From Larkinella terrae (GTDB taxonomy: Bacteria; Bacteroidota; Bacteroidia; Cytophagales; Spirosomataceae): a DNA stretch of 64,000 nt. How positions within the stretch are numbered: the first letter of the stretch is position 1; each line of letters starts with the position of its first letter. The stretch covers positions 1,136,448 to 1,200,447 of the forward strand of contig NZ_WJXZ01000014.1 of the NCBI RefSeq assembly GCF_009668025.1, written 5' to 3'. The notes beneath the pieces are model-generated. The model was not told the DNA's origin, did not search any database, and saw only the letters and a list, made by a program, of their open reading frames with translations. Below are positions 1 through 64,000 of the stretch, one piece after another. A program made the translations under genes and the position numbers.

Positions 1-2349
1 AAAATTATACGTAATCGACGGAATGACGGTTCCGAAAACCGCCAGTCGATAGGCTTCCGATCGTGAATTGGCCCGGTTGAAATACACCGAATACGGATTT
101 TTGCGGGCGTAAACGTTGTAAATGCCGATGGTCCAGATACTGTACCGGGTTTGCCGGTTGCTCAGCCGGGTATCTTTCGAAAATGCAATATCGAGCCGGT
201 GGTAATCCTGCACCCGGTCGGCGTTGCGTTTGGAATAATTCAGCGTCGGCTGGTTGGCAAAAACGTACTGACCGTCAGGGTACGTGGCCGGAACGCCGGT
301 GCTGTAGACAAAGTTGGTCGTAAATGTCCAGTTGTACCGCATCGCTAAGCGGGTCTGGATATTCAGGTTGTGCGGTTTATCGAAATTCGACGGATAATAC
401 GCGCCCTGATTGACCTGCAACTCGCTGTACGCCGTCTGCACGGCCACGAGCGAGCGGGCATACGAATAATTGAACTGCCCCGTTAATTTCCCTTTGTTTT
501 TAGCCAGGCTCAACTCCACGCCATACGCCTTGCCGTGTGCCCGCAGCAAATCGGTTTCCAATCGTTCGTTCAAAAGCAAAGTAGCGCCATAGCGGTACTC
601 GACAAGGTTATCGATATTTTTGTAATAGCCTTCCAGAGCGATTTCTATGGCGTTGTCATTCAGATTTTTAAATACGCCGACGGCAATCTGATCGGCCACC
701 TGGGCGGGGACAAACGAATCGCTGACTTTCCAGAAATCGGAGGGCGTGATGGCAGTGGTGTTGGAGATCAAATGAATGTACTGGCGGTTTCGGCTGTAGT
801 TCAGTTTTAGCGACATGCTCGGAGTTACCTGCAAACGCAAGCTCAGCCGGGGTTCCAAACCGCCGTAGGTCTGAATGGTTTTTCCGTCGGCAAAAACCGT
901 CGAATCGACCACGGTTTCGGGCGAGCGGGGTACTTGTCCGGCGTAGCGATAAACCGTCTGCGGACCGAGCTGCGCATAGGCCGAATACCGCAACCCGGCC
1001 TGCAGCGTGATCCCGGGTGTCAGAATCCACTCCGTATTGCCATAGACGCCCAGTTCGCGGGCATTCTCGGGTTCCAGTCGTTTCGGGTTGATGCTCGAAT
1101 TAGCGCCCGTTGGCTGCTGATCGCCCTTCTGGATTTTATACAAAATTCCATTGGCCCCAATCTGTAATTTGTGTTTCTCAAACAGCGTGTAAAACAGATC
1201 GGCTTTCACTTCCCGGTGCTGAATGTACGAAGTCAGACGAAACGTGTAGCCTTCGGTTTCGCCATCGACGTGGTATTGATAACCGCTGTATAAGGCGTTG
1301 ACATTCAGTTGTAAGTTTCGGCGCAGCAGGCTGCTCCAGCGACCCGAAACCACGTTCGATTGCCAGCCGTAAGTGGTGTCGCCCGGAAATTTGAAGCTGT
1401 CTCCGCTCCGATAGGCCGACAGTGAGAACGTATTGATCGCGTTGGGCGAATAGGTAAGCCTGAGATTTCCGTCGTAAAAAAACGCCCGGCTTTGTTTGGC
1501 TGCGCTCCGTTCCGGAAACGATTTGAGAATCCAGTTTGGGTAGGCCAGCCGCCCGGCCGCCATCAGTGTCAGCCCTTTCGCAATCGGACCATCGACCACC
1601 ACCCGCCCGCTGACGGGACTAACCCCGCCCGACAACCGCCAGCGTTCGCTGTTGCCCGCTTTGGTATTAACGAGGAGCAGGGACGAAATCCGTCCGCCGT
1701 ATTGTGACGAAAAACTGCCCTTGTACAAGTTGACATCCTGTACGACGTCCGAACTGATGTTCGTGTAAAAACCGAGCAAATGCGAGGTGTTGTACATGGG
1801 CGCGCCATCGAGCAAGACCAGATTCTGGTCGGTACGGCCCCCGCGTACGTTAAAACCGCCCGCGCCTTCACCCGCCGTCGAAACACCCGCCTGAAGCGTC
1901 AGCGCTTTCAGAATATCCGGTTCGCCCAGGACCGCCGGCATTTTTTTGAGTTGCCGGACATCCAGTTGAATCTGGCTCATCCGAACGTCCTTCACATTCT
2001 GATCCGCGCGCCGGTCGCGAACCTGCACTTCATCCAGTTCAAAAGTTTGGGAAATCAGTTTGAAAACCGCCGTGCGGTTGGCGTTGACGACAATGAAGGG
2101 CCGCTCGGACTTAAAACCAACCGCCGACAACTGAATGTGGTAGGAGCCAGGGCGCAGCGAAAAAGAAAACCGGCCCTGTTCGTCGGTAGTTAAACCTGCG
2201 CCGGATTCCACTACGAACATACTCGCACCCACGACGGGCAGCGCTGTGTCGGCCCGCATAACCGTTCCGCTTAAGGTAACCCGCTGGGCAATAAGTTGTT
2301 GAAGGCTTAGGAATAAGAAAGCAAAACAGTAAAAGTATCGATCACGCAT
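1..2349 (-). CDS. TonB-dependent outer-membrane receptor, C-terminus cut by window edge
   Basis: Reading down from ATG at 2349, the frame stays open to base 1 (783 codons). The start MRDRYFYCFAFLFL...IAQ is a signal peptide. It is followed by a carboxypeptidase-regulatory-like beta domain (about residues 24-105, with GASMFV and TTDEQGRFSF), then a plug (about 125-225: GGFNVRGGRTDQNLVLLDGAPMYN) and a long barrel. The last visible residues, IPSITYNF, look like the usual aromatic end of such barrels, so probably only a few residues are missing. It should import a large ligand across the outer membrane using TonB energy. No SusD partner is visible beside it, so the substrate is unknown; it could be a siderophore, peptide or glycan receptor. 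Family is certain, ligand is not. Confidence 0.9.
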   Translation of the reverse strand, partial: MRDRYFYCFAFLFLSLQQLIAQRVTLSGTVMRADTALPVVGASMFVVESGAGLTTDEQGRFSFSLRPGSYHIQLSAVGFKSERPFIVVNANRTAVFKLISQTFELDEVQVRDRRADQNVKDVRMSQIQLDVRQLKKMPAVLGEPDILKALTLQAGVSTAGEGAGGFNVRGGRTDQNLVLLDGAPMYNTSHLLGFYTNISSDVVQDVNLYKGSFSSQYGGRISSLLLVNTKAGNSERWRLSGGVSPVSGRVVVDGPIAKGLTLMAAGRLAYPNWILKSFPERSAAKQSRAFFYDGNLRLTYSPNAINTFSLSAYRSGDSFKFPGDTTYGWQSNVVSGRWSSLLRRNLQLNVNALYSGYQYHVDGETEGYTFRLTSYIQHREVKADLFYTLFEKHKLQIGANGILYKIQKGDQQPTGANSSINPKRLEPENARELGVYGNTEWILTPGITLQAGLRYSAYAQLGPQTVYRYAGQVPRSPETVVDSTVFADGKTIQTYGGLEPRLSLRLQVTPSMSLKLNYSRNRQYIHLISNTTAITPSDFWKVSDSFVPAQVADQIAVGVFKNLNDNAIEIALEGYYKNIDNLVEYRYGATLLLNERLETDLLRAHGKAYGVELSLAKNKGKLTGQFNYSYARSLVAVQTAYSELQVNQGAYYPSNFDKPHNLNIQTRLAMRYNWTFTTNFVYSTGVPATYPDGQYVFANQPTLNYSKRNADRVQDYHRLDIAFSKDTRLSNRQTRYSIWTIGIYNVYARKNPYSVYFNRANSRSEAYRLAVFGTVIPSITYNF

Positions 2350-2441
2350 GCACGGCAACAGATTGTATTCGTATAGACACCAAAACGTATGATAAAGTTG
2401 TAATCATCCAAGTTACAATTTTATTAATACTATTTTCGGGC

Positions 2442-3764
2442 CTATTTTGAATCGGCGAGCCCTTTTTTGTAAATTTCTATCGCCCGGTTTCGTGCCATTG
2501 TATGTTCGACCATTGGTTCGACGTAGTCTAGCGAATTGAACTCCGGCACCCACCGCCGGATGTACTCGCCTTTGGGGTCGAATTTCTGGGCCTGCAGGCT
2601 TGGATTGAAAACCCGGAAATACGGCGCAGCGTCGGTGCCCGAACCGGCCGCCCATTGCCAGCCGCCGTTGTTGGCCGACAGATCGTAGTCGCGCAATTTT
2701 TTAGCAAAATACGCTTCGCCCCAGCGCCAGTCGATCAGGAGGTGTTTACACAGAAAACTGGCCGTAATCATCCGGACGCGGTTGTGCATCCAGCCAATTT
2801 CGTTGAGTTGCCGCATCCCGGCATCCACAATCGGATAACCGGTTTTGCCTTCGCACCAGCGTTGAAATTCGTCTTCATTGTTGCGCCAGCTGATGTTGTC
2901 ATAGGCGGGTCGAAATGAGCTGGTTTCGACGTGCGGAAAATGATCGAGGACCTGAAAGTAGAAATCCCGCCAGACGAGTTCGTTCAGAAAAGTAAAATTG
3001 TGCTCCCGGGCCTTGCGGGCCAGTTCGCGGATACTGACGGTGCCGAATCGGAGGTGAATGCTCAACTCACTGGTTCCTTTGATGGCCGGAAAATCACGGG
3101 TTTCTTTGTACTGCTGGAGGAGTTGAGCGCGTACGGTTTTTGCAGGAAAGGTTTCTTTTAGAGGTTTGAAACCCAATTCTTCCAGCTTCGGAATGGGTTG
3201 GTCAGCGGTTTTCAGGAAGTTTGAAAAGTACTTTTGAGTCGGATAGGATTTGAGGTAAAAATCGTTCAGTTTGTTGTGCCAGTTGCGGCTGTAGGGCGTA
3301 AAAACCGTATACGGCGAACCGCTGCCGGTCAGAATCTCGTCGCGGTCGAAGATGGTTTGGTCTTTGTACGTATAAAATTCGGCGCCTTTTTCGTACAGCA
3401 AATCCGCGATGGTTTTGTCCCGGTTTTTGGCGTATACTTCGTAGTCGTAATTTGTGTAAACCGCCTGAACAGCAAACTCATTGAGTAGTTCCCTGTAAAC
3501 TTCCAGCGGTTTTCCGTAACGCACGAGCAAGGTCGTTCCGATTTCCCGAAACTCCTGCTGCATCTCCAGAATTGTCTGATGAATGAACGCGAGTCGGCGA
3601 TCCTGTTTGTCGTCGAGCGCGTCGAGAATGGTCTGGTCAAAAATGAAAACGGGCAAAACCGGAAAACCACTGCGCAGGGCGTGGTAGAGTCCCGCATTGT
3701 CGTGCAGGCGCAAATCCCGGCGGTACCAGAACAGGGCGACGGGCTCCTGGATCAATTCAGACAT
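2442..3764 (-). CDS. phrB: Deoxyribodipyrimidine photo-lyase (class I CPD photolyase)
   Basis: A 440-residue flavoprotein that repairs UV-induced cyclobutane pyrimidine dimers in DNA with light. The N-terminal antenna-binding Rossmann domain starts LFWYRRDLRLHDNAGL. The C-terminal FAD domain carries WRDFYFQVL, GYPIVDAGMRQLNEIGWMHNR and the strongly conserved NNGGWQWAAGSGTDA stretch, which includes tryptophans of the electron-transfer chain. Length fits class I enzymes. I chose ATG at 3764 because MSELIQEPVALFW fits family N-termini; an in-frame start eight codons earlier (3788) is possible. It is divergent from nuoH and tail-to-head with the upstream receptor, so it is probably transcribed alone. 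A cryptochrome-type sensor role cannot be excluded from sequence. Confidence 0.93.
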   Translation of the reverse strand: MSELIQEPVALFWYRRDLRLHDNAGLYHALRSGFPVLPVFIFDQTILDALDDKQDRRLAFIHQTILEMQQEFREIGTTLLVRYGKPLEVYRELLNEFAVQAVYTNYDYEVYAKNRDKTIADLLYEKGAEFYTYKDQTIFDRDEILTGSGSPYTVFTPYSRNWHNKLNDFYLKSYPTQKYFSNFLKTADQPIPKLEELGFKPLKETFPAKTVRAQLLQQYKETRDFPAIKGTSELSIHLRFGTVSIRELARKAREHNFTFLNELVWRDFYFQVLDHFPHVETSSFRPAYDNISWRNNEDEFQRWCEGKTGYPIVDAGMRQLNEIGWMHNRVRMITASFLCKHLLIDWRWGEAYFAKKLRDYDLSANNGGWQWAAGSGTDAAPYFRVFNPSLQAQKFDPKGEYIRRWVPEFNSLDYVEPMVEHTMARNRAIEIYKKGLADSK

Positions 3765-3947
3765 ACGATGGGTGATTTGGGTACGCAACCGCGTGTTTGC
3801 CGGAAATGTTTGTCGTACCGGCGGACTTTAGTCCGTAATTTAGACCCGGCATCCCTATATTTGAAAATTATTCCGGTATCTGGCTGAAAATCCCAGCAAT
3901 TTCCAGGGTTAGGACTCAAACACGGACTGCCGTTCGTGGGTACGTAT

Positions 3948-5030
3948 ATGCTTGCACTTCCGATATTTTTAGGCATCTCAGTTGGTTTTGTGGTGGTTGG
4001 CGTCTACCTCGAACGCAAGGTTTCGGCGTTTATTCAGGACCGGCTGGGACCGATGGAAGTCGGGAAATTTGGCTTGCTGCAACTGATTGCGGATTTGCTG
4101 AAACTGCTGCAAAAAGAAGACATTGTGCCCAAAGCCGCTGATCGTAAGCTGTTTCTGCTGGCGCCGATGGTGATTTTTGCGTCGGTTTTTGCCGGTTACG
4201 CCGTGTTACCGCTGACGCCTGATTTACAGGGCGCTACCGCCGATGTGGGCGTGTTTTACCTGATGGCGATTGTGTCCGTCGATGTGATCGGGATTCTGAT
4301 GGCGGGATGGGGTTCCAACAACAAGTATTCGCTGTTCGGGGCGATGCGCTCGGTGGCCCAGATTGTTTCCTACGAAATACCGCTCGGGCTGACGATTCTC
4401 TGCGCAGTCATGATTTGCCAGACGTTGAATTTGCAGGACATCAGTTTTCAGCAGGGCATTTATGCGGAAGAAACCAATTACCTGTTTGGTCTGAAAGCGC
4501 TGGGTGTCGACGTGACCAACTGGGGCGGTTTTTTCAGCTGGAATATCCTGCGAAACCCGTTTCTGCTGATTGCCTATATCATTTTTTTCATCACAACCCT
4601 GGCCGAAAGCAACCGCGCACCGTTCGACTTGCCCGAAGGCGAATCCGAACTGGTGGGTGGTTATAACACCGAATACAGCGGCATGCGGTTTGCGCTTCTG
4701 ATGCTTTCGGAATATGCCATGATGCTGCTCGTTTCGTTCCTGGGCGCGATTTTGTTTCTCGGAAGCTGGAACACGCCCCTGCCAAATATCGGCCCCGTTC
4801 GGCTGGCCGACTGGACGAGCGGTTTGCCCGGTACGGTCTGGGGCAACATTACCGGCGTGTTCTGGCTGTTTTCAAAAGCCATGCTGGCGGTGCTGCTGCA
4901 AATGTGGGTGCGCTGGACATTCCCCCGCGTCCGTGTCGATCAGATGATGTTTCTCTGCTGGAAGGTCCTGACGCCGGTCGGCCTGATCCTGCTGCTGATT
5001 TCCGGCGTCTGGCGGTTGTTGATGGTGTAA
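3948..5030 (+). CDS. nuoH: NADH-quinone oxidoreductase subunit H (NuoH), stand-alone
   Basis: Membrane subunit of respiratory complex I that lies at the quinone site and links it to the proton-pumping arm. Diagnostic stretches are LERKVSAFIQDRLGP near the N-terminus, LLQLIADLLKLLQKED, ESNRAPFDLPEGESELVGGYNTEYSGMRF, and the final WVRWTFPRVRVDQMM. About eight hydrophobic helices are visible. ATG at 3948 is used (360 residues); an in-frame GTG at 3936 is an alternative, and a stop at 3885-3887 limits further extension. No other nuo gene lies in the window: photolyase is divergent upstream and a helicase follows. Complex I genes are usually in one operon, so this copy is either a scattered subunit or a second copy. 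Confidence 0.92.
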   Translation: MLALPIFLGISVGFVVVGVYLERKVSAFIQDRLGPMEVGKFGLLQLIADLLKLLQKEDIVPKAADRKLFLLAPMVIFASVFAGYAVLPLTPDLQGATADVGVFYLMAIVSVDVIGILMAGWGSNNKYSLFGAMRSVAQIVSYEIPLGLTILCAVMICQTLNLQDISFQQGIYAEETNYLFGLKALGVDVTNWGGFFSWNILRNPFLLIAYIIFFITTLAESNRAPFDLPEGESELVGGYNTEYSGMRFALLMLSEYAMMLLVSFLGAILFLGSWNTPLPNIGPVRLADWTSGLPGTVWGNITGVFWLFSKAMLAVLLQMWVRWTFPRVRVDQMMFLCWKVLTPVGLILLLISGVWRLLMV

Positions 5031-5086
5031 TGGCACTTTATTTGTCCTGAACGGGTTGTACAGATAACAGTACCTAACTTTACCAC

Positions 5087-6358
5087 ATGTCATTTACGAA
5101 ATTACCGCTCATTGAGCCCATTTTAAAGGCGTTGAGCGCCGAAGGTTATACCACTCCCACACCCATTCAGGAACAAGCCATTCCCGTTTTATTAGACCGC
5201 CACGATTTGCTGGGCTGCGCCCAGACCGGTACGGGAAAAACCGCTGCCTTTGCCATTCCCATTCTCCAGATTCTGAGTGAACAAAAACTGTCGGATCGAG
5301 GCCCGAAACCGATTAAAGCCCTGATTATGACGCCGACGCGTGAGCTGGCGATTCAGATCGGCGAGAGCTTTGCGGCTTACGGACGGTTTTTGAATCTCCG
5401 TCATACGGTTATTTTCGGCGGGGTTTCGCAACACGCGCAAACGCAGGCCCTGAAAGCCGGAGTAGACATTCTGATTGCCACGCCGGGGCGGCTCCTCGAT
5501 CTGATGAACCAGCGGTTTATCGACCTGCGAACCATCGAGCTGTTCGTGCTGGACGAAGCCGACCGGATGCTGGATATGGGTTTCATCCACGACGTTAAAA
5601 AGGTCATTGCCAAATTGCCTTCGCAACGTCAGTCGCTGTTTTTCTCGGCAACCATGCCGCCGGACGTGGCCAAACTGGCCGATTCGATCCTGCGAAAACC
5701 GGTTAAAGTGGAAGTAACGCCGGTTTCATCGACGGCGGAAACCGTGCAGCAATCCGTCTATTTCGTGGATAAGGCGAACAAGAAACGACTGCTGATTCAC
5801 CTGCTGAACGATCCGACGATTGGCTCGGCGCTGGTATTTGCCCGGACGAAACACGGGGCGGATAAAGTCGCCAAGGACCTTGCCAAAGCCGGAATTCAGG
5901 CGGAAGCCATTCACGGCAATAAATCGCAGAATGCCCGCCAGCGCGCGCTGACCAATTTCAAAAACCGCCAGACGCGGGTCCTGGTGGCAACGGACATTGC
6001 CGCGCGGGGGATCGATGTCGAGGAACTTTCGCACGTGATCAACTACGAATTGCCGAACATTCCCGAAACCTACGTTCACCGGATTGGCCGGACGGGCCGG
6101 GCCGGAAACAACGGTGTGGCCTTTTCGTTCTGCGATGCGGAGGAAAAAGATTATTTGCGCGATATCAACAAGTTGATTTCCAGAACCATCCCGGTAATCG
6201 ATAACCATCCGTATCCGATGGGATCGGCACCGGCTGTAGCGGATGCTCCGGCTCCGACAAACCGGCCTCAAGCCAAAACCGCTCTCTCGGATAACCGCAG
6301 CGAGCATCCCCGCAGCGATTTCCGGAATGGCAACCGGCGTCGTTTCGGACGGCGTTAA
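5087..6358 (+). CDS. rhlE: DEAD-box ATP-dependent RNA helicase, RhlE type
   Basis: A 423-residue RNA helicase with all classical motifs in order: Q motif [13 protein letters not shown], Walker [12 protein letters not shown], Ia [21 protein letters not shown] in [16 protein letters not shown] in FFSATMPP, and in the second RecA domain [18 protein letters not shown] and [10 protein letters not shown]. The tail after about residue 375 is low in complexity and ends with basic [11 protein letters not shown], as in RhlE proteins, and probably binds RNA. Likely roles are ribosome assembly, RNA decay or cold adaptation. Its TAA overlaps the TAA of convergent oxyR within a shared TTAA, so the two transcripts end on top of each other. 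Confidence 0.94.
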
Positions 6359-7290
6359 ATACCGATAACCGTATTTTTTTTCTTTGTGGTCAGCTCGGCG
6401 GGCAAATGAGTAACAATTTCCTGTTTGAGGGCATCGATCAGTTTCCGCTTCAGAAAACTGCGGTGCATCACCAGACTGACTTCCCGCACCGGCTGTGGAG
6501 CCTCGAAAGGCCGGGTGCGGGCCTTCCGGATGTTGTCCATATCAACCGTTGCAAGCTGGGGGAGGAGCGTAAAACCGTCCTGTTTATCAATCAGTTTGAT
6601 CAACGTTTCGAGCGAACCGGTTTCGTAACGGAGCGGCTGACTACCGTTCTGCCGCTTGTCCGTTCCGCACAGGCTAACCACTTGATTACGAAAGCAATGC
6701 CCTTCCGTTAATAGCCACAAACCGTCCGTTTTCAGGTCTGTAGCCGAGATAGTGGTTTTTTGAAATAGCGGGTGGGAATCGGCGGCATAAACGACGAACG
6801 GTTCGTAGAACAACGGGATTTCCAGCAGGCCGTTTTCGTCTAGCGGAGTGACGACAATGCCGACGTCGATCAGCCCGTTTTTCAATCGTTCCAACACCTG
6901 TTCCGTCATCATTTCCTGGATCTGCACGGTGACGCCCGGATACCGGTCGATAAACTGACCGATGAAATACGGCAGCAGATACGGAGCCAGCGTCGGAATG
7001 ATACCGAGCCGCAGTTCTCCGCTGAAATCTTCTTTCGATTCTTTGACAATTTCCGGAATCCGTCGGGCGGTTCGCAGCACATCCCGGGCCTGACTCAGAA
7101 TCAGTTGCCCGGTTTCGGTGGGAACCACCGGCTGTTTCGACCGATCGAATAGCAACACGCCCAACTCATCTTCCAGCTTCTGGATTTGCATGCTTAAGGT
7201 CGGTTGCGTAACGTGGCAATGATCGGCGGCAGTGGCAAAATGGCGATGGGTATCAACGGCAACAATATATTCTAACTGGGAAAGAGTCAT
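6355..7290 (-). CDS. oxyR: Hydrogen-peroxide sensor, LysR-family OxyR
   Basis: A 311-residue LysR-type regulator. The winged helix-turn-helix is at the N-terminus ([41 protein letters not shown]). In the effector domain, EGHCF and VVSLCG place cysteines at residues 199 and 208 with eight residues between them, the same positions as the redox pair of E. coli OxyR. It should therefore sense peroxide through a disulfide and switch on defence genes. Plausible targets in the window are hemH (divergent, 250 bp away), the OsmC gene and ahpC-ahpD. Clear ATAG/CTAT OxyR boxes were not found by eye. The gene converges on rhlE with a 4-bp overlap. Confidence 0.92.
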
Positions 7291-7304
7291 TAATGAATGA
7301 TTTG

Positions 7305-7426
7305 AATGGTTGGATGGTTAAGAATGGTTGGATGGTTTGGATGGTTAAAAATGGTTGGATGGTTAAATGGTTAAAGCAGAGTGAGCTTTCTCAACCGTTT
7401 AAACCATCCAACCATTTTTAACCATC
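7305..7426. repeat. Hairpin made of tandem ATGGTT(GG/AA) units between oxyR and hemH
   Basis: About ten copies of an ATGGTT-type unit run in tandem on the left (7305-7373). The block 7392-7426 is their reverse complement (AACCATCCAACCATTTTTAA). The best arms, about 7339-7372 and 7393-7426, pair almost perfectly. The element sits in the divergent oxyR-hemH gap, close to the oxyR start. A related element lies at 37064-37137. Confidence 0.8.
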
Positions 7427-7540
7427 CTAAATATTTATAAATAATTTCGATGTAAAAATAAAACATATTGATTGAGTTGATACGGATAAGGTTGTAATTT
7501 TGAAGTGTTATTTCAGTTTCTAATTTGAGCCGTATTTGGT

Positions 7541-8608
7541 ATGGAGATACCCGTTTTGCAAACCACCATCCTCGCAGCGAAACAACCCGGCAAAACCGGT
7601 GTTCTGATTGTTAACCTGGGCACGCCCGACAGTCCGTCGGTGCCGGATGTTCGAAAATACCTGCGCGAATTTCTGATGGATGGTCGGGTGATCGACATTC
7701 CGGTGGTTTCCCGCACGTTTCTGGTGAACGGGATTATCGCGCCTTTCCGGGCGCCCAAATCGGCGAAGGTTTACAAGGATGTCTGGACAGTAAACGGTTC
7801 ACCATTAAAGTATTACGGCGAGGTTGTGGAGCGCGAGCTGCAGACTGCTCTGGGCGAGGATTATGTGGTCAAGCTGGCCATGCGGTACCAGAATCCGAGC
7901 ATCGAAGCGGGTCTTATGGCGTTTCAGCAGCTCGGTTTGACGGAAATCATTGTGATTCCGTTTTTTCCGCAATATGCGTCGGCCAGCACGGGTTCGGTGT
8001 ACGAAAAAGTGATGGAAATTGTGGGCAAATGGCAGGTCATTCCGCGGATTTCCTTCACCAACCGGTTTTCCGATCACCCGAAATTTATCGAAGGATTTGT
8101 TCAGCTGGGCCGTAAATACATGGAACAGCAGGAGTACGATCATTTTCTGTTCAGCTACCACGGTTTGCCCGAACGCCAGATTCTGAAAGGCGATGTAACC
8201 GGCGAGGTGTGCAAATTCGGCGATTGCTGCAATTCGCTCCACGCGATGAATCAGTATTGTTACCGTGCGCAGTGTTTCGATACGACCCGGCGGCTGGTGC
8301 GGGAACTGGGCATTCCGGAGGGAAAATACACGACTTCCTTCCAGTCGCGGCTGGGCAAAAATCCCTGGATAAAACCGTATACCGACGAAGTCATTCCGCA
8401 ACTGGTTCAAAAAGGGGCCAAACGGGTGCTGGCTTTTTCCCCGGCTTTCGTGGCCGATTGTCTGGAAACGATCATTGAAGTCGGCGTTGAATACAAGGAG
8501 CTCTTCGAGAAAAACGGCGGAGAACACTGGCAACTGGTCGAAAGCCTGAACGACAGCCCGATCTGGATCGAAACGCTGGTCGATCTGGTGAAACGGGCGG
8601 CTTATTGA
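7541..8608 (+). CDS. hemH: Ferrochelatase (HemH) with a cysteine-rich insert
   Basis: Inserts ferrous iron into protoporphyrin or, in some bacteria, coproporphyrin, late in heme synthesis. Family signatures: GVLIVNLGTPDSP at the N-terminus, FPQYASASTGSV, the metal-site histidine in SYHGLPERQ (H207) and CLETIIEV with catalytic glutamate E309. Residues 224-245 carry five cysteines (C224, C229, C230, C240, C245), within GEVCKFGDCC and YCYRAQC. Some ferrochelatases bind a [2Fe-2S] cluster, so a cluster or metal site is possible here. The gene is divergent from oxyR. hemH belongs to the OxyR regulon in E. coli, so peroxide control is a reasonable guess. Confidence 0.94.
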   Translation: MEIPVLQTTILAAKQPGKTGVLIVNLGTPDSPSVPDVRKYLREFLMDGRVIDIPVVSRTFLVNGIIAPFRAPKSAKVYKDVWTVNGSPLKYYGEVVERELQTALGEDYVVKLAMRYQNPSIEAGLMAFQQLGLTEIIVIPFFPQYASASTGSVYEKVMEIVGKWQVIPRISFTNRFSDHPKFIEGFVQLGRKYMEQQEYDHFLFSYHGLPERQILKGDVTGEVCKFGDCCNSLHAMNQYCYRAQCFDTTRRLVRELGIPEGKYTTSFQSRLGKNPWIKPYTDEVIPQLVQKGAKRVLAFSPAFVADCLETIIEVGVEYKELFEKNGGEHWQLVESLNDSPIWIETLVDLVKRAAY

Positions 8609-8649
8609 CGCCTTTTCTGTAACTTACTCGCTTCAGAACCGACTACCTC

Positions 8650-8826
8650 ATGGAGCCAATTGCCGGAAAAATTCGCTACACCGTTGAAGAATACCTTGCG
8701 CTGATTGAGGAATCGGACTCAAGTATGAATTTATAAATGGCCATATCTATGGTATGGCTGGAGGAACTCCGGCACCCGATGCGTGAAATTTACCTCGGCG
8801 TCGATGTTCAGGAAGACCTGGAATAG
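8650..8826 (+). pseudogene. Remnant of a Uma2-family (restriction-endonuclease-like) gene
   Basis: An ATG at 8650 reads MEPIAGKIRYTVEEYLALIEES and stops soon after. In the next frame the family core continues as KYEFINGHIYGMAGGTPAP up to TGA around 8783. A third segment, EIYLGVDVQEDLE, ends with TAG at 8824-8826 and looks like the usual Uma2 C-terminus. So the N-terminal motif, the core start and the end survive, with frameshifts and a large internal deletion (normal length is near 190 residues). A terminator follows directly. Confidence 0.75.
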
Positions 8827-8856
8827 AAAAGGCCCGCCAGACGACGGGCCCTTTTC
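8827..8856 (+). terminator. Rho-independent terminator after the Uma2 remnant
   Basis: GGCCCG (8831-8836) and CGGGCC (8845-8850) form a stem flanked by AAAA and a TTTT run at 8852-8855. It can end transcripts from hemH or the remnant, and could also serve the minus-strand OsmC gene that ends at 8913. Confidence 0.75.
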
Positions 8857-8912
8857 ATTTCACGGCCCACATCTAAGCCATTGAAATGAAGTTCTGTTCA
8901 CGGTGGTGTTCG

Positions 8913-9419
8913 TTATTGCCGATCAAAGGAAGTTTTTACAGAGACACCGCGGGTCAATGTCTGATAAACGACACAGTACCGTTCGGTCAGTTTGGCCAGG
9001 GACTGAAGCTGCTCCTCCGTGGCATCGGTATCCAGCACGAAGAAAAGGCGGATATTTTTAAAGCCAACCGGTGCGTCCTTTGAAACACCCAGCGTTCCGC
9101 GGAAATCCAGATCCCCTTCGGCCCGTATTTTACCGTCTTTTAACTCGACGCCGATTGCCGTTGCGACGGCCCCTAAGGTTACGCCGGCGCAGGCCACCAG
9201 GGCTTCCAGCAGCATATCGCCCGAGCAAACCTGCAAACCGCTGCCACCCGTCGCCGGGTGCAAACCGGCTTCCACCAGCGCCCGACCGGTGTCGACTTTG
9301 CAGGAGATTCCCGCGCCCAGGTGACCTTCGGCTTTCAGCGTGATCAGGGCAGAGTCGGGTTGTTCCCGGTATTGATCCTTCAGCGGTGCCTGCAGACTTT
9401 TTAGTTCTTCCGATTTCAT
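8913..9419 (-). CDS. OsmC-family peroxide/redox protein
   Basis: A 168-residue cytosolic OsmC/Ohr-fold protein. The two catalytic cysteines are in LQVCSGDMLLEALVACAGVTL and ERYCVVYQTL, near residues 64-76 and 148, where thiol-dependent peroxidases of this superfamily have them. The HLGAGISCKVDTG stretch and the LHPATGGSG loop suit the OsmC-like branch that often acts on organic hydroperoxides or is osmotically induced. It lies in a block of oxidative-stress genes on the same strand as the DUF4242 gene 33 bp upstream, so the two may be co-transcribed. Substrate is not determinable from sequence. Confidence 0.85.
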   Translation of the reverse strand: MKSEELKSLQAPLKDQYREQPDSALITLKAEGHLGAGISCKVDTGRALVEAGLHPATGGSGLQVCSGDMLLEALVACAGVTLGAVATAIGVELKDGKIRAEGDLDFRGTLGVSKDAPVGFKNIRLFFVLDTDATEEQLQSLAKLTERYCVVYQTLTRGVSVKTSFDRQ

Positions 9420-9452
9420 TCGGCAATTTAATCAGTTGTCGACGAAAAGAAC

Positions 9453-9725
9453 TTATTCAGCAGTAGTCGGGTCAATAATCGTGGAAACTTTGCTGACCGA
9501 GTTGGCTGGAAAACCGCCTTGCCGGGCGTGTTCATAAATCATTTCCTCGTTCGGAGCATTGTAAACGCAATAGATTTTATCCGTCGTTACGTAGCTCTGA
9601 ACCCACTGAATCTGAGGGCCCATTTTATCCAGAACACCACAGGAAGTTTGTGAAATTGCTTTTAGTTGATCGGCCGTGAGACTTCCCGCTCCGGGGATTT
9701 CTCGCTCAATTACATACTTTGGCAT
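9453..9725 (-). CDS. DUF4242 / SCO4226-like small protein
   Basis: A 90-residue protein that is close to consensus for its family: MPKYVIEREIPGAGSLTADQLKAIS, then IQWVQSYVTTDKIYCVY and HARQGGFPANSVSKVSTIIDP. The fold is a ferredoxin-like alpha/beta dimer. The characterised Streptomyces member SCO4226 binds nickel, but metal binding here is inference. It is the probable first gene of a pair with the OsmC gene. Confidence 0.85.
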   Translation of the reverse strand: MPKYVIEREIPGAGSLTADQLKAISQTSCGVLDKMGPQIQWVQSYVTTDKIYCVYNAPNEEMIYEHARQGGFPANSVSKVSTIIDPTTAE

Positions 9726-9933
9726 TGTTTTTTGTTGTTTATAGTTCCCTACTCATTAGGCTTTTCAGATACGCCCCGTTTGGTAAGCGGTTTCTGGTCT
9801 CCGCTTTTCTTCACTGACCGGTAAGCCGTTACGGTGGGTACCGGATGGGTCAGTTAAAAACTCTTCAAAAGTTAATTTGTATCCGGCAAACACAAACCGG
9901 TCGGCTGTATAAAACCGCTTGAATCAGGATTTA

Positions 9934-10068
9934 CTATGGCCACAAATCTTCGTCAATTTCGTCCCAGGTAATCTCGTCGTCATCGCTATCGAAGGGATTA
10001 ACCCGACCGAAGCCGAGCCAGGTGAGGGCGCAAAGAATTGTGAACAGCGAAATAATTACAGTTTTCAT
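9934..10068 (-). CDS. Small secreted or membrane-anchored acidic peptide (44 residues)
   Basis: ATG at 10068 to TAG at 9934-9936. The N-terminus MKTVIISLFTILCALTWLGFG is a hydrophobic signal or anchor helix. The rest is very acidic and tryptophan-rich (DSDDDEITWDEIDEDLWP). It follows the 111-residue secreted protein by 33 bp on the same strand, so they may form one transcript. I do not recognise the family. The signal helix followed by an acidic tail supports a real gene. Confidence 0.5.
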   Translation of the reverse strand: MKTVIISLFTILCALTWLGFGRVNPFDSDDDEITWDEIDEDLWP

Positions 10069-10101
10069 AGGTTGTAAAAGGCATTCAGACTTTGGTGGAT
10101 T

Positions 10102-10437
10102 CTAAAGCATCAACAGCCAGGAAACGGGCAGATTAACCTCATTCGCAGGATATAAACGAGCCAGGAAAAGGGCGTTCCGGCAGGCAGAATCCAGGAGGCC
10201 ACCCGGTGACTGGACGACCTGAATCGACGAAAGTTGCGACCGGGACTGTACCGGCAGGGCCTCATGGTTGACTGGATTAAAACCGTCGCACACCTGAATC
10301 GTCAGTGTCGGCGGGTTTGCGTCATAGAACCGCAACCGGGAAATGTGGTCGTCAGTGAATGAAGAAGTTGGCAGGAGGGCTAAAGTCAGAAAGCCCACCA
10401 TCGTCAGGGAAACGGCGGCAATACTCAGAACTTTCAA
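10102..10437 (-). CDS. Hypothetical small secreted protein (111 residues)
   Basis: The N-terminus MKVLSIAAVSLTMVGFLTLALLPTSSF is a signal peptide or membrane anchor. The remaining 85 residues contain two cysteines (in QVCDGF and SACRNA) that could form one disulfide. I see no known domain. Upstream, on its 5' side, lie two near-identical operator-like dyads (10510-10548), and beyond them the terminator of the response regulator gene, so it has its own promoter. It probably shares a transcript with the 44-residue gene downstream. Confidence 0.6.
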   Translation of the reverse strand: MKVLSIAAVSLTMVGFLTLALLPTSSFTDDHISRLRFYDANPPTLTIQVCDGFNPVNHEALPVQSRSQLSSIQVVQSPGGLLDSACRNALFLARLYPANEVNLPVSWLLML

Positions 10438-10509
10438 AGCGTAAATGTTATGGTGTGTGTATTTAGATGTTTACCGCTGCAAAGGTCTGGTTTCTTGTAC
10501 TGAAAAAAA

Positions 10510-10548
10510 TCACCTAAATCGGTGATTTACTGTCACTGAATTCGGTGA
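10510..10548 (-). promoter_or_regulatory. Twin dyad operator upstream of the small secreted protein pair
   Basis: TCACCTAAATCGGTGA (10510-10525) and TCACTGAATTCGGTGA (10533-10548) are 16-bp imperfect palindromes sharing TCAC...TCGGTGA, with starts 23 bp apart, near two helical turns. They lie 73-111 bp upstream of the ATG at 10437. The arrangement suggests two bound dimers. The neighbouring LuxR-type response regulator is an obvious but unproven candidate binder. Confidence 0.5.
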
Positions 10549-10653
10549 TTTTTAACCAATAGTGGTTTTTAGCTGGCAAATACCAGAGCGGTTTTACGGC
10601 GTATCGATTGATTTTGGACCGTAACGCGAAAACGATCAGACACGGGAGGGAGG

Positions 10654-10688
10654 AATAAAAAACGCCCGGTTTTTCATAAAACCGGGCG
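10654..10688 (-). terminator. Terminator of the response regulator gene
   Basis: CGCCCGGTTTT (10663-10673) pairs with AAAACCGGGCG (10678-10688). Read on the minus strand the stem is followed by a run of six T. It lies 24 bp past the stop of the response regulator. Confidence 0.85.
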
Positions 10689-10711
10689 AATAATCGGGCT
10701 GAATAGCGATT

Positions 10712-11350
10712 TTAGACCAACTCTTCTTTCTTCATAAAACCCTGCTTCATCAGGTGTTTCATCAGGCCAAGCGCGGTCGTTACACCCAGTTTCTGGTAAA
10801 TCCGTTTGCGGTGCGTTTCAACGGTATTGAAGGAAATAAACAGTTTATCGGCAATTTCGGTACTGGATAATTCATCCAGAATCAGGCTGGCAATCTGGGT
10901 TTCCCGGTCCGATAGCGGATTGTCGTCGACCGGAATCGCAGTGGGTTCTTCCATCGAAAAAACCCGGCTGTCGATGTGCCGCCGACCGGCGGCAACGGCC
11001 AGAATCGCGTCAAAGAGCTCAGACTTATCGGCGGTTTTGGTCATGTAACCGTTGGCTCCTGCCTGCATGGCCTGCCGAACCAGCGCGGGCTCATACGAAC
11101 CCGATAACACCAGAATTGCCATGTGTTTGTACCGGCTTTTCAGCAGGGGAATGAGGTCGGCCGTTTTCAGGGTCGGCATAATCAGATCGGTGATCAACAC
11201 GTCAACGGGCTCCTGATCCAGCAGATCCTGTAACGAAGCGCGGTCATTGGCCGTTCCGATTACCCGAAAACGGTCATTTGTGGCAAGCAGATTGGCGAAG
11301 CTTTCAAGCACAACCTGATGGTCATCCAGAAGGGCAATAGAATAGGTCAT
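10712..11350 (-). CDS. NarL/FixJ-family response regulator, orphan
   Basis: A 212-residue two-domain regulator. Receiver domain: acidic pair D9-D10 in ALLDDHQVV, phosphoacceptor D55 in VLITDLIMP, and conserved lysine K105 in GYMTKTADK. The C-terminal LuxR-type helix-turn-helix is clear: PLSDRETQIASLILDELSS and FISFNTVETHRKRIYQKLGV. I placed the start at ATG 11350 because MTYSIALLDDHQ fits family N-termini; an ATG nine codons earlier (11377) also exists. No histidine kinase gene is adjacent; the only kinase in the window is at 54669. Terminators on both sides indicate a single-gene transcript. Confidence 0.9.
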   Translation of the reverse strand: MTYSIALLDDHQVVLESFANLLATNDRFRVIGTANDRASLQDLLDQEPVDVLITDLIMPTLKTADLIPLLKSRYKHMAILVLSGSYEPALVRQAMQAGANGYMTKTADKSELFDAILAVAAGRRHIDSRVFSMEEPTAIPVDDNPLSDRETQIASLILDELSSTEIADKLFISFNTVETHRKRIYQKLGVTTALGLMKHLMKQGFMKKEELV

Positions 11351-11501
11351 CGGCAAGGTTGCAAAAATCCAATGCAATAGTCGGTTTTTTCCCTGAAAAG
11401 GGCACTAACTATTTGATTGAACGGCAGTGAGAAAAACCGTACCGCGCTGGAGCATGGTCAGATGAAAGCAACAGGAGGTTGAAGCAGGCCGATTTGCGGT
11501 T

Positions 11502-11541
11502 AAAAAACGAAGGCCCGACCCGTTCGGGCCTTCGTTTTTTT
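11502..11541 (-). terminator. Strong terminator after the di-heme cytochrome gene
   Basis: A perfect 17-bp inverted repeat, arms 11502-11518 and 11524-11540, with core AACGAAGGCCCGA. A-rich and T-rich flanks allow termination in both directions. It lies 15 bp past the cytochrome stop. Confidence 0.9.
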
Positions 11542-11555
11542 ATGAGAAGCGTCTA

Positions 11556-12560
11556 TTAGCGGGAAGCGACTTCTTTGCCTTTCGGAGTAAATTTCACAAC
11601 CGCATTTTTAACCGGTGCCACCGTTTTCAGGTAGGTATAAATCGCACCTAAATCCTGCTCGTTCATTCCGCCATACATCACCCAGGGCATGATGGTATTG
11701 AACTCGGCATGTTCGAGCGTCGCCGGGTGTTTGAAATCCGGTTGCACGGCGGCTTTAAAGCGATCGATAAAGGCCTGTTTGGTCCACGAGCCAATACCGG
11801 TTTCGGGGTCCGGTGTTATGTTCAACGAGCGAACGGTTCCCGTAGGCATCGGGAAACCACGGCCACCGGCAAACTCCAGCCCCGGTAGGTGTTGCCCCTT
11901 GTCGTCGACGGGCGTGTGACACTCGCCACAGCTGGCGAACGTGACCAGATACTTGCCATACGCAACGGAATCGGCCGGATCCGGACGTTTGCTGCCTTCC
12001 GATTTCGTAGGAATTGTATTGATAATCAGACTCATCGGGAAGTCGGATTCCGGTTCGGGAATCGACTTGTTCTCGATCGGTTTCAGGGTTCGCAGGTAGG
12101 CAATGATCGCTTTGACATCGTCGGGATCGGTCTGGCCAAAATTCAGGTACGGCATGACCGGAAACAACGGATGGCCGTCTTTGCTGACACCGGTCGTGAT
12201 CGCCCGGTAAATTTCGCCGTCGCTCCAGCCGCTCAGGTGGGCAGGTGTAATGTTTCGGGCGTAATAACTACCCGGAAAACCCATTTCCCGGGTAAAGGCT
12301 TCTCCGCCTTTTCCTTCGGTTCCGGAAATAATCGGTCCGCTCGGCAGTGACCAGTTCCGTTCCGAATGACAATCGATGCAAACGGCAACGTGATTGGCCA
12401 GGTATTTGCCCCGCGCAATCTGGGCCGAATCAGCCTGAATAGTCAGTTCCGGCGCTGGACCCACATTGGGCAGCGCCGTTTTAAGGTATCCGATTCCGCC
12501 AGCGGCCAGCAGCACAATGACGCCAAGGAAAATCAACAGAATTCGTACGAATTTTTTCAT
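11556..12560 (-). CDS. Membrane-anchored di-heme cytochrome c
   Basis: A 334-residue protein with an N-terminal membrane helix (residues 4-26) and two cytochrome c domains. The heme motifs are CIDCH (61-65) and CGECH (211-215). M136 in FPVMPY and the methionine in IMPWVMYGGM are likely axial ligands. Two related domains suggest a duplication, as in the cytochrome subunits of periplasmic dehydrogenases. It should carry electrons on the periplasmic side of the inner membrane. No dehydrogenase partner is adjacent, so its donor is unknown. It lies among peroxide-defence genes, which makes a link to oxidative stress possible but unproven. Confidence 0.88.
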   Translation of the reverse strand: MKKFVRILLIFLGVIVLLAAGGIGYLKTALPNVGPAPELTIQADSAQIARGKYLANHVAVCIDCHSERNWSLPSGPIISGTEGKGGEAFTREMGFPGSYYARNITPAHLSGWSDGEIYRAITTGVSKDGHPLFPVMPYLNFGQTDPDDVKAIIAYLRTLKPIENKSIPEPESDFPMSLIINTIPTKSEGSKRPDPADSVAYGKYLVTFASCGECHTPVDDKGQHLPGLEFAGGRGFPMPTGTVRSLNITPDPETGIGSWTKQAFIDRFKAAVQPDFKHPATLEHAEFNTIMPWVMYGGMNEQDLGAIYTYLKTVAPVKNAVVKFTPKGKEVASR

Positions 12561-12664
12561 GCTATAGTTTTTGGAAGAGGGAGTAGGTATTTATTCCCTG
12601 TAAACATATTGAAAAGGAATTGGAATGAAAGAATAGAAGTTACTTGTTTTATTATTTGGTGAAC

Positions 12665-12701
12665 AAAAAAAACCTGCGGAGCACGAAAGCCCCGCAGGTT
12701 T
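12665..12701 (-). terminator. Terminator of the ahpC-ahpD operon
   Basis: AAACCTGCGG (12670-12679) pairs with CCGCAGGTTT (12692-12701). On the minus strand the stem is followed by seven T. It lies 46 bp downstream of the ahpD stop. Confidence 0.85.
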
Positions 12702-12747
12702 GTCAATGAAGTGTATTTTTTAGTTGATGAACTGTAACTAGGTACTT

Positions 12748-13338
12748 TTACAGGACGGTAATTAATCCTTTAATGACGGACGCGAGCCGGATGGCGTCGA
12801 ACACCCGGGCCTCACTGGCACCGTGTTTCAACACACTTTCTTCGTGCGAACGGACGCACAATTCGCAACCATTCACGGCGGAAACGGCGAGGCTCACCAG
12901 TTCAAAAAACTCTTTTCCCAAAACCGGATTCATCATGATGCTCATCCGAATGCCCGGCTGGGTTTGCTGGTAATAGTCCTTGCCGGTAAAATGCCGGAAG
13001 CGGTAGAAGACATTGTTCGTGCTCAGCAGCGACGTACAGGCCAGCGTTTCCGCAATTTCGGCATCCGTAGTGCCCTCCTGACGGGCCATGCTGGAAAAGC
13101 TGTCGATCAGGGGCTGGTGTTTTTCGTTGGCAGCTACCGACAAAGCCAGCAGATACGCGTGCTTTTTCGATAGATTCTGGCTGCTGTTCAGCACATTCCC
13201 CACGTTGATTTTCAGATCCCGCAGGTACCGGTGGTCAACCTGTCCGAGTGTCTCCAGCGCGGGATAACTGGCCGAAGTGTCCAACCCCAGATTGGTCAGC
13301 AGCGATAATACAGTTTCGTTTTGAACGGAAGTAGTCAT
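12748..13338 (-). CDS. ahpD: AhpD-like alkylhydroperoxidase (carboxymuconolactone decarboxylase family)
   Basis: A 196-residue all-helical protein. The active site is C158-E-L-C161-V-R-S-H165, the Cys-X2-Cys-X3-His arrangement of Mycobacterium tuberculosis AhpD (C130, C133, H137). In that system AhpD is the reductant of AhpC, fed by lipoyl-bearing dehydrogenase subunits. Here ahpD follows ahpC on the same strand, separated by about 100 bp that hold a hairpin repeat, and a terminator follows. The pairing with a three-cysteine AhpC strongly supports this role instead of an aromatic decarboxylase. Confidence 0.9.
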   Translation of the reverse strand: MTTSVQNETVLSLLTNLGLDTSASYPALETLGQVDHRYLRDLKINVGNVLNSSQNLSKKHAYLLALSVAANEKHQPLIDSFSSMARQEGTTDAEIAETLACTSLLSTNNVFYRFRHFTGKDYYQQTQPGIRMSIMMNPVLGKEFFELVSLAVSAVNGCELCVRSHEESVLKHGASEARVFDAIRLASVIKGLITVL

Positions 13339-13350
13339 GGTTGTTGCGTA

Positions 13351-13436
13351 GATGGGTGATTGAGTAATTGAGTGAATACCTTCGCAGGAGTTGAAAATTG
13401 GCGGAGCTATTCGCTCAATTGCTCATTCGCACAATC
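13351..13436. repeat. Hairpin of GTGATTGAGT-type units between ahpC and ahpD
   Basis: GTGATTGAGTAATTGAGTGA on the left is mirrored by CGCTCAATTGCTCATTCGCA near 13410-13432. The arms pair imperfectly. The same family occurs at 28753-28826 and 38640-38701. Inside an operon it could lower readthrough from ahpC to ahpD. Confidence 0.65.
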
Positions 13437-13440
13437 ACAA

Positions 13441-13995
13441 TTAAGCGCTAAGTGTCTCTTCGCCTTTTACCCAGTTACAGGGGCAGAGTTCGTCGGTCTG
13501 GAGGGCGTCCAGAACGCGGATTACTTCATTGACGTTCCGGCCTACCGACAGGTCGTTAACGGATACCCAGCGAACAATACCTTGTGGATCAACGATGTAT
13601 GTCACGCGGTAAGCGATTTTTTCGTTGGCTTCCAGAATACCCAGCTCTTCGGCCAGTGATTTTGACGTATCCGCCAGCATCGGGAATTTCAGTCCGCGCA
13701 GGTCGTCGTGATTTTTGCGCCACGCCAGGTGAACAAATTCGCTGTCGGTTGAAGCGCCAATGACGATGGTGTCGCGGTCGGCGAAATCTTCGAATTTGTT
13801 GTTGAATTCGGCGATTTCCGTCGGGCACACAAACGTAAAGTCTTTCGGCCACCAGAACATCACCAGCCATTTGCCGGCATTCTTGTGATCGTCGGACGAT
13901 ATTTCGTAAAACTCATTGCCTTTTTCCAGCGATACTACGGCTAGCTTCTTGAAATCCGGGAAAACGGAACCTACCGAAACAATTTGATTTTTCAT
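13441..13995 (-). CDS. ahpC: Peroxiredoxin AhpC, three-cysteine (mycobacterial-like) type
   Basis: A 184-residue thiol peroxidase reducing hydrogen peroxide and organic peroxides. The peroxidatic cysteine is C57 in DFTFVCPTEI. The C-terminus carries ELCPCNW with C171 and C173, the two-cysteine tail known from mycobacterial AhpC, which is recycled by AhpD and not by AhpF. ahpD is next on the same strand, which fits. The promoter region has a perfect 9-bp inverted repeat (14008-14042) and could be a target of OxyR encoded at 6355-7290. Start codon and length match the family. Confidence 0.95.
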   Translation of the reverse strand: MKNQIVSVGSVFPDFKKLAVVSLEKGNEFYEISSDDHKNAGKWLVMFWWPKDFTFVCPTEIAEFNNKFEDFADRDTIVIGASTDSEFVHLAWRKNHDDLRGLKFPMLADTSKSLAEELGILEANEKIAYRVTYIVDPQGIVRWVSVNDLSVGRNVNEVIRVLDALQTDELCPCNWVKGEETLSA

Positions 13996-14007
13996 AGAAT
14001 GGATTTA

Positions 14008-14042
14008 TTTGTACAGGTTGTAACGTCTAAATTCTGTACAAA
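14008..14042 (-). promoter_or_regulatory. Inverted repeat in the ahpC promoter region
   Basis: TTTGTACAG (14008-14016) and CTGTACAAA (14034-14042) form a perfect 9-bp inverted repeat with a 17-bp spacer, 13-47 bp upstream of the ahpC ATG. Slightly further up, ATTGAT (14079-14084) and ATCAAT (14099-14104) flank GTATAGATA. Either could be a regulator site. I cannot match them to a strict OxyR consensus. Confidence 0.5.
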
Positions 14043-14231
14043 AATGCGAAAAATCGGAGTAGGATGTAAATTCGATTTATTGATGGAGTATAGATAAAAT
14101 CAATGCGGTTTTTAACTCCTTAAAAACCAGCAGGTCAATTTTATGCTGGTTAAAATAATTAAAGATAATATAATTTTTATAATAATTGAGAAATGTGAAT
14201 TAATCGGGAATAAGTTAAATAATGGCCATAA

Positions 14232-14293
14232 ATAAAAAAGTCGAAACGGAAGAGCAGAAATGATTGACTCATTTTGCGGTTCCGTTTCGACTT
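14232..14293 (-). terminator. Terminator of the 46-residue gene
   Basis: AAGTCGAAACGGAA (14238-14251) and TTCCGTTTCGACTT (14280-14293) are a perfect 14-bp stem with an inner AAATGA/TCATTT stem. On the minus strand a run of six T follows. It lies 89 bp beyond the stop of the small gene at 14382. The rest of 13996-14381 is AT-rich and holds only this element and the ahpC upstream region. Confidence 0.75.
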
Positions 14294-14381
14294 TCGGGAA
14301 GTGTAAGTTAAAGTACAATCGGCAGGTTAAGAGTGCCGGAATGAAATACCTTCATTCATCCGACTGCTTACCTAACCGTTA

Positions 14382-14522
14382 TTATTTACGACGCGGGAAA
14401 TTAGGGGTTGACTGAGGCACCGGAACCGGTTGATATACGGGTGCCGATTCCTGATTCAAGCCAAACAAGCTATTTCCGAGTGCTTTCAATTTCTCCTTCA
14501 GCGAATTAATCAAATGTGTCAT
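14382..14522 (-). CDS. Free-standing 46-residue protein, unknown function
   Basis: ATG at 14522, TAA at 14382-14384. The N-terminal half MTHLINSLKEKLKALGNSLF forms an amphipathic basic helix. The C-terminal half is proline-rich (APVYQPVPVPQSTPNFP) and ends PRRK. There are no cysteines and no signal peptide. It has its own terminator and a gap of several hundred bases on both sides, so it is a separate short transcript. I do not recognise the family. A helix plus proline-rich tail would suit a membrane-surface or partner-binding peptide, or a peptide precursor, but no modifying enzyme is near. Confidence 0.5.
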   Translation of the reverse strand: MTHLINSLKEKLKALGNSLFGLNQESAPVYQPVPVPQSTPNFPRRK

Positions 14523-14784
14523 TTCTATAATTGTTTAATAGTGAATGAGCGGTTCATAAACCGGTCGATAATGGCGGGTAGCCCGATCCAATTCATTAAT
14601 CAGAATACCTGCCTTAAAATCAGTGCTTTACCGAATGGAAAAGTGACGAGCTGAAGATTTATTTAGCCAGAACGCCAAAATCAAAGATGGAGAAGCAGCG
14701 GTTTATACCTGCTATAACGTCAATCAGTCATTATTAGTTATCAAAATAAGGGATTTCTTTTCATATGGCTTGATTTTTAAAGAA
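14523..14784. other. Gene-free spacer
   Basis: AT-rich spacer between the 46-residue gene and the terminator of the polysaccharide locus. I see no coding region, RNA gene or clear regulatory repeat. The promoter of the small gene must lie in its first 100 bp. Confidence 0.5.
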
Positions 14785-14818
14785 TTATTCCCGCCCGAAG
14801 GGACTCGGGCGGGAATAA
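14785..14818 (-). terminator. Terminator of the first polysaccharide utilisation locus
   Basis: TTATTCCCGCCCGA (14785-14798) pairs perfectly with TCGGGCGGGAATAA (14805-14818) around a six-base loop, 24 bp past the last gene of the minus-strand operon. Confidence 0.85.
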
Positions 14819-14841
14819 AGGAAGGTGGATCGCCGTATTTT

Positions 14842-17124
14842 CTATTCGGCATAGCAACGCACTTCCAGCAAAGCCGCCGGAACCGGGCCGTTCATGGCTT
14901 TCAGGTGAATCGTCAGGCTGCGGGTTTCAGTCGCCTGATCGAATCGAACGGTATTGTGGGTCTGGTGGTTGTCGGTTTTCTGAAAAATGCGCTCTTTGCG
15001 ATCGTTGCAGAGCATATATTCCCGGACACAAAACGGCACTTCCGTTTCCGGATGCGTCATGATCACGGTTTCGAGCGGATGGTCAAAGTCGCCATCGAAA
15101 AACAGCTCAACCCGGCCAATCGTCTGCGTTTCCGGCCAGATTAAGGTAATCGTCGGATTCGGATCGGCCGGATTTGCCACGTAGGCATTCGGTTGATTCG
15201 TCGGTCGTTGAATCCCGTTTCGCAGGTTCTCGACGCCGAAAAGCGCAATACCGGATTCGATCTTCATCGCAATATTCTGGCCTTTCGGACGGCGTTCGGG
15301 CGTCCAGAATTCAAAGGCATCCACGCCGATGTCTTCCGTCGGCTCCTGTTTGCCAAAATTGGAAACAGCCGCGTTGACCTTGTTAAAAACCGACAGGATT
15401 CCGGTTACGCGCAAAGCGCTGTATTGCAGCCGGATGTGTTCGTTTTTCTGGAAAAGCACAAAGACATACCCTGGTTCCTGCAGCGTTGTGTCAAAGTTCA
15501 ATTCCAGTTCCTGTTTGCCTTTTGCCACCGGAATGCTGAGCGTTTGAAGCGTTACGTCCGGCGTATGGTTGTCGGGTTTGCTACTCCGGCGTAATTCTAC
15601 GGTCAGCGTCGTGGCCTGATCCGCGCTGACCCAAACCGTCAGTCCCGGCACTTTTCCGGCGGACAAGGGCAGCATCTGACCGGCCGAGGAAGTGAGCGGC
15701 AACAGCGGGCCGTCGGGTGGTAACTCACTCAGTAACAGTTCGCTCGAAGCCGAAAGGGTAGCTTTCTGCGTCAAATCGGCAGAGTCGTGAAGCTGCAGGC
15801 CGGGAATATGCTGACCGGTTTTCAGGAGTTCCTGCTGCAAATTTTTCATGCGCGCCGGTTCGGTCAGTTCGCGGGGCAGTAAACCGGCTTTCGCACAGAG
15901 CGCAGCCGCCATGCCGACGGCCTGTCCGCCGTAGGCACTCGTTCCCATCACCCGCGAAGAGGCAAATGCCACGTGCGACGCGCTGATGATCCGACCGGCA
16001 ATGAACAGATTTTTGATGTTCCGGCTGTAAAACGAGCGGTACGGAATTTGGTACATGCCCTTGCTGTGCCACTGGTTGCAACCCGGTTTTTCGGAAAAAA
16101 CGCCATCGGCGGGGTGCAAATCCAGCGACCAGCCCCCGAAAGCCACGGCGTCGGGATGCGTCCGTTGTTCGACTACGTCCTGTTGCTTCAGGATGTAATC
16201 GCCCTCAAACCGGCGACTTTCGCGCTTGCCGGGAATTTGCCCGACCCATTCCAGCGTCATGGTTTCGGCTTCGGGAAACTGCCCGGAATTTTTGATGTGG
16301 TTCCAGACGCCGTACACCACTTTCCAGAGTTCCCATTTAATGGTTTCGGTATCATGAACGGTATCGAGCCGTCCGCCGTATTCGATCCACCACAGCTGAC
16401 AGCCGAATTCCTTGGTATTAAACCGGCGGTAGCGCGGAATCTGGGTAATGTCCGTCAGGGCGTAGGAGGGCGGCACGAAGCGGACCGGTTTGCCGGTATC
16501 TTTCGAATAAAAATAGAGCGAATGCCCCAGCAATTCGCCGTACTCGGCGGTTGGCGCAAATTTCTCCCCAAATTCCTCCGCCGACTCAGCACCCATCCGA
16601 AAGGCGGCTCCGGCCTGAAAAGCCACAATCCCGTCGCCCGACGCATCGCAGAAGAGGGGAGCAACGAGTTCATAGGCCGTGCTGTTCTGGCTGCAAAACG
16701 CCTTCAAACCGGATATCGTTTCGGCGTCGGATTTCTCGACTTCATGCACCGCCGTATTCAATAACAGCTTGATATTGGGCTCATTGATTACTTTTTCCAG
16801 TACAATCGTATCGAAAATCAGCGGGTTGCCTTCCGGATTCCGGTAGAGATTTTCCAGCAATAACTCGTCGATAAAACCGCCTTCGCGCGCCCAGCGGTTG
16901 TTGTTGCCCATGTGCGATGTGGCGCCCAACACCCAGAGCCGGACTTCGCTGGAAGAGTTGCCACCCAGCACGGGCCGGTCCTGCACCAGCACAACGCGGA
17001 TGCCCGCCCGGGCCGCCGTAACGGCACAACAGGTACCGGAAAGTCCTCCACCTACTACTATCAGATCAGCCTCGTGCCGGACGGTTTTGGGACCTCGTTT
17101 ATCGGTTGCTTGTTCGCGTATCAT
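14842..17124 (-). CDS. FAD-dependent oxidoreductase with C-terminal beta-sandwich, cytosolic by sequence
   Basis: A 760-residue protein of the FAD_oxidored group (PF12831 type). The dinucleotide fold is at residues 20-50 (LIVVGGGLSGTCCAVTAARAG), followed by the family motif PVLGGNSSSEVR. Later family blocks are GKRESRRFEGDY and a C-terminal FAD loop ASHVAFASSRVMGTSA near residue 395. From about 480 onward there is a separate beta-rich region ending in a discoidin-like domain. No signal peptide is visible, unlike the related protein at 24199. Its start overlaps the GH2 stop by 26 bp, so translation is coupled. It probably oxidises a sugar or its derivative; the substrate is unknown. Confidence 0.85.
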   Translation of the reverse strand: MIREQATDKRGPKTVRHEADLIVVGGGLSGTCCAVTAARAGIRVVLVQDRPVLGGNSSSEVRLWVLGATSHMGNNNRWAREGGFIDELLLENLYRNPEGNPLIFDTIVLEKVINEPNIKLLLNTAVHEVEKSDAETISGLKAFCSQNSTAYELVAPLFCDASGDGIVAFQAGAAFRMGAESAEEFGEKFAPTAEYGELLGHSLYFYSKDTGKPVRFVPPSYALTDITQIPRYRRFNTKEFGCQLWWIEYGGRLDTVHDTETIKWELWKVVYGVWNHIKNSGQFPEAETMTLEWVGQIPGKRESRRFEGDYILKQQDVVEQRTHPDAVAFGGWSLDLHPADGVFSEKPGCNQWHSKGMYQIPYRSFYSRNIKNLFIAGRIISASHVAFASSRVMGTSAYGGQAVGMAAALCAKAGLLPRELTEPARMKNLQQELLKTGQHIPGLQLHDSADLTQKATLSASSELLLSELPPDGPLLPLTSSAGQMLPLSAGKVPGLTVWVSADQATTLTVELRRSSKPDNHTPDVTLQTLSIPVAKGKQELELNFDTTLQEPGYVFVLFQKNEHIRLQYSALRVTGILSVFNKVNAAVSNFGKQEPTEDIGVDAFEFWTPERRPKGQNIAMKIESGIALFGVENLRNGIQRPTNQPNAYVANPADPNPTITLIWPETQTIGRVELFFDGDFDHPLETVIMTHPETEVPFCVREYMLCNDRKERIFQKTDNHQTHNTVRFDQATETRSLTIHLKAMNGPVPAALLEVRCYAE

Positions 17125-19150
17125 TCGTCAGATCAATCGTTTGCGTAAGAATTGTAAAGCCGGTTGGCTTCGTGAGTTCGATGGTAAGTGTTTTGTCAAA
17201 ACCGCTGACCGGCAGCGTCATATCGACACTTTGGCCGGGTTGCAGATCGGGTAACGTCCGGGTGCGTCCAGCGGTTTTCAACTGGTAATCCCTGAGGGTA
17301 TACGCCGGGAAATCCTGGCGGGCGGTGATCCGTAGTTTGAGTTGGTGCACCCCTTCCGGCCCCGGTTCCCAGGCGGTTTTTTCAATGATTACCGGCGCCA
17401 TTCCTTTCTGGTGCGTGTTATACAGCGGGCGCTTCGAACGGTCGTGCCGGACCAGCCCCCAGGGCCGGGTGCCGTCGGGATTGGTTCCGTCGTGCCGGCT
17501 GAGGTAATCGTTGTAGGACCACCATGACGCACCCACGACGTAAGGTAGTTGCCGAATGTCGCCTAGGAACTTTTCTAGGTGAGTCACCTGACCCGCTTCG
17601 CCGTCTTTGCCATCCGCCCGGGTTCCGTATTCGCTGATGAAAATCGGTTTGTCGGGATAGAGCGAATGGATGTGTTTCAGGATGTTCGCATGGTTGCCGT
17701 AGGTGTTGGTCGAAACGAAATCACAATATTGCGTAGCTTCGTCTTCCGGTTTTTTCGGCAGCGTATTCAGGCGCATCGATGCGAACGTATACAGCCGGGT
17801 TGGATCGAGTTCGCGGGCGTAGGCAATCATGTCTTTGGTCCAGCGCTGCCCGGCAGGTTGTTCGGAAAGGTATTCATTCCCAACGCTGTAGGCGATGACG
17901 CTGGGGTGATTCCAGTCGCGTTCGACCATCTCGCGGAACTGCTGCCGGAACTTCCTGCGAATGGTATCATTGTCCATCTGTCTCGGTGTCAGCTGCCAGT
18001 TTCCGGCTTCCGTAATGATCAGCATACCGTTACGGTCGGCCCAATCGTAGACGGTTTCGGAGGGCGTGTAATGCGTCAGTCGTTGAAATTCCATGCCCGC
18101 TTCCTTCATCAGCCGCAGGTCTTTTTCAACCACCCAATCCGGTTCGACCGATCCTAAATTGGGATAATCGACCACCCGGTTTCCGCCCGCAACCTTGATC
18201 GGCTGGCCGTTCAGCAGCAACTGCGCATTCCGAACTTCCACTTTCCGAATCCCGAAATGGGTTTTAACCGTATCGCTGGCAGCCACGACCTGAACATCAT
18301 ATAAGGTCGGCTGATCAATGCTCCAGAGTTTCACGTCTGCCGGTTTCAGAGCGGTTTCCGCCACCAGAACCGCCGTCTGATTCGGAGCCACGCTGCCTGG
18401 TTGCTGTTTCCAGTTGAGCGTCAGTGGTTTGCCATTCTGTTCAACCCGGAAGGTGAGCTTCGGCGAAACCGCCTGCCCGCTCGTATTTCGGATGCGGGTC
18501 CGGACCGTTAGCGTTGACGTGCCTTTCGTCAGGTCGGGAATGGCTTCAATTTTTACGTTTTCGGCATAGACTTCCGGCTCCACGGTCAGGTAAACCGGGC
18601 GGATCAAACCGCCGTAGTTAATCCAGCCCGGAAACGGGTCGTTGGGTTCGTTGTAGTCTTTTGATCCGGGAATGGTGCCGTGTCGCCAGGTGTTGTTGTT
18701 GACCGAAACCGCAATGGTGTTCGTACCTGCTTTCAGAAAATCCGTAACGTCGAAATGAAAGGGCGTATAGCCGCCTTCGTGATTCCCGATTTTGCGGTTA
18801 TTGATCCAGACGACGGTTTCGTAATACGACGCATCGAAGTGGAGCAACACCCGTTTGCCGGTGGTGGGCTGCCACGGAAAAGTCCGGCGGTACCAGGCAG
18901 TTCCGGTATAAAACTGGTAGCGCGGATCGACCGAAAAGCAATGCGGCACGGTCACCTTGTTCCAGCGATTGAGCGGGGCATCTTCCCGGTACCATTTACC
19001 GGTTTCGCCTACTTCATTCGGGTCCATCGCAAACACCCATTCGCCGTTCAGCGGAATCGCTTTCGGATCGCGAATGGTGTATTGGGCGAACGACACCGCT
19101 GCCAGTTGAAGGAAAAATAAAACCGTAAGTATGACTTGTTTGTGTCTCAT
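17099..19150 (-). CDS. Secreted glycoside hydrolase family 2 protein (beta-glucuronidase/galactosidase-like)
   Basis: 683 residues from ATG 19150, chosen because MRHKQVILTVLFFLQLAAVSFAQ is a clear signal peptide; the frame is open 37 codons further upstream. Domains: jelly-roll sugar-binding domain (about 25-190), immunoglobulin-like domain (195-305) and TIM barrel (310-600). The acid/base glutamate is E426 in SVGNEYLSE and the nucleophile E507 in FISEYGTRADG. The usual GVNxHED motif at the barrel start is altered to GGNRVVD, losing the histidine, so specificity may differ from classical enzymes. It is the second-last gene of the operon, 32 bp after the symporter. Confidence 0.9.
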   Translation of the reverse strand: MRHKQVILTVLFFLQLAAVSFAQYTIRDPKAIPLNGEWVFAMDPNEVGETGKWYREDAPLNRWNKVTVPHCFSVDPRYQFYTGTAWYRRTFPWQPTTGKRVLLHFDASYYETVVWINNRKIGNHEGGYTPFHFDVTDFLKAGTNTIAVSVNNNTWRHGTIPGSKDYNEPNDPFPGWINYGGLIRPVYLTVEPEVYAENVKIEAIPDLTKGTSTLTVRTRIRNTSGQAVSPKLTFRVEQNGKPLTLNWKQQPGSVAPNQTAVLVAETALKPADVKLWSIDQPTLYDVQVVAASDTVKTHFGIRKVEVRNAQLLLNGQPIKVAGGNRVVDYPNLGSVEPDWVVEKDLRLMKEAGMEFQRLTHYTPSETVYDWADRNGMLIITEAGNWQLTPRQMDNDTIRRKFRQQFREMVERDWNHPSVIAYSVGNEYLSEQPAGQRWTKDMIAYARELDPTRLYTFASMRLNTLPKKPEDEATQYCDFVSTNTYGNHANILKHIHSLYPDKPIFISEYGTRADGKDGEAGQVTHLEKFLGDIRQLPYVVGASWWSYNDYLSRHDGTNPDGTRPWGLVRHDRSKRPLYNTHQKGMAPVIIEKTAWEPGPEGVHQLKLRITARQDFPAYTLRDYQLKTAGRTRTLPDLQPGQSVDMTLPVSGFDKTLTIELTKPTGFTILTQTIDLTNDTRTSNR

Positions 19151-19182
19151 TCTGAGAAATATAAAGAATTTTTTACGACTGA

Positions 19183-20916
19183 TTATCCGTGATTCGAATT
19201 GACGATTTTCTCCGATTGCTGCAATCCTGAAGGGATTTGAACCCGCCGGGATGCCGACCACGGAATCAGCGACGAAATCAGCACCACAACTGAGATAACC
19301 ACCGTGATGACGGCTCCCTGCGTGGTCAGGAAACTCAATCCAAGCAGCATGACGCCGGTAAAAACCAGCGAAACCGCAATGACCCGGAGGCCAAACCGGT
19401 TTTGTTTCTTAATTTCAATCGCTTCTTCGCTACTTATCGCTTCGGCGGTTTCTTCTCGTTTTAGCTGGGCAGCCGCGCGGTAATTCTGGTATTCGTCCGC
19501 TACTTTTTCACGCGATCGTGCCCAGAGTTCGTAGGCCAGCAAAAGCAATAAGGGCAGGCCCACGCCCACGATGGTTTCGGTGCCCCGGCTGAGTTTGAAA
19601 TCCAGCAGCCAGGGCGAAATGGCTTTGAAAAACAGGTTGACCGTCAGCGCAATGCTCGTAATCCAGAGGGTTACTTTCCCGGTCAGGCGTTTGGAAAACA
19701 AGGCCCAGAGGGGAGGAGCCAGCAGCGGGCCACCCGAAATGGATGAAATACTCAAGACCACTTCGACAATACCGCCCGCTTTCGGAACCAGTAATGCAAT
19801 GACAATCATCCCAAAACCGAAAAACCAAGACGAGCCCCGGGCCACGCGAATCAGCTGTTTGTCAGATGCTTGTGGGTTGATCAGCCCCTTGTAGATGTCG
19901 TTGGTAAAAACCGCCGAAACCACATTCAAGGCCGTGTTGGCGCTGGCCGAAGTCGAGAAATACATGCCCGTCAGCATCAGCCCGAGCAAACCGGGCGGCA
20001 GGACGAGTTTGCAGATCATCAGGTAGGCGTTTTCGGTGTCCAAACCAGTCAGCGCGGGGTTGATGGCTTTGTAAATCATCGGCGGTAACATCCAGATTAC
20101 CGGGCTGACGAGGTAGAGTGCCGCAAACAGAAACGCCACTTTTCGCGCCGATTTTGGGCTTTCGACGCTGGTGTAGCGTTGCACAAACGTCCAGTTGCCG
20201 CCGATGTAACAGATGTGGTAAATGACAAATGCAGCCACAAAACCGAAGGTGTATTCGCCGTTGAGCAGGTTGAAAAAATCGTCCGGCACGGCTTTCGTAA
20301 ATCCGTCAAAACCACCGACCCGATCCAGCGACAGCGGCAATAAAATGAAAACGGCCGCCGACAAAACCACGAATTGCAGAATATCCGTCACCATGACGGC
20401 CCAGAGTCCGCCGACGGCGGTGTAGGCAATCATGAAAATGCCCAAACCAATAGTACAGGGAATCAACGGCAGGTTCAGCGACGAGCTGACCAGTTTGGCC
20501 ACTGGGTATAAAACCGAGCCTTTGATAAAAACCGATACGAGGGTAAAAATGAAAATGTACACTTTCTGAACCGTCAACCCCAGCCGTTTCCGGATGAATT
20601 CGGCGGCCGTTAAGGCACCGGTTGCTTTCCAGCGGGGGGCCAGGTATAAACCGGTGACCAGGGCGCCAATGCACATGGTCCACTGAATCGTGATGGCGAC
20701 CCAGCCGTGTTTGTAAGCAATTGATCCCCAAGCCACAAACGTCCCGGCCGAGAAAAAACTCATGAACAGCGACAGCCCGCCGATGAACCAAGGCACGGCT
20801 TCGCCCCCCGCAAAGAACGACTTCAGGTTGCGTCCGGTCCGGGCAAATAACATCCCGATTCCCAGCACAAAGGCCGAAAACACGAGGATGACGATGGTAT
20901 CAATGGTTGTATTCAA
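19183..20916 (-). CDS. Sodium:solute symporter (SSS family)
   Basis: A 577-residue inner-membrane transporter with about 13-14 hydrophobic helices. SSS features include ARTGRNLKSFFAGGEAVPWFIGG near the start, SFFSAGTFVAWGSIAYKHGW, YTAVGGLWAVMVTDILQF, and GMYFSTSASANTALNVVSAVFTNDIY, where the sodium-site serines lie. It probably takes up the mono- or disaccharide freed by the enzymes of this locus. It is followed by GH2 after 32 bp. Its start is near a divergent plus-strand cassette, so either a promoter lies between them or the cassette was inserted into an older operon. Confidence 0.92.
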   Translation of the reverse strand: MNTTIDTIVILVFSAFVLGIGMLFARTGRNLKSFFAGGEAVPWFIGGLSLFMSFFSAGTFVAWGSIAYKHGWVAITIQWTMCIGALVTGLYLAPRWKATGALTAAEFIRKRLGLTVQKVYIFIFTLVSVFIKGSVLYPVAKLVSSSLNLPLIPCTIGLGIFMIAYTAVGGLWAVMVTDILQFVVLSAAVFILLPLSLDRVGGFDGFTKAVPDDFFNLLNGEYTFGFVAAFVIYHICYIGGNWTFVQRYTSVESPKSARKVAFLFAALYLVSPVIWMLPPMIYKAINPALTGLDTENAYLMICKLVLPPGLLGLMLTGMYFSTSASANTALNVVSAVFTNDIYKGLINPQASDKQLIRVARGSSWFFGFGMIVIALLVPKAGGIVEVVLSISSISGGPLLAPPLWALFSKRLTGKVTLWITSIALTVNLFFKAISPWLLDFKLSRGTETIVGVGLPLLLLLAYELWARSREKVADEYQNYRAAAQLKREETAEAISSEEAIEIKKQNRFGLRVIAVSLVFTGVMLLGLSFLTTQGAVITVVISVVVLISSLIPWSASRRVQIPSGLQQSEKIVNSNHG

Positions 20917-20948
20917 GTTTATTATATTTGTATGTAAAAATAAGTTCT

Positions 20949-21389
20949 GTGAACTATCCGAGTTATTCTTTCCAAAAGAGCCGAAATGCTACCCAATTTT
21001 TCTTTGAGAGCATTGGAGCTAATGGCAGTATTCAAAAAATAGTGCTTGTTACGGACACTGGTATCGAAAATGTTTACAACCTAGGTTTAGGTGATTACAA
21101 CGCACTGAACGATGAAATTGATGATCGCACGATCAGTGACAATAGAGATACCGCTAAAGTTCTAGCTACGGTTTTTAAAATAGCGATGTCCTATTTGGAT
21201 ACCTATCCCGAGCATTTATTAATCTTTGCTGGTAATACACCGTCTCGCAACCGTCTGTATCGAATGGCCATCAATCAGGGGTTTGGGGAACTCTCGCAAT
21301 TTTTCTCATTGTTAGGTTATCGAAATGGTAAATGGGAGTCGTTTACTCCAAGTCATCATTATGAACTTTTTTTGATTGGTAAGAAATAA
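20949..21389 (+). CDS. DUF6934-family protein
   Basis: 146 residues from GTG 20949 (VNYPSYSFQKS...), which fits the family N-terminus; an ATG 14 codons upstream gives an unlikely leader. Recognisable blocks: IQKIVLVTDT and VYNLGLGDY, IDDRTISDNRDTAKVLATVF, FAGNTPSRNRLYRMAINQGF and ESFTPSHHYELFLIGKK. I identify it from memory of Cytophagales annotations; no function has been established. It is followed after 30 bp by a 50-residue gene. Base composition is visibly AT-richer than the flanking sugar genes, and the orientation is opposite to them, which suggests insertion of a mobile two-gene cassette. Confidence 0.75.
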   Translation: MNYPSYSFQKSRNATQFFFESIGANGSIQKIVLVTDTGIENVYNLGLGDYNALNDEIDDRTISDNRDTAKVLATVFKIAMSYLDTYPEHLLIFAGNTPSRNRLYRMAINQGFGELSQFFSLLGYRNGKWESFTPSHHYELFLIGKK

Positions 21390-21419
21390 ATCCCAAATTC
21401 ATTATAAAAAGCAAAGCAT

Positions 21420-21572
21420 ATGGAAACACAAAAGGATACGGGACGAATCGAGATCGTTCCTAACCGAGTTTTGAAGGGAATTGACGGACGTGAACCCTTC
21501 GCCGAAAAAATTGAAAAGGCCAATGCGGCTCTTAAAAAAGCAGGTGTGCCCAAAATTCCGTTGAAGAAATAA
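21420..21572 (+). CDS. 50-residue partner of the DUF6934 gene
   Basis: ATG 21420 to TAA 21570-21572, reading METQKDTGRIEIVPNRVLKG, then IDGREPFAEKIEKANAALKK, then AGVPKIPLKK. It is charged and mostly helical, with a hydrophobic-charged heptad-like core and a basic end. No signal peptide. Spacing of 30 bp after the DUF6934 gene implies one transcript. Small charged partners of this kind are typical of toxin-antitoxin or regulator pairs, but that is inference. Confidence 0.65.
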   Translation: METQKDTGRIEIVPNRVLKGIDGREPFAEKIEKANAALKKAGVPKIPLKK

Positions 21573-21596
21573 GCCCTTTTCATTCTTTCTTTCAGG

Positions 21597-24110
21597 TTAC
21601 AATTCCTTATTTTCCAACGTCACAATTTCAAATCCAAAAGCCGGTAACTGCTTCGCGGTGGCTTTCTGACCTTTTGCAGTGAGTTGAAAATCAGACGGCT
21701 GGGCGCTATTATTCAGCAGAATGACAAATGTCTTGTCCTTCTTTTCGGATTTCGCCAGAATATAATCCACGGACGGATTGTCGATCGTTACCAGATTTTC
21801 GTCAATGACCAGGTTCGCTTTTTCGCCATTGACAGTTCCCGCGGCAAAACCGTAAGTCTGGTGCGGCCCCACTTTCGGCGTCACAAAACCGCGCGGAAAA
21901 ACCACTTTGCCACCCGAACGAAGGTTTGCTTCGGCCAGCAGGTAATCCGTGAGCCAGCCGATTTGCCACCAGGCGTGGTGCGGATACGGCCCGGCGCCCC
22001 GGTTCATGGCCTGCCAATAATATGACGCCACGCTGGTTTTGGCATCCACAAACGCATCCCGACCAATGGCACCAGCCCGCGCCATGTCCGCAAAAATGGG
22101 TTCTTTCGTCATTCCATACATCCGGATGAACAGTCCCGCGTGGCTGCACAACTGAATCGGCCCGTGCCGACCCGCCGAGCCGAAAATACCGCCATGCTCA
22201 AAACTTAAACCCGTCTGGCTGATTTCCCAGTCTTCGCGCGCCATACCGTTGACGGTTTTCGGTTTGTGGCTGGCAATCGGGTGCGTATAAATCGAGGTCG
22301 TGTAGATTTTGGCGCATTCAATCGCGGCCGCTTTGTACCGCTCGTCCTTCGTCAGATCGTACAGATCCAGAAAGGCTTGCGCCGACTGTCCGGTGGCAAA
22401 ATCCGGCGCGTAGCGGGCATCTCCGCAAACGCCCAGAAAGCTTCCGGTTTCAACCGCATTTTTGATCAGCCAATCCGCTCCTTTGCGGGCCGCAGCGAGG
22501 TATTTCGGGTCTTTCAGAATGCGGTGCGCAACGATCATTCCGTAGAAAGTTGGCCGGACGTCCTGAATATCTTTGAAAATTTCCTGCTCCGTTTTTTTGT
22601 CGTAAGCCACCGCCCAACTGCCATCCGGTTTTTGCCAGGTCAGCAAACGCTCAGCTCCAAACCGCAGCCGCTCTTTCAACTCCGCATCGTTCGGTTCGAA
22701 TAACAGCATGTTCCCAATATCGAGCATTGTGTAATAGGTTAGGGCAATCGGTTCCACCACCGCGCCCCATTCCTCCACAAACTTCTTGGATTTGGCCAGG
22801 TAATATTGCCCTTCGACGGCGCCCTTGAAAAAACCGTTGTTCGTTTCCTGCTGGACGAGCTTGAAGTTTTCGGCATAAGGAAGCACATTTTTCGTCAGCA
22901 ACGAATCGCCGGTGGCGGTCGCCAGCATCCACATCGCGCCATAATCCGAATTTTTCATGGCATCCTTGTCGGAACCAACCACCCCGCCGAGGTACGATTG
23001 CGCCCCAATTTTCTTGCCTTCGAATTCCTCCACGTTCCAGAGCGACGTTTTCGGATCGATCAAATACTGGTGCATTTTGTGGATGCGGTCGGTCAGCGAT
23101 TGCCTGCTTTTTCGCAGCGCCAGCGACTCCTTAAACTGGTAAATATCGTAAACCGTGTGGTTCAGGGCTTTAAACCAGTCGCCATCGGTCAGGCTGTACC
23201 GGAAGGTGTAGGTGATGGTTTCGCCCGGTTTCAGCGTGGATTTTGGTTCGCCCAAAACCGGGTAATAAAGCGTCGGCGACAACTGAGCCTTGCGGTTCAT
23301 GTGCGACAAACCGATGTTCCAGTCGAGCTGGGTGATTTTGTCGTTGGCCCAGGGATCGCGCGCCAGACCCGGTTCCGGAATTACGGCGAGTGTCAGGCCG
23401 TTTTTCGTGCTGATCATCGGCGCCAGCGTACTGGCGCAGCGTTCGCGGTAGACCACCGGCAATTTCGGAATGCCGTGACCGTAGGCATAAGCCAGCACAA
23501 AATTCGGCTGCATCTTATTGCCTTGAAAATAACCCGGCACCGTCGCCCACGACAGATTTTGTTCCGAAACCGTGGAAAGGGTAGGGCTGGCCAGCGAGAA
23601 AAAACCGCCTTTCTTCGCCGTCAGCGTTTGCTTGACAATGACATCCTGCGGAAACTTCGGGTCGAGCGTCCATTCGGTGTTGATCGTAGCCGCGTCGGTT
23701 TCTTGTTTGAATGTCAGACTTTTACCGGTTTGTTGGGCGTCTTTCGGGAAAAAATGAGTGGCTTGTCCGGCAGTGTTCAGCGAAACCGGGCTCGTACATT
23801 CGGCCCACTGGACCTGCTGATAGTGGTATTCATGGCCCGGAAACTCTTCGCCCGTAATGGTTTTGAAGGTTTGCTCGGGCTTGTTCGACGGTTTTTCGGC
23901 CGAATAGAGCAGGGTGTTTTCGCCCGACGGCTGGGCGAGAGCCTGCCACTGTTTGTTTTTCTGCACCGCTACTTTCTGCAACCGCCAGCCGCTCGCCGTC
24001 GATTCCCAAACCAGTTGCACCCGGTCGTTCGACAACCCGACGGTTTTCGGTTTCTGAGAAAAACCGGCCAGACTGACCAATCCCAATATAAGACTAAGGC
24101 TGTATTTCAT
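21597..24110 (-). CDS. Secreted glycosidase-like protein with helical barrel (unclassified)
   Basis: 837 residues from ATG 24110 (MKYSLSLILGLVSLAGFSQ signal peptide). The first 330 residues are beta-rich, with a long sugar-mutarotase-like sandwich. Residues 345-700 look like an alpha/alpha toroid: repeated helices with GSWAVAYDKKTEQ, YLAAARKGADWLIKNA, GQSAQAFLDLYDLTKDERY, and aromatic-rich MNRGAGPYPHHAWWQIGWL. The end is a small beta domain. This architecture is common in lyases and unsaturated glycuronyl hydrolases, but I cannot place it in a numbered GH or PL family. It follows the secreted FAD enzyme by 88 bp that hold a palindromic repeat. Periplasmic or surface polysaccharide cleavage is the likely role. 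Confidence 0.75.
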   Translation of the reverse strand: MKYSLSLILGLVSLAGFSQKPKTVGLSNDRVQLVWESTASGWRLQKVAVQKNKQWQALAQPSGENTLLYSAEKPSNKPEQTFKTITGEEFPGHEYHYQQVQWAECTSPVSLNTAGQATHFFPKDAQQTGKSLTFKQETDAATINTEWTLDPKFPQDVIVKQTLTAKKGGFFSLASPTLSTVSEQNLSWATVPGYFQGNKMQPNFVLAYAYGHGIPKLPVVYRERCASTLAPMISTKNGLTLAVIPEPGLARDPWANDKITQLDWNIGLSHMNRKAQLSPTLYYPVLGEPKSTLKPGETITYTFRYSLTDGDWFKALNHTVYDIYQFKESLALRKSRQSLTDRIHKMHQYLIDPKTSLWNVEEFEGKKIGAQSYLGGVVGSDKDAMKNSDYGAMWMLATATGDSLLTKNVLPYAENFKLVQQETNNGFFKGAVEGQYYLAKSKKFVEEWGAVVEPIALTYYTMLDIGNMLLFEPNDAELKERLRFGAERLLTWQKPDGSWAVAYDKKTEQEIFKDIQDVRPTFYGMIVAHRILKDPKYLAAARKGADWLIKNAVETGSFLGVCGDARYAPDFATGQSAQAFLDLYDLTKDERYKAAAIECAKIYTTSIYTHPIASHKPKTVNGMAREDWEISQTGLSFEHGGIFGSAGRHGPIQLCSHAGLFIRMYGMTKEPIFADMARAGAIGRDAFVDAKTSVASYYWQAMNRGAGPYPHHAWWQIGWLTDYLLAEANLRSGGKVVFPRGFVTPKVGPHQTYGFAAGTVNGEKANLVIDENLVTIDNPSVDYILAKSEKKDKTFVILLNNSAQPSDFQLTAKGQKATAKQLPAFGFEIVTLENKEL

Positions 24111-24128
24111 GGTAGTTAGTTCGTTTTT

Positions 24129-24197
24129 TGACCATTGACGATTGACCATTGACGATGGTCAATCGTCGGCGGTCAATGGTCGATCGTCAATCGTCGA
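24129..24197. repeat. Palindromic GACCATTGACGATT repeat inside the operon
   Basis: Tandem GACCATTGACGATTGACC units are followed by their inverse (GGTCAATCGTC, GGTCAATGGTC, CGTCAATCGTC). CGATTGACCATTGACGA and nearby TGGTCAATCG pair. It fills the 88-bp gap between two secreted enzymes of the locus. This is a third sequence type of the same design as the hairpins at 7305, 13351, 28753, 37064 and 38640. Confidence 0.75.
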
Positions 24198-24198
24198 T

Positions 24199-26001
24199 TT
24201 ACGGCTTTGCCGCCGTCGGTTCATCCTTGATAATCGCCATAAATTCGGGCAAATGTTCCTGATACACCCCGCGCGGTGACGTATTGTATTTCTTCGCAAC
24301 ATAAGCGGCAAAACCGACCACTTCGCCCATCATGCCGCAGGTCCGCATCACGCGGGTGCTGCCAAAGGCCACGTGCGTGGTGCTGATGTTCCGGCCCGCC
24401 ATGAACAGATTGGGGATGTTTTTGGAATACAGGCAGCGGTACGGAATGGTGTACGGCGCTACCTTGATGTGCTTGGTTCCGGCGAAAAACTCCTGGCCTT
24501 CAAAGTGTTTGCTGTTCTGAGTGTCCGGGAAGTGCAGGTCGATCGTCCAGGTAGCCGTCACGGTGCCGTCCGAATATTGTTTACCTTCCTGAATGTCCAT
24601 CTGGTTCAACACGTAATCGCCCAGAAGCCGCCGGGATTCGCGTTTGCCGCCGATGTAAGCCACCCAGGCCAGTTCGCGTTTGGCGTATTTATCTTTCTTG
24701 TGATTCTTCAGGTACGACCAGTTGCCAAAGATCGCGCGCAGGTTGTGATCCCGGATTTTCTCGGCATCGGTGATGGTGTTGAAGTTGCCAAAACCGGTTT
24801 CCCACTGCCAGTCCGAGCGGGCTTCGTCGATGTGGTATTCGTCCGAAAACGGCAGTGCCCAGGGCGTTTCGGGAAATGTAGTGGCCGTATCGCGGTCCAG
24901 CGACGCCCACAGGTTCGAGGTTCCCAGCGTGAAATCATCCGACTTTTCGGCCGCCAGCGATTCGCCCGTTTCAGCTTTGCTTTCGCGGCCAAAGCGGTAG
25001 TCGGCACCGGCCAGGTACCCTAGCGTTCCGTCGCCCGTGCAGTCGGAAAAATACGTTCCTGTAAACCGCACTTCCTTGTTGGTGGCAATGTCACGACCGA
25101 TCACGGCGGAAATGGCGGCACCTTTTTTCTCAATTTTGTAAACGTGCGTATTCAGATAAAGCGTCATGTTCCGTTCTCCCTTGACGATGGCGGTTTTCCG
25201 GGCATCGCCGTATTCCTGGGCATCCGGGTGCCCGTTTCCGGGATCGCCGTTGTCCATTTCGCGGACAATCCGGCCCAGTTTCGGGTAGTGGTTTTTGTCT
25301 ACATCGCCCCGCAAATGCACCCGGACTTCGGAGCTGTTGTTCCCGCCCAAAACCGGTCGATCCTGAATCAACGCCACTTTCAACCCCATCCGCGAAGCCG
25401 AAATGGCCGCGCAGGTTCCGGCAATTCCTCCGCCAACGACCACCAGGTCGAAGTTTCCGGCTTCGGCGGGTTTGTCGGACAGATTCAGCAATTTGTTCCG
25501 AAAAGCGGTCAGTTCGGCGGATTTATCGGGGGGCGTAAATTTGGGAACATTCGTAAACAGAATGGCATCGCAGCGGCCATTAAAACCGCTCAGGTCGTGA
25601 AGCGCGAGTTTCACCTGATCGGTTTTGACGTCGATTTCTCCGCCGTTATACCACTTCCAGGCATCGGAACCGCTCTCGCCAAAAACCGGATTCAGCGGTT
25701 TTCCGTCGACGTCAACCTGAAATTTGCCGGGCCCTTTCGGAAACGGTGCCCAGTCTTTGGTACGAACCCAGATTTGGTATTTGCCTTTTTTGGGAAAACG
25801 GACGGTCGTTGTCGCATCTTTCACCGGTCGGCCCATGCCGTGCGCCATGAGGTAAGACGAACCGATGACCACGAACGATTGCTGATCGATCACCCAGCCG
25901 CCCTTGTTTTCGAACGATTCGGTTTCCACAAACACGTGGTCCTGAGCCGACAGCCGCAGCGCCATCAGCAGGAAAAAGAGGGTTTTGAGTACGTTTTTCA
26001 T
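24199..26001 (-). CDS. Secreted FAD-dependent oxidoreductase with N-terminal beta domain
   Basis: 600 residues with a signal peptide (MKNVLKTLFFLLMALRLSAQ). Residues 22-155 form a beta-sandwich resembling carbohydrate-binding modules (FVETESFENKGGWVIDQQSF, KYQIWVRTKDW). The FAD domain begins near 183: LVVVGGGIAGTCAAISASRMGL and PVLGGNNSSEVR. Shared blocks with the protein at 14842 are GKRESRRLLGDYV and STTHVAFGSTRVMRTCG. It is exported, so it needs its cofactor folded in before or after export. It could oxidise polysaccharide or oligosaccharide outside the cytoplasm. The electron acceptor is unknown; the upstream protein at 26050 is a candidate. Confidence 0.87.
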   Translation of the reverse strand: MKNVLKTLFFLLMALRLSAQDHVFVETESFENKGGWVIDQQSFVVIGSSYLMAHGMGRPVKDATTTVRFPKKGKYQIWVRTKDWAPFPKGPGKFQVDVDGKPLNPVFGESGSDAWKWYNGGEIDVKTDQVKLALHDLSGFNGRCDAILFTNVPKFTPPDKSAELTAFRNKLLNLSDKPAEAGNFDLVVVGGGIAGTCAAISASRMGLKVALIQDRPVLGGNNSSEVRVHLRGDVDKNHYPKLGRIVREMDNGDPGNGHPDAQEYGDARKTAIVKGERNMTLYLNTHVYKIEKKGAAISAVIGRDIATNKEVRFTGTYFSDCTGDGTLGYLAGADYRFGRESKAETGESLAAEKSDDFTLGTSNLWASLDRDTATTFPETPWALPFSDEYHIDEARSDWQWETGFGNFNTITDAEKIRDHNLRAIFGNWSYLKNHKKDKYAKRELAWVAYIGGKRESRRLLGDYVLNQMDIQEGKQYSDGTVTATWTIDLHFPDTQNSKHFEGQEFFAGTKHIKVAPYTIPYRCLYSKNIPNLFMAGRNISTTHVAFGSTRVMRTCGMMGEVVGFAAYVAKKYNTSPRGVYQEHLPEFMAIIKDEPTAAKP

Positions 26002-26049
26002 GGGAACAGTCAGGTTGTAAAGTCAGGTATCGGGGTTAGAAAGTCGGGT

Positions 26050-27171
26050 TTAGGGATTTTTTGCTTTATAGCTGTTCATCCGGGTCACTACTTCCCGGTT
26101 TTTGGGACGAAAACCGGCCAGGACGCGGTAAATTTCAGCCGTATAATCCGGGTTCGAATGGGTCAGATGAACTGCCAGATTTTGCAGTGCTTTCTCCGGT
26201 AACTTCGGCTGGGTGGCCAGCAGTTTGAGCATCAGCTTGAATTGTTCCGGGTTGGCGTTGGTCAGTTCTTTCGAGGTCAGATCGGCCAGCGGAGTGCCAA
26301 AGGGAATTTTGTTTAGCTTCTTCAAAATGGCAATCTGAATCGGATACGGCGCTTTTCGGAACGTTTCCCACAGCCAGACCTGCCGGTTTGAATCGAAAAA
26401 ATACGGATCGGCAAGGCGTTGTAAGGCAAATCGGGCCGTGTAAACATTGGTTCCCCGCATGATTTTCTGAACATCCGCATTGAATTCGGTATCCAGATTC
26501 CCGTTCTGGTCGATCACCCGTTCCATCGCCCAATATTGGTAATAATGGTTGGCGCTGCTCAGAAACCGGTGCAGTAGGGTATCATCGCGGTAGGTTTCCG
26601 TGATCCGCAGGATTTCGTCGATGACGTGCCCGTTGGCAATGTGCCAGAGCGTGTAGCAGGTGTAAACCGCTCCGTCGATCACCTCGTTTTTAACGGTTTT
26701 CAGGGTCGCTCCGGCTTTGGCATCAACGGAATCCGCCAGGTTTTCGGTGCCTTTCCCAACCAGATCGTTCATGGCAACGTCTTTCAGCAGCGAGTTTGGT
26801 CGGCTCAGAATATCCTGCAACTTGTCGTAATCTTCCTTTTTGAATTCCCGGTGATCCATTTTGGTCAACACCTCGCCCGGCGGAAAATCGTAGCGGAGGT
26901 AGTTGCCCACCAAATCCCAGTAAAAGTTGATATACACCGGTTTACATTCACCCGTGAGACAAACCGGGGTGAAGACATTCCGGAAAAAATAAGCGGGATG
27001 ACCGGTATCATCCAACGCCAGTTTCAGAATATAGGTCGTGGTATCGTTTTCAATGATGGTAAACTCCCGCACTTCGCCCGGCATCTTGGGAAGTGTCGAA
27101 GCCGCATCCGTGTGCCGGGGAGACGCCAGAATCGCCATTACCAGGAAAAGAAAACCACTGATTCGTTTCAT
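26050..27171 (-). CDS. Secreted protein with flavinylation-like motif and helical repeats, unknown function
   Basis: 373 residues with a signal peptide (about 1-24). Middle block: two cysteines, C71 and C76, in PVCLTGECKPV, then NFYWDLVGNYLRYDFPPGE and LTKMDHREFKKEDYDKL. Residues 150-156 read DAKAGAT, which resembles the Dxx(S/T)GA(T/S) motif that ApbE-type transferases modify with FMN, but with alanine in place of the first serine or threonine. From about 190 on it is helical, possibly HEAT-like. I do not recognise a named family. It sits 48 bp upstream of the secreted FAD oxidoreductase, so an electron-transfer partnership is plausible. Confidence 0.6.
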   Translation of the reverse strand: MKRISGFLFLVMAILASPRHTDAASTLPKMPGEVREFTIIENDTTTYILKLALDDTGHPAYFFRNVFTPVCLTGECKPVYINFYWDLVGNYLRYDFPPGEVLTKMDHREFKKEDYDKLQDILSRPNSLLKDVAMNDLVGKGTENLADSVDAKAGATLKTVKNEVIDGAVYTCYTLWHIANGHVIDEILRITETYRDDTLLHRFLSSANHYYQYWAMERVIDQNGNLDTEFNADVQKIMRGTNVYTARFALQRLADPYFFDSNRQVWLWETFRKAPYPIQIAILKKLNKIPFGTPLADLTSKELTNANPEQFKLMLKLLATQPKLPEKALQNLAVHLTHSNPDYTAEIYRVLAGFRPKNREVVTRMNSYKAKNP

Positions 27172-27270
27172 ACTGTTGAAATAGTCGTTGACGGTTTTCT
27201 ATTTATGGTATTCAGTAGCTGGCGCTTTCTTAATTTTATGCGTCAGCCACCGAATACCGTAAACCGTTAC

Positions 27271-28746
27271 CTATTTCCAATCCGGATTCTGCTCCAGTTT
27301 CGGATTGGCGTTCAGTTCGTCCTGCGGAATCGGAAAATACCGGTTTTTCGCGGTGACGTTCCGAACGGGATAAACCGCATTGACCGCTTTGGGGATGACC
27401 GTCAGGAACTTGCCCGTGCGGGTCAGGTCATACCAGCGGTCGCCTTCGGCAAAAAACTCCCAGGCGCGCTCCTGCAAAACCGCTTCGATGAACGCATCTT
27501 TCGACAGCCCCGTTGCCAGATCGGGCAGTCCGGCCCGTTTCCGAATGGTGTTGATGTAACCGTAGGCGGTAGCCGTCGGTCCGTTCAGACGCGCTTCGGC
27601 TTCGACCGCAATCAGGTACATATCGGCCAGTCGTAAGATCGGAATATTCGGGATCAATCCCTGCGTCGAAACCGGGTCCTGGTATTTTTTGATCAGCACG
27701 CCGTCGGTGGTGATGGGCGTTACGCTTCGTTGCGGTACGGTTTTGCCATTTTTGTCCACGTACGTTGTATCCAGCAACAACCGGCGTTTGTCCTGCGGAT
27801 TGAATGAATTGTAGAACGACTGGTAGGCAAACATCGACCCAAAGGTGGTTTTGCCGTATTCCGGTCCACCGCTGGCGGCTGGTCCGCACAAACCGGTCAA
27901 CTGGTGCGAGCGGCCCGGGGAGATCGGGTCCACTTCGTAGGCCCACATGTTTTCGATGCGCGCGGCATCTTCCTTGTCGTATTTATAAACATCCCGCACA
28001 TCCGGCATCAGGGAATATTTTCCCGACGTAATAACCGACTGCGCTTTTTCGAGGGCTTTCTGCCATTCTTCGTTATACAAAGCCGCTTTGGCGTACAGGG
28101 CGTTCGCTACTTCCTTCGCCGGGCGACCTTTGTCAACCGCCGGATAGGAGGGCAAACCGGCCGCCAGGGCCTGCTCCAGATCCGCATAAATCTGTTTGAA
28201 AACCTCGGCTTTCGGGCTTTTTCCCACAATCGCATCCGCTTCCGAATAGCTCGGTGTGTTCTTGATGGGCACATCGCCGAAGTTTTTGACCAGCATCCAG
28301 TAGTAGAACGCCCGCAGGAAATAAGCTTCCCCAATGATCTGCTTTTTGCGGGTTTCGTCCATCACCGCAGCCGGAACCTTGGCGATTACCCAGTTGGCTT
28401 TCTCAATGCCGTCGTAGCCCGACGACCAGATTTGCTGAGGGGCTTCGTTAAGCCGCGAATTACTTTTCTGGGTCGTGTAATTGACGTCGTAGGTGAAGAG
28501 CGTCAGCGTGTTGCGACCTACCACACCCCGCGGGTAGGTCTGGTCGTCGCTAAAGTCCGGCACCATCGTTCCGGCCGGACCGCTGTACATATCCGCAAAC
28601 GGATCGTAGGCAGCCACAAGCCCTTTCTCCGCATCGGCAGCAGTTTTGTAAAACGCTTCGGTGTAAATAGACGAATAAATCGTTTCGTCCAGTTCGCAGG
28701 AAGTCAGACAGACCGCTGCAAGTATCGGGATGAATATTTTCTTCAT
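27271..28746 (-). CDS. SusD/RagB-family glycan-binding lipoprotein
   Basis: 491 residues from ATG 28746. Lipobox CLTSC at about residues 13-17 anchors it to the outer membrane. SusD-type helical repeats follow, with ANWVIAKVPAAV, EAYFLRAFYYWMLVKNFGDVPI, AEVFKQIYADLEQAL, and the C-terminal ERAWEFFAEGDRWYDLTRTGKF and NAVYPVRNVT...FPIPQDELNANP. It captures glycan at the cell surface and closes as a lid over the SusC barrel encoded just upstream. The 80-bp gap to SusC holds a hairpin repeat. Confidence 0.95.
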   Translation of the reverse strand: MKKIFIPILAAVCLTSCELDETIYSSIYTEAFYKTAADAEKGLVAAYDPFADMYSGPAGTMVPDFSDDQTYPRGVVGRNTLTLFTYDVNYTTQKSNSRLNEAPQQIWSSGYDGIEKANWVIAKVPAAVMDETRKKQIIGEAYFLRAFYYWMLVKNFGDVPIKNTPSYSEADAIVGKSPKAEVFKQIYADLEQALAAGLPSYPAVDKGRPAKEVANALYAKAALYNEEWQKALEKAQSVITSGKYSLMPDVRDVYKYDKEDAARIENMWAYEVDPISPGRSHQLTGLCGPAASGGPEYGKTTFGSMFAYQSFYNSFNPQDKRRLLLDTTYVDKNGKTVPQRSVTPITTDGVLIKKYQDPVSTQGLIPNIPILRLADMYLIAVEAEARLNGPTATAYGYINTIRKRAGLPDLATGLSKDAFIEAVLQERAWEFFAEGDRWYDLTRTGKFLTVIPKAVNAVYPVRNVTAKNRYFPIPQDELNANPKLEQNPDWK

Positions 28747-28752
28747 TTTCAA

Positions 28753-28826
28753 TTGAGTGATTGTGTGGTTGAGTGATTGAGTGAATGGATAGGGAAAACC
28801 GCTAACTCACTCAATCACTCATTCAC
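28753..28826. repeat. Hairpin of GAGTGATTGAGTGAAT units between susC and susD
   Basis: GAGTGATTGAGTGAAT on the left is mirrored on the right by ACTCACTCAATCACTCATTC, with an AT/GC-mixed loop. It fills the gap between the susC stop (28830) and the susD start (28746). It could act as an RNA-processing, stability or partial termination element that sets the susC to susD ratio. Confidence 0.8.
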
Positions 28827-28829
28827 TAA

Positions 28830-31800
28830 TTAGAACGTGACCTGCAAACCGCCCAGGAATGATTTGGCTTGTGGATACACCAGGTTGTCGATACCGATGG
28901 CGGTGTTGGAGCCGGCGTAGGTATTCACTTCCGGATCAAAACCGCTGTATTTCGTGATCGTGAACAGGTTGTTGGTGCTGACGTACACCCGGACTAGCTG
29001 AAGTCCTTTGATGCGCGGCAGCGTGTAACCCAGCGTCAGGTTCTTGCAACGCAGGTACGAACCATCTTCCACCACCTGGCTGGTGACGGGCAGACGACCA
29101 GCCTGAAAACCGCTCACGTACTCGTTGCTCGGGTTGGTAGCCGACCAGCGGTTGGCGAGTCCAGCAAACTGGTTGCGCTGACCCAGCGGCATTTCGAACG
29201 ACAGACGGGCCGCGTTGTAAATATCGTTCCCCTGCGAACCCGACAGGAACATGTTCAGGTCAAAACCTTTGTACGACAGATTCGTCGAAAAACCGTAGAT
29301 GAAATTGGGGTTCGGATTCCCGCTGATCACCTGATCGGCCGCCGAGATGGCGCCGTCACCGTTGACATCTTTCACTTTTAACCCACCCAGACGACCGTCG
29401 TAACCCGGCAGAATCGTTTCGCCGGTCTGGTTGATTCCGTCATACACGTAGGTTTTGAAAACGCCCAGCGGCTGACCAACTTTCAGCACTGAGTAAGCAG
29501 TGATAAACCGCTCCTGGGTCGTTCCACCGTCCAGATCCAATACTTTATTACGGTTCATGGTCAGGTTACCGTTTACGCTCCACTTCAACGCCCCATCCAG
29601 AATCCGGGCGTTCACGGCGAATTCCAGGCCTTTGTTTTGCAGCGACGCGAAGTTGCCGGTAATGGTGCTGTAACCCGAGCTCAACGGAAGACCTTTTACG
29701 TACAGCAAATCCTTCGTAGTTTTCTGGTACGCATCAACAATGAAGCTAATCCGGTTGTTCAAAATACCGATGTCCAAACCGATGTCGGACTGGGCCGAAC
29801 GCTCCCAGCGCAGGTCGGGGTTGGCAATCCCCGACGGGTTGATACCAATCTGGTATGTGTGATTAATGTTGTAGTCGCTGCCTGGATTTGGAGCCGAAAC
29901 CGTTGCCAGCGACTGGTAAGGGTTGAGGCCACCCGCATTCCCGGTAATCCCGTAACTTCCTCGAAGTTTCAGGTCCGAAAGCCAGGAAACATTTTTGGCA
30001 AACGGCTCCTCAATGATCCGCCAGGCAGCCGAAACCGCTGGGAATAAACCGTACTTGTGATTCGCTCCAAATTTGCTCGACCCATCGACCCGGGCAGTCA
30101 GGTCCAGGAAGTATTTGTCTTTGTACCCATAGTTAACGCGTGCCAGGTACGAATCCAGCCGTTGGCGGCTCCGGCTGCTGGTTACCGTGCGGTTCAGCGC
30201 CAGTTGGAGGGCGTCGTTCTGCGTCGCATCGTTCGGAAAACCGTTGGCGTTGATCTGGTTCGAGTTGCTTTGCTCCGATTGCGAGGCAACCACTGCAGTG
30301 GCTTTGAACGAGTGAATCTCGGAGAACGTCGTGCTGTACGTCAGGATGCTTTCGTGCAGCAGGGCCAGGTTGTTGCCGTTAACCTTGAAACCGGAACCCG
30401 AGTTGTCGTTCAGATCCGATTTGTTGACGATGGAACGGGGCGAATAACCGTCGCGCAAATTGCTCTGCAAGTCGGCGTTGAACGAAGCGCGGTAGGTCAG
30501 TCCTTTGATAATATTGAAATCCGCGTAAAAATTGGCGAGCGTCCGCCGGATGGCATTGCGGTTCAAAACACTGCCGAAGTTGAGTGGGTTGGTTACTTCT
30601 CGGTATTGACCGCCAGCCTGCTCACCAAACGGAAAGAGCGTGCCGTCGGTCCGGTAAGGCACCAGGGTTGGCGGTGCGCCGATGGCCGCGCCGAGGATCG
30701 AAGCCGTGACAACACCCGCATCACCGATGGTTTCCGAACCGGTCGTGATGCCCGAGTTGATGGCGTAACTGCCTAAAATACTGGTTCCTACCTTCACGCG
30801 ATCGCTGATTTTATGGTCCACGTTCAGGCGGTACGAGTAGCGTTTGAACGCCGAATTGATGATGATCCCGCTCTGATCGAAGTAGTTGGCTGAAAGTGCC
30901 ACCTGCGTTTTTTCGGTTCCGCCGTTGATCGACAACTGGTGGTTCTGAATGGGTGCCTGACGGAAAATCAGATCCTGCCAGTTCGTTCCTTCTCCCAGCG
31001 ATGACGGGTTTGGGTAGAAGTTGTTCTTGAAAACTTCGTTCTCCAACTGGGCAAATTGGGCCGCATTCAAAACCGGTAAGGTTTTGTTGACTTTCTGAAC
31101 GCCATAATAGCTGTCGAACGTAACGCGGGTGGCGCCGGTTTTACCGCGCTTGGTCGTGATCAGAACGACGCCATTGGCCGCCCGCGAGCCGTAAATGGCT
31201 GAAGCTGAAGCATCTTTCAGGATTTCGACCGACTCGATGTCGTTCGGGTTGATGGTCGAGAGCGGGCTGACGTCGGTGATACCGCCACTGTTCGAAATCT
31301 GAATTCCGTCGACCACGTACAGCGGTTCGGAGCTACCGTTGATCGAGTTGGTTCCCCGAATCCGTACGCTGATGTTACCACCCGGCGCGCCTGTATTCTG
31401 ATTGACCTGCACCCCGGCCACCCGCGATTGCAGACCCTGGGCGACGTTGGCCACCGGCGTCTGGACCAGATCAGCGGCTTTTACCGAGGCAATAGCCCCG
31501 GTGGTTTCGACCTTCCGCTGGGTTCCGTACCCGACCACGACGACTTCATTCAGCGACCGGTCGTCCGACACCAGCGAAACATCGATGGAGGTGCGACTGC
31601 CGACGCTGATTTCCTGCGAAACGTACCCGATATACGAGAACGTGAGAACCGCCGATCCGGCGCTGGCGTCCGGGATAGAAAGGGTATACTGACCGTTGGC
31701 ATCGGTTGTGGTGCCTTGCGTCGTACCTTTCAAAATGACGTTCACTCCGGGCAGCGGCTCGTTGCCGGAAGTGACCCGGCCGCGGATCCCTGCGCTGCGG

Positions 31801-31889
31801 CCAGACTGGGCGAATGATGAGAAAGAGAGGGCTAGCCAAAGGAGACAGAGAAGTCCGCTCGCCAACCGGTTTGGTTTAGGAAGCTGCAT
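28830..31889 (-). CDS. SusC/RagA-family TonB-linked outer-membrane transporter
   Basis: 1019 residues. Signal peptide about 1-28 (ending FSSFAQ), carboxypeptidase-regulatory-like domain 33-108 (IRGRVTSGNEPLPGVNVILKG...), TonB-linked connector LNEVVVVGYGTQRK, then plug (GNISVRIRGTNSIN, PLYVVDGIQI, ASASAIYGSRAANGVVLITT) and barrel. It imports oligosaccharides through the outer membrane with the SusD protein downstream. It is the first gene of the minus-strand locus. Its start is 214 bp from twin LacI-type operators, and a divergent LacI regulator gene lies beyond them. Substrate cannot be read from sequence. Confidence 0.96.
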   Translation of the reverse strand: MQLPKPNRLASGLLCLLWLALSFSSFAQSGRSAGIRGRVTSGNEPLPGVNVILKGTTQGTTTDANGQYTLSIPDASAGSAVLTFSYIGYVSQEISVGSRTSIDVSLVSDDRSLNEVVVVGYGTQRKVETTGAIASVKAADLVQTPVANVAQGLQSRVAGVQVNQNTGAPGGNISVRIRGTNSINGSSEPLYVVDGIQISNSGGITDVSPLSTINPNDIESVEILKDASASAIYGSRAANGVVLITTKRGKTGATRVTFDSYYGVQKVNKTLPVLNAAQFAQLENEVFKNNFYPNPSSLGEGTNWQDLIFRQAPIQNHQLSINGGTEKTQVALSANYFDQSGIIINSAFKRYSYRLNVDHKISDRVKVGTSILGSYAINSGITTGSETIGDAGVVTASILGAAIGAPPTLVPYRTDGTLFPFGEQAGGQYREVTNPLNFGSVLNRNAIRRTLANFYADFNIIKGLTYRASFNADLQSNLRDGYSPRSIVNKSDLNDNSGSGFKVNGNNLALLHESILTYSTTFSEIHSFKATAVVASQSEQSNSNQINANGFPNDATQNDALQLALNRTVTSSRSRQRLDSYLARVNYGYKDKYFLDLTARVDGSSKFGANHKYGLFPAVSAAWRIIEEPFAKNVSWLSDLKLRGSYGITGNAGGLNPYQSLATVSAPNPGSDYNINHTYQIGINPSGIANPDLRWERSAQSDIGLDIGILNNRISFIVDAYQKTTKDLLYVKGLPLSSGYSTITGNFASLQNKGLEFAVNARILDGALKWSVNGNLTMNRNKVLDLDGGTTQERFITAYSVLKVGQPLGVFKTYVYDGINQTGETILPGYDGRLGGLKVKDVNGDGAISAADQVISGNPNPNFIYGFSTNLSYKGFDLNMFLSGSQGNDIYNAARLSFEMPLGQRNQFAGLANRWSATNPSNEYVSGFQAGRLPVTSQVVEDGSYLRCKNLTLGYTLPRIKGLQLVRVYVSTNNLFTITKYSGFDPEVNTYAGSNTAIGIDNLVYPQAKSFLGGLQVTF

Positions 31890-32102
31890 ACGTAGATCTG
31901 GACATTGTCCTTACAGTTAAAGGTTGGTATTGAAAATTTACTATTTCAAGGAAAAGCGTAGTTCTTTGAAATTGGGTAGGCGGATTTCCCATTGAATAAG
32001 TCTTTAACTGGGTTAAAACCTACTAAATCCGTTTTTTTTACTTTTCCTGATTGATATTACGACGGAATGGTAATTTTGAAAAGAAAAAATTGAATTATAT
32101 TT

Positions 32103-32138
32103 TTGGGAACATTCCCAATTTTTTGGGAATGTTCCCAA
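32103..32138. promoter_or_regulatory. Twin LacI-type operators in the divergent susC-lacI-like gap
   Basis: TTGGGAACATTCCCAA (32103-32118) and TTGGGAATGTTCCCAA (32123-32138) are each 7-bp inverted repeats around a two-base centre and are reverse complements of each other. Starts are 20 bp apart, about two helical turns. They lie 77 bp before the regulator ATG and about 214 bp before susC. Palindromes of this kind with an odd or even centre are typical for LacI-family repressors. A weaker dyad, TTTAAC-TGG-GTTAAA, is near 32003-32017. Confidence 0.8.
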
Positions 32139-32214
32139 AAAAGAAGTCATTCAGTGGGAAATAAGGATGTAATTCGTTGCTGAAAAACTTGAAAAATTAG
32201 AATAGTACTATTTG

Positions 32215-33270
32215 ATGAAGAATCACCAGGCCACCATTGTCGATATTGCCAAAACCCTGAACCTTTCCAAGTCGACCGTTTCGCGGGCATTGACGGGGCA
32301 CCCGAACGTAAAAGCCAAAACCCGTGAACGCGTGCTCGAACTGGCTGCGCAGCTCGATTACCAGCGCAATCAGCTGGCGATTTCGTTGCTGACCAACCGG
32401 ACGCAAACCATCGGCATTATGGTGCCGGAGTTCCTGAGTCCGTTTTTTCCGAAAGTGATCATTGGTGCGCAGGATGTGCTGGCGAAAGCGGGCTACAACA
32501 TTGTCATTTGTCACTCGAATGAGTCGTACGAGACGGAGATTGTCAATACGAAGTTGCTGTTAGCCAGCCGGGTGGATGGTATTCTGGTGTCCCACACGAA
32601 GGAAACCCGGAATTTCGAACACTTCAAGATCTTTGATCGGAAGGGAATTCCGGTGGTTTTTTTCAACCGGGTTGTCGACGAAATGAGCGTTTCGAAAGTA
32701 GCCGTTGACGATTATGAGGGGGCCTATCAGGCGGTCGAGCACCTGATCAAAACCGGTAAACGCCGGATTGCCCATCTTTCGGGACCGGATTCGTTGCAAA
32801 ACAGCCGTTCGCGCCTGAATGGCTACCGGGATGCGTTGACAGATTACCGGATTCCGATTGATCCGTCGCTGATTATTTCCTACGACCTGACGCTCGACAA
32901 GGCGAATATTTACGTCAATCACCTGCTGAATCTGCCCCAACCACCCGACGCGTTGTTCGCTATCAACGACCCCACGGCGATTGAAGCCCTGAAAGTAATC
33001 AAAAGCCGGGGCCTGCGGGTGCCGGAAGATATTGCGATTGTGGGTTTTAGCGACGATCCGATTTCGGCCCTGATCGAACCCGGTTTGACAACGGTTTCCC
33101 AGCCGGTCGATGAAATTGGTCGGCAAGCTGCACAACTGTTGCTCAATCAGTTAGGGGCTGAAGAGGAACGCCCGGAACCCGAACTGGTGGTCCTACCCAC
33201 GAAACTGATTGTGCGGGGCTCAACGGTTTCGGGAGAGAATCCGACCGGTTTTTTCGATCAAATGAATTGA
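32215..33270 (+). CDS. LacI-family transcriptional regulator of the polysaccharide locus
   Basis: 351 residues from ATG 32215 (a TTG directly before it could also serve). The helix-turn-helix is ATIVDIAKTLNLSKSTVSRALTGHPNVK, followed by the hinge helix region (DYQRNQLAISLL). The effector domain is periplasmic-binding-like: TIGIMVPEFLSPFFPKVI, RVDGILVSHTKE, KRRIAHLSGPD, DALFAINDPTAIEALKV, IAIVGFSDDPISALIEPGLTTVSQP. It should bind a sugar and release or engage the twin palindromes just upstream, controlling itself and the divergent susC operon. Many Bacteroidota loci use hybrid kinases or ECF sigma pairs; here LacI is the local choice. Confidence 0.93.
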   Translation: MKNHQATIVDIAKTLNLSKSTVSRALTGHPNVKAKTRERVLELAAQLDYQRNQLAISLLTNRTQTIGIMVPEFLSPFFPKVIIGAQDVLAKAGYNIVICHSNESYETEIVNTKLLLASRVDGILVSHTKETRNFEHFKIFDRKGIPVVFFNRVVDEMSVSKVAVDDYEGAYQAVEHLIKTGKRRIAHLSGPDSLQNSRSRLNGYRDALTDYRIPIDPSLIISYDLTLDKANIYVNHLLNLPQPPDALFAINDPTAIEALKVIKSRGLRVPEDIAIVGFSDDPISALIEPGLTTVSQPVDEIGRQAAQLLLNQLGAEEERPEPELVVLPTKLIVRGSTVSGENPTGFFDQMN

Positions 33271-33739
33271 GCTGCTTTCTAAATCCCGGTTTTGACAAGA
33301 GTCTTCCCAAAGAGAATTGCCGGATTTGCTAGCTGGCTGATGTATTTTATAGTCTCCATTGACACTTCCAGAGCCTCACAAGTATCCTGCGCGACCTAAC
33401 CTGCCCGAGCGCCCGGATAGAGCTTTTTATTACCAGTCAACCATTCCTCAACCGGCTGCTGTTCGTTCTGGGGATGGTTAAAACTATTTGGTAAGTATTG
33501 AAAAAAATCAGTATATTATTTGTATTTATTAAATAATGCAGGCTTATTTATGTTGATTGGTTAATGAATTGTAAAATTTTGTACTATAATAAATTTCTAT
33601 AGTATAAAGTTCATAATTCCTTAATAATCACACAATACGTACCGGGTACTTTTGCGGCTTTCTAAAAAGCAATTCCACTTTTTCTTATCCAGCATCCATT
33701 GTTCAACTTTCCGCCCGTCGGAACTTCGCTAACTGTACT
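33271..33739. other. Gene-free region upstream of the second susC
   Basis: The first half (33360-33493) holds a 43-codon open stretch without a start codon (HFQSLTSILRDLTCPSARIE...), possibly a gene scrap; I do not recognise it. The second half (33490-33660) is AT-rich and must contain the susC promoter. No repeat or operator is obvious. Confidence 0.4.
33647..33654 (+). promoter_or_regulatory. Candidate Bacteroidota -7 promoter element for the second susC
   Basis: TACTTTTG matches the TAnnTTTG -7 consensus of Bacteroidota housekeeping promoters and lies 86 bp before the susC ATG. A good TTTG -33 box at the expected distance is missing, so this is tentative. Confidence 0.4.
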
Positions 33740-36700
33740 ATGAAAAAAAAATTACCTTCTGACAGCAGGGGTAGGGTCAGGTATCATCGGGTCTTCCTGA
33801 CCTTGATTATCGCTTTGATGGGTTTGCCGTTGCTGGCGCAAACGATCACCGGGAAAGTGGTTTCTTCCGAAGCCGGGCAGGCCTTGCCGGGTGTTTCCAT
33901 TGTCGTGAAAGGAACCACTACCGGCACGACAACCCGCAACGATGGGACTTATTCGCTGAGCGTACCGAATTCATCGGCGGTTTTGATCTATTCGTTTATC
34001 GGTTTTGAAGCGCAGGAAATTACGGTCGGCGCAAAAACCACGATTGACGTGACCCTCGCGGCTTCGACTCAGGCCCTGAACGAAGTTGTCGTGACGGCAC
34101 TGGGGATTTCCAAGCAACAGCGCAACCTGGGGTATGTCACTCAGAAAATCGACAATTCGGCTCTTTCGCAGGCGCGGGAAACCAACCTGGTGAGCCAACT
34201 GGCGGGAAAAATCGCGGGCGTAACCGTTGTCAATAGTCCGTCGGGAATCGGCGGCTCGTCGCGGATTACCATTCGGGGCGAAAAGTCGCTGAATATCAAC
34301 GGAAACCAGCCGCTGTTTGTGATCGACGGTTTACCAATCAACAACAACTTTGTCGGCTCCTCGGGCCGTAACAACCAAGACGCTGATTACGGAAATGGCG
34401 CCGGTTTTATCAACCCGGACGATGTCGAAACGATGACGGTTTTGAAGGGCGCCAGCGCCACGGCTTTATATGGCTCGCGGGCAGCCAACGGCGTGGTGGT
34501 CATCACGACCAAGACCGGTAAAGCCACGAAAGGAATCGGCGTAAGTATCAACTCAAACCTGACGTTCGAATCCGTGCTGCGACTGCCTGATTACCAGAAT
34601 GTTTACGGTCAGGGATTGAACGGTGAATTTACGTTTAAAGACGGTTCCGGGGGCGGTTTGCGCGACGGTGTGGATGAAAGCTGGGGGCCGAAAATGGACG
34701 GCCGTCTGCTTGTTCAGCACGATTCCCCGACGGATAAAGGCTACCGCGCGGGTGATACGAAAGTGCCCGGTGGCCCCGGTGTAGCAACCCCAACGCCCTA
34801 TATTGCTCATCCCAACAGCGTCCGCGATTTCTTTGAAACCGGTCGGATTCTAACCAATAACGTCGCCGTAACGGGAAGCAACGACAAAGGCGATTTCCGG
34901 CTGTCGTACACCAATCTGGAGCAGAAAGGCTACGTTCCGAATACGGATTTAACCAGGAATACCTTCAATGTAAATGCCGGTTACAAACTGACCGACCGGT
35001 TTACGGCGCGGACGAACGTGAGTTACATCCGAAACCACAGCGACAACCGCCCGAACCTGAGCTACGGTACGGAAAATATCATGTACCTGCTCAACTGCTG
35101 GTGGGGCCGTCAGATCGACATGGCGTCGATGAAAAACTACTGGCAGCCGGGTCTGGAAGGCATTCAGCAATTCAATTTTAACTACAACTACCACGACAAT
35201 CCGTACTTCAACCTGTACGAAAACACGAATGGTCAGGACATCAACCGGGTCATCGGGAACGTCACGCTGTCGTACCAGCTGACGGACTGGCTGTCGGTGC
35301 AGGGCCGGACGCAGGTCGATTACCAGGATGAACTGCGGGTGCGCCAGCGGGCGTTCAGCACGCAGCGGTATCCGTATGGTTCCTACCGCCGGGAAGCCGT
35401 GAAAACCCTGGAACGCAACACGGATTTGCTGTTTCTGGTCGATAAACGGCTGAACGAAGATTTCGCCCTCAGCGGGACCCTGGGCGGAAACCAGCGGTTG
35501 AACAAATACGATTACATCGACAATTTTGCTCCTCAATTGACGGTTCCGGGCGTTTACAGCCTGAACAACAGCCGGGTGCCGTTGGAATATTCGCAGAACA
35601 TTTCCGACCGCCGGATCAACAGCGCGTTTGCGTCGGGTCAATTGACGTACCGAGACAAACTGACGCTGGAACTGACCGGCCGGAACGACTGGTCGAGTAC
35701 GCTGACCTTGCCGCAGGGTGTGGTCGGGTCGGCGGATAATTCGTATTTTTACTGGTCGGGCACGCTCAGTGCGGTGGTCAGTGACTGGGTGAAGTTGCCG
35801 GAATGGGTTTCGTTTGCCAAACTCCGCGCGGGTTATGCCCAGGTTGGAAATGACACCGAACCGTACCAGTTTTCGCAGCCGTACAATCCGGGAACGCCCT
35901 GGGGAACCACGCCTACGTTCAGCGAATCGACCCGGATTCCGAACCTGGCGCTGAAACCGGAAATCAGCAGTTCACAGGAATACGGTTTTGATCTGCGTTT
36001 CCTGAAAAACCGCGTCGGTCTGGATGTTACTTATTACAACACGGTCAGTAGAAATCAGATCATCTTTTTGCCCTTGTCGGGAACAACAGGTTACAGCCAG
36101 ATTGTGCAGAACGCCGGACGGATTCAGAACAGCGGTATCGAGGTGATGCTGAACCTGACGCCGATTCGCTGGGACAACACCGGTTTTCGCTGGGATATGA
36201 ACATCAACTTCTCGCGCAACCGCAGCAAGGTGCTGGAACTGGCCAACGGCGTTTCGACCTACGAACTGGCCAACCGGTATTTCTCGGTTCAGGCGCGGGT
36301 CAACGAGCGCATGGGCGACATGTACGGTTATGCGTACGAACGGGTGAGCAACGATCCGAAAAGTGCCTACTACGACCCAACGGGTCAGAATGTGGGTAAG
36401 CTCGTGATCACAACGGACGGTCGGCCGGTGTCGACCAATGACCTGAAGAAACTCGGAAATTACAATCCCGACTGGCTGGCGGGCATCAATAACTCCTTCA
36501 AATACAAAGGCTTCAACCTGAGTTTCCTGTTCGACATTCGGAAAGGCGGAGAAGTTTATTCGCATACCTACGTCGTAGGGCGTGAAGGTGGTCAGTTGGT
36601 CGAAACCTTGCAGGGGCGCGAAAATGGCTACTACGATAATTCGGTTGATAAGGAGTTCAAAAATGCGCCGACCGGAACGTATTACGTGGTGCCGGGTGTG

Positions 36701-37060
36701 GTAAAAACCGGTGAAGGTCAGTTTACGGAAAACACGCGCCGGATTTCGGCCCGCGAGTGGCATACGGCTTTTACGCTCGGTCGCCGGGTGCTGGAAGACG
36801 CTATTTTCGACGCGTCATTCACCAAACTGCGGGAAGTGAAGTTTGGGTATTCACTGCCCAATTCGGTGCTGGGTAAGAAGCTGCCGTTCCGTAACGTAAC
36901 GGTTTCGCTGGTGGGCCGCAACCTGTTTTTGTGGACCAAAGTGCCGCACATCGATCCCGAAACCTCCTCGGTTTCAGGCGGGACCGTAATCCCGGGCGCG
37001 GAATCAGTTGCCATCCCATCGGCGCGTAACTACGGTGTTAACCTGTCGTTTAATCTTTAA
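33740..37060 (+). CDS. SusC/RagA-family TonB-linked outer-membrane transporter (second locus)
   Basis: 1106 residues. After a basic start and signal helix (VFLTLIIALMGLPLLAQ) comes the carboxypeptidase-regulatory-like domain (ITGKVVSSEAGQALPGVSIVVKG), connector LNEVVVTALGISKQQRNLGY, plug (SSRITIRGEKSLN, PLFVIDGLPINN, ASATALYGSRAANGVVVITT) and a long barrel that ends RNYGVNLSFNL. The ALGI(S/x)KQ(Q/E)R connector is typical for one SusC subgroup. SusD follows after 93 bp, with a hairpin between. No carbohydrate enzyme belongs clearly to this pair, so the ligand could be a peptide or another molecule. Confidence 0.96.
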   Translation: MKKKLPSDSRGRVRYHRVFLTLIIALMGLPLLAQTITGKVVSSEAGQALPGVSIVVKGTTTGTTTRNDGTYSLSVPNSSAVLIYSFIGFEAQEITVGAKTTIDVTLAASTQALNEVVVTALGISKQQRNLGYVTQKIDNSALSQARETNLVSQLAGKIAGVTVVNSPSGIGGSSRITIRGEKSLNINGNQPLFVIDGLPINNNFVGSSGRNNQDADYGNGAGFINPDDVETMTVLKGASATALYGSRAANGVVVITTKTGKATKGIGVSINSNLTFESVLRLPDYQNVYGQGLNGEFTFKDGSGGGLRDGVDESWGPKMDGRLLVQHDSPTDKGYRAGDTKVPGGPGVATPTPYIAHPNSVRDFFETGRILTNNVAVTGSNDKGDFRLSYTNLEQKGYVPNTDLTRNTFNVNAGYKLTDRFTARTNVSYIRNHSDNRPNLSYGTENIMYLLNCWWGRQIDMASMKNYWQPGLEGIQQFNFNYNYHDNPYFNLYENTNGQDINRVIGNVTLSYQLTDWLSVQGRTQVDYQDELRVRQRAFSTQRYPYGSYRREAVKTLERNTDLLFLVDKRLNEDFALSGTLGGNQRLNKYDYIDNFAPQLTVPGVYSLNNSRVPLEYSQNISDRRINSAFASGQLTYRDKLTLELTGRNDWSSTLTLPQGVVGSADNSYFYWSGTLSAVVSDWVKLPEWVSFAKLRAGYAQVGNDTEPYQFSQPYNPGTPWGTTPTFSESTRIPNLALKPEISSSQEYGFDLRFLKNRVGLDVTYYNTVSRNQIIFLPLSGTTGYSQIVQNAGRIQNSGIEVMLNLTPIRWDNTGFRWDMNINFSRNRSKVLELANGVSTYELANRYFSVQARVNERMGDMYGYAYERVSNDPKSAYYDPTGQNVGKLVITTDGRPVSTNDLKKLGNYNPDWLAGINNSFKYKGFNLSFLFDIRKGGEVYSHTYVVGREGGQLVETLQGRENGYYDNSVDKEFKNAPTGTYYVVPGVVKTGEGQFTENTRRISAREWHTAFTLGRRVLEDAIFDASFTKLREVKFGYSLPNSVLGKKLPFRNVTVSLVGRNLFLWTKVPHIDPETSSVSGGTVIPGAESVAIPSARNYGVNLSFNL

Positions 37061-37063
37061 AGG

Positions 37064-37137
37064 GTTGAATGGTTAGAAATGGTTGAAAGGCCTGACACTT
37101 CGGTAATCATTTAACCATTTTTAACCATCCGACCATC
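37064..37137. repeat. Hairpin of ATGGTTGAA-type units between the second susC and susD
   Basis: GGTTGAATGGTTAGAAATGG on the left and TTTAACCATTTTTAACCATC on the right pair imperfectly around a mixed loop. The units match those at 7305-7426. As in the first locus, the hairpin exactly fills the susC-susD gap. Confidence 0.75.
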
Positions 37138-37153
37138 AAAACATAGCATTCTT

Positions 37154-38635
37154 ATGAAAAAAACATACATCCAACTCATCGCTTGTCTGGCGCTTCTGAT
37201 CGCTGTCGGTACGTCCTGCGACAATAATTTTGAGGAAGTCAACACCAACCCGAACGTCCCGAATACCGTGACGCCGGATTTATTGCTGCCGAACATCATC
37301 CGGTCGACGGTGAACGAAAACATGGGAACGGCCTGGGGTATCGGCAACATTGTCATGCAGTATACGGCTAAGATTCAGTTCGTTAACGAAGACCGGTATT
37401 TGTGGGGAGAACAAAACGGGATCTGGAATACCACGTACTCGACGCTCCGCGAAGTGCAGAATATGTACAACATTGCATCGGCGACCACCCCGGTTCAGAA
37501 AAATTATCAGGGTATTGCGCTGGTCATGAAGTCGTGGATGATGTCGCTGGTGACGGATGCCTACGGTGACGCGCCGTACTCGGAAGCGACCAAAGGAAAA
37601 GACAAAGCATTTTTTCCAAAATACGATACGCAGGAAGCCATTTACAACGGCATTCTGAAGGATCTGACGGATGCGAACGCGCTGCTGGCACCCGAAAATG
37701 GCGCGGTCAACGGGGATATTCTGTTTGGGGGAGATGTGTCGAAATGGAAGAAAATGGCCAATTCGCTCCGGCTGCGGTATCTGATGCGGATTTCGAACCG
37801 GCGCGATGTCAAGGCAGATCTGCAGGCTATTCTCAGCAACCCAACGGCGACACCGGTTTTCACCGCGAACGCCGATAATGCGGCTCTGCGCTACCTGCCG
37901 ACGGTGCCGAACCAGTTTCCGCTGTATACCTCGCGGGTGGGTTCGTTCGACGAGTTCCGGTTGGGTAAAACCCTGGGCGACAAACTGGCCCAACTGAATG
38001 ACCCGCGTCTGATGATTTTCGCCCGCCCGACGGTTGCTTCGGTGGCGGCCGGAAAACCGGCGTACGTGGGTGTTCCGAATGGTCTGGACGACGTAACCGC
38101 CCTAACTTATAACGGGGGGGCGCAGAACGTTTCCCGCGTGGGAGCAACGTATTACATCGACGGTTTTGGTACGCCCACCGACGCGAATCTGAACATTGCC
38201 CGGGGAATCATCATGACCTATGCCGAGTTGCAATTTATCCTGGCCGAAGCCGCTCAGAAAAAGCTGATTACGGGCGATGCCAAGAGCTATTACGAAAAAG
38301 GCATTACGGCATCGTTTGGCTTTTACAGCCTGGACGTTCCGGCGGGTTACCTGGCGCAGCCGGATGTTGCGTTTACCGAAGCAAAAGCGCTGGAGTTGAT
38401 TGGAACTCAGAAATGGATTTCGTTATTTTACAGCGGCCTGGAAGGGTGGTTCGACTGGCGCCGGACGGGCTTTCCCGCCCTCAAACCGGGCGTTTCGAAC
38501 CTGAACCAAAACCGCATCCCGGTGCGGTTTCAGTACCCGAGTTCAGAACTCAGCCTGAACAAAGCCGCCACCGAAGAAGCCATCACCCGCCAGGGCGCCA
38601 ACGATATCAACACCCTGGTGTGGTGGGACAAATAA
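37154..38635 (+). CDS. SusD-like outer-membrane lipoprotein (SusD/RagB superfamily)
   Basis: 493 residues with lipobox VGTSC at residues 18-22. Blocks typical of this SusD subgroup: FEEVNTNPNVPNTVTPDLLLPNI, YQGIALVMKSWMMSLVTDAYGDAPYSEA, GDVSKWKKMANSLRLRYLMRISNR, FILAEAAQKKLITGDAKSYYEKGI, and C-terminal SGLEGWFDWRRTGFPAL. It partners the SusC just upstream for surface capture and import. It belongs to the branch that carries NTNPN and WFDWRRTG, different from the SusD at 27271, so the two loci are not recent duplicates. Confidence 0.94.
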   Translation: MKKTYIQLIACLALLIAVGTSCDNNFEEVNTNPNVPNTVTPDLLLPNIIRSTVNENMGTAWGIGNIVMQYTAKIQFVNEDRYLWGEQNGIWNTTYSTLREVQNMYNIASATTPVQKNYQGIALVMKSWMMSLVTDAYGDAPYSEATKGKDKAFFPKYDTQEAIYNGILKDLTDANALLAPENGAVNGDILFGGDVSKWKKMANSLRLRYLMRISNRRDVKADLQAILSNPTATPVFTANADNAALRYLPTVPNQFPLYTSRVGSFDEFRLGKTLGDKLAQLNDPRLMIFARPTVASVAAGKPAYVGVPNGLDDVTALTYNGGAQNVSRVGATYYIDGFGTPTDANLNIARGIIMTYAELQFILAEAAQKKLITGDAKSYYEKGITASFGFYSLDVPAGYLAQPDVAFTEAKALELIGTQKWISLFYSGLEGWFDWRRTGFPALKPGVSNLNQNRIPVRFQYPSSELSLNKAATEEAITRQGANDINTLVWWDK

Positions 38636-38639
38636 TTCA

Positions 38640-38701
38640 TTTAGTGATTGTGTGAATGAGTGATTGAGTGAATACTTATGCTTTATTCACTCAATCACTC
38701 A
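38640..38701. repeat. Hairpin of GAGTGATTGAGTGAAT units after the second susD
   Basis: GAGTGATTGAGTGAATA (about 38658-38674) pairs perfectly with TATTCACTCAATCACTC (about 38684-38700); the units equal those at 28753-28826. It lies between susD and the diiron oxygenase gene and may serve as terminator or processing site. Confidence 0.8.
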
Positions 38702-38717
38702 ATAGCTAAACCACTCA

Positions 38718-39290
38718 ATGCCAATGACTACCGAGCAAACGATTTCTGAAATAACCGGGCTGTTTGAGCAGCATGGTTCCGATGATTATTACGGCGAACC
38801 CGTTTCGCAGCTGGAACACATGCTGCAGTCGGCAATGCTGGCCGAGCGCGCCGGAGCCGATGATGAAACGATCATTGCGGCTTTTCTGCACGACATTGGT
38901 CATTTGCTGCCGTCGGATCTGGCGGAAGATCACATGGACGATTACGGGCGCGTCGATCACGAAAAGCTGGGGGCCGACTGGCTGCGCGAACGCGGTTTTT
39001 CGGAGAAAGTGGCTCAACTCATTGAACATCACGTGAATGCCAAGCGGTATCTGACGTTCAAGCATCCGGCGTATTTCAACAAGCTCTCGGAAGCCAGCCT
39101 GAAAACGCTGGAGTTTCAGGGCGGACCGATGTCGGCCACCGAAGCGCAGGAATTTGAAACGAACCCATATTTCCGGGGAATATTACAGGTGCGTGGCTGG
39201 GATGAGCTGGCCAAGGAAACCAATCTGGAAATGCCGCCGGTCGGGAAGTATCTCGAACTTACCCGGAAGTATCTGGAAGATAGCAAATAA
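38718..39290 (+). CDS. PhnZ-like HD-domain mixed-valence diiron oxygenase
   Basis: 190 residues. From ATG 38718 the ligand set of PhnZ falls into place: Y24 and E27 (DYYGE), H34 in QLEH, H58-D59 and H62 in LHDIGH, H81 in DHEKLG, H104 in IEHHV, K109 in NAKRYL and D162 in GWDELA. PhnZ cleaves the C-P bond of 2-amino-1-hydroxyethylphosphonate with oxygen; relatives act on other alcohols next to phosphonate or on inositol. The hydroxylating partner PhnY is not in the window. The gene lies 82 bp behind susD and has its own terminator. Chemistry is well supported, substrate is open. Confidence 0.85.
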   Translation: MPMTTEQTISEITGLFEQHGSDDYYGEPVSQLEHMLQSAMLAERAGADDETIIAAFLHDIGHLLPSDLAEDHMDDYGRVDHEKLGADWLRERGFSEKVAQLIEHHVNAKRYLTFKHPAYFNKLSEASLKTLEFQGGPMSATEAQEFETNPYFRGILQVRGWDELAKETNLEMPPVGKYLELTRKYLEDSK

Positions 39291-39321
39291 GAAAAGCTCC
39301 GGTATTGGACCGGAGCTTTTC
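39291..39321 (+). terminator. Terminator after the PhnZ-like gene
   Basis: GAAAAGCTCCGG (39291-39302) and CCGGAGCTTTTC (39310-39321) form a 12-bp stem with a T-run on the plus strand, directly after the stop codon. Confidence 0.9.
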
Positions 39322-39395
39322 ATTTATGAAAAAGAAATAGCGAATACGGAATTTTGAAATCGGACTCCTTTGCTATTCAATATTCGATATTTACA

Positions 39396-40448
39396 TTACG
39401 CAGCAATCCGCAGCTCCGGCTGTTCAGGAAGCAGCATCGGCTCGATGACACTGGTCAGTCGCTCGCGGAGGAAACCTTTCTGCAAATAGGAGGGGAGCTT
39501 GGCAATCAACTGTTTATAGCCCTGAATCCCCAGTGCTTTGGCAATATAAGCTTCGTGTACGGCATTGATGTGCGACACGATATTGACCAGACTTTCGTGG
39601 AACTGCCGAACGTCGATCTCCGACTCTACAAACCGCTCGATCTCGCGGTTGGTCGACGAAATCCGCAGGCGGCTCAGGGCGTCGAAATAAGTCGTATAAC
39701 CAATCTGTTTGCCCAGTTGCTTGTATTGATCTAGGCCGAACTTCTGCAAAATCTTACCGGTTTTTTCACTCCGTAACGCCGTTTTCGGGTTGTTCTGAAT
39801 TGCCTGCCGCAAGGCTTTGATGCGCCGGTCGCGGGAGGTTTTCAGAAACTGGGCAATCTCAATCTGCGCGGCCGATTCCCGCGAAGGCAGGTTCAGGTCC
39901 GGTTTCGCAATATCGAATTTTGCCAGCGGGAGCCGCATCGTGCGGTATCCGTTCAAGGGACCCGAAGCGTAAAAACCGATCGAAGCCGGGTAATAGCCGC
40001 GTACGACCATGTTTCCGATTCGCCGACGAATGATCTCTTCGTTGCTGATCGGTTCACCCATCGTATGCAGAAAAGCCCGTACGCTGAACAAGACGCTGTA
40101 ATATGCCTGCGGGAACGTCCAGTGCAACGAACTTTGCAAATACTGATTGTCGTTGACCACCGGCGTAATCCGAAGTGCGTATTCGGCACTCCAGCTATTC
40201 AGCAACAACTTTTCCAGCGCCTTGCGTTGCTCGTCGGAAACGGCGGGCGCAAAATCCTGAAACAACGGAAAACGGCGCAGATCGAACAGGTCGTCCTGCC
40301 GCTGAATGTGAAAATCAATCGCGAAGAAGTGGTTCAGAAACACCTGCGCCGGAATGGATTTTCGCCATGTTTCGTCCACGGGTTGAGCCGGTGAAAACGG
40401 TACCAGTTTACCCTCTTGAGTTGTCGACTTTTCTGTGTTCTCGTTCAT
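39396..40448 (-). CDS. Hypothetical helical protein (350 residues)
   Basis: No signal peptide; predominantly helical and charged. Residues 105-150 (SLHWTFPQAYYSVLFSVRAFLHTMGE) resemble the helix pair of HEPN-type domains, but a clear Rx4-6H motif is not evident, so this is only a resemblance. Later parts include basic LKTSRDRRIKALRQAIQ and RERLTSVIEPMLLPEQPE. I do not recognise a family. The gene stands alone, convergent with the PhnZ-like gene and divergent from the BlaI gene. Confidence 0.6.
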   Translation of the reverse strand: MNENTEKSTTQEGKLVPFSPAQPVDETWRKSIPAQVFLNHFFAIDFHIQRQDDLFDLRRFPLFQDFAPAVSDEQRKALEKLLLNSWSAEYALRITPVVNDNQYLQSSLHWTFPQAYYSVLFSVRAFLHTMGEPISNEEIIRRRIGNMVVRGYYPASIGFYASGPLNGYRTMRLPLAKFDIAKPDLNLPSRESAAQIEIAQFLKTSRDRRIKALRQAIQNNPKTALRSEKTGKILQKFGLDQYKQLGKQIGYTTYFDALSRLRISSTNREIERFVESEIDVRQFHESLVNIVSHINAVHEAYIAKALGIQGYKQLIAKLPSYLQKGFLRERLTSVIEPMLLPEQPELRIAA

Positions 40449-40707
40449 ATAATTAGAACGAAAAAAACGTCCGCTTTGTTCAAAGGTGCAGAATTATTTT
40501 ACGAATGTAATGTATTGATAATCAATATATTAAAATCTATTTTTTGAGGTCGGATCAGCTTTTGAAAATGATGCCTGAAAAGTCGCTTTTTATTCGGTAA
40601 AAACTGCTTTTGCCGGTGCGGTTTTCAGCCCGGCCCGGCCCGGTTTTGATCCTTCATTTTTACCCCGCATTTACTAGATTTGTATCTTTTAACGTATTTT
40701 AACGTTA

Positions 40708-40747
40708 TATAACTGATTAATACGTTGTATAACTGAAAAATGCGTTA
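40708..40747 (+). promoter_or_regulatory. Tandem 20-bp repeat, probable BlaI-type operator
   Basis: TATAACTGATTAATACGTTG (40708-40727) is followed at once by TATAACTGAAAAATGCGTTA (40728-40747), 14 of 20 or more positions equal. Upstream, TTTTAACGTATTTTAACG forms another short repeat. The block ends 12 bp before the BlaI-like ATG, the position expected for an autorepressor site. Confidence 0.6.
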
Positions 40748-40759
40748 TAGCTTTGGTTC

Positions 40760-41149
40760 ATGGAACAGCTGACCAAAACGGAAGAGAAAGTGATGCAAAT
40801 TCTTTGGACCATCAAAAAAGGATTTGTCAAGGACGTTATCGATGGCATGCCCGACCCGAAACCGCCGTACAACACGATTTCGTCGCTCATTCGGATTCTG
40901 GAGAAAAAGGGATTTGTGGGGCATAAGGCTTACGGCAAAACTCACGAATATTTTCCGACGGTTTCGAAGCTGGGGTACCGAAGGTTTACATTCACTCATT
41001 TTCTGACGAACTACTTTGAAGGGTCGCCGGAAAAGGTCGTTTCATTTATGGTGAACGAAGAAAAACTGAGCTCTTCGGACATTCAGCGAATCGTGGAAAT
41101 GCTGGATAAGGAAGAAACCGATCCGACCCAAACCGGCCATGCTGACTGA
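40760..41149 (+). CDS. BlaI/MecI/CopY-family repressor
   Basis: A 129-residue winged-helix repressor: LTKTEEKVMQILWTIKKGFVKDVIDGMPD, then PPYNTISSLIRILEKKGFVGHKAYGKTHEYFP, the classical BlaI DNA-binding domain, followed by a C-terminal dimerisation helix (SSDIQRIVEMLDKEE). In the beta-lactam systems this repressor is inactivated when the partner M56 protease senses its ligand. Here the partner gene overlaps by 11 bp, so the two are one operon. No beta-lactamase gene is near, so the regulated genes are unknown. Confidence 0.93.
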   Translation: MEQLTKTEEKVMQILWTIKKGFVKDVIDGMPDPKPPYNTISSLIRILEKKGFVGHKAYGKTHEYFPTVSKLGYRRFTFTHFLTNYFEGSPEKVVSFMVNEEKLSSSDIQRIVEMLDKEETDPTQTGHAD

Positions 41150-42572
41150 TCTGTTCATTTATCTGGCCCAGGGAACGGTTGCGCTGACGGTTTTTGCCCT
41201 GCCTTACCGGTTTTTCTTCAGCCGCCTGACGTACTTTCAGTGGAATCGCTTCTATTTGCTCGGTAGCGCACTGCTGAGCCTGCTCATTCCCTTCGGACCA
41301 ATGCCAGACCTGTTGAGCCCCGGCGAAGCCACAGAAGCGGTTTTTGGGCTAAATCGGGTGGAATCCAGCCAATCGGCCGGGGAGTTATTGCTGACGGAAA
41401 CCACCACGCCGACGGGATTTTCCGCGATTGACCTGGGCGCAGTTCTGCTAATTTTATACGGACTTGGCTGTCTGTATAAAACCGCCCGTTTCTTTCGAAA
41501 TCTGAGCGCGATTTTCAACGTCATTCGAACCAGCCGGAAAATAGAATCGGGAAGTTATTCCTCCATTTATGGCCAGTCGCGGTTGCCGACTTTCTCATTT
41601 CTGAACGGCATTTTTCTCAACTTCGATGATCATTCTTTGACTGAAGAAGATCGGGTGCAGGTTCTGCAACACGAGCGGCTTCATGTCAGGCATCGACACA
41701 CGCTGGATTTGCTTTTGGTTGAAATCCTCGGCATCGTCTTCTGGTTCAATCCGGTTGTGCCGTATTTCAGTCGGTCGATTCGGCTGGTGCACGAATATTT
41801 CGTCGATTCAAGGATGGCCCGCAGCGGAAAAAATGTCCGGACATACGGCTATTTGCTCCTGAAGTTAACCCTGCAACAATCTCCGAATTCGCTGGTACAT
41901 TCTTTCTCGACGAAGCCCATTTTTCTGCGTATTCAAATGCTTACTCAAACTCCTTCCAAACCCATGCAAAAGCTGACTTTTCTGCTCATTTTGCCCGTTC
42001 TGGTACTCACAACGGCGTTATGCTCCTTTTTCCAACCCGCCGAATCCCGCCCGGGGGTTTTACCTCCCACCGGAAAACCGGTACATGGGACGCCCATCGG
42101 ACGGATTACCTGGAAAGGAAATACGGTTTATCCAACGGCGGAATTGAATAAAACACTGGGCGTAAAACCGGGCGATCGCTACGATAAAAAGGATTTTAAC
42201 GACCATCTTTTTAACCGTCTCGGGACGGATGTTGCATCCCTGTACATGGACAAAGGCTATTTGTATTTCAACATCGACGTGAAAGAAAACCGGGTGGGTG
42301 CGCGGGTTAATCTGGAGCTGACGGTTTTTGAAGGGCATCCCGCTACCATCGGAAAAGTGGTCGTGAAAGGCAATAAAAAAGTGGCTACCAATAGCATTCT
42401 CGCAGCCATTCCCGTCCAGCCGGGCGATTTATTTAACCGTTCCAAATTGATTAAATCCCAGCAGATTCTCGCCGAAATGGGGCCATTTAATCCGACAAAA
42501 ATTGGCATTAATCCGATTCCGAACCAACAGACAAAAACCGTTGATCTGGAATATGTGCTGGTGGAAAACTAA
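41139..42572 (+). CDS. BlaR1-type M56 membrane metallopeptidase with C-terminal POTRA-like domains
   Basis: 477 residues. Membrane helices lie at about 5-26, 37-55, 98-116 and 195-212. The zinc site is HERLH (H178, E179, H182) with VHEYFVDSRMA (E219, D223) downstream, as in M56 peptidases. A last helix (276-296, LTFLLILPVLVLTTALCSFF) sends the remainder to the periplasm. That remainder is two repeats: 318-398 (GRITWKGNTVYPTAELNKTL, GVKPGDRYDKKDF, LYMDKGYLYFNIDVKE) and 402-475 (IGKVVVKGNKKVATNSI, AAIPVQPGDLFNRSKL). Both look like POTRA domains of BamA/Omp85 proteins. Bacteroidota M56 proteins more often end in TonB-like or other domains. Confidence 0.85.
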   Translation: MLTDLFIYLAQGTVALTVFALPYRFFFSRLTYFQWNRFYLLGSALLSLLIPFGPMPDLLSPGEATEAVFGLNRVESSQSAGELLLTETTTPTGFSAIDLGAVLLILYGLGCLYKTARFFRNLSAIFNVIRTSRKIESGSYSSIYGQSRLPTFSFLNGIFLNFDDHSLTEEDRVQVLQHERLHVRHRHTLDLLLVEILGIVFWFNPVVPYFSRSIRLVHEYFVDSRMARSGKNVRTYGYLLLKLTLQQSPNSLVHSFSTKPIFLRIQMLTQTPSKPMQKLTFLLILPVLVLTTALCSFFQPAESRPGVLPPTGKPVHGTPIGRITWKGNTVYPTAELNKTLGVKPGDRYDKKDFNDHLFNRLGTDVASLYMDKGYLYFNIDVKENRVGARVNLELTVFEGHPATIGKVVVKGNKKVATNSILAAIPVQPGDLFNRSKLIKSQQILAEMGPFNPTKIGINPIPNQQTKTVDLEYVLVEN

Positions 42573-42600
42573 GCCTTGATTTGGTTGCTGAATTTTTAGC

Positions 42601-42713
42601 CCCGGCCCTGACAGCGGTCGCAGACCCTGTCAGCGGCAGCTATTGCCGGGGTTTCCAGCCGTTGCCGGGATTTTCAGCCGCTGACAGGGTCTGCGACCGC
42701 TGTCAGGGCCGGG
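42601..42713. repeat. Perfect 37-bp inverted repeat between convergent genes
   Basis: 42601-42637 is the exact reverse complement of 42677-42713, with a 39-base loop. Each arm contains CTGACAGCGG and CCCTGTCAG, which themselves can pair, and the loop has two GCCGGG blocks. The element separates the convergent M56 and EamA genes, ending 4 bp from the EamA stop. It may be a bidirectional terminator, but the arm length and inner symmetry look like a REP/BIME-type mobile palindrome. Confidence 0.9.
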
Positions 42714-42716
42714 ACA

Positions 42717-43586
42717 TCAGGGCTTGCGTTTGAATTTATCGCGTTGACCTAAGTATAATCCGACCAGCACCAGCGCCGTGCCGAGGAAGGTGTAAACCGA
42801 GAGCGGTTCGTCCAGCAGAATGGAGGAGTAGGTGAAGCCAAAAATCGGGCAAAGGAATAGCCAGAGCGACGCCTTGACCGCGTCCTGCCGGACGAGGTAA
42901 AACCAGATTTGCAGCGAGATGACGGAAACGGGAATAATGAGCCAGAATACCGACCCCCAGAACCTGGTGTCAAAATGACTCTGTTCAAAGTTGCCGAAGA
43001 GGAACGTAAAGGGTAGTAACAGAAAACCGCCGATCAGCACCTGCCAGCCGTTGATGACCAGATTGGGCAGTTTCCACCGAAACCGGGTGTAATAAACCGT
43101 TGCGAGCGAGACGGAAATCATGCCGCCCAGCAGAATCAGTAAACCGGGAACGGTGGCAAAACTGTTTTGCAACAGCGGATACGTCGCCACCAGAACGCCC
43201 AGCATCCCAATGAAGATTCCGGCGAATTCGTACCAGCGGACGGGGCGCTTGAGCCAAATAGCGGATAGTAAAGTGATAAACAGCGGGCTGGTGGCCGTTG
43301 AAAGACTACCGATTCCGGCGGATACCTGCCGGATGGCCAGGACGAAAGCACCGAGGTAAATGGTCGTATTGAGCAGGGCGAAAAGGGTCAGGCGTTTGAA
43401 TTCGGTGCGGTTGGGCAACGGCCCGCGCTGAATTCCGTGGGCGACGGCCAGCATCAGCGGTCCCGCAATCAAAAACCGGGTATTGGCCAGCACGAGCGGA
43501 TCAGCCGATAGAACACCGAATTTGGTAGCAGCAGAAGCTGAAGCCCACAAGGCGGCAAAAAGCAGGCCGGGGAGGAGGGATTTCAT
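42717..43586 (-). CDS. EamA/DMT-superfamily transporter
   Basis: 289 residues from ATG 43586 (MKSLLPGLLFAALWASASAATKFGV), the normal start for the family; the frame is open 16 codons further up. Ten hydrophobic helices and two EamA repeats are visible, the second beginning near GLLILLGGMISVSLATVYYTRFR and ending with SILLDEPLSVYTFLGTALVLVGLYLGQR. These inner-membrane proteins export amino acids, nucleobases or drugs. Nothing nearby points to a substrate. The gene stops just beside the 37-bp inverted repeat. Confidence 0.9.
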   Translation of the reverse strand: MKSLLPGLLFAALWASASAATKFGVLSADPLVLANTRFLIAGPLMLAVAHGIQRGPLPNRTEFKRLTLFALLNTTIYLGAFVLAIRQVSAGIGSLSTATSPLFITLLSAIWLKRPVRWYEFAGIFIGMLGVLVATYPLLQNSFATVPGLLILLGGMISVSLATVYYTRFRWKLPNLVINGWQVLIGGFLLLPFTFLFGNFEQSHFDTRFWGSVFWLIIPVSVISLQIWFYLVRQDAVKASLWLFLCPIFGFTYSSILLDEPLSVYTFLGTALVLVGLYLGQRDKFKRKP

Positions 43587-43785
43587 GCCGCAAAGGTACG
43601 GCGAAGAGGCCGCTTGTCCCAGCCGAACCCGCAATTTCGGTCTCCGATCAGAAAATCGCTCGTCGCCGGGAAAGTAATCTGTGGCGTTTCACCGCTTGCT
43701 TTTTCCGTTTCATGGTGTTGGAGGTTGGGTTCCTTGGCGGGTTCATTCAATTTTGATCCCGTAAACAACACGCATCTAATCAACC

Positions 43786-44664
43786 ATGAAAACACTTGTG
43801 ATTGGCGGTACCGGTACCGTTGGAAGTCTAATTGTTCAGGAATTGCTGCGCCACCGGCAGGATGTGCGCGTATTGGTAAAAACCGCCGAAAAGGCCGCTA
43901 TACTGCCCGACGGGGTGGAAGCTGCTGTCGGCGATATGGATGAGCCAGGCACCCTGCCAAAGGCATTTGAAGGCATCGACCGCGTTTTTCTGCTCAATCG
44001 TCAGAGTCCGGCTGAAGTGGCTCAGGGAACGTATGCCGTTGCTGCGGCCAAACGGGCGGGCGTCCGTAAAATCGTCTACCAAAGTATTCACAATGTGCAC
44101 ACGGGCGATCATATTCCGCACTTTCATACCAAAGTAGCCATTGAAAAAGCCGTCATCTGGTCGGGACTGACCTATGCGTTTATTTGCCCCAATAATTTTT
44201 ATCAGAACGATTTCTGGTTTAAAGACGGGATTGTGAACCACGGGCTTTATACCCAGCCAATCGGTAGCGCAGGGTTGAGCCGGGTCGATGTGCGGGATAT
44301 TGCGGAAGCCACCGCCCGGGTGTTAATGACCGACGAATTCGACGGGCAACGGGTGGCCCTGGCGGGGCCGGATAGGTTGACCGGCGATTCGATCGCGCAA
44401 GTCCTGACGGAACAACTGGGCTATGAGGTTCGCTATGCCGGGAATGATCTGGAGGTCTGGGCGACGAATGCGAAACAGTGGCTTCCCGGCTGGATGGTCG
44501 ACGACTGGGTCCATATGTACCGGTTTTTTCAAACCGAGGGATTGAAAGCCTCGTCAGAACAACTCGATTTGTTAACCCACATCCTGGGAAGAGCCCCCCG
44601 ATCTTATGCCGACTTCGTTCGTGAACACGCCGGAGCGTTTAGCCGGGTTGCGGAATTGGTCTGA
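43786..44664 (+). CDS. NmrA-like NAD(P)-binding protein (atypical short-chain dehydrogenase)
   Basis: 292 residues. Rossmann start MKTLVIGGTGTVGSLIVQELLRH, then VRVLVKTAEKAAIL, DMDEPGTLPKAFEGIDRVFLLNR, and the NmrA-type YQSIHNVHTGDHIPHFHTKVAIEKAVIWSGLTYAFICPNNFYQN. These proteins bind NADP or NAD and act as redox sensors or quinone/azo-type reductases. The catalytic Tyr-x3-Lys of classical enzymes is not evident. It stands alone with a terminator directly behind. Confidence 0.88.
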   Translation: MKTLVIGGTGTVGSLIVQELLRHRQDVRVLVKTAEKAAILPDGVEAAVGDMDEPGTLPKAFEGIDRVFLLNRQSPAEVAQGTYAVAAAKRAGVRKIVYQSIHNVHTGDHIPHFHTKVAIEKAVIWSGLTYAFICPNNFYQNDFWFKDGIVNHGLYTQPIGSAGLSRVDVRDIAEATARVLMTDEFDGQRVALAGPDRLTGDSIAQVLTEQLGYEVRYAGNDLEVWATNAKQWLPGWMVDDWVHMYRFFQTEGLKASSEQLDLLTHILGRAPRSYADFVREHAGAFSRVAELV

Positions 44665-44682
44665 AAAACAGCACTATACAAA

Positions 44683-44732
44683 GAAACCGTATTCCGAAAA
44701 GGTTACTGCTACCCGTTCCGGAATACGGTTTC
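44683..44732 (+). terminator. Terminator after the NmrA-like gene
   Basis: GAAACCGTATTCCG (44683-44696) and CGGAATACGGTTTC (44719-44732) form a perfect 14-bp stem with a 22-base loop, between two convergent genes, so it may serve both. Confidence 0.8.
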
Positions 44733-44752
44733 TGCATTAAGTCATTTCCGGA

Positions 44753-46312
44753 TTATCGACCCGGACCTGAACTACCGCCGATCTGGGTAACCATGCTGCT
44801 GGCAGTGAAACTGGACGATTGCGTGCCGACGGTGTACGTTCCGGCGGTGTATAACCCGTTCAGATTGGTTCCGGTGGCGACGCTGCCGCCCGTGAAAATC
44901 TTGTAGGTCTGGCTGGTTTTCAGTTTCGGACTGGAAAACAGCATCGTGGTGTACGTCCGCGGAATCAGGAAGGTCAGGACTTCGGTGCCGCTGCCAGACT
45001 GAATGTGGAAGAGCTGGTTGGCTGTTCCTCCGCCGAGCACGACGGATGGCTGCGTGCTGACGCTGGCCGTTGGAATGCTGGTTGCCCCGCCGATGCCGAC
45101 CATAATGCCGCCGGTTATTTTGAACGTATTGCGGTCGCAGTCAAAGCCTTCTTCAGGAGATCCGGCCCCAACGGAGACGATTTTTCCGCCCGTTACCGTG
45201 AGCGGGCCGTTGGAGTCGATGCCGTCGTTGGAGGTTGCGTACGAATAAATGCTGCCGCCGTTGATGTAAATGGCTTTCCCGGCGTTGATGCCGTCGTCGG
45301 CGGTTTTGATGGTGAAGTTTCCGTTGTTGATTGTCAGCGTACTTTTGCTCTCGATGCCCTCGCCTTTGCTCGAATTGATAACAAATGTGCCGCCGTTGAT
45401 GGTCAGGTACGGGTCAATCGTGTTGTCGGTGTCGTACGAAGCCGTAATTCCTTTGCCGGCCACATTGATCGTGAACGTTCCGCTGTTGATTACGATATAA
45501 CCTTCTTCGCACTGAATACCGTCGTCGGTCGCGGTGAAGTTGATCGTGCCGCCGTCGGCGATGAAGGCGTCGTTGGTATGAATACCGTCGGTGACCGCAT
45601 TGGTCACTGTAATCGTTCCGCTGATGATCCGAATGTAGTCGTCGGACGCAATGGCGTGTTTGTAATTGCCTTTAACACTGAGCGTTCCGGTTCCGCTGAA
45701 AATCAGTTGACCTTCACTGAAGAAAGCGCCTTTCATGTCTTCGGTACCGCTGGCCGTGTATTTCGAACCGTCGGTCAGGGAGTTGGTCGTGTTGTCGGCC
45801 AGCACCACAAAAGCCCGTTTGCCCGATTGAATATTGATCGCCGGACCGTCGGCATTCGTGATGGCGACGCCGTTCAGCGTCAGTTTGAATTTCTTCTCGC
45901 TGTAGATTTTCAGAGAACCGTTGGTCGTCGTTCCCGACACCACGTAGGCCACTTCCGCCACGGTTGCGTTAATCACCACGTCGCCGTTGGTTTCGGTAAC
46001 CGTTACGCCCTTGCCCGCCAGCGGATTGGAGATGCTGACGGTACTGCCAAAGGCGATGGTAACGGTGGAAGAAAAGGTGGAATTTGTGACGATATCCTCC
46101 GCATTGGCCGCTGTGCCAGTGTTGCCTTCGGCCTTGCTGGTGGTGGTCGTCGTGCTGTCGATGGAAACGGCGCTGCCGGTGGTAGTCGTTGAGCTGCCGG
46201 GCGTGGTGGTTCCGCCCGGGGTCAGATCGTCGGTTTCTTTGGAACAGGAGAAAAGCGCAGCCAGGACCAGCAATTGCATGGTAATCAGCCCGATTGCCCG
46301 GCTTTTGGTCAT
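44753..46312 (-). CDS. Carbohydrate-binding beta-helix lipoprotein (Cthe_2159/DUF4353 type)
   Basis: 519 residues from ATG 46312. Signal with lipobox ALFSC, then a Thr/Ser/Gly-rich linker (TPGGTTTPGSSTTTTGS). The rest is a repetitive right-handed beta-helix: many GTFxIN, DGIxxND, GKGITASYDTDNTI and GEGIESKSTLTINNGNFTIKTADDGINAG rungs. Asp-Gly-Ile turns are typical of the Cthe_2159 family, whose Clostridium thermocellum founder binds cellulose and acidic polysaccharides with calcium. It is probably on the cell surface. Orphan position; no enzyme is beside it. Confidence 0.85.
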   Translation of the reverse strand: MTKSRAIGLITMQLLVLAALFSCSKETDDLTPGGTTTPGSSTTTTGSAVSIDSTTTTTSKAEGNTGTAANAEDIVTNSTFSSTVTIAFGSTVSISNPLAGKGVTVTETNGDVVINATVAEVAYVVSGTTTNGSLKIYSEKKFKLTLNGVAITNADGPAINIQSGKRAFVVLADNTTNSLTDGSKYTASGTEDMKGAFFSEGQLIFSGTGTLSVKGNYKHAIASDDYIRIISGTITVTNAVTDGIHTNDAFIADGGTINFTATDDGIQCEEGYIVINSGTFTINVAGKGITASYDTDNTIDPYLTINGGTFVINSSKGEGIESKSTLTINNGNFTIKTADDGINAGKAIYINGGSIYSYATSNDGIDSNGPLTVTGGKIVSVGAGSPEEGFDCDRNTFKITGGIMVGIGGATSIPTASVSTQPSVVLGGGTANQLFHIQSGSGTEVLTFLIPRTYTTMLFSSPKLKTSQTYKIFTGGSVATGTNLNGLYTAGTYTVGTQSSSFTASSMVTQIGGSSGPGR

Positions 46313-46575
46313 GATTTTCCAAAAACCGCTAAACGGCGGTGCCGCAAATTCATCGATTTTCATTATCTTCTTTTATTTGGTTATCTACTGGCAATACGCC
46401 AATAAATCTCCGGATGTTGCTGCCGGGCAAACTTTTGAGGCAAATCGGCCTAATTCGTCTGTCAATAAAGACGACAAACTGTCGAACCGGTTCAAAAGCA
46501 GGGCCGCGAAGCAGAAAATCGATTGCCGTAGGCTGAGGTGATTAGTGCGGTTTTGGAACGTTCTGATTCCGGGCT

Positions 46576-47244
46576 TTATTTCTCAAAAACGACCGATTGT
46601 GGATCGGCTCCGTTCCGGGTAACGATGTCGGTTAGGACCTGAATCATGGGGTCAGGGCCGCAGATGTAAAAGGGGCGCTTGAAGTCGTCTACGTGGTTTT
46701 TCAGGAAGTTTTCGTCGATGTACGCCTTCTGATGCGGTTCTTCCGGAGGGTTTTGGGTGATCACAAAAACCGCATTGTCGCCCAGCGTCGCTTTCAGTTC
46801 ATCCGCATAAATAATATCCGCACTGGTTTTATTGGAAAAAAACAGTTTGTTGTTCCCGAGCCGGTTTTCAGTATGCAACTGCCGAAGGATCGCGATAAAA
46901 GGCGTAATGCCGGCGCCACCCGCAATGAAATAACCTTCGCCCTGGTATTCGATCGTTCCCCAGGGATCACCGAGAAGTAATTCGTCACCGGCGGTCAACT
47001 GCCCGATCTGGTTGGTTACCCCGTCATGGTCGGTGTACGATTTGATGGTGAATTCGAGGTAGGGGTCGGTCGCCAGAGAGGTGAAGGTAAAAGGGCGCTT
47101 TTCGTCTTTCCAATCCGGTTTATTAATGGATACATCAGTCGCCTGACCGGGTATGAACGCGTAATTTTCCGGTTTTTGGAGTCGGATACAGTGGACGTTA
47201 TGCGTAACGGGCGTGATGGATAAAACGGGAGCTAAATAGTCCAT
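46576..47244 (-). CDS. Ferredoxin/flavodoxin-NADP reductase-like flavoprotein
   Basis: 222 residues, the two-domain FNR fold without an iron-sulfur domain. The FAD-binding arginine motif is RPFTFTSL near residue 50. NAD(P)-binding motifs are FIAGGAGITPFIAIL and the terminal CGPDPMIQVL. The protein ends VVFEK, so it may work with a separate electron carrier. Possible roles are flavin or ferric reduction, or donation to an oxygenase. It is divergent from the PEBP gene and downstream of nothing obvious, probably monocistronic. Confidence 0.87.
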   Translation of the reverse strand: MDYLAPVLSITPVTHNVHCIRLQKPENYAFIPGQATDVSINKPDWKDEKRPFTFTSLATDPYLEFTIKSYTDHDGVTNQIGQLTAGDELLLGDPWGTIEYQGEGYFIAGGAGITPFIAILRQLHTENRLGNNKLFFSNKTSADIIYADELKATLGDNAVFVITQNPPEEPHQKAYIDENFLKNHVDDFKRPFYICGPDPMIQVLTDIVTRNGADPQSVVFEK

Positions 47245-47349
47245 AGTCTGATTTTTAAAGTGGTGGAACCCAAAAATTCAATACCAAATTGAGATTTTGG
47301 GATAGTTTGGTCTATAATTGCCAAAATATACATCAAACGGAGCCATCAA

Positions 47350-47955
47350 ATGAAAAAAGTTACCCTCGCCTTCGCGCTTTTGATCAGCACCCTTTCAGCG
47401 GCTTTTGCCCAGCAACCGGCTCCGGCCACCACGCCAGCCGCTCCGCCGATGCGGCTGACGACCACGGCTTTTGCGGATGGCGGGATTATCCCGATCAAGT
47501 TTACGCAGGCGGCTCCGGGAGCGGCACCGGGGGGCGGAACGTCGCCGGAACTGAGTTGGACGAACGTCCCCGCCGGAACGCAGAGCTTTGTACTTCACAT
47601 GCACGATGTCGACGTGGCCCGCAATAAAACCGCCGATGACAATCTCCACTGGCTGGTCTGGAACATTCCGGGAACGCTCACCAGCCTGCCCGAAGGAATC
47701 CCGGCCGGTGCCAAACTCTCCGACGGCAGTTTCCAGGTCAATGTCTTCACGCCCTCGTACCGGGGGCCGGGTGCTGCCGCTTCAGGGCCGCTGCATCATT
47801 ACGTTTTTGAACTGTTTGCGCTGGATACCAAACTCGATATAATGCCCGGAGCGGATGGCGAAGGATCGGCCATTCGGGTCAAAATCTTAAAAGCAATGGA
47901 AGGTCACGTCCTGGGAAAAGCCGCGTACGTTGGTCTGTTCAAACGTCCGCAGTAG
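47350..47955 (+). CDS. YbhB/YbcL-family (PEBP, Raf kinase inhibitor-like) protein, exported
   Basis: 201 residues with a signal peptide (MKKVTLAFALLISTLSAAFAQ) and a Pro/Ala-rich linker. PEBP core: SPELSWTNVPAGTQSFVLHMHDVD, LHWLVWNIPGTLTSLPEGI, SYRGPGAAASGPLHHYVFELFALD. The conserved anion-binding pocket residues (DxD and the GP-HHY block) are present. Periplasmic bacterial PEBP proteins have no firmly established role. Monocistronic, with a terminator after it. Confidence 0.9.
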   Translation: MKKVTLAFALLISTLSAAFAQQPAPATTPAAPPMRLTTTAFADGGIIPIKFTQAAPGAAPGGGTSPELSWTNVPAGTQSFVLHMHDVDVARNKTADDNLHWLVWNIPGTLTSLPEGIPAGAKLSDGSFQVNVFTPSYRGPGAAASGPLHHYVFELFALDTKLDIMPGADGEGSAIRVKILKAMEGHVLGKAAYVGLFKRPQ

Positions 47956-48000
47956 TGGAACAAGGGCGGTTTTCTACAGCATCTCTTTTGGGCAGTCTTT

Positions 48001-48025
48001 GAAAACCGTACAAAATACGGTTTTC
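48001..48025. terminator. Bidirectional terminator between PEBP and MntA genes
   Basis: GAAAACCGTA (48001-48010) and TACGGTTTTC (48016-48025), a perfect 10-bp stem with a five-base loop between convergent genes. Confidence 0.75.
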
Positions 48026-48053
48026 GCTTCTGTCTGAACTATCAAAGCGAAGG

Positions 48054-48377
48054 TTATACGGACGCCGGTTTGGGCCACAGCACTTTGCCGATTCGATCAA
48101 TATGATCCCGCAGGGCCGGTTCGGTGATGCGGTTATAAATCACCAGGTCGAAACGGATTGGAAGCCACAATTCGTCCAGCGCAATCGATAGATTCAGTAC
48201 GTCATCTAAATTTAAACCGCTGCCTTTCAGCGCAATGTCCATGTCTGAACCGGGTCGATGCGTGCCTTTGGCTCTTGAACCGAACACAACAGCCTCTTCA
48301 ATACGGCCGTTGCGGGACAATAGATCCGTAATGGCGTTCAACTGGCTCTCGTTCAATCCAAATGGCATCGGTATCAC
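48054..48377 (-). CDS. mntA: MntA-like nucleotidyltransferase antitoxin
   Basis: 107 residues from GTG 48377, which overlaps the preceding stop by 4 bp (GTGA). Minimal nucleotidyltransferase: VVFGSRAKGTHRPGSDMDIAL carries the GSx10DxD motif, and RFDLVIY supplies the third acidic residue. In the HepT/MntA (type VII) toxin-antitoxin system such enzymes add AMP to the toxin's tyrosine and so inactivate it. The catalytic residues are intact. It lies behind hepT on one transcript. Confidence 0.9.
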   Translation of the reverse strand: MIPMPFGLNESQLNAITDLLSRNGRIEEAVVFGSRAKGTHRPGSDMDIALKGSGLNLDDVLNLSIALDELWLPIRFDLVIYNRITEPALRDHIDRIGKVLWPKPASV

Positions 48378-48796
48378 TGATTAAAAATAGAATCGGATTG
48401 ACCCTGTTGCTCTTCTAAAAAACGAGCCAGCGCGTTTAATAAGGCCGCGTATTCATTCTTGATTCCAACCGCGATTTCGTCCGCTGTTTCTTCATTGTAG
48501 GTATGACTGGTTAAATTACGACTTTTATGCATCCGGACCCAGGCAAATCCATCGATGTAACCGTCCTGAAACGCCTGTTCAATGACCGGTTTTGGGCCAG
48601 CAATGTCACCATAACCTTTATCCCGCAAAAAGTCCTGTAATGTCTTCCAGGCTAATTCATACGTGTACTCAAATGCTTTGATCAACCCCTGTTCCTCCAG
48701 TTCGTTCAATTCATCTTTCCGGATGAATTTGTTGAGTTGGGTAAGTGCTTTCCTGAAGTTAACAAAACGCTGTTGCCAGCGAATTTCCTGATCCAT
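48374..48796 (-). CDS. hepT: HepT-like HEPN toxin (nucleotidyltransferase substrate-binding, HI0074 family)
   Basis: 140 residues, helical HEPN fold. Family blocks: LNELEEQGLIKAFEYTYELAWKTLQDFLRDKGY, GPKPVIEQAFQDGYIDG, and MHKSRNLTSHTYNEETA. The RNLTSHTY stretch is the RX4HXY motif of HepT RNases: arginine and histidine for catalysis and the tyrosine that MntA modifies. It is the first gene of the pair, overlapping mntA by 4 bp, with gene order toxin then antitoxin. HI0074-type proteins are sometimes treated as a separate HEPN branch, so RNase activity needs testing. Confidence 0.9.
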   Translation of the reverse strand: MDQEIRWQQRFVNFRKALTQLNKFIRKDELNELEEQGLIKAFEYTYELAWKTLQDFLRDKGYGDIAGPKPVIEQAFQDGYIDGFAWVRMHKSRNLTSHTYNEETADEIAVGIKNEYAALLNALARFLEEQQGQSDSIFNQ

Positions 48797-48852
48797 ACTC
48801 CTGAGGTTAACGACTCAAACATATAAATTTCCCGGCGGTTTTTAAACACCAA

Positions 48853-48897
48853 AACTGCCACGGCTCAGGGCGGATTGGCATCCGGGCCGTGGCAGTT
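48853..48897 (-). terminator. Terminator-like stem beside the sorbosone-dehydrogenase-like gene
   Basis: AACTGCCACGGC (48853-48864) and GCCGTGGCAGTT (48886-48897), a perfect 12-bp stem 26 bp past the stop at 48923. On the minus strand it is followed by TTTTGGTG, a weak T-run. Confidence 0.7.
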
Positions 48898-48922
48898 GGC
48901 TGAAAATTAGCACCGGTTTTCG

Positions 48923-50284
48923 TTATTTCTTCGCCGTATACAGCACCCGCCAGACTTTGCCTTTCACCGAATCCGTGATGTAGAGCGAGCCGTCAGGACC
49001 CTGCGCCAGACCCATCGGACGATGTTTGGCGTCGCCGGGGCTGGCCAGATCGAGTTTGCCTGCATTGACGTCCGTGCCGGGCTGGCCCTGTTCGGCCACA
49101 CCCGCAAAATTCTCGGCAAATACTTCATACTTGCCCGACGGTTTTCCGTCCTTGCCAAACGGCACGAAAGCCACAAAATAACCGCCCTGTTTCAACGGCG
49201 CGCGATTCCAGGAACCGTGGAAACAGATGAAAGCCCCGTTTTTGTATTTGGCCGGAAAGAGGTTTCCGGTATAAAACAGCACGTCGTTCGGCGCCCAGTG
49301 GCCGGGAAAAGCCATAATCGGCTTGTCTTTTCCCGCACAGCGGTCCTGGATTTTGCCATCACCGCCGTATTCGGGTGCCAGCATTTTTTTGTTCTGCTCG
49401 TGATCGTTGTAGCAATACGGCCAGCCAAAATCCGCCCCTTTCCGAATCATCATAAATTCTTCCGACGGCAGCTCCGCGCTGACTTCGTTGGTGAATTTTC
49501 CGCCCCAATTATTAAGGTTGTCGCGCCCGTGCTGGAGCGCGTAGAGCGAGTTTGAAGCCGTGTTCCAGTCGATGGCGACGGCGTTGCGAATGCCGGTGGC
49601 GTAGCGGGTTCCGTCGCTTTGCTTCTGGTTCAGTTTGTTGGCGTCAAATTCCCAGATGCCGCCATAATTTTCCAGAATCGGGCAGGGGTCCTGGCCTTTC
49701 GAGCCCGGTGTCCGGTCTTTTTCCTGACAGGCATTCGATGGCGCACCAAAGGTAACGTACATTTTTCCGGCGGGCGAAAACGCCAGCGGTTTCGACGCAT
49801 GCTGGCGTTGCAGCGTGAGTCCCACAACAATCGGCTCCGGTTTGCTGTCGGGATCGACGAGGCCATTGTTCAGTTTGTAGCGATACACCGAGGTGTCCGA
49901 CGATGCGTACAGATAGCCGTTGTAGATCGCCATCCCGGTTCCGGCGTAATTCCCGAACGCGACGGTTTTGTCGGCTTTGCCATCGCCGTTCGTGTCCTGC
50001 AATTCAACGATTCCCTTGCCGTCTTTCAGCTTGTTCAATTTCACAAAAATGGTTCCTTTGGCATCGACGGTGATGTGCCGGGCCGATCCCAGATCGTCGG
50101 CGACCGTCAGCGCCCCAAAACCGCTCATCAGTTTTAAACCGCCGTTGTCGGGGTCGGGCGCAGGAAGAACGGCGGTTCCGGACGAAAACCGGCCGGTCAT
50201 GCTCGAAAAAGCCCACAGCAGAAGAACCACTGCCAGTTCGGCTACCATGTAATTTCGGGTCTTTAAAGAAGTCAACTTTTTCAT
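48923..50284 (-). CDS. Exported PQQ-type beta-propeller sugar dehydrogenase (sorbosone dehydrogenase-like)
   Basis: 453 residues with an N-terminal membrane or signal helix (MVAELAVVLLLWAFSS). A six-bladed soluble glucose-dehydrogenase-type propeller follows: ARHITVDAKGTIFVKLN, GTGMAIYNGYLYASSD, YATGIRNAVAIDW, LQHGRDNL, EEFMMIRKGADFGWPYCYND, FPGHWAPNDVLFYTGNLFPA, CFHGSWNRAP, and a final RPMGLAQGPDGSLYITDS. HGRD and the GWPYCY block are usual PQQ-site features. It probably oxidises a sugar in the periplasm; the acceptor is unknown. It is divergent from 50490, whose neighbour 52605 is a related propeller fused to a cupredoxin. Confidence 0.85.
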   Translation of the reverse strand: MKKLTSLKTRNYMVAELAVVLLLWAFSSMTGRFSSGTAVLPAPDPDNGGLKLMSGFGALTVADDLGSARHITVDAKGTIFVKLNKLKDGKGIVELQDTNGDGKADKTVAFGNYAGTGMAIYNGYLYASSDTSVYRYKLNNGLVDPDSKPEPIVVGLTLQRQHASKPLAFSPAGKMYVTFGAPSNACQEKDRTPGSKGQDPCPILENYGGIWEFDANKLNQKQSDGTRYATGIRNAVAIDWNTASNSLYALQHGRDNLNNWGGKFTNEVSAELPSEEFMMIRKGADFGWPYCYNDHEQNKKMLAPEYGGDGKIQDRCAGKDKPIMAFPGHWAPNDVLFYTGNLFPAKYKNGAFICFHGSWNRAPLKQGGYFVAFVPFGKDGKPSGKYEVFAENFAGVAEQGQPGTDVNAGKLDLASPGDAKHRPMGLAQGPDGSLYITDSVKGKVWRVLYTAKK

Positions 50285-50489
50285 TGGAGAAAGGGATTTA
50301 AGGTCTGCCGAACGAATTACTGAATTAAAAACCGGAATGAACTATTTTTGTACACGTAACCCGCCATGCCCTGAAAAGTTCGGGTTTGGTTTGGGTAAAA
50401 AAAGATGGTATTTTCCCTTTTGCAAAGTAAGCAGTCATTCGGTCAGACTTGCAACTAATTGCTTTAAACACTGAAACTTTACCTATTCG

Positions 50490-52250
50490 ATGAATTCCAT
50501 TCTACGATGGTTCGGCCGGGGAGCCGCCCTGCTTTTGCTGGCGGGTGCACTACCGGTTTGGGCCCAATCTGTTGACGAATCCCTGACGCCTTTACCCACC
50601 GATCGGGTTCCTTCACCGCCTGCCAACTGGAAACCGGCGGCCTCAATTCTGGTGAATCCCTTCAAGTCCGATGTGAAAACAAAAACCGGATCGGGCATTC
50701 TGGTCGGAACCGCCGGTCAGCCGCTAACCCTACTGACCAACGCCAGCGACGTCCGGCTGGTCATGGACGTGCTGCTTTCGCCGGGTGCGGAAGCCACCCT
50801 TTCGTTTGGTTCTACCGGCATCCGGCTGGCCGATACCTGGGGAAAACCGGACGTAAATACCGCTACTTCGGGCGCGATCGAGGGCAGCACGGCTTTGCTG
50901 CCGCTGCAAAATGCCGGCAAAGCGCCTGGCTTGTGGCAACAACTGGAAGTGCAGATTCAGGGCGGGGGCAAAGGCCCGGCCACGCTGGAAAAAATGACGC
51001 TCAACGGAACGCTGATTCAGGAAAGCCTGGTATTGCCGAAAACGACCGGCGGAACCGGCGGCACGGTCGTGCTGACTGTAAAAACCGGTACGGTGGCGAT
51101 CCGGAATATTGGTTATCAGTTGATTACGGATCGACCGGTGGCGAAGCTGGCGAACATTCGCTACAAACTATACGAAAACAGAACGGAAACCACCTCCCCG
51201 GCGGAGCTGCCCAACCTGCGGCTGGTGAAGGAAGATACGGTTTCGGCCTTAACCTACGAAGTGGCATTCGGACAACCGCGCTGGCACGGCATTGTTTATA
51301 CGGGCGATCTGGTGGTTGATAAAACCGGTCCGTATACCATTGCGCTGCAGCAGGGCGGTTTTGCCTCGCTCCAGGTCGACGGCAAGGAGATTATTGCGAA
51401 CAAACGGCTCGATCTGGGCTATATGAACACGGCGAAAGTCAACCTGACGGCGGGAAAACATCCTTTTACGCTCTTTTTTGGCCGGTCGTGGCCCCGGCCG
51501 GGTCTGGGATTCTTTATTTCCGCGCCCGATACCAAGTTTCAGGCGTTGCACCCGCGCGCGTCGCTTCCCGAACCCGATCCTGTTGGCGAGATTGCCGTCG
51601 AAGCGGGGGCCAAACCGGCGGTGATCCGTTCGTTTGTTAATTTTGGTGCGAAAAAGAAAACGCATTGCCTTTCGGTCGGCAGCCCGTCGGGATTGAACTA
51701 CACCGTCGATCTGAATCAGGGAGCGCTGTTGCAGGTCTGGCGCGGCCAATTTGCCGATGTAACCGATATGTGGTACGAGCGCGGGGAACCGCAATTGTTG
51801 AAACCGCTGGGTACCGTAGCGGTGTTGTCGGCCCAGAATCCGCTGGCGCTGATGGCCAATTCCAGCCAGTACTGGCCCGATAGTCTGTCTGATAATGATT
51901 TCAAATACAAGGGGCTGTCGATGGATAAACAGGGTTATCCGATCACACATTTTCAGCTCCGCGATCTGGACATAACCGATGCGGTTTTGCCCGATGGCGA
52001 CGGCAAATCCATTACGCGCACCCTGACGGTAAAGGGACCGGATAACGAGACGCTGTATTGTCGGCTGGCGGTTGGTTCGACCCTGGAGGAAGTTGCCAAA
52101 GGGCTGTACGCCATCGACGGGAAGTATTTTGTCCGACTCGATTCGAAACTAAAACCGACGGTGCGCACCAGCTTCGGGCGGCAGGAACTGCTGATGCCGG
52201 TCGGGGTGAAAGGTGGTTCTGCGACGGTTCAATATTCACTTTTGTGGTAG
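50490..52250 (+). CDS. Large secreted beta-rich protein with PA14-like domain
   Basis: 586 residues with signal peptide (ending LPVWAQ). The first 150 residues resemble the concanavalin-like 3-keto-disaccharide-hydrolase (DUF1080, GH16-like) fold: FKSDVKTKTGSGILVG, SDVRLVMDVLLSPGAEATL. Residues 245-345 look like a PA14 domain (WHGIVYTGDLVVDKTGPYTI, GFASLQVDGKEI). The last part (THCLSVGSPSGLNYTVDLNQ, LLQVWRGQFADVTDMWYERG) matches an uncharacterised domain often found next to secreted propeller proteins. Transcription continues into csaA remnant and the propeller-cupredoxin gene, so the two secreted proteins may act together on a carbohydrate. Confidence 0.75.
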   Translation: MNSILRWFGRGAALLLLAGALPVWAQSVDESLTPLPTDRVPSPPANWKPAASILVNPFKSDVKTKTGSGILVGTAGQPLTLLTNASDVRLVMDVLLSPGAEATLSFGSTGIRLADTWGKPDVNTATSGAIEGSTALLPLQNAGKAPGLWQQLEVQIQGGGKGPATLEKMTLNGTLIQESLVLPKTTGGTGGTVVLTVKTGTVAIRNIGYQLITDRPVAKLANIRYKLYENRTETTSPAELPNLRLVKEDTVSALTYEVAFGQPRWHGIVYTGDLVVDKTGPYTIALQQGGFASLQVDGKEIIANKRLDLGYMNTAKVNLTAGKHPFTLFFGRSWPRPGLGFFISAPDTKFQALHPRASLPEPDPVGEIAVEAGAKPAVIRSFVNFGAKKKTHCLSVGSPSGLNYTVDLNQGALLQVWRGQFADVTDMWYERGEPQLLKPLGTVAVLSAQNPLALMANSSQYWPDSLSDNDFKYKGLSMDKQGYPITHFQLRDLDITDAVLPDGDGKSITRTLTVKGPDNETLYCRLAVGSTLEEVAKGLYAIDGKYFVRLDSKLKPTVRTSFGRQELLMPVGVKGGSATVQYSLLW

Positions 52251-52255
52251 TGTAA

Positions 52256-52593
52256 ATGGAAAACCGCATTACCTGGGCCGACTTCGAAAAAGTGGAGATC
52301 CGAACCGGCACCATCATCGCCGTTGACGCTTTTCCGGAGGCCCGTAAACCGCTTACAAACTCACGATCGATTTTGGATCAAACGGCGTTAAACGCTCGTC
52401 TGCACAGTTGACCCGGCTGTATCAACCGGACGATCTCCTTGGAATGCAGGTAGTTGCCGTTGTGAACTTTCCACCCAAACAGATTGCCACATTCCAAAGC
52501 GAATGCCTGGTTCTGGGGGCAATCGGCCACGATGGTGAAGTGACTTTGCTGCAAACCGAACGTAAAACCGAAAACGGCTCCCGAATTGCCTAG
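52256..52593 (+). pseudogene. csaA: csaA (tRNA-binding-domain chaperone) with a single-base frameshift
   Basis: ATG 52256 reads MENRITWADFEKVEIRTGTI and FPEARKP, then goes out of frame at about 52349-52351. The next frame continues exactly as the family: AYKLTIDFGSNGVKRSSAQLT, LLGMQVVAVVNFPPKQIATFQ, CLVLGAIGHDGEVTLLQTER, ending at TAG 52591-52593. One missing base (a G in CCGGCT) explains it. Both halves are well conserved, so the mutation is recent or is a sequencing error. CsaA is a small dimeric OB-fold protein, normally near 112 residues, with export-related chaperone activity. Confidence 0.88.
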
Positions 52594-52604
52594 TTATAAA
52601 ACTC

Positions 52605-54605
52605 ATGAAAAACAGACTCTCATTTCTCCTTTTCCCGCTCTTCCTGTCGTCACTCGCTCTGGCGCAGCGGCCTTTGACGGAAGACGATTATTACCGACTC
52701 ATTACTATTCCCATGCCGGAGGCCGTTCAACTCGAAGTGGGAGGGATGGCCGTCCTGCCCGATGGTCGGCTGGGCGTTTCGACCCGCCGGGGCGAGGTTT
52801 GGCTTATCAGCAATCCGTACATGAAAGGGAGCCGTCAGCCGCAGTTCAAGCGGTTTGCATACGGCTTGCACGAACCGCTCGGATTGGCTTACCATAAAGG
52901 CGCTCTTTACGCAACCCAACGCGGTGAGCTGACGAAGATGATCGACACCGACGGCGATGATGAAGCCAACGAATACCAGTCCATTGTGAAATGGCCACTG
53001 TCCGGTAATTACCACGAATATTCGTACGGTCCGCTCTTTCTGCCCGACGGCGATATGATGATTACGCTCAATCTCGACTGGATTGGCTACGGTGCGAGTT
53101 TAGCCAAATGGCGGGGCTGGATGCTGAAAGTAAACGAAAAAGGAGAGCTGAAACCCTACGCAACGGGGTTGCGCTCGCCATCCAGTTTCCGGCAATTGCG
53201 CGATGGCAGCATTTTTTACACCGAAAACCAGGGCGACTGGGTTGGTTCGGGCCGGATGACGCACCTCGAACTGGGCGATTTTGCCGGTAACCCCGCCGGT
53301 TTGCGGTGGTCGTCGGAGCCGGGTTCGCCCATAAAACTGAAACCGGAAGATGTGCCAAGCACCGGCAAACCGATGCACGAAGTAGCCAAAACGGTTAAAG
53401 GGTTGAAAGTGCCAGCTATCTGGTTCCCGCATACCCTGATGGGAATTTCGACCTCTGATATTCTGGAAGACACCACGGCAAACCGGTTTGGCCCCTTCGA
53501 CGGGCAGTTGTTTGTTGGTGATCAGGGACATAGCAAAGTGATGCGGGTTTTTCTGGAGAAAGTCGACGGTGAATACCAGGGTGCCTGCTTCCCGTTCCGT
53601 TCGGGTTTTCAGTCCGGCATTCTGCGGATGGCCTGGGGCCTCGATGGCTCCATGTTTGTCGGGCAGACAAGTCGCGGCTGGGCGGCCACCGGCAAAGATC
53701 CGTTCGGAGTGCAACGGCTGGTCTGGACGGGACAGACGCCCTTTGAAATGAAAGCGATTCGCTCGATGCCCGACGGGTTTGAAGTGGAATTTACGCTCCC
53801 CGTTGACAAGAAAACCGCCAGCGATCTGGCGTCCTACAGCCTGAACAGTTTCACCTATAAATACCACCGGATTTACGGCAGCCCCGTCGAAGATGCGCGC
53901 CCCGTGCCCATTCGGGGCGTTGTGGTTTCGGATAATGGCTTAAAAGTGCGGATTGTGGCCGATACGGTTTTGCGTGAAGGGTATGTTCACGAGGTCAAAG
54001 CCGAGGGACTGAAGTCGGCGGCTGGCCTGTCGTTGCTGCATAATACCGGTTACTACACGCTTAACCACATTGCTCCGGGTACGAAACTGACCATTGCGGC
54101 CCCCGTTAAACACAACCACGGCGACATGGCAATGGCTTCCACGAAAACGGAACCGCCGGTTTCGGGCGCAAAAGGAAAATCGGCCGCGGGAGCAAAACGG
54201 GTGACCGAGCAGCCCGCCGACTGGACCAACGGCCCCGACCAGGTTATCACGATTGGTACCGTGCCGGGTCTGAAATTTGACAAAACACAGGTGGAAGTAA
54301 AAGCCGGTAGCCGCATTCGCTGGGTGTTCAACAACAATGACGATATGCTGCACAATTGCGTGATCGTGAAGCCCGCAACGGCCAATGCGGTCGGCGATGC
54401 GGCATTGCGGCTGAACCTGAACGGCTCCAAAATGCAATACGTGCCGGTTACCCCGAACGTGTTGTTTCACACCAATCTGCTTCAGCCCGAAAGCTCTGAA
54501 TCGCTTTACTTCGTGGCACCAGCGACCCCGGGGGATTATCAGTTTGTCTGCACATTTCCGGGGCATTCCTCTCTCATGCAGGGTGTTATGAAAGTCGTTA
54601 AATAA
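52605..54605 (+). CDS. Secreted beta-propeller protein fused to a type-1 copper (azurin-like) domain
   Basis: 666 residues with a signal peptide (MKNRLSFLLFPLFLSSLALA). Residues 40-400 form a propeller like those of heme/PQQ-type dehydrogenases (LPDGRLGVSTRRGEVWLI, YGPLFLPDGDMMITLN, GLRSPSSFRQLRDGSIFYTE, WFPHTLMGISTSDIL). A linker rich in Lys/Ala/His leads to a cupredoxin domain (545-666). The copper ligands are H in DDMLHNC and C, H, M in VCTFPGHSSLM, with C+5 = H and H+4 = M, the azurin spacing. The copper domain can take or give electrons, so this looks like an oxidoreductase with a built-in carrier. Confidence 0.85.
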   Translation: MKNRLSFLLFPLFLSSLALAQRPLTEDDYYRLITIPMPEAVQLEVGGMAVLPDGRLGVSTRRGEVWLISNPYMKGSRQPQFKRFAYGLHEPLGLAYHKGALYATQRGELTKMIDTDGDDEANEYQSIVKWPLSGNYHEYSYGPLFLPDGDMMITLNLDWIGYGASLAKWRGWMLKVNEKGELKPYATGLRSPSSFRQLRDGSIFYTENQGDWVGSGRMTHLELGDFAGNPAGLRWSSEPGSPIKLKPEDVPSTGKPMHEVAKTVKGLKVPAIWFPHTLMGISTSDILEDTTANRFGPFDGQLFVGDQGHSKVMRVFLEKVDGEYQGACFPFRSGFQSGILRMAWGLDGSMFVGQTSRGWAATGKDPFGVQRLVWTGQTPFEMKAIRSMPDGFEVEFTLPVDKKTASDLASYSLNSFTYKYHRIYGSPVEDARPVPIRGVVVSDNGLKVRIVADTVLREGYVHEVKAEGLKSAAGLSLLHNTGYYTLNHIAPGTKLTIAAPVKHNHGDMAMASTKTEPPVSGAKGKSAAGAKRVTEQPADWTNGPDQVITIGTVPGLKFDKTQVEVKAGSRIRWVFNNNDDMLHNCVIVKPATANAVGDAALRLNLNGSKMQYVPVTPNVLFHTNLLQPESSESLYFVAPATPGDYQFVCTFPGHSSLMQGVMKVVK

Positions 54606-54632
54606 CAATATAATTGTATACTTTCCTGAAAG

Positions 54633-54667
54633 TAGGTGATTAAACTTAGATTTTAATCACCTATTTT
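54633..54667 (+). terminator. Terminator after the propeller-cupredoxin gene
   Basis: TAGGTGATTAAA (54633-54644) and TTTAATCACCTA (54652-54663), a perfect 12-bp stem followed by TTTTT, directly before the next ATG at 54669. The kinase gene therefore starts right at this stem, so its promoter must lie within or before it. Confidence 0.8.
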
Positions 54668-54668
54668 T

Positions 54669-55997
54669 ATGTTTGGTTACATCGGAAACGCCTTGAAAAA
54701 AACTTTACTCCTTCCCAATTTACGAAACGTTTTTTCCTCGCTGGTTGGCAAACCGGGAGAAGCTACAGTCGAAAGCCGGATATTCAATTCTATTTGTGTG
54801 GTGGGAATAGCGGCAATGTTTTATAACATTCCGTTTAATTACTACATCGGATTGACGGAGGCCTCTGTCATTTCAATCATTCTCTGTTTCGTCTTTCTAT
54901 TTCTGTATTATTTATCCCGAATCAGAAACAAATTTTATATCAGCATCACCGCTGGCGGGATTTTAATTAATATCCTGTTAGGGATTAATTATTTCTTTAA
55001 CGCCGGAGTTATTGGATCTTCCCTTCTTCTATTTATCCTGATTTATTCGCTGTTATCCATTACCTCTCCCAGACGGCAGCAATTGTTCTGGTTTATGCTA
55101 AATCTGGTCGTCGTATTTAGTGTGCTGATCATTGAATATAATTATCCGGAAAGTGTTGTTGGGAATTATTCAAGCCGTTCCAATCAGATTACTGATGTGG
55201 CATCAACGTACTTGGTCGGCATTATCTTAATCTACCTGGCAGCGTATTTTTTCAGGAAAGCCTATAAGGCCGAGCAGCAGTTGGTGGAAGAAAAGTCCGT
55301 CGTGCTGGAACAGCTCAATGCGGAGAAAAACAAGTTATTTTCCATTATTTCGCATGATTTACGTTCGCCCCTGGCTTCCGTTCAGCATTACCTCCAGATT
55401 CTGGGCGAGACCGACGGGGATGATTTGCAAAAAAAGAAAATCGAGTCCGAACTGCTGTTTGTCGTGGGCAATACGCAGGAGATGCTGAATAATTTATTGG
55501 CCTGGTCAACGAGCCAGATGGTTGGCAAGAAAGCGATTCTTTCCAGCGTCAGTGTCTCCTCCATTCTTAAACCCGTTCTGGAAATTTATAAGCCACTGGC
55601 CGTTAAGAAAAGTATCCAGCTAACGCACTCAATTGATGAGTCGTTATGCGTTTTAGCCGACAGTAATATGCTGGAATTGATTGTGCGCAATCTGCTGGGA
55701 AATGCGATAAAATTTACCCCATTGGGCGGATCGATCCGCGTAGAAACCGTTCTGTTTAAAACTGATGTACAGATCGTGATAAAAGACAACGGAGACGGAA
55801 TCAGCGATGAGGATAAATCGTATATTTTCTCTTTAAAATCACGATCCACGTACGGTACGGACAACGAAAAAGGGGTTGGTCTCGGCCTTTTTCTTTGCCA
55901 GGAATACGCGGAAGAGCAGAACGGAAAACTCTGGTTTGAAAGTGAACAGGGCATCGGAACCAGCTTCTACCTGTCATTGCCGATTGCGGTTTTCTGA
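54669..55997 (+). CDS. Membrane sensor histidine kinase, orphan
   Basis: 442 residues. Five or six membrane helices between residues 38 and 195 (ICVVGIAAMFYNIPF, ASVISIILCFVFLFLYYL, GGILINILLGINYF, SSLLLFILIYSLLSI, LFWFMLNLVVVFSVLII, YLVGIILIYLAAYFF), then a short coiled coil and the HisKA domain with H229 in FSIISHDLRSPLASVQHYL. The ATPase has NLLGNAIKFTP, IKDNGDGISDED and GVGLGLFLCQEYAEEQNG. Sequence is AT-richer than the neighbours. No response regulator is adjacent; the LuxR-type one at 10712 is far away. The helix bundle without a periplasmic domain suggests sensing within the membrane. Confidence 0.92.
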   Translation: MFGYIGNALKKTLLLPNLRNVFSSLVGKPGEATVESRIFNSICVVGIAAMFYNIPFNYYIGLTEASVISIILCFVFLFLYYLSRIRNKFYISITAGGILINILLGINYFFNAGVIGSSLLLFILIYSLLSITSPRRQQLFWFMLNLVVVFSVLIIEYNYPESVVGNYSSRSNQITDVASTYLVGIILIYLAAYFFRKAYKAEQQLVEEKSVVLEQLNAEKNKLFSIISHDLRSPLASVQHYLQILGETDGDDLQKKKIESELLFVVGNTQEMLNNLLAWSTSQMVGKKAILSSVSVSSILKPVLEIYKPLAVKKSIQLTHSIDESLCVLADSNMLELIVRNLLGNAIKFTPLGGSIRVETVLFKTDVQIVIKDNGDGISDEDKSYIFSLKSRSTYGTDNEKGVGLGLFLCQEYAEEQNGKLWFESEQGIGTSFYLSLPIAVF

Positions 55998-56111
55998 TGC
56001 GTGGGAAGAATCGCCAGCGTATTCGATGGAAATCAGATTTAAGAACGTTTTCTGAGCCGGTTTTCGTTGCCCGAATTGCCTCCGGGCAACGAAAAACTCA
56101 CTCATTCAAAC

Positions 56112-56756
56112 TCAATACCCGATTGTAAACCGCTGGCGGATGTGTTGCGGTTTTTCCAACTCGTCGAGCACGGCGACCGACAGGTCTTCGACCGACACTT
56201 TACTGACGCCATTTTCGTCAAAAACCGGTTGATTCAACCCTTTGCGGAATTCACCGGTCCGTTCGCCGGGTTCCAGCAGAATGGCCGGGCTTAAAAACGT
56301 CCAGTCCAGATCTCCCTCTTTTTGCAGAATGTTCAGGTAATCACGGGCGCTCAGGGCTCCCGCTTTCCACTCGACCGGAAACTGGGGCGTATCAACCAGT
56401 TGAAGGCCCGGCGCAGCTTCCAGACTTCCGGCCCCACCAATCACCAGCAAGCGTTTGATACCGGCTTTTTTCACGCCCTCCTGAATGGCCAGCGAACCCG
56501 CCAGGTGGTCGTTGTAAATATTGGGATTGGTCCAGCCGCCGTTGTAAGCACTCAAAACGGCATCGTGACCGGCTACCAGTTTTGCCACTTCGTCCGCGTT
56601 CAGCACATCGCCCTGGACGAGTGTCAGGTGCGGGTTTTCAACTGTTACTTTTTCCGGATTCCGGGCAATTGCCGTTACTTCATGGCCACGGAGTAAAGCT
56701 TCTTTCAGCAAGTGCGAACCTACGTATCCTGTGGCTCCAATCAGTGCAATTTTCAT
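56112..56756 (-). CDS. NAD(P)H-binding Rossmann protein (YwnB-like)
   Basis: 214 residues. The N-terminus MKIALIGATGYVGSHLLKEALLRGHEVTAIARNPEK is the GxxGxxG dinucleotide site of atypical short-chain dehydrogenases. LTLVQGDVLNADEV and VIGGAGSLEAAPGLQLVD are typical of the YwnB/YesF-like group. Likely a flavin- or NADP-linked reductase of the redox-stress type. It is paired with an Rrf2-type repressor gene 75 bp upstream on the same strand, as ywnB is with ywnA in Bacillus subtilis. Its own upstream gap carries an operator-like dyad, see 56791. Confidence 0.88.
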   Translation of the reverse strand: MKIALIGATGYVGSHLLKEALLRGHEVTAIARNPEKVTVENPHLTLVQGDVLNADEVAKLVAGHDAVLSAYNGGWTNPNIYNDHLAGSLAIQEGVKKAGIKRLLVIGGAGSLEAAPGLQLVDTPQFPVEWKAGALSARDYLNILQKEGDLDWTFLSPAILLEPGERTGEFRKGLNQPVFDENGVSKVSVEDLSVAVLDELEKPQHIRQRFTIGY

Positions 56757-56790
56757 GGTTTTGTTTTTGTGTTTTATCGTGAAATTAATT

Positions 56791-56819
56791 AAAACTGTAA
56801 GTTATTTTATTACAGTTTT
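56791..56819 (-). promoter_or_regulatory. CTGTAA-N9-TTACAG operator upstream of the YwnB-like gene
   Basis: AAAACTGTAA (56791-56800) and TTACAGTTTT (56810-56819) form a perfect 10-bp inverted repeat with a 9-bp AT-rich centre. It lies 35-63 bp before the ATG at 56756. The same CTGTAA-N9-TTACAG dyad recurs at 57244-57264. Confidence 0.8.
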
Positions 56820-56831
56820 AGGTAAAAAAAA

Positions 56832-57242
56832 TTAATGAAACTGGTTGCTGAACTCCGCCAGCGTCTTTTGGTTCAATTGACCGATCAGGGCTTTCTCGGC
56901 ATCCTGAAAAAGAACATCGAGGTGGTTATTGATCTGGCGTCCGACCAGACAATCGGGATTCGGACTGTTGCGGGTTTGCCCGAGTAAAGCCGATTGCCGC
57001 ACGGCCTGGTATACTTCCGACAGCAGGATTTTCTCCGCCGGTTTGGCCAGGCGACTTCCGCCGTTCTTTCCTTCCTTGCTGATTATCAGACCTTTTTTTC
57101 GTAAATTACTGACTTCCTTCCGGATCAAAACCGGGTTGATGTTGACACTGCCGGCCAGGAAATCTGACGGTACCCATTCGCCACCGGCTTTGGCCAGCAG
57201 CGTCAAAATATGGATGGCGATTGAAAACCGGCTGTTGTTCAT
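56832..57242 (-). CDS. Rrf2-family repressor (YwnA-like)
   Basis: 136 residues: MNNSRFSIAIHILTLLAKAGGEWVPSDFLAGSVNINPVLIRKEVSNLRKKGLI is the Rrf2 winged helix-turn-helix, with the wing SKEGKNGGSRLAKPAEKILL. A single cysteine (in PDCLVGRQ) is present, not the three of iron-sulfur IscR/NsrR types. This matches the cluster-free, thiol-sensing YwnA/CymR-like group. Two identical dyads, one directly before its own ATG and one before the next gene, imply that it controls itself and the YwnB-like gene. Confidence 0.92.
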   Translation of the reverse strand: MNNSRFSIAIHILTLLAKAGGEWVPSDFLAGSVNINPVLIRKEVSNLRKKGLIISKEGKNGGSRLAKPAEKILLSEVYQAVRQSALLGQTRNSPNPDCLVGRQINNHLDVLFQDAEKALIGQLNQKTLAEFSNQFH

Positions 57243-57243
57243 T

Positions 57244-57264
57244 CTGTAATGTTATTTGTTACAG
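57244..57264 (-). promoter_or_regulatory. CTGTAA-N9-TTACAG operator directly before the Rrf2-type ATG
   Basis: CTGTAA (57244-57249) and TTACAG (57259-57264) around a 9-bp AT-rich centre sharing GTTATTT with the site at 56791. It ends one base before the start codon, so a bound repressor would block transcription start or ribosome loading. Confidence 0.8.
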
Positions 57265-57379
57265 TACAAATCCTGTTGCTAAATAATTCCGGGTTATTGA
57301 ATTTTTTTGGTAATAGGAGAATAGTTCTCCCGTTTTTCCTTATTATCGGGTAGAATACCAAAATCGTGCGTACATTCCT

Positions 57380-57901
57380 ATGCGATCTGTTCATTTAATT
57401 CTGTTTTTTCTGAGTGTTTTGGGAACGGCTTTGGCGCAGCGCCCTGCTGATTCTACCTTTTACCGTCCCGGTCCTGCGGTTCCGGCTCATTTGAAACCAA
57501 TCGAGCGGTCGTTTGGCTCGTATTATTACGGCGGAAAACGGCTGCGGTCACCGAATTCGCTGGAAATTCCGTTTAATGAATTAAATGATCCGATCGTAAA
57601 CCGCCATTTTCGGACGTATCGCACATTTGTGGTGATCGGACAGGTGGTTGCCGCGGTGCCTTTGATCTACGTTCTGACCCGAAACCGGGGTACCTACACG
57701 CGTTCCGGCGAATATTGGACTGTATATTTTGGCTCCATTGGGGCTACCTTAGGGCTATCACTCATCGGTAACTCGAAAGTCCGAAAAGCCGTTACGGAAT
57801 ATAACCGATCTCTGGCAAACGCGCGCTTCGGGTTTTCGATACAACCGCTTCCGGGAACCACTCAAACCGCCTTTGGCGTAAGTTTAGTCCAACGATTATG
57901 A
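57380..57901 (+). CDS. Hypothetical exported membrane protein (173 residues)
   Basis: Signal peptide MRSVHLILFFLSVLGTALAQ, then PADSTFYRPGPAVPAHLKPI. Two further hydrophobic stretches, FVVIGQVVAAVPLIYVL and YFGSIGATLGLSLIG, indicate membrane insertion. The C-terminal AFGVSLVQRL could be a beta strand. I do not recognise a family. Its stop overlaps the start of the next gene by 4 bp (ATGA), and the M28 peptidase follows, so all three are probably one operon. Confidence 0.65.
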   Translation: MRSVHLILFFLSVLGTALAQRPADSTFYRPGPAVPAHLKPIERSFGSYYYGGKRLRSPNSLEIPFNELNDPIVNRHFRTYRTFVVIGQVVAAVPLIYVLTRNRGTYTRSGEYWTVYFGSIGATLGLSLIGNSKVRKAVTEYNRSLANARFGFSIQPLPGTTQTAFGVSLVQRL

Positions 57902-58200
57902 AAGAGCACGAGTCAGAAGAGGAGGCCACCAATCTGAATTTTCGGGAATTGTTTTCCGAAGACGAAACCCGTGAGTTCTACCAACCGGAACTCCTGTTGC
58001 CTACGCGCCGGATTGCCTTCTGGTCGCTCGGAGCATCGGTTTTACTGGCTGGCGCTCTGGTGGCTTCCTGGCTGAATGAACAACACCGCGCCGTTGTGCG
58101 CCCGAAGCCGATCCCGAGGTTTACCAAAAGTTCGACGCAGCGCCCGACCCGACGCAGTAAAACCGATACGACGCTGGATCTTCGTCAGCAGTCCCATTAA
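57898..58200 (+). CDS. Hypothetical single-pass membrane protein (100 residues)
   Basis: An acidic N-terminus (MKEHESEEEATNLNFRELFS), one membrane helix at about residues 38-58 (IAFWSLGASVLLAGALVASWL) and a basic, threonine-rich tail (TKSSTQRPTRRSKTDTT) outside. It looks like an anchor or adaptor. Overlaps the gene before by 4 bp and is 21 bp ahead of the M28 peptidase. No family recognised. Confidence 0.6.
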   Translation: MKEHESEEEATNLNFRELFSEDETREFYQPELLLPTRRIAFWSLGASVLLAGALVASWLNEQHRAVVRPKPIPRFTKSSTQRPTRRSKTDTTLDLRQQSH

Positions 58201-58221
58201 CTTAACTCATCAACTTACCGA

Positions 58222-59586
58222 ATGAAATTCGTTCTGTATTCGATTGCACTTCTCCTCTTTTCACTGGGTATGCAGGCCCAAACCACAGTCAATCGCGATC
58301 CGGTTATTGCCCGGATGGTCAGCGAAATATCGGCCGATAGCCTGCGGGCGCACGTCACCAGACTCGTCAGTTTCGGAACGCGGCACACCATGAGCAGCGT
58401 GGCGCCCCAGCGCGGGTTGAGCGCGGCCCGGCAGTGGGTTTTGAGCCGGTTTCAGCAGTACGCCAAACAATCGGGCGGGCGGCTGACCGCGCAAATCGAC
58501 ACCTGGACGCTGCAACCCGACGGCAAACGCGTCGATGTGCCGACGCAAATGGGCAACGTAATGGCGACGCTCAAAGGCACCGACCCCAACGACGACCGGA
58601 TTTTTCTGGTGAGCGGCCACATCGACAGCCGCGTGACCGACGTCATGAACCGCACGGCCGATGCGCCGGGCGCCAACGACGACGGTTCGGGGACGGCCGC
58701 CGTGATTGAACTGTGCCGCGTGATGAGCAAGGTCCCGTTTCCGGCTACCATTGTTTTCGTGACGGTTTGTGGGGAGGAGCAGGGTTTGCTGGGAGCCAAT
58801 CACCTGGCGCAGCGGGCCAAAGACGAAAAGTGGAACCTGGAAGCCCTGCTGAACAACGACATTATGGGTTCAAACAATAGCCCCGATACGCGAGTTACCG
58901 ACAACACGCGGGTGCGGGTGTTTAGCGAGGGGTTGCCCGGCTACCAAACCGATTCACTGGCAGCCAACATCCGGCAATACGGTTTGGAGAACGACGGAAA
59001 ATCCCGGCAACTGGCGCGGTATACCAAAGAAGTCGGGGAGCGGTATGTCGATCAACTGGAAGTGGTGATGGTGTACCGGAATGACCGGTTTTTGCGCGGG
59101 GGCGATCATACGCCGTTCGTGACGCGCGGTTTTCCGGCGGTGCGGATTACGGAGATGAACGAAAATTTTGCCCACCAGCACCAGGATTTGCGGACGCAGG
59201 ACGGCGTGGAATATGGCGACTACGTGAAGTTCATGGACTTTGATTACCTCCGGAAAAATACCGCCATGAATCTGGCGGTGTTGGCAAATCTGGCGAAAGC
59301 CCCATCAATGCCGCAGAACGTGACGGTCGAAGCGCGGAATCTGACCAATTCCACCAGTTTGTTCTGGCAGGCGCCGAAGGCCGGGGGATCGGCCGGACGG
59401 AAAATTAAAGGGTATTATGTGCTGATGCGGGAAACGTACTGGCCGTTCTGGCAAAAGAAATTTTTTACGGACAAAGTGGGCCTGACGCTGCCGTATTCAA
59501 AAGACCATTATTTTTTTGCGGTTCAGGCCGTTAGTGAAGATGAAAACGAGAGTTTGCCGGTGATTCCGCGCCCGAGTTTGCGGTGA
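58222..59586 (+). CDS. Secreted M28-family zinc aminopeptidase
   Basis: 454 residues with a signal peptide (MKFVLYSIALLLFSLGMQAQ). Zinc and catalytic residues of M28 peptidases: H and D in SGHIDSR, D in GANDDGSGTAA, paired glutamates in CGEEQGLLGANHLA, D in LLNNDIMGSNN, and the last histidine in NENFAHQHQDLRT. A C-terminal fibronectin-like segment (NSTSLFWQAPKAGGSAGRKIKGYYVLMRET) follows. It removes N-terminal amino acids from peptides in the periplasm or outside. It closes the three-gene operon. Confidence 0.92.
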   Translation: MKFVLYSIALLLFSLGMQAQTTVNRDPVIARMVSEISADSLRAHVTRLVSFGTRHTMSSVAPQRGLSAARQWVLSRFQQYAKQSGGRLTAQIDTWTLQPDGKRVDVPTQMGNVMATLKGTDPNDDRIFLVSGHIDSRVTDVMNRTADAPGANDDGSGTAAVIELCRVMSKVPFPATIVFVTVCGEEQGLLGANHLAQRAKDEKWNLEALLNNDIMGSNNSPDTRVTDNTRVRVFSEGLPGYQTDSLAANIRQYGLENDGKSRQLARYTKEVGERYVDQLEVVMVYRNDRFLRGGDHTPFVTRGFPAVRITEMNENFAHQHQDLRTQDGVEYGDYVKFMDFDYLRKNTAMNLAVLANLAKAPSMPQNVTVEARNLTNSTSLFWQAPKAGGSAGRKIKGYYVLMRETYWPFWQKKFFTDKVGLTLPYSKDHYFFAVQAVSEDENESLPVIPRPSLR

Positions 59587-59802
59587 GAATTGGAACCCAA
59601 AACCAAGTTTGGCCGATCAGAAATTTGGGAAAAGAAAGCATTGACGCAACATTTTTGCCGTTTTGCACGTACAGTAAAAGAGAAAAATCCGGCTTTTAGG
59701 CAATAAATTTACGAGCTGAGCATTTTTTTTGTAGATTTCGTTCACAACGGTCATCTCATCCAATCACACTAAAACAGTTACCTCACAAAAACCTGACAAT
59801 CT

Positions 59803-60270
59803 ATGAAGCGTTTACTTTATTTAATTAGCGTAGTGGTGTTTGCGGCTGGCCTGAACTCATGTAACAAGAGCAGCGACCCGGCACCCGATCCGGTCGTAGG
59901 AAAATGGGAGTTAAGCCGGATTCGTTTCAGCGGCTATGCCACCCCTTACACGTCGTTGAACGGTGATGAAGCTCCTGATGCTTACGGGATTAAAAACTCG
60001 TTGACCATCAATAATGATAAGTCTTTTGCCGGAAAAAGTACCAGTAATGGTCGAATTGCGGACTATAAAGGTACCTGGGATGTAGCAAGTACCAAATTGA
60101 ATCTGAAATACGACGATGGGGATAGCGAAACGCTAAACCTGGATACCAGCGGTCAACCGAATTTGTTGCTGACGGATGCGTTTTCGGCGGTCGATTCGCT
60201 ACAGAATCCGACGACCAAGAAGATCGAAGCCGTACCGTTCAAGTATCAGTTTATTTACGAAAAGCAGTAA
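59803..60270 (+). CDS. Lipocalin-like lipoprotein (155 residues)
   Basis: Signal MKRLLYLISVVVFAAGLNSC with lipobox cysteine at residue 20. The body is beta-rich: VVGKWELSRIRFSG, NSLTINNDKSFAGK, DYKGTWDVASTKLNLKYDDGDSETL, FKYQFIYEKQ. The GKWELS start and GTWDVA strand match the lipocalin-like domain common in Bacteroidota lipoproteins. Ligand unknown. Monocistronic with a terminator 24 bp after the stop. Confidence 0.8.
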   Translation: MKRLLYLISVVVFAAGLNSCNKSSDPAPDPVVGKWELSRIRFSGYATPYTSLNGDEAPDAYGIKNSLTINNDKSFAGKSTSNGRIADYKGTWDVASTKLNLKYDDGDSETLNLDTSGQPNLLLTDAFSAVDSLQNPTTKKIEAVPFKYQFIYEKQ

Positions 60271-60294
60271 CAAACCTGCGCTTTCCCGTTTTTC

Positions 60295-60327
60295 AAACCC
60301 CCGACGGGAGTTGGGGGTTTCTTTTTA
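60295..60327 (+). terminator. Terminator after the lipocalin-like gene
   Basis: AAACCCCC (60295-60302) and GGGGGTTT (60313-60320) with a ten-base loop and the T-run CTTTTTA. Confidence 0.85.
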
Positions 60328-60419
60328 GAGTTATTTCGCAGAGTTCAGCAGAGAAAAAAGGAGTTGAGCGGAGTTTATATTTTCTCCGCTTACCTCCGCG
60401 AAATAACCCTTTTTAAATC

Positions 60420-63400
60420 TCACTCTACCGGTTTTACATTGTCATCCGACACCCGGTCGATCAGCTTGTTGTACGGATCGATGCCCGCCTTGGCCGGTTT
60501 GCCTTTCACAACGAATTCGAGCGTGTGCGTACCCGGCGCTAACCACTGCTTTTTGAGGTAAAGTGGCACTTTTTCGGTCATGCCTTTCTTGTTTTTAGCA
60601 TCGGCCGCAAAAATCCCGATTTCGATCAGGTCCTTCGCCTTGCCCACGCCGGTTTCCTTCCCCGCCTTGTCGTAATACAGTTTCTTGGTCTGCACCGTCA
60701 TCTTCACTTTGTACTGGTCGTTTTTTAACGGTTCGGCTTTGGCCTCCGTAATGCGGTTTTCGTAAAGCGTAATTTTCTCGAAATTGTCGGTCAGGAAATA
60801 CTGTAACGAATCCGGCGTGGCCGATTTGATGTAGCTGTACCAGTCGCGGCTGGTCGTAAACGGCGCTTTTTGCTGGAACGCGTCGCGCTGAATGTACGCT
60901 TTGAAAGCCCGATTGAGCCGTTCTTCACCGATGTAATCCTGCAGGGCAAACAACACGACCGAGCCTTTATCGTACCAGACATACGCCCGCGTGTCGTTGT
61001 CGAGGAGCGTTTCCTCGAATTTGTCTTCCGACGAGCGCCCGCGCAAATACCGGTCGAGGCTGTACTTGAGCCGTGATTGCATGATGTTGTCGCCATAAGT
61101 CTTTTTCAACACCATCAACGACGAATACTCCGCCATCGACTCCGAAATCTGGTTGGCCCCGCGCGTGTTGCTCGGCATCACCTGGTGGCCCCACCACTGG
61201 TGCGCGACTTCGTGAGCGGTTACGTAATAGGCATAATCAGTTTTGTCGGGATCGCGGAAATCGCCCACCCAGCCGAAACTTTCGGCGTACGGCACGGTAT
61301 TTGGGAACGACTGCGCAAAGCTGGCGTATCGCGGGAACTCCATGATCCGCATCTGCCGGAATTGGTACGGACTGAAATTGGCGTTGTAATAATCCATTGA
61401 CGCCTTCACGGAGTTGACGTACCGGTCGATGTTCCGTCCGTGCGTCGGGTGGTGATAGACTTCAATGTTGACGGTTTTGCCGTCGGGCGCTTTCCAGACG
61501 TCGCGTTTAACAGCATACCGCGCCGAACTGACGTTCATGAAATAGGCGATGGGGGCGTCCATTTTGTACTGGTAATACTTGCGGCCGTTGGCGGTCCATT
61601 CCTTTTGCAGGTAACCCGGCATAATGGCAATCTGGTCCGGCGCGGTGCTAACGGTGCCTTCAAATGTAATCCAGTCGCCATCCTGCGTAAACAGAAAATT
61701 GCTCCGGCCCCAGGCGTCGGTGTAGGGCGGTTGCTGGTATTGCTTGATGGGTAAACCGAATTTTTTGCGGTATTTATCGCTCGTCAGTTCGCCATTGGGA
61801 TTGTAGCCAAAAGACGGGAAAATGCCGGTGTCGAAAAACGTGCCGTTATACACCAGCTCCCGGTTCAAACCGCCGTTGGTGAAACCCTTCGGTTGGGCGA
61901 CAATGGTGATTTCCAGGCGGGCCGTGTCGCCGGGCTGGAGGGTGCGGGGCAGTTTGTAAATGTAATACCGGAAAACCGTGTCCTTGAGCAGAATTTGCGG
62001 GTTCTGGCCATCGATCAGCAGCTTTTGGGTTTTGGGGTGATTGTATTCCGGCGAGCTGAACAGCAGATGGAGCGAATCCAGCGGGCGGGCGGTTTTGTTG
62101 ACCAGCGTGTAACGGCCGTTGGCGGTCACTTTTCGTTCTTCCGGCACAATGTCAATCGTGACTTTGAGGTCCGTAATTTTCGGATGCGCAACCCGCTCGT
62201 AGCGGCTGTATTTTTTTTCGTAATCGGCCTGTAACTCCCGGGTTTCGTCGGCGGTAAGGTACTTGTTCAGCACACTGACGTTGTAGTAAATATATGCTCC
62301 CGACCCGACCCAGATGAGCAGAAAAACCGCTAAGGCCGTGGCTGATGGTTTGTTGAATCGCCGTTTCGCCAGCCGCCAGCGGGTTTTCAGGTCGCTTTCG
62401 CTGCCCCGGTTCCAGAACAGATTGCCGACGACAAGCAGCGCAAAGCCGAACGCCAGCCAGTAGAGGTTGAACCAGAACAGCGGTTTCAGGAAATGGCCAA
62501 AACCGTTCATGTCCGAAATCCGGTAGCCGGGCGTGTAACTGTAGAAAAACAGGTTATAATCGAGTTCGGCGAAGTTCCGCAGGGCCACCATCACCACCCA
62601 GACTCCAACCGTAATGATGTGTCCCGTAAACTTGCTGTTTACCATGATGTGGACGAAAAACGCCAGCATCAGCAGTTGGAGGTACTCCGGAAACTCGATC
62701 AGGTACAGATCCGTGAAGTATTGCCCGAAGTCGTATTCAAAATACCCTTTGACGGTTTGGTTTAATACCCCGCTGACAATCACCAGATTAACCAATAAAA
62801 AACAGATCACGGCCAGCGCCAGAAACTTCGATCCGTAGGTGACCCAGTTCGGAATTGGCAACGCATCGGAAATATTGTCGAAATGCACGGCTTTGTCGCG
62901 GTGAACGCTCTCGCCGGTATAGAAAATGATCAGAATAAAGACGAACAGAATGTAATCGAAATCTTTGACTTCAATCATGTAATAGGTCGTCGGCAGCGAG
63001 CGGGTGCCCATAATCTGGTCGGCAAACCAGCCATCCAGAAACAGAAACAACACGCCCCCCATCAGAATCACCAGAAAATATACGTCTTTGATGATGTTGC
63101 CGAACTCCAGTTTCGTCAGCCGGAACAGGTGGCCGAAATAGGCGCCACTGGTGTAGATTTTCTCGGCCACAGGCAGGGTCGTGAGCGGTTTTGTATTTGT
63201 AACGACGGCTTCGGCTTTCGACTTTTTACCCAACTTAACAGCCAGAAATCGCTGAAAATCAAACCGAAACAGCGTGAAAAGCAAGGTTGCCAAACCGATG
63301 CCGCCCCACAAAAGCCGGTTCAGCAATACGTTGCCTTCCAGCGCGGCATGGAGTTCGTTCTGCTCGGCGGGTGTCCAATATTTGGTCGCGTTGGTAAAGG

Positions 63401-64000
63401 TGTTGAGCGCAAATGGATCGAGCAGATCGACGATGTCCTTGTTTTCCAGGTCCGACGCCAGCGTGATGCCGAGTAAATAACCAATGAACAGCAGCAAACT
63501 CCCGGCATACGTCACAAACACATTGCGCGTTAACGCAACCAGACTGAAAAACAGGCTTCCGGTGAAGAAAACCGTCGGAATGACAAACACCAGCATCGGC
63601 TGCACGTAATCCCACAGCCGGATGGGACCGTAGCGTTCGACGTTGTCGGCCAGATTCAAAACCGGTCCCAGCAGCGATCCGAGCGCAATACCGAAGCAGG
63701 TGCAACCCATGATCCCGATCAGGATGATGAACGAACCCAGGTACCGACCGAGCAGATAGCCGCGTTCGCTGATGGGGTAGGAGAAGAAATAGGCGCGGGT
63801 ATTGTGTTCAATGTCGCGGTAAACCGGTACGCCCATGACTGCCGAACTCAGCATCGTGGCAAAAATACTCGTCAGTATCAGCAGGTAGGAAATGGCGTAC
63901 GGCGAGTTGACATTCGCCTTTTCGGAAGCCGGTCCGTTGCCGTAAATCAGAATGAGAAAGGTGTACAGAAACAGCAGAAAACCATAGAGATAGGTAGCCG
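60420..64000 (-). CDS. ABC-2-type permease fused to M1-family aminopeptidase, N-terminus cut by window edge
   Basis: The frame is open to base 64000, so the visible part is about 1190 residues. N-terminal two thirds: some 12 membrane helices in two ABC-2-permease-like halves (visible start TYLYGFLLFLYTFLILIYG, later VYRDIEHNTRAYFFSYPISERGYLLGRYLGSF). C-terminal third (about from VAHPKITDLKVTIDIVPE): an M1 peptidase with HEVAHQWWGHQVM and SESMAEYSSLMVLKK as zinc motifs and YAESFGWVGDF in place of the usual GAMEN-type motif. This permease-aminopeptidase fusion is known in Bacteroidota. The ATPase gene is expected just upstream, outside the window. Confidence 0.9.
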   Translation of the reverse strand, partial: ATYLYGFLLFLYTFLILIYGNGPASEKANVNSPYAISYLLILTSIFATMLSSAVMGVPVYRDIEHNTRAYFFSYPISERGYLLGRYLGSFIILIGIMGCTCFGIALGSLLGPVLNLADNVERYGPIRLWDYVQPMLVFVIPTVFFTGSLFFSLVALTRNVFVTYAGSLLLFIGYLLGITLASDLENKDIVDLLDPFALNTFTNATKYWTPAEQNELHAALEGNVLLNRLLWGGIGLATLLFTLFRFDFQRFLAVKLGKKSKAEAVVTNTKPLTTLPVAEKIYTSGAYFGHLFRLTKLEFGNIIKDVYFLVILMGGVLFLFLDGWFADQIMGTRSLPTTYYMIEVKDFDYILFVFILIIFYTGESVHRDKAVHFDNISDALPIPNWVTYGSKFLALAVICFLLVNLVIVSGVLNQTVKGYFEYDFGQYFTDLYLIEFPEYLQLLMLAFFVHIMVNSKFTGHIITVGVWVVMVALRNFAELDYNLFFYSYTPGYRISDMNGFGHFLKPLFWFNLYWLAFGFALLVVGNLFWNRGSESDLKTRWRLAKRRFNKPSATALAVFLLIWVGSGAYIYYNVSVLNKYLTADETRELQADYEKKYSRYERVAHPKITDLKVTIDIVPEERKVTANGRYTLVNKTARPLDSLHLLFSSPEYNHPKTQKLLIDGQNPQILLKDTVFRYYIYKLPRTLQPGDTARLEITIVAQPKGFTNGGLNRELVYNGTFFDTGIFPSFGYNPNGELTSDKYRKKFGLPIKQYQQPPYTDAWGRSNFLFTQDGDWITFEGTVSTAPDQIAIMPGYLQKEWTANGRKYYQYKMDAPIAYFMNVSSARYAVKRDVWKAPDGKTVNIEVYHHPTHGRNIDRYVNSVKASMDYYNANFSPYQFRQMRIMEFPRYASFAQSFPNTVPYAESFGWVGDFRDPDKTDYAYYVTAHEVAHQWWGHQVMPSNTRGANQISESMAEYSSLMVLKKTYGDNIMQSRLKYSLDRYLRGRSSEDKFEETLLDNDTRAYVWYDKGSVVLFALQDYIGEERLNRAFKAYIQRDAFQQKAPFTTSRDWYSYIKSATPDSLQYFLTDNFEKITLYENRITEAKAEPLKNDQYKVKMTVQTKKLYYDKAGKETGVGKAKDLIEIGIFAADAKNKKGMTEKVPLYLKKQWLAPGTHTLEFVVKGKPAKAGIDPYNKLIDRVSDDNVKPVE

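Follow-up and report, generated by a model that had tools for sequence, protein, structure and literature searches.

A gene of Larkinella terrae joins the proteolytic switch of BlaR1, a textbook antibiotic receptor, to part of BamA, from the essential machinery that assembles outer-membrane proteins. Profile searches and a structure model show that the product of positions 41139-42572 of the window (the whole stretch of 64,000 nucleotides analysed) is a BlaR1-fold M56 zinc protease whose periplasmic end consists of two true POTRA domains. The switch (BlaR1/BlaI) is known; the sensor is new. Taken as a whole, the locus is best explained as a BlaR1-type receptor-protease with a captured BamA POTRA4-5 sensor, most likely for an unassembled outer-membrane protein or a periplasmic partner of the BAM complex, and we give this complete reading an even chance of being right. 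The main features of the locus are as follows.

40760..41149, + strand: blaI, a BlaI/MecI-family repressor of 129 amino acids (PF03965, 99.6 bits, cut-off 22.6)
41139..42572, + strand: M56-POTRA receptor-protease of 477 amino acids (profile and fold evidence)
41961..42026, + strand: helix 275-296 leading into the periplasm (structure model), taken as TM4 by homology with BlaR1
42090..42329, + strand: first POTRA domain, residues 318-397, from BamA POTRA4 (profile, alignment, structure model)
42345..42566, + strand: second POTRA domain, residues 403-476, from BamA POTRA5 (profile, alignment, structure model)

The original prediction had described a BlaR1-type M56 peptidase paired with BlaI and carrying two domains that resemble the POTRA domains of BamA/Omp85 in the place of a penicillin-binding sensor, and each of these parts was borne out at the coordinates given, with scores far beyond chance. 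The Peptidase_M56 profile scores 51.8 bits (cut-off 31) on the 477-residue protein, and the structure model has the BlaR1 fold with four transmembrane helices. POTRA (PF07244) is matched twice, at 82.4 bits against a cut-off of 21.3, and the proposed check of the C-terminal region by HMM and structure prediction found the POTRA fold in both domains, so that curated score and fold agree. The last bases of blaI overlap the start of the protease gene. The penicillin-binding sensor domain is absent, since NCBIfam blaR1_generic reaches only 24.8 bits against a cut-off of 400 and the C-terminus is POTRA. Nor is the protein a BamA with five POTRA domains and a 16-strand barrel: it has POTRA4-5 only, and TIGR03303 scores 58.6 bits against a cut-off of 297. 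A profile built from 35 intact homologues picked out both parents in the PDB: its positions 11-293 match S. aureus BlaR1 (E 2.7e-10), and its positions 322-488 match chains of the BamA type, best 9HJM (E 1.3e-41). This set of 35 leaves out L152 (the same record as L062), the decayed copies L043 and L165-L168, and the copy of G890, which lies at a contig edge. Two of the fusions, L157 and L062 (ORFs of 613 and 640 aa), have about 100 further C-terminal residues past the POTRA pair. At the outer end of TM4 a Cys in a lipobox-like stretch (residues 290-301, window 42006-42041) was seen in 22/35 fusions, and a lipoprotein reading of it was rejected because the Cys occurs in only these 22.

The sequence features expected of a working M56 protease lie at these positions (a slash marks the scissile bond).

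41670..41684, + strand: HExxH, residues 178-182, zinc ligands and catalytic Glu (H178, E179 and H182 in 35/35)
41793..41807, + strand: ExxxD, residues 219-223, third zinc ligand, with the Asp expected to pair with Arg264 (E219 and D223 in 35/35)
41892..41906, + strand: autocleavage-loop motif L252-V-H-S255/F256, equivalent of BlaR1 L280-S-H-S283/F284

The working parts of S. aureus BlaR1, according to PMC9834060, are His201-Glu-x-x-His205, Glu242-x-x-x-Asp246, Asp210, Tyr261 and Arg294, with an autocleavage loop L-S-H-S283/F284. Tyr261 and Arg294 are matched by Y236 and R264, invariant in all 35 intact homologues. The bulky hydrophobic P1' residue and the downstream Arg of an autocleavage loop are both present (F256 in 33/35, R264 in 35/35), and L252 is kept in 32 homologues and H254 in 26, while the P1 residue at 255 is variable (Ala 15, Ser 8, Pro 7, Thr 4). 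Asp210, five residues after the second His of BlaR1, is unmatched: His187 stands at that spacing in 35/35 and the invariant Asp190 three residues on, an assignment made by spacing. For this reason we call the protein BlaR1-type and not BlaR1. The proteolytic module is apparently complete.

The repressor carries the matching half of the switch.

41042..41047, + strand: BlaI Ser95-Phe96, predicted cleavage site (Ser in 34/34; then Phe 28, Tyr 6)

Besides its Penicillinase_R profile score, BlaI has a scissile aromatic residue after a small one in all 34 copies, always as Ser-Phe or Ser-Tyr, and the P1' Phe is described as almost invariant in known BlaI (PMC9834060, section 7). The gene lies directly upstream of the protease gene in 34/34 intact loci for which the upstream side is available, in three families; the contig of L062 ends there. 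Homology with BlaR1 gives good support to a circuit in which engagement of the POTRA pair would activate the M56 domain and lead to cleavage of BlaI, and by analogy we consider the circuit up to that cleavage very likely.

The POTRA pair can be traced to BamA. Residues 323-476 of the fusion are 43% identical to residues 320-473 (POTRA4 and POTRA5) of the BamA of the same genome, the order and register of the domains are as in BamA, and the fusion protein stops where the BamA barrel begins. Its best matches among solved structures were 5EFR, which we take to be a Rhodothermus structure, 9HIV from B. thetaiotaomicron and 9N2D-9N2F from F. johnsoniae. In a tree of 64 POTRA4-5 sequences (60 different), which has several long branches and an unsure inner order, the 35 fusions fall on one side of a branch and the 29 BamA sequences on the other, with support of 96/91. 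The tree suggests that the pair was probably captured once, and more than one capture is unsupported by it. A BamA of their own was found in all 28 genomes checked (25 with the intact fusion and 3 without; the copy of G136 is split over two contigs), thus the fusion is no substitute for BamA. One genome with a fusion (G188, L239) also encodes, in a frame of 823 aa, an additional and divergent BamA-like protein that shares 35% identity with the BamA of Larkinella.

The pair has not kept all that defines POTRA4-5 in BamA. Against 28 BamA sequences (B_G188b left out, B_G136 partial), 69 positions are at least 95% conserved in BamA; 40 of these still have the BamA residue in half or more of the 35 fusions, and the other 29 are lost. 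Retention is lower for polar positions (14/33) than for nonpolar ones (26/36; Fisher p 0.016; charged positions alone p 0.12), and the INPxP turn of BamA is retained (N 0.89, P 0.94, P 1.0 over the 35 fusions). The POTRA fold is preserved, and part of the BamA surface is probably lost. Because the 29 lost positions are mostly polar, the contacts that BamA itself makes there may not survive in the fusion, which argues against a faithful mimic of BamA.

Compared with Larkinella rosea, the closest relative by this gene, identity is 96% for BlaI, 80% for the M56 part, 79% for the POTRA part, 97.5% for BamA POTRA4-5, and 97% and 94.5% for the flanking genes, and dN/dS is about 0.2 in both halves of the fusion against 0.04 in BlaI. 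Against five congeners, identity ranges over 54-79% in the POTRA part and 95.6-97.5% in BamA POTRA4-5, and the M56 part has a dN 2.5 to 7 times as high as BlaI; synonymous change exceeds 1 in most of the farther comparisons, and the yardsticks are BlaI, BamA and the flanking genes. By these values purifying selection acts on both halves of the fusion, but the fusion changes faster than either BlaI or BamA.

Loss of BamA-specific polar positions with retention of fold-defining residues is what would be expected if the proteolytic circuit were unchanged but the POTRA pair re-purposed, as a general peptide- or protein-binding or dimerisation module for a different signal, from the periplasm or the inner membrane, that has nothing to do with outer-membrane assembly. 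The divergence of the POTRA part among congeners, set against the constancy of the same domains in BamA, also fits this explanation, as do the different envelope-derived domains on a further M56 protein of L. terrae (L006, below). However, the pair was taken from BamA in order and register and ends exactly at the barrel, and it has kept certain features of BamA, the INPxP turn among them. We regard a re-purposed pair as unlikely, though it carries real weight.

The fusion is patchy within Cytophagales and has repeatedly decayed. The family sample has an intact copy in 9/121 genomes and a decayed copy in one. Of nine Larkinella genomes, six have an intact copy, one a decayed copy (three stops and no blaI beside it) and two no match. 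One genus of another family, presumably Hymenobacter (a guess), gave matches in 28/120 genomes, comprising 23 intact copies, four broken ones (G356, G163, G869 and G904) and the contig-edge copy of G890. The possibility raised at the outset that the domain is simply a common M56 extension did not hold, as only 19/390 genomes of the order sample (Cytophagales; E 1e-42, decayed copies counted in) and 3/395 of the phylum sample (E 1e-40, all three inside Cytophagales) match; these counts are lower bounds and may miss independent M56-POTRA fusions, since the searches scored the best few candidates per genome under strict E-values. Frequent absence and decay show that these bacteria can do without the system and that it is no core stress pathway.

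Another M56/BlaI pair lies in the same genome (C17). Its M56 protein (L006:286-2247, - strand) carries CarboxypepD_reg, TonB_C and TonB-receptor Plug domains, and the BlaI beside it is 50% identical to that of the window. Sensors derived from the cell envelope may thus be more widespread among M56 proteins.

Around the pair of the window, neighbouring genes are common within clades and differ between them, and no third constant gene besides blaI was found within 6 kb in 40 loci. Divergent from blaI (window 39396-40448, - strand) is a gene for a 350-aa protein that is 89-97% conserved over five congeners and has no Pfam match above cut-off. Between the stop of the protease gene and a convergent EamA transporter gene, window 42601-42713 holds a large inverted repeat with 49-bp arms, 90% complementary, and a 15-nt loop (DNA fold z -13); its 25-base core recurs among the other fetched loci only in two that overlap the same place, and nowhere else in the window. 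PADLOC returned no match for the receptor, and for BlaI one weak match to a CARF-protein model (E 0.0087, residues 3-61); on these two results an anti-phage defence reading was rejected.

Parts of the TonB C-terminal and receptor plug type are used by phages and colicin-like toxins in other bacteria, and darobactin acts on the barrel of BamA, not on POTRA4-5. Both facts bear on the idea that the sensor is a molecular decoy, a BamA look-alike that detects attack on BAM by a peptide antibiotic or bacteriocin touching POTRA4-5, much as the BlaR1 sensor is a look-alike of a penicillin-binding protein. Derivation of the sensor from the very target that is essential, its fast evolution (by the dN/dS values of the L. 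rosea comparison), patchy presence with repeated decay, and the TonB_C and plug domains of the L006 protein would all suit a decoy, but the site of darobactin action, the missing constant neighbour and the receptor's lack of a PADLOC match do not, and we find a decoy quite improbable. Darobactin resistance is discussed, together with BamP, in PMC12611786.

Upstream of blaI, a phylogenetic footprint reveals a candidate operator.

40691..40755, + strand: array of inverted GTT/AAC half-sites, in 20-bp phase, that covers the blaI promoter (phylogenetic footprint; candidate operator)
40702-40715, + strand: full site ACGTTATATAACTG of the array
40722-40735, + strand: full site ACGTTGTATAACTG of the array
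near 40691 and 40742, + strand: flanking half-sites of the array
40748..40755, + strand: TAGCTTTG, a TAnnTTTG match 4 nt before the blaI ATG (motif match)

The footprint is found in nine loci of the own family and 27 further loci (26 of one other family, one of a third), and the GTT/AAC array occurs in Larkinella, in two other genera of its family and in the other family. The exact double array GTTNNNNAAC-N10-GTTNNNNAAC is present in 27/34 blaI upstream regions, and within the L. terrae genome the blaI promoter is its only double-site match. Binding of BlaI to these palindromic operators is predicted from the footprint. TAnnTTTG is the Bacteroidetes -7 element. Because TAnnTTT[GA] stands only 3-4 nt before the blaI ATG in 29/34 loci, across two families, the blaI transcript is probably leaderless.

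Genome scans for further targets returned mainly the pair's own promoter. In 12 genomes the strict double array (up to 3 mismatches) gave 14 matches, comprising eight own promoters, one match overlapping an own promoter and five elsewhere, against 12 for a reversed-pattern control; the eight belong to G064, G104 and the six Larkinella genomes in which the system is intact, and not to G118. A looser double array gave 21 sites in nine Larkinella genomes, six at own promoters and 15 elsewhere, against 4 in the control (for the six system-bearing genomes, 9 elsewhere against 3), an excess that cannot be called background by number alone. Eleven of the 15 were opened: ten lie inside long ORFs (three of them in the same conserved gene of three genomes), and the one intergenic site is in G091, a genome without the M56-POTRA system. 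The same search in 33 genomes outside Larkinella (23 with the system) gave 27 sites, 18 at own promoters and nine elsewhere, against 20 in the control. Three of the five opened among these nine lie outside ORFs of at least 100 aa. One, in G314 (L252:1490-1530), is palindromic and resembles the operator array; it lies some 100 bp ahead of a thioredoxin-like gene (WCQPC, by eye), away from the M56-POTRA locus, and is possibly a single distal target, an isolated lead; the other two, in the system-bearing genomes G188 (L241 near 1501) and G131 (L247 near 1501), are GC-richer and less operator-like. Single operators with up to 1 mismatch number 10 against 10 in the control in the own genome and 89 against 120 over 12 genomes. 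When the single sites of G000 and G071 were set side by side, an operator-like one just upstream of an L,D-transpeptidase-like gene (by eye; L172 near 1286, L180 near 1262) proved to recur in 5/9 Larkinella genomes, and was dropped as a regulon member since two of the five, G091 and G108, have no intact system. No recurrent second target was found in the double-array scans of 12, nine Larkinella and 33 further genomes or in the single-site scans, and no outer-membrane-biogenesis regulon emerged from the operator scans of these genomes. The only recurrent target of the array is the pair's own promoter; weaker, isolated or differently arranged targets of BlaI are possible.

An operator that recurs only at the blaI-m56 promoter, with no other gene constant beside the pair, invites the explanation that the protein itself is the output: once induced, M56-POTRA would serve outer-membrane proteins as a holdase or quality-control factor tethered to the inner membrane, and BlaI would do no more than set its level. 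We know of no case in which two POTRA domains alone act as a chaperone, and this speaks against such a role. The active site of BlaR1 faces the cytoplasm, according to PMC9834060, so a site placed in this way could not cut periplasmic clients. The holdase explanation seems rather improbable to us.

Under the preferred explanation, a receptor-protease with a captured POTRA4-5 sensor, the pair would be placed in the periplasm close to the inner membrane, on a linker of roughly 20 residues. Two POTRA domains on so short a linker would span little of the periplasm, so direct contact with the outer-membrane BAM complex is unlikely. From POTRA biology, the pair would bind a peptide or protein ligand, most likely an extended stretch of an outer-membrane protein that is still unassembled, or else a partner of BAM in the periplasm. 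In the F. johnsoniae BAM complex, according to PMC12611786, the N-terminal domain of BamP binds POTRA4 and POTRA5 of BamA. By analogy with BlaR1, ligand binding would shift TM4 and the autocleavage loop would leave the active site; the freed M56 site would then cut BlaI between Ser95 and Phe96, and the blaI-m56 operon would be derepressed as a leaderless transcript. Since the array was not found to recur at any second promoter, more receptor would be the first output, and a wider response, if any, could come from weaker sites, another protease substrate or the POTRA protein itself. That the pair senses unassembled outer-membrane protein is plausible by analogy, and we put outer-membrane assembly as the trigger at even or slightly less.

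Searches of the open-licence PMC literature, judged by the titles or abstracts of the papers listed, turned up no M56-POTRA protein and no BlaR1-type protease with a sensor from BamA, which, for that body of work, agrees with the initial statement that no described system of such design was known. If the POTRA pair reads outer-membrane assembly, Bacteroidota would have a way of sensing envelope stress that is new, and BlaI/M56 pairs would suggest themselves as a plug-in receptor platform. We tentatively propose, at less than even odds, an undescribed sensing pathway in this phylum, in which BamA-derived POTRA4-5 on a BlaR1-type protease reads either outer-membrane protein left unassembled or the integrity of BAM, and responds by BlaI proteolysis, without a sigma factor or two-component system; in its wider form, M56/BlaI pairs would be a modular receptor class with sensors copied from the guarded envelope machine (BamA POTRA, TonB C-terminal domain, TonB-receptor plug). 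The BAM complex of Bacteroidota was reported as distinctive in 2025 (PMC12611786 and PMC12578637), and a genetic system for BAM depletion exists in F. johnsoniae (PMC12611786).

Compared with known systems, the pair resembles staphylococcal and bacillar BlaR1/BlaI and MecR1/MecI in its four-helix M56 gluzincin domain with HExxH and ExxxD, the active-site Tyr and Arg, the autocleavage loop with P1' Phe, the BlaI/MecI-type partner with a Ser-Phe-type site and the operator over its own promoter. Unlike BlaR1 and MecR1, it has a POTRA pair as sensor instead of a penicillin-binding domain, and His187, with the invariant Asp190 beyond, where the spacing of BlaR1 would place Asp210; neither a beta-lactamase nor a PBP gene was seen next to it, and no recurrent distal target was found. 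With Bacteroidota BamA it shares homologous POTRA4-5 (fusion residues 318-476) in the same order and register, but it is without POTRA1-3 or a barrel, is predicted to be anchored in the inner membrane, has lost many polar positions conserved in BamA, and stands beside the complete BamA of the Larkinella genome, not instead of it. The L006 pair shares with it the protease platform, the BlaI partner and GTT/AAC half-sites at the promoter, but differs in its periplasmic modules and in an M56 part only about 28% identical to that of the fusion.
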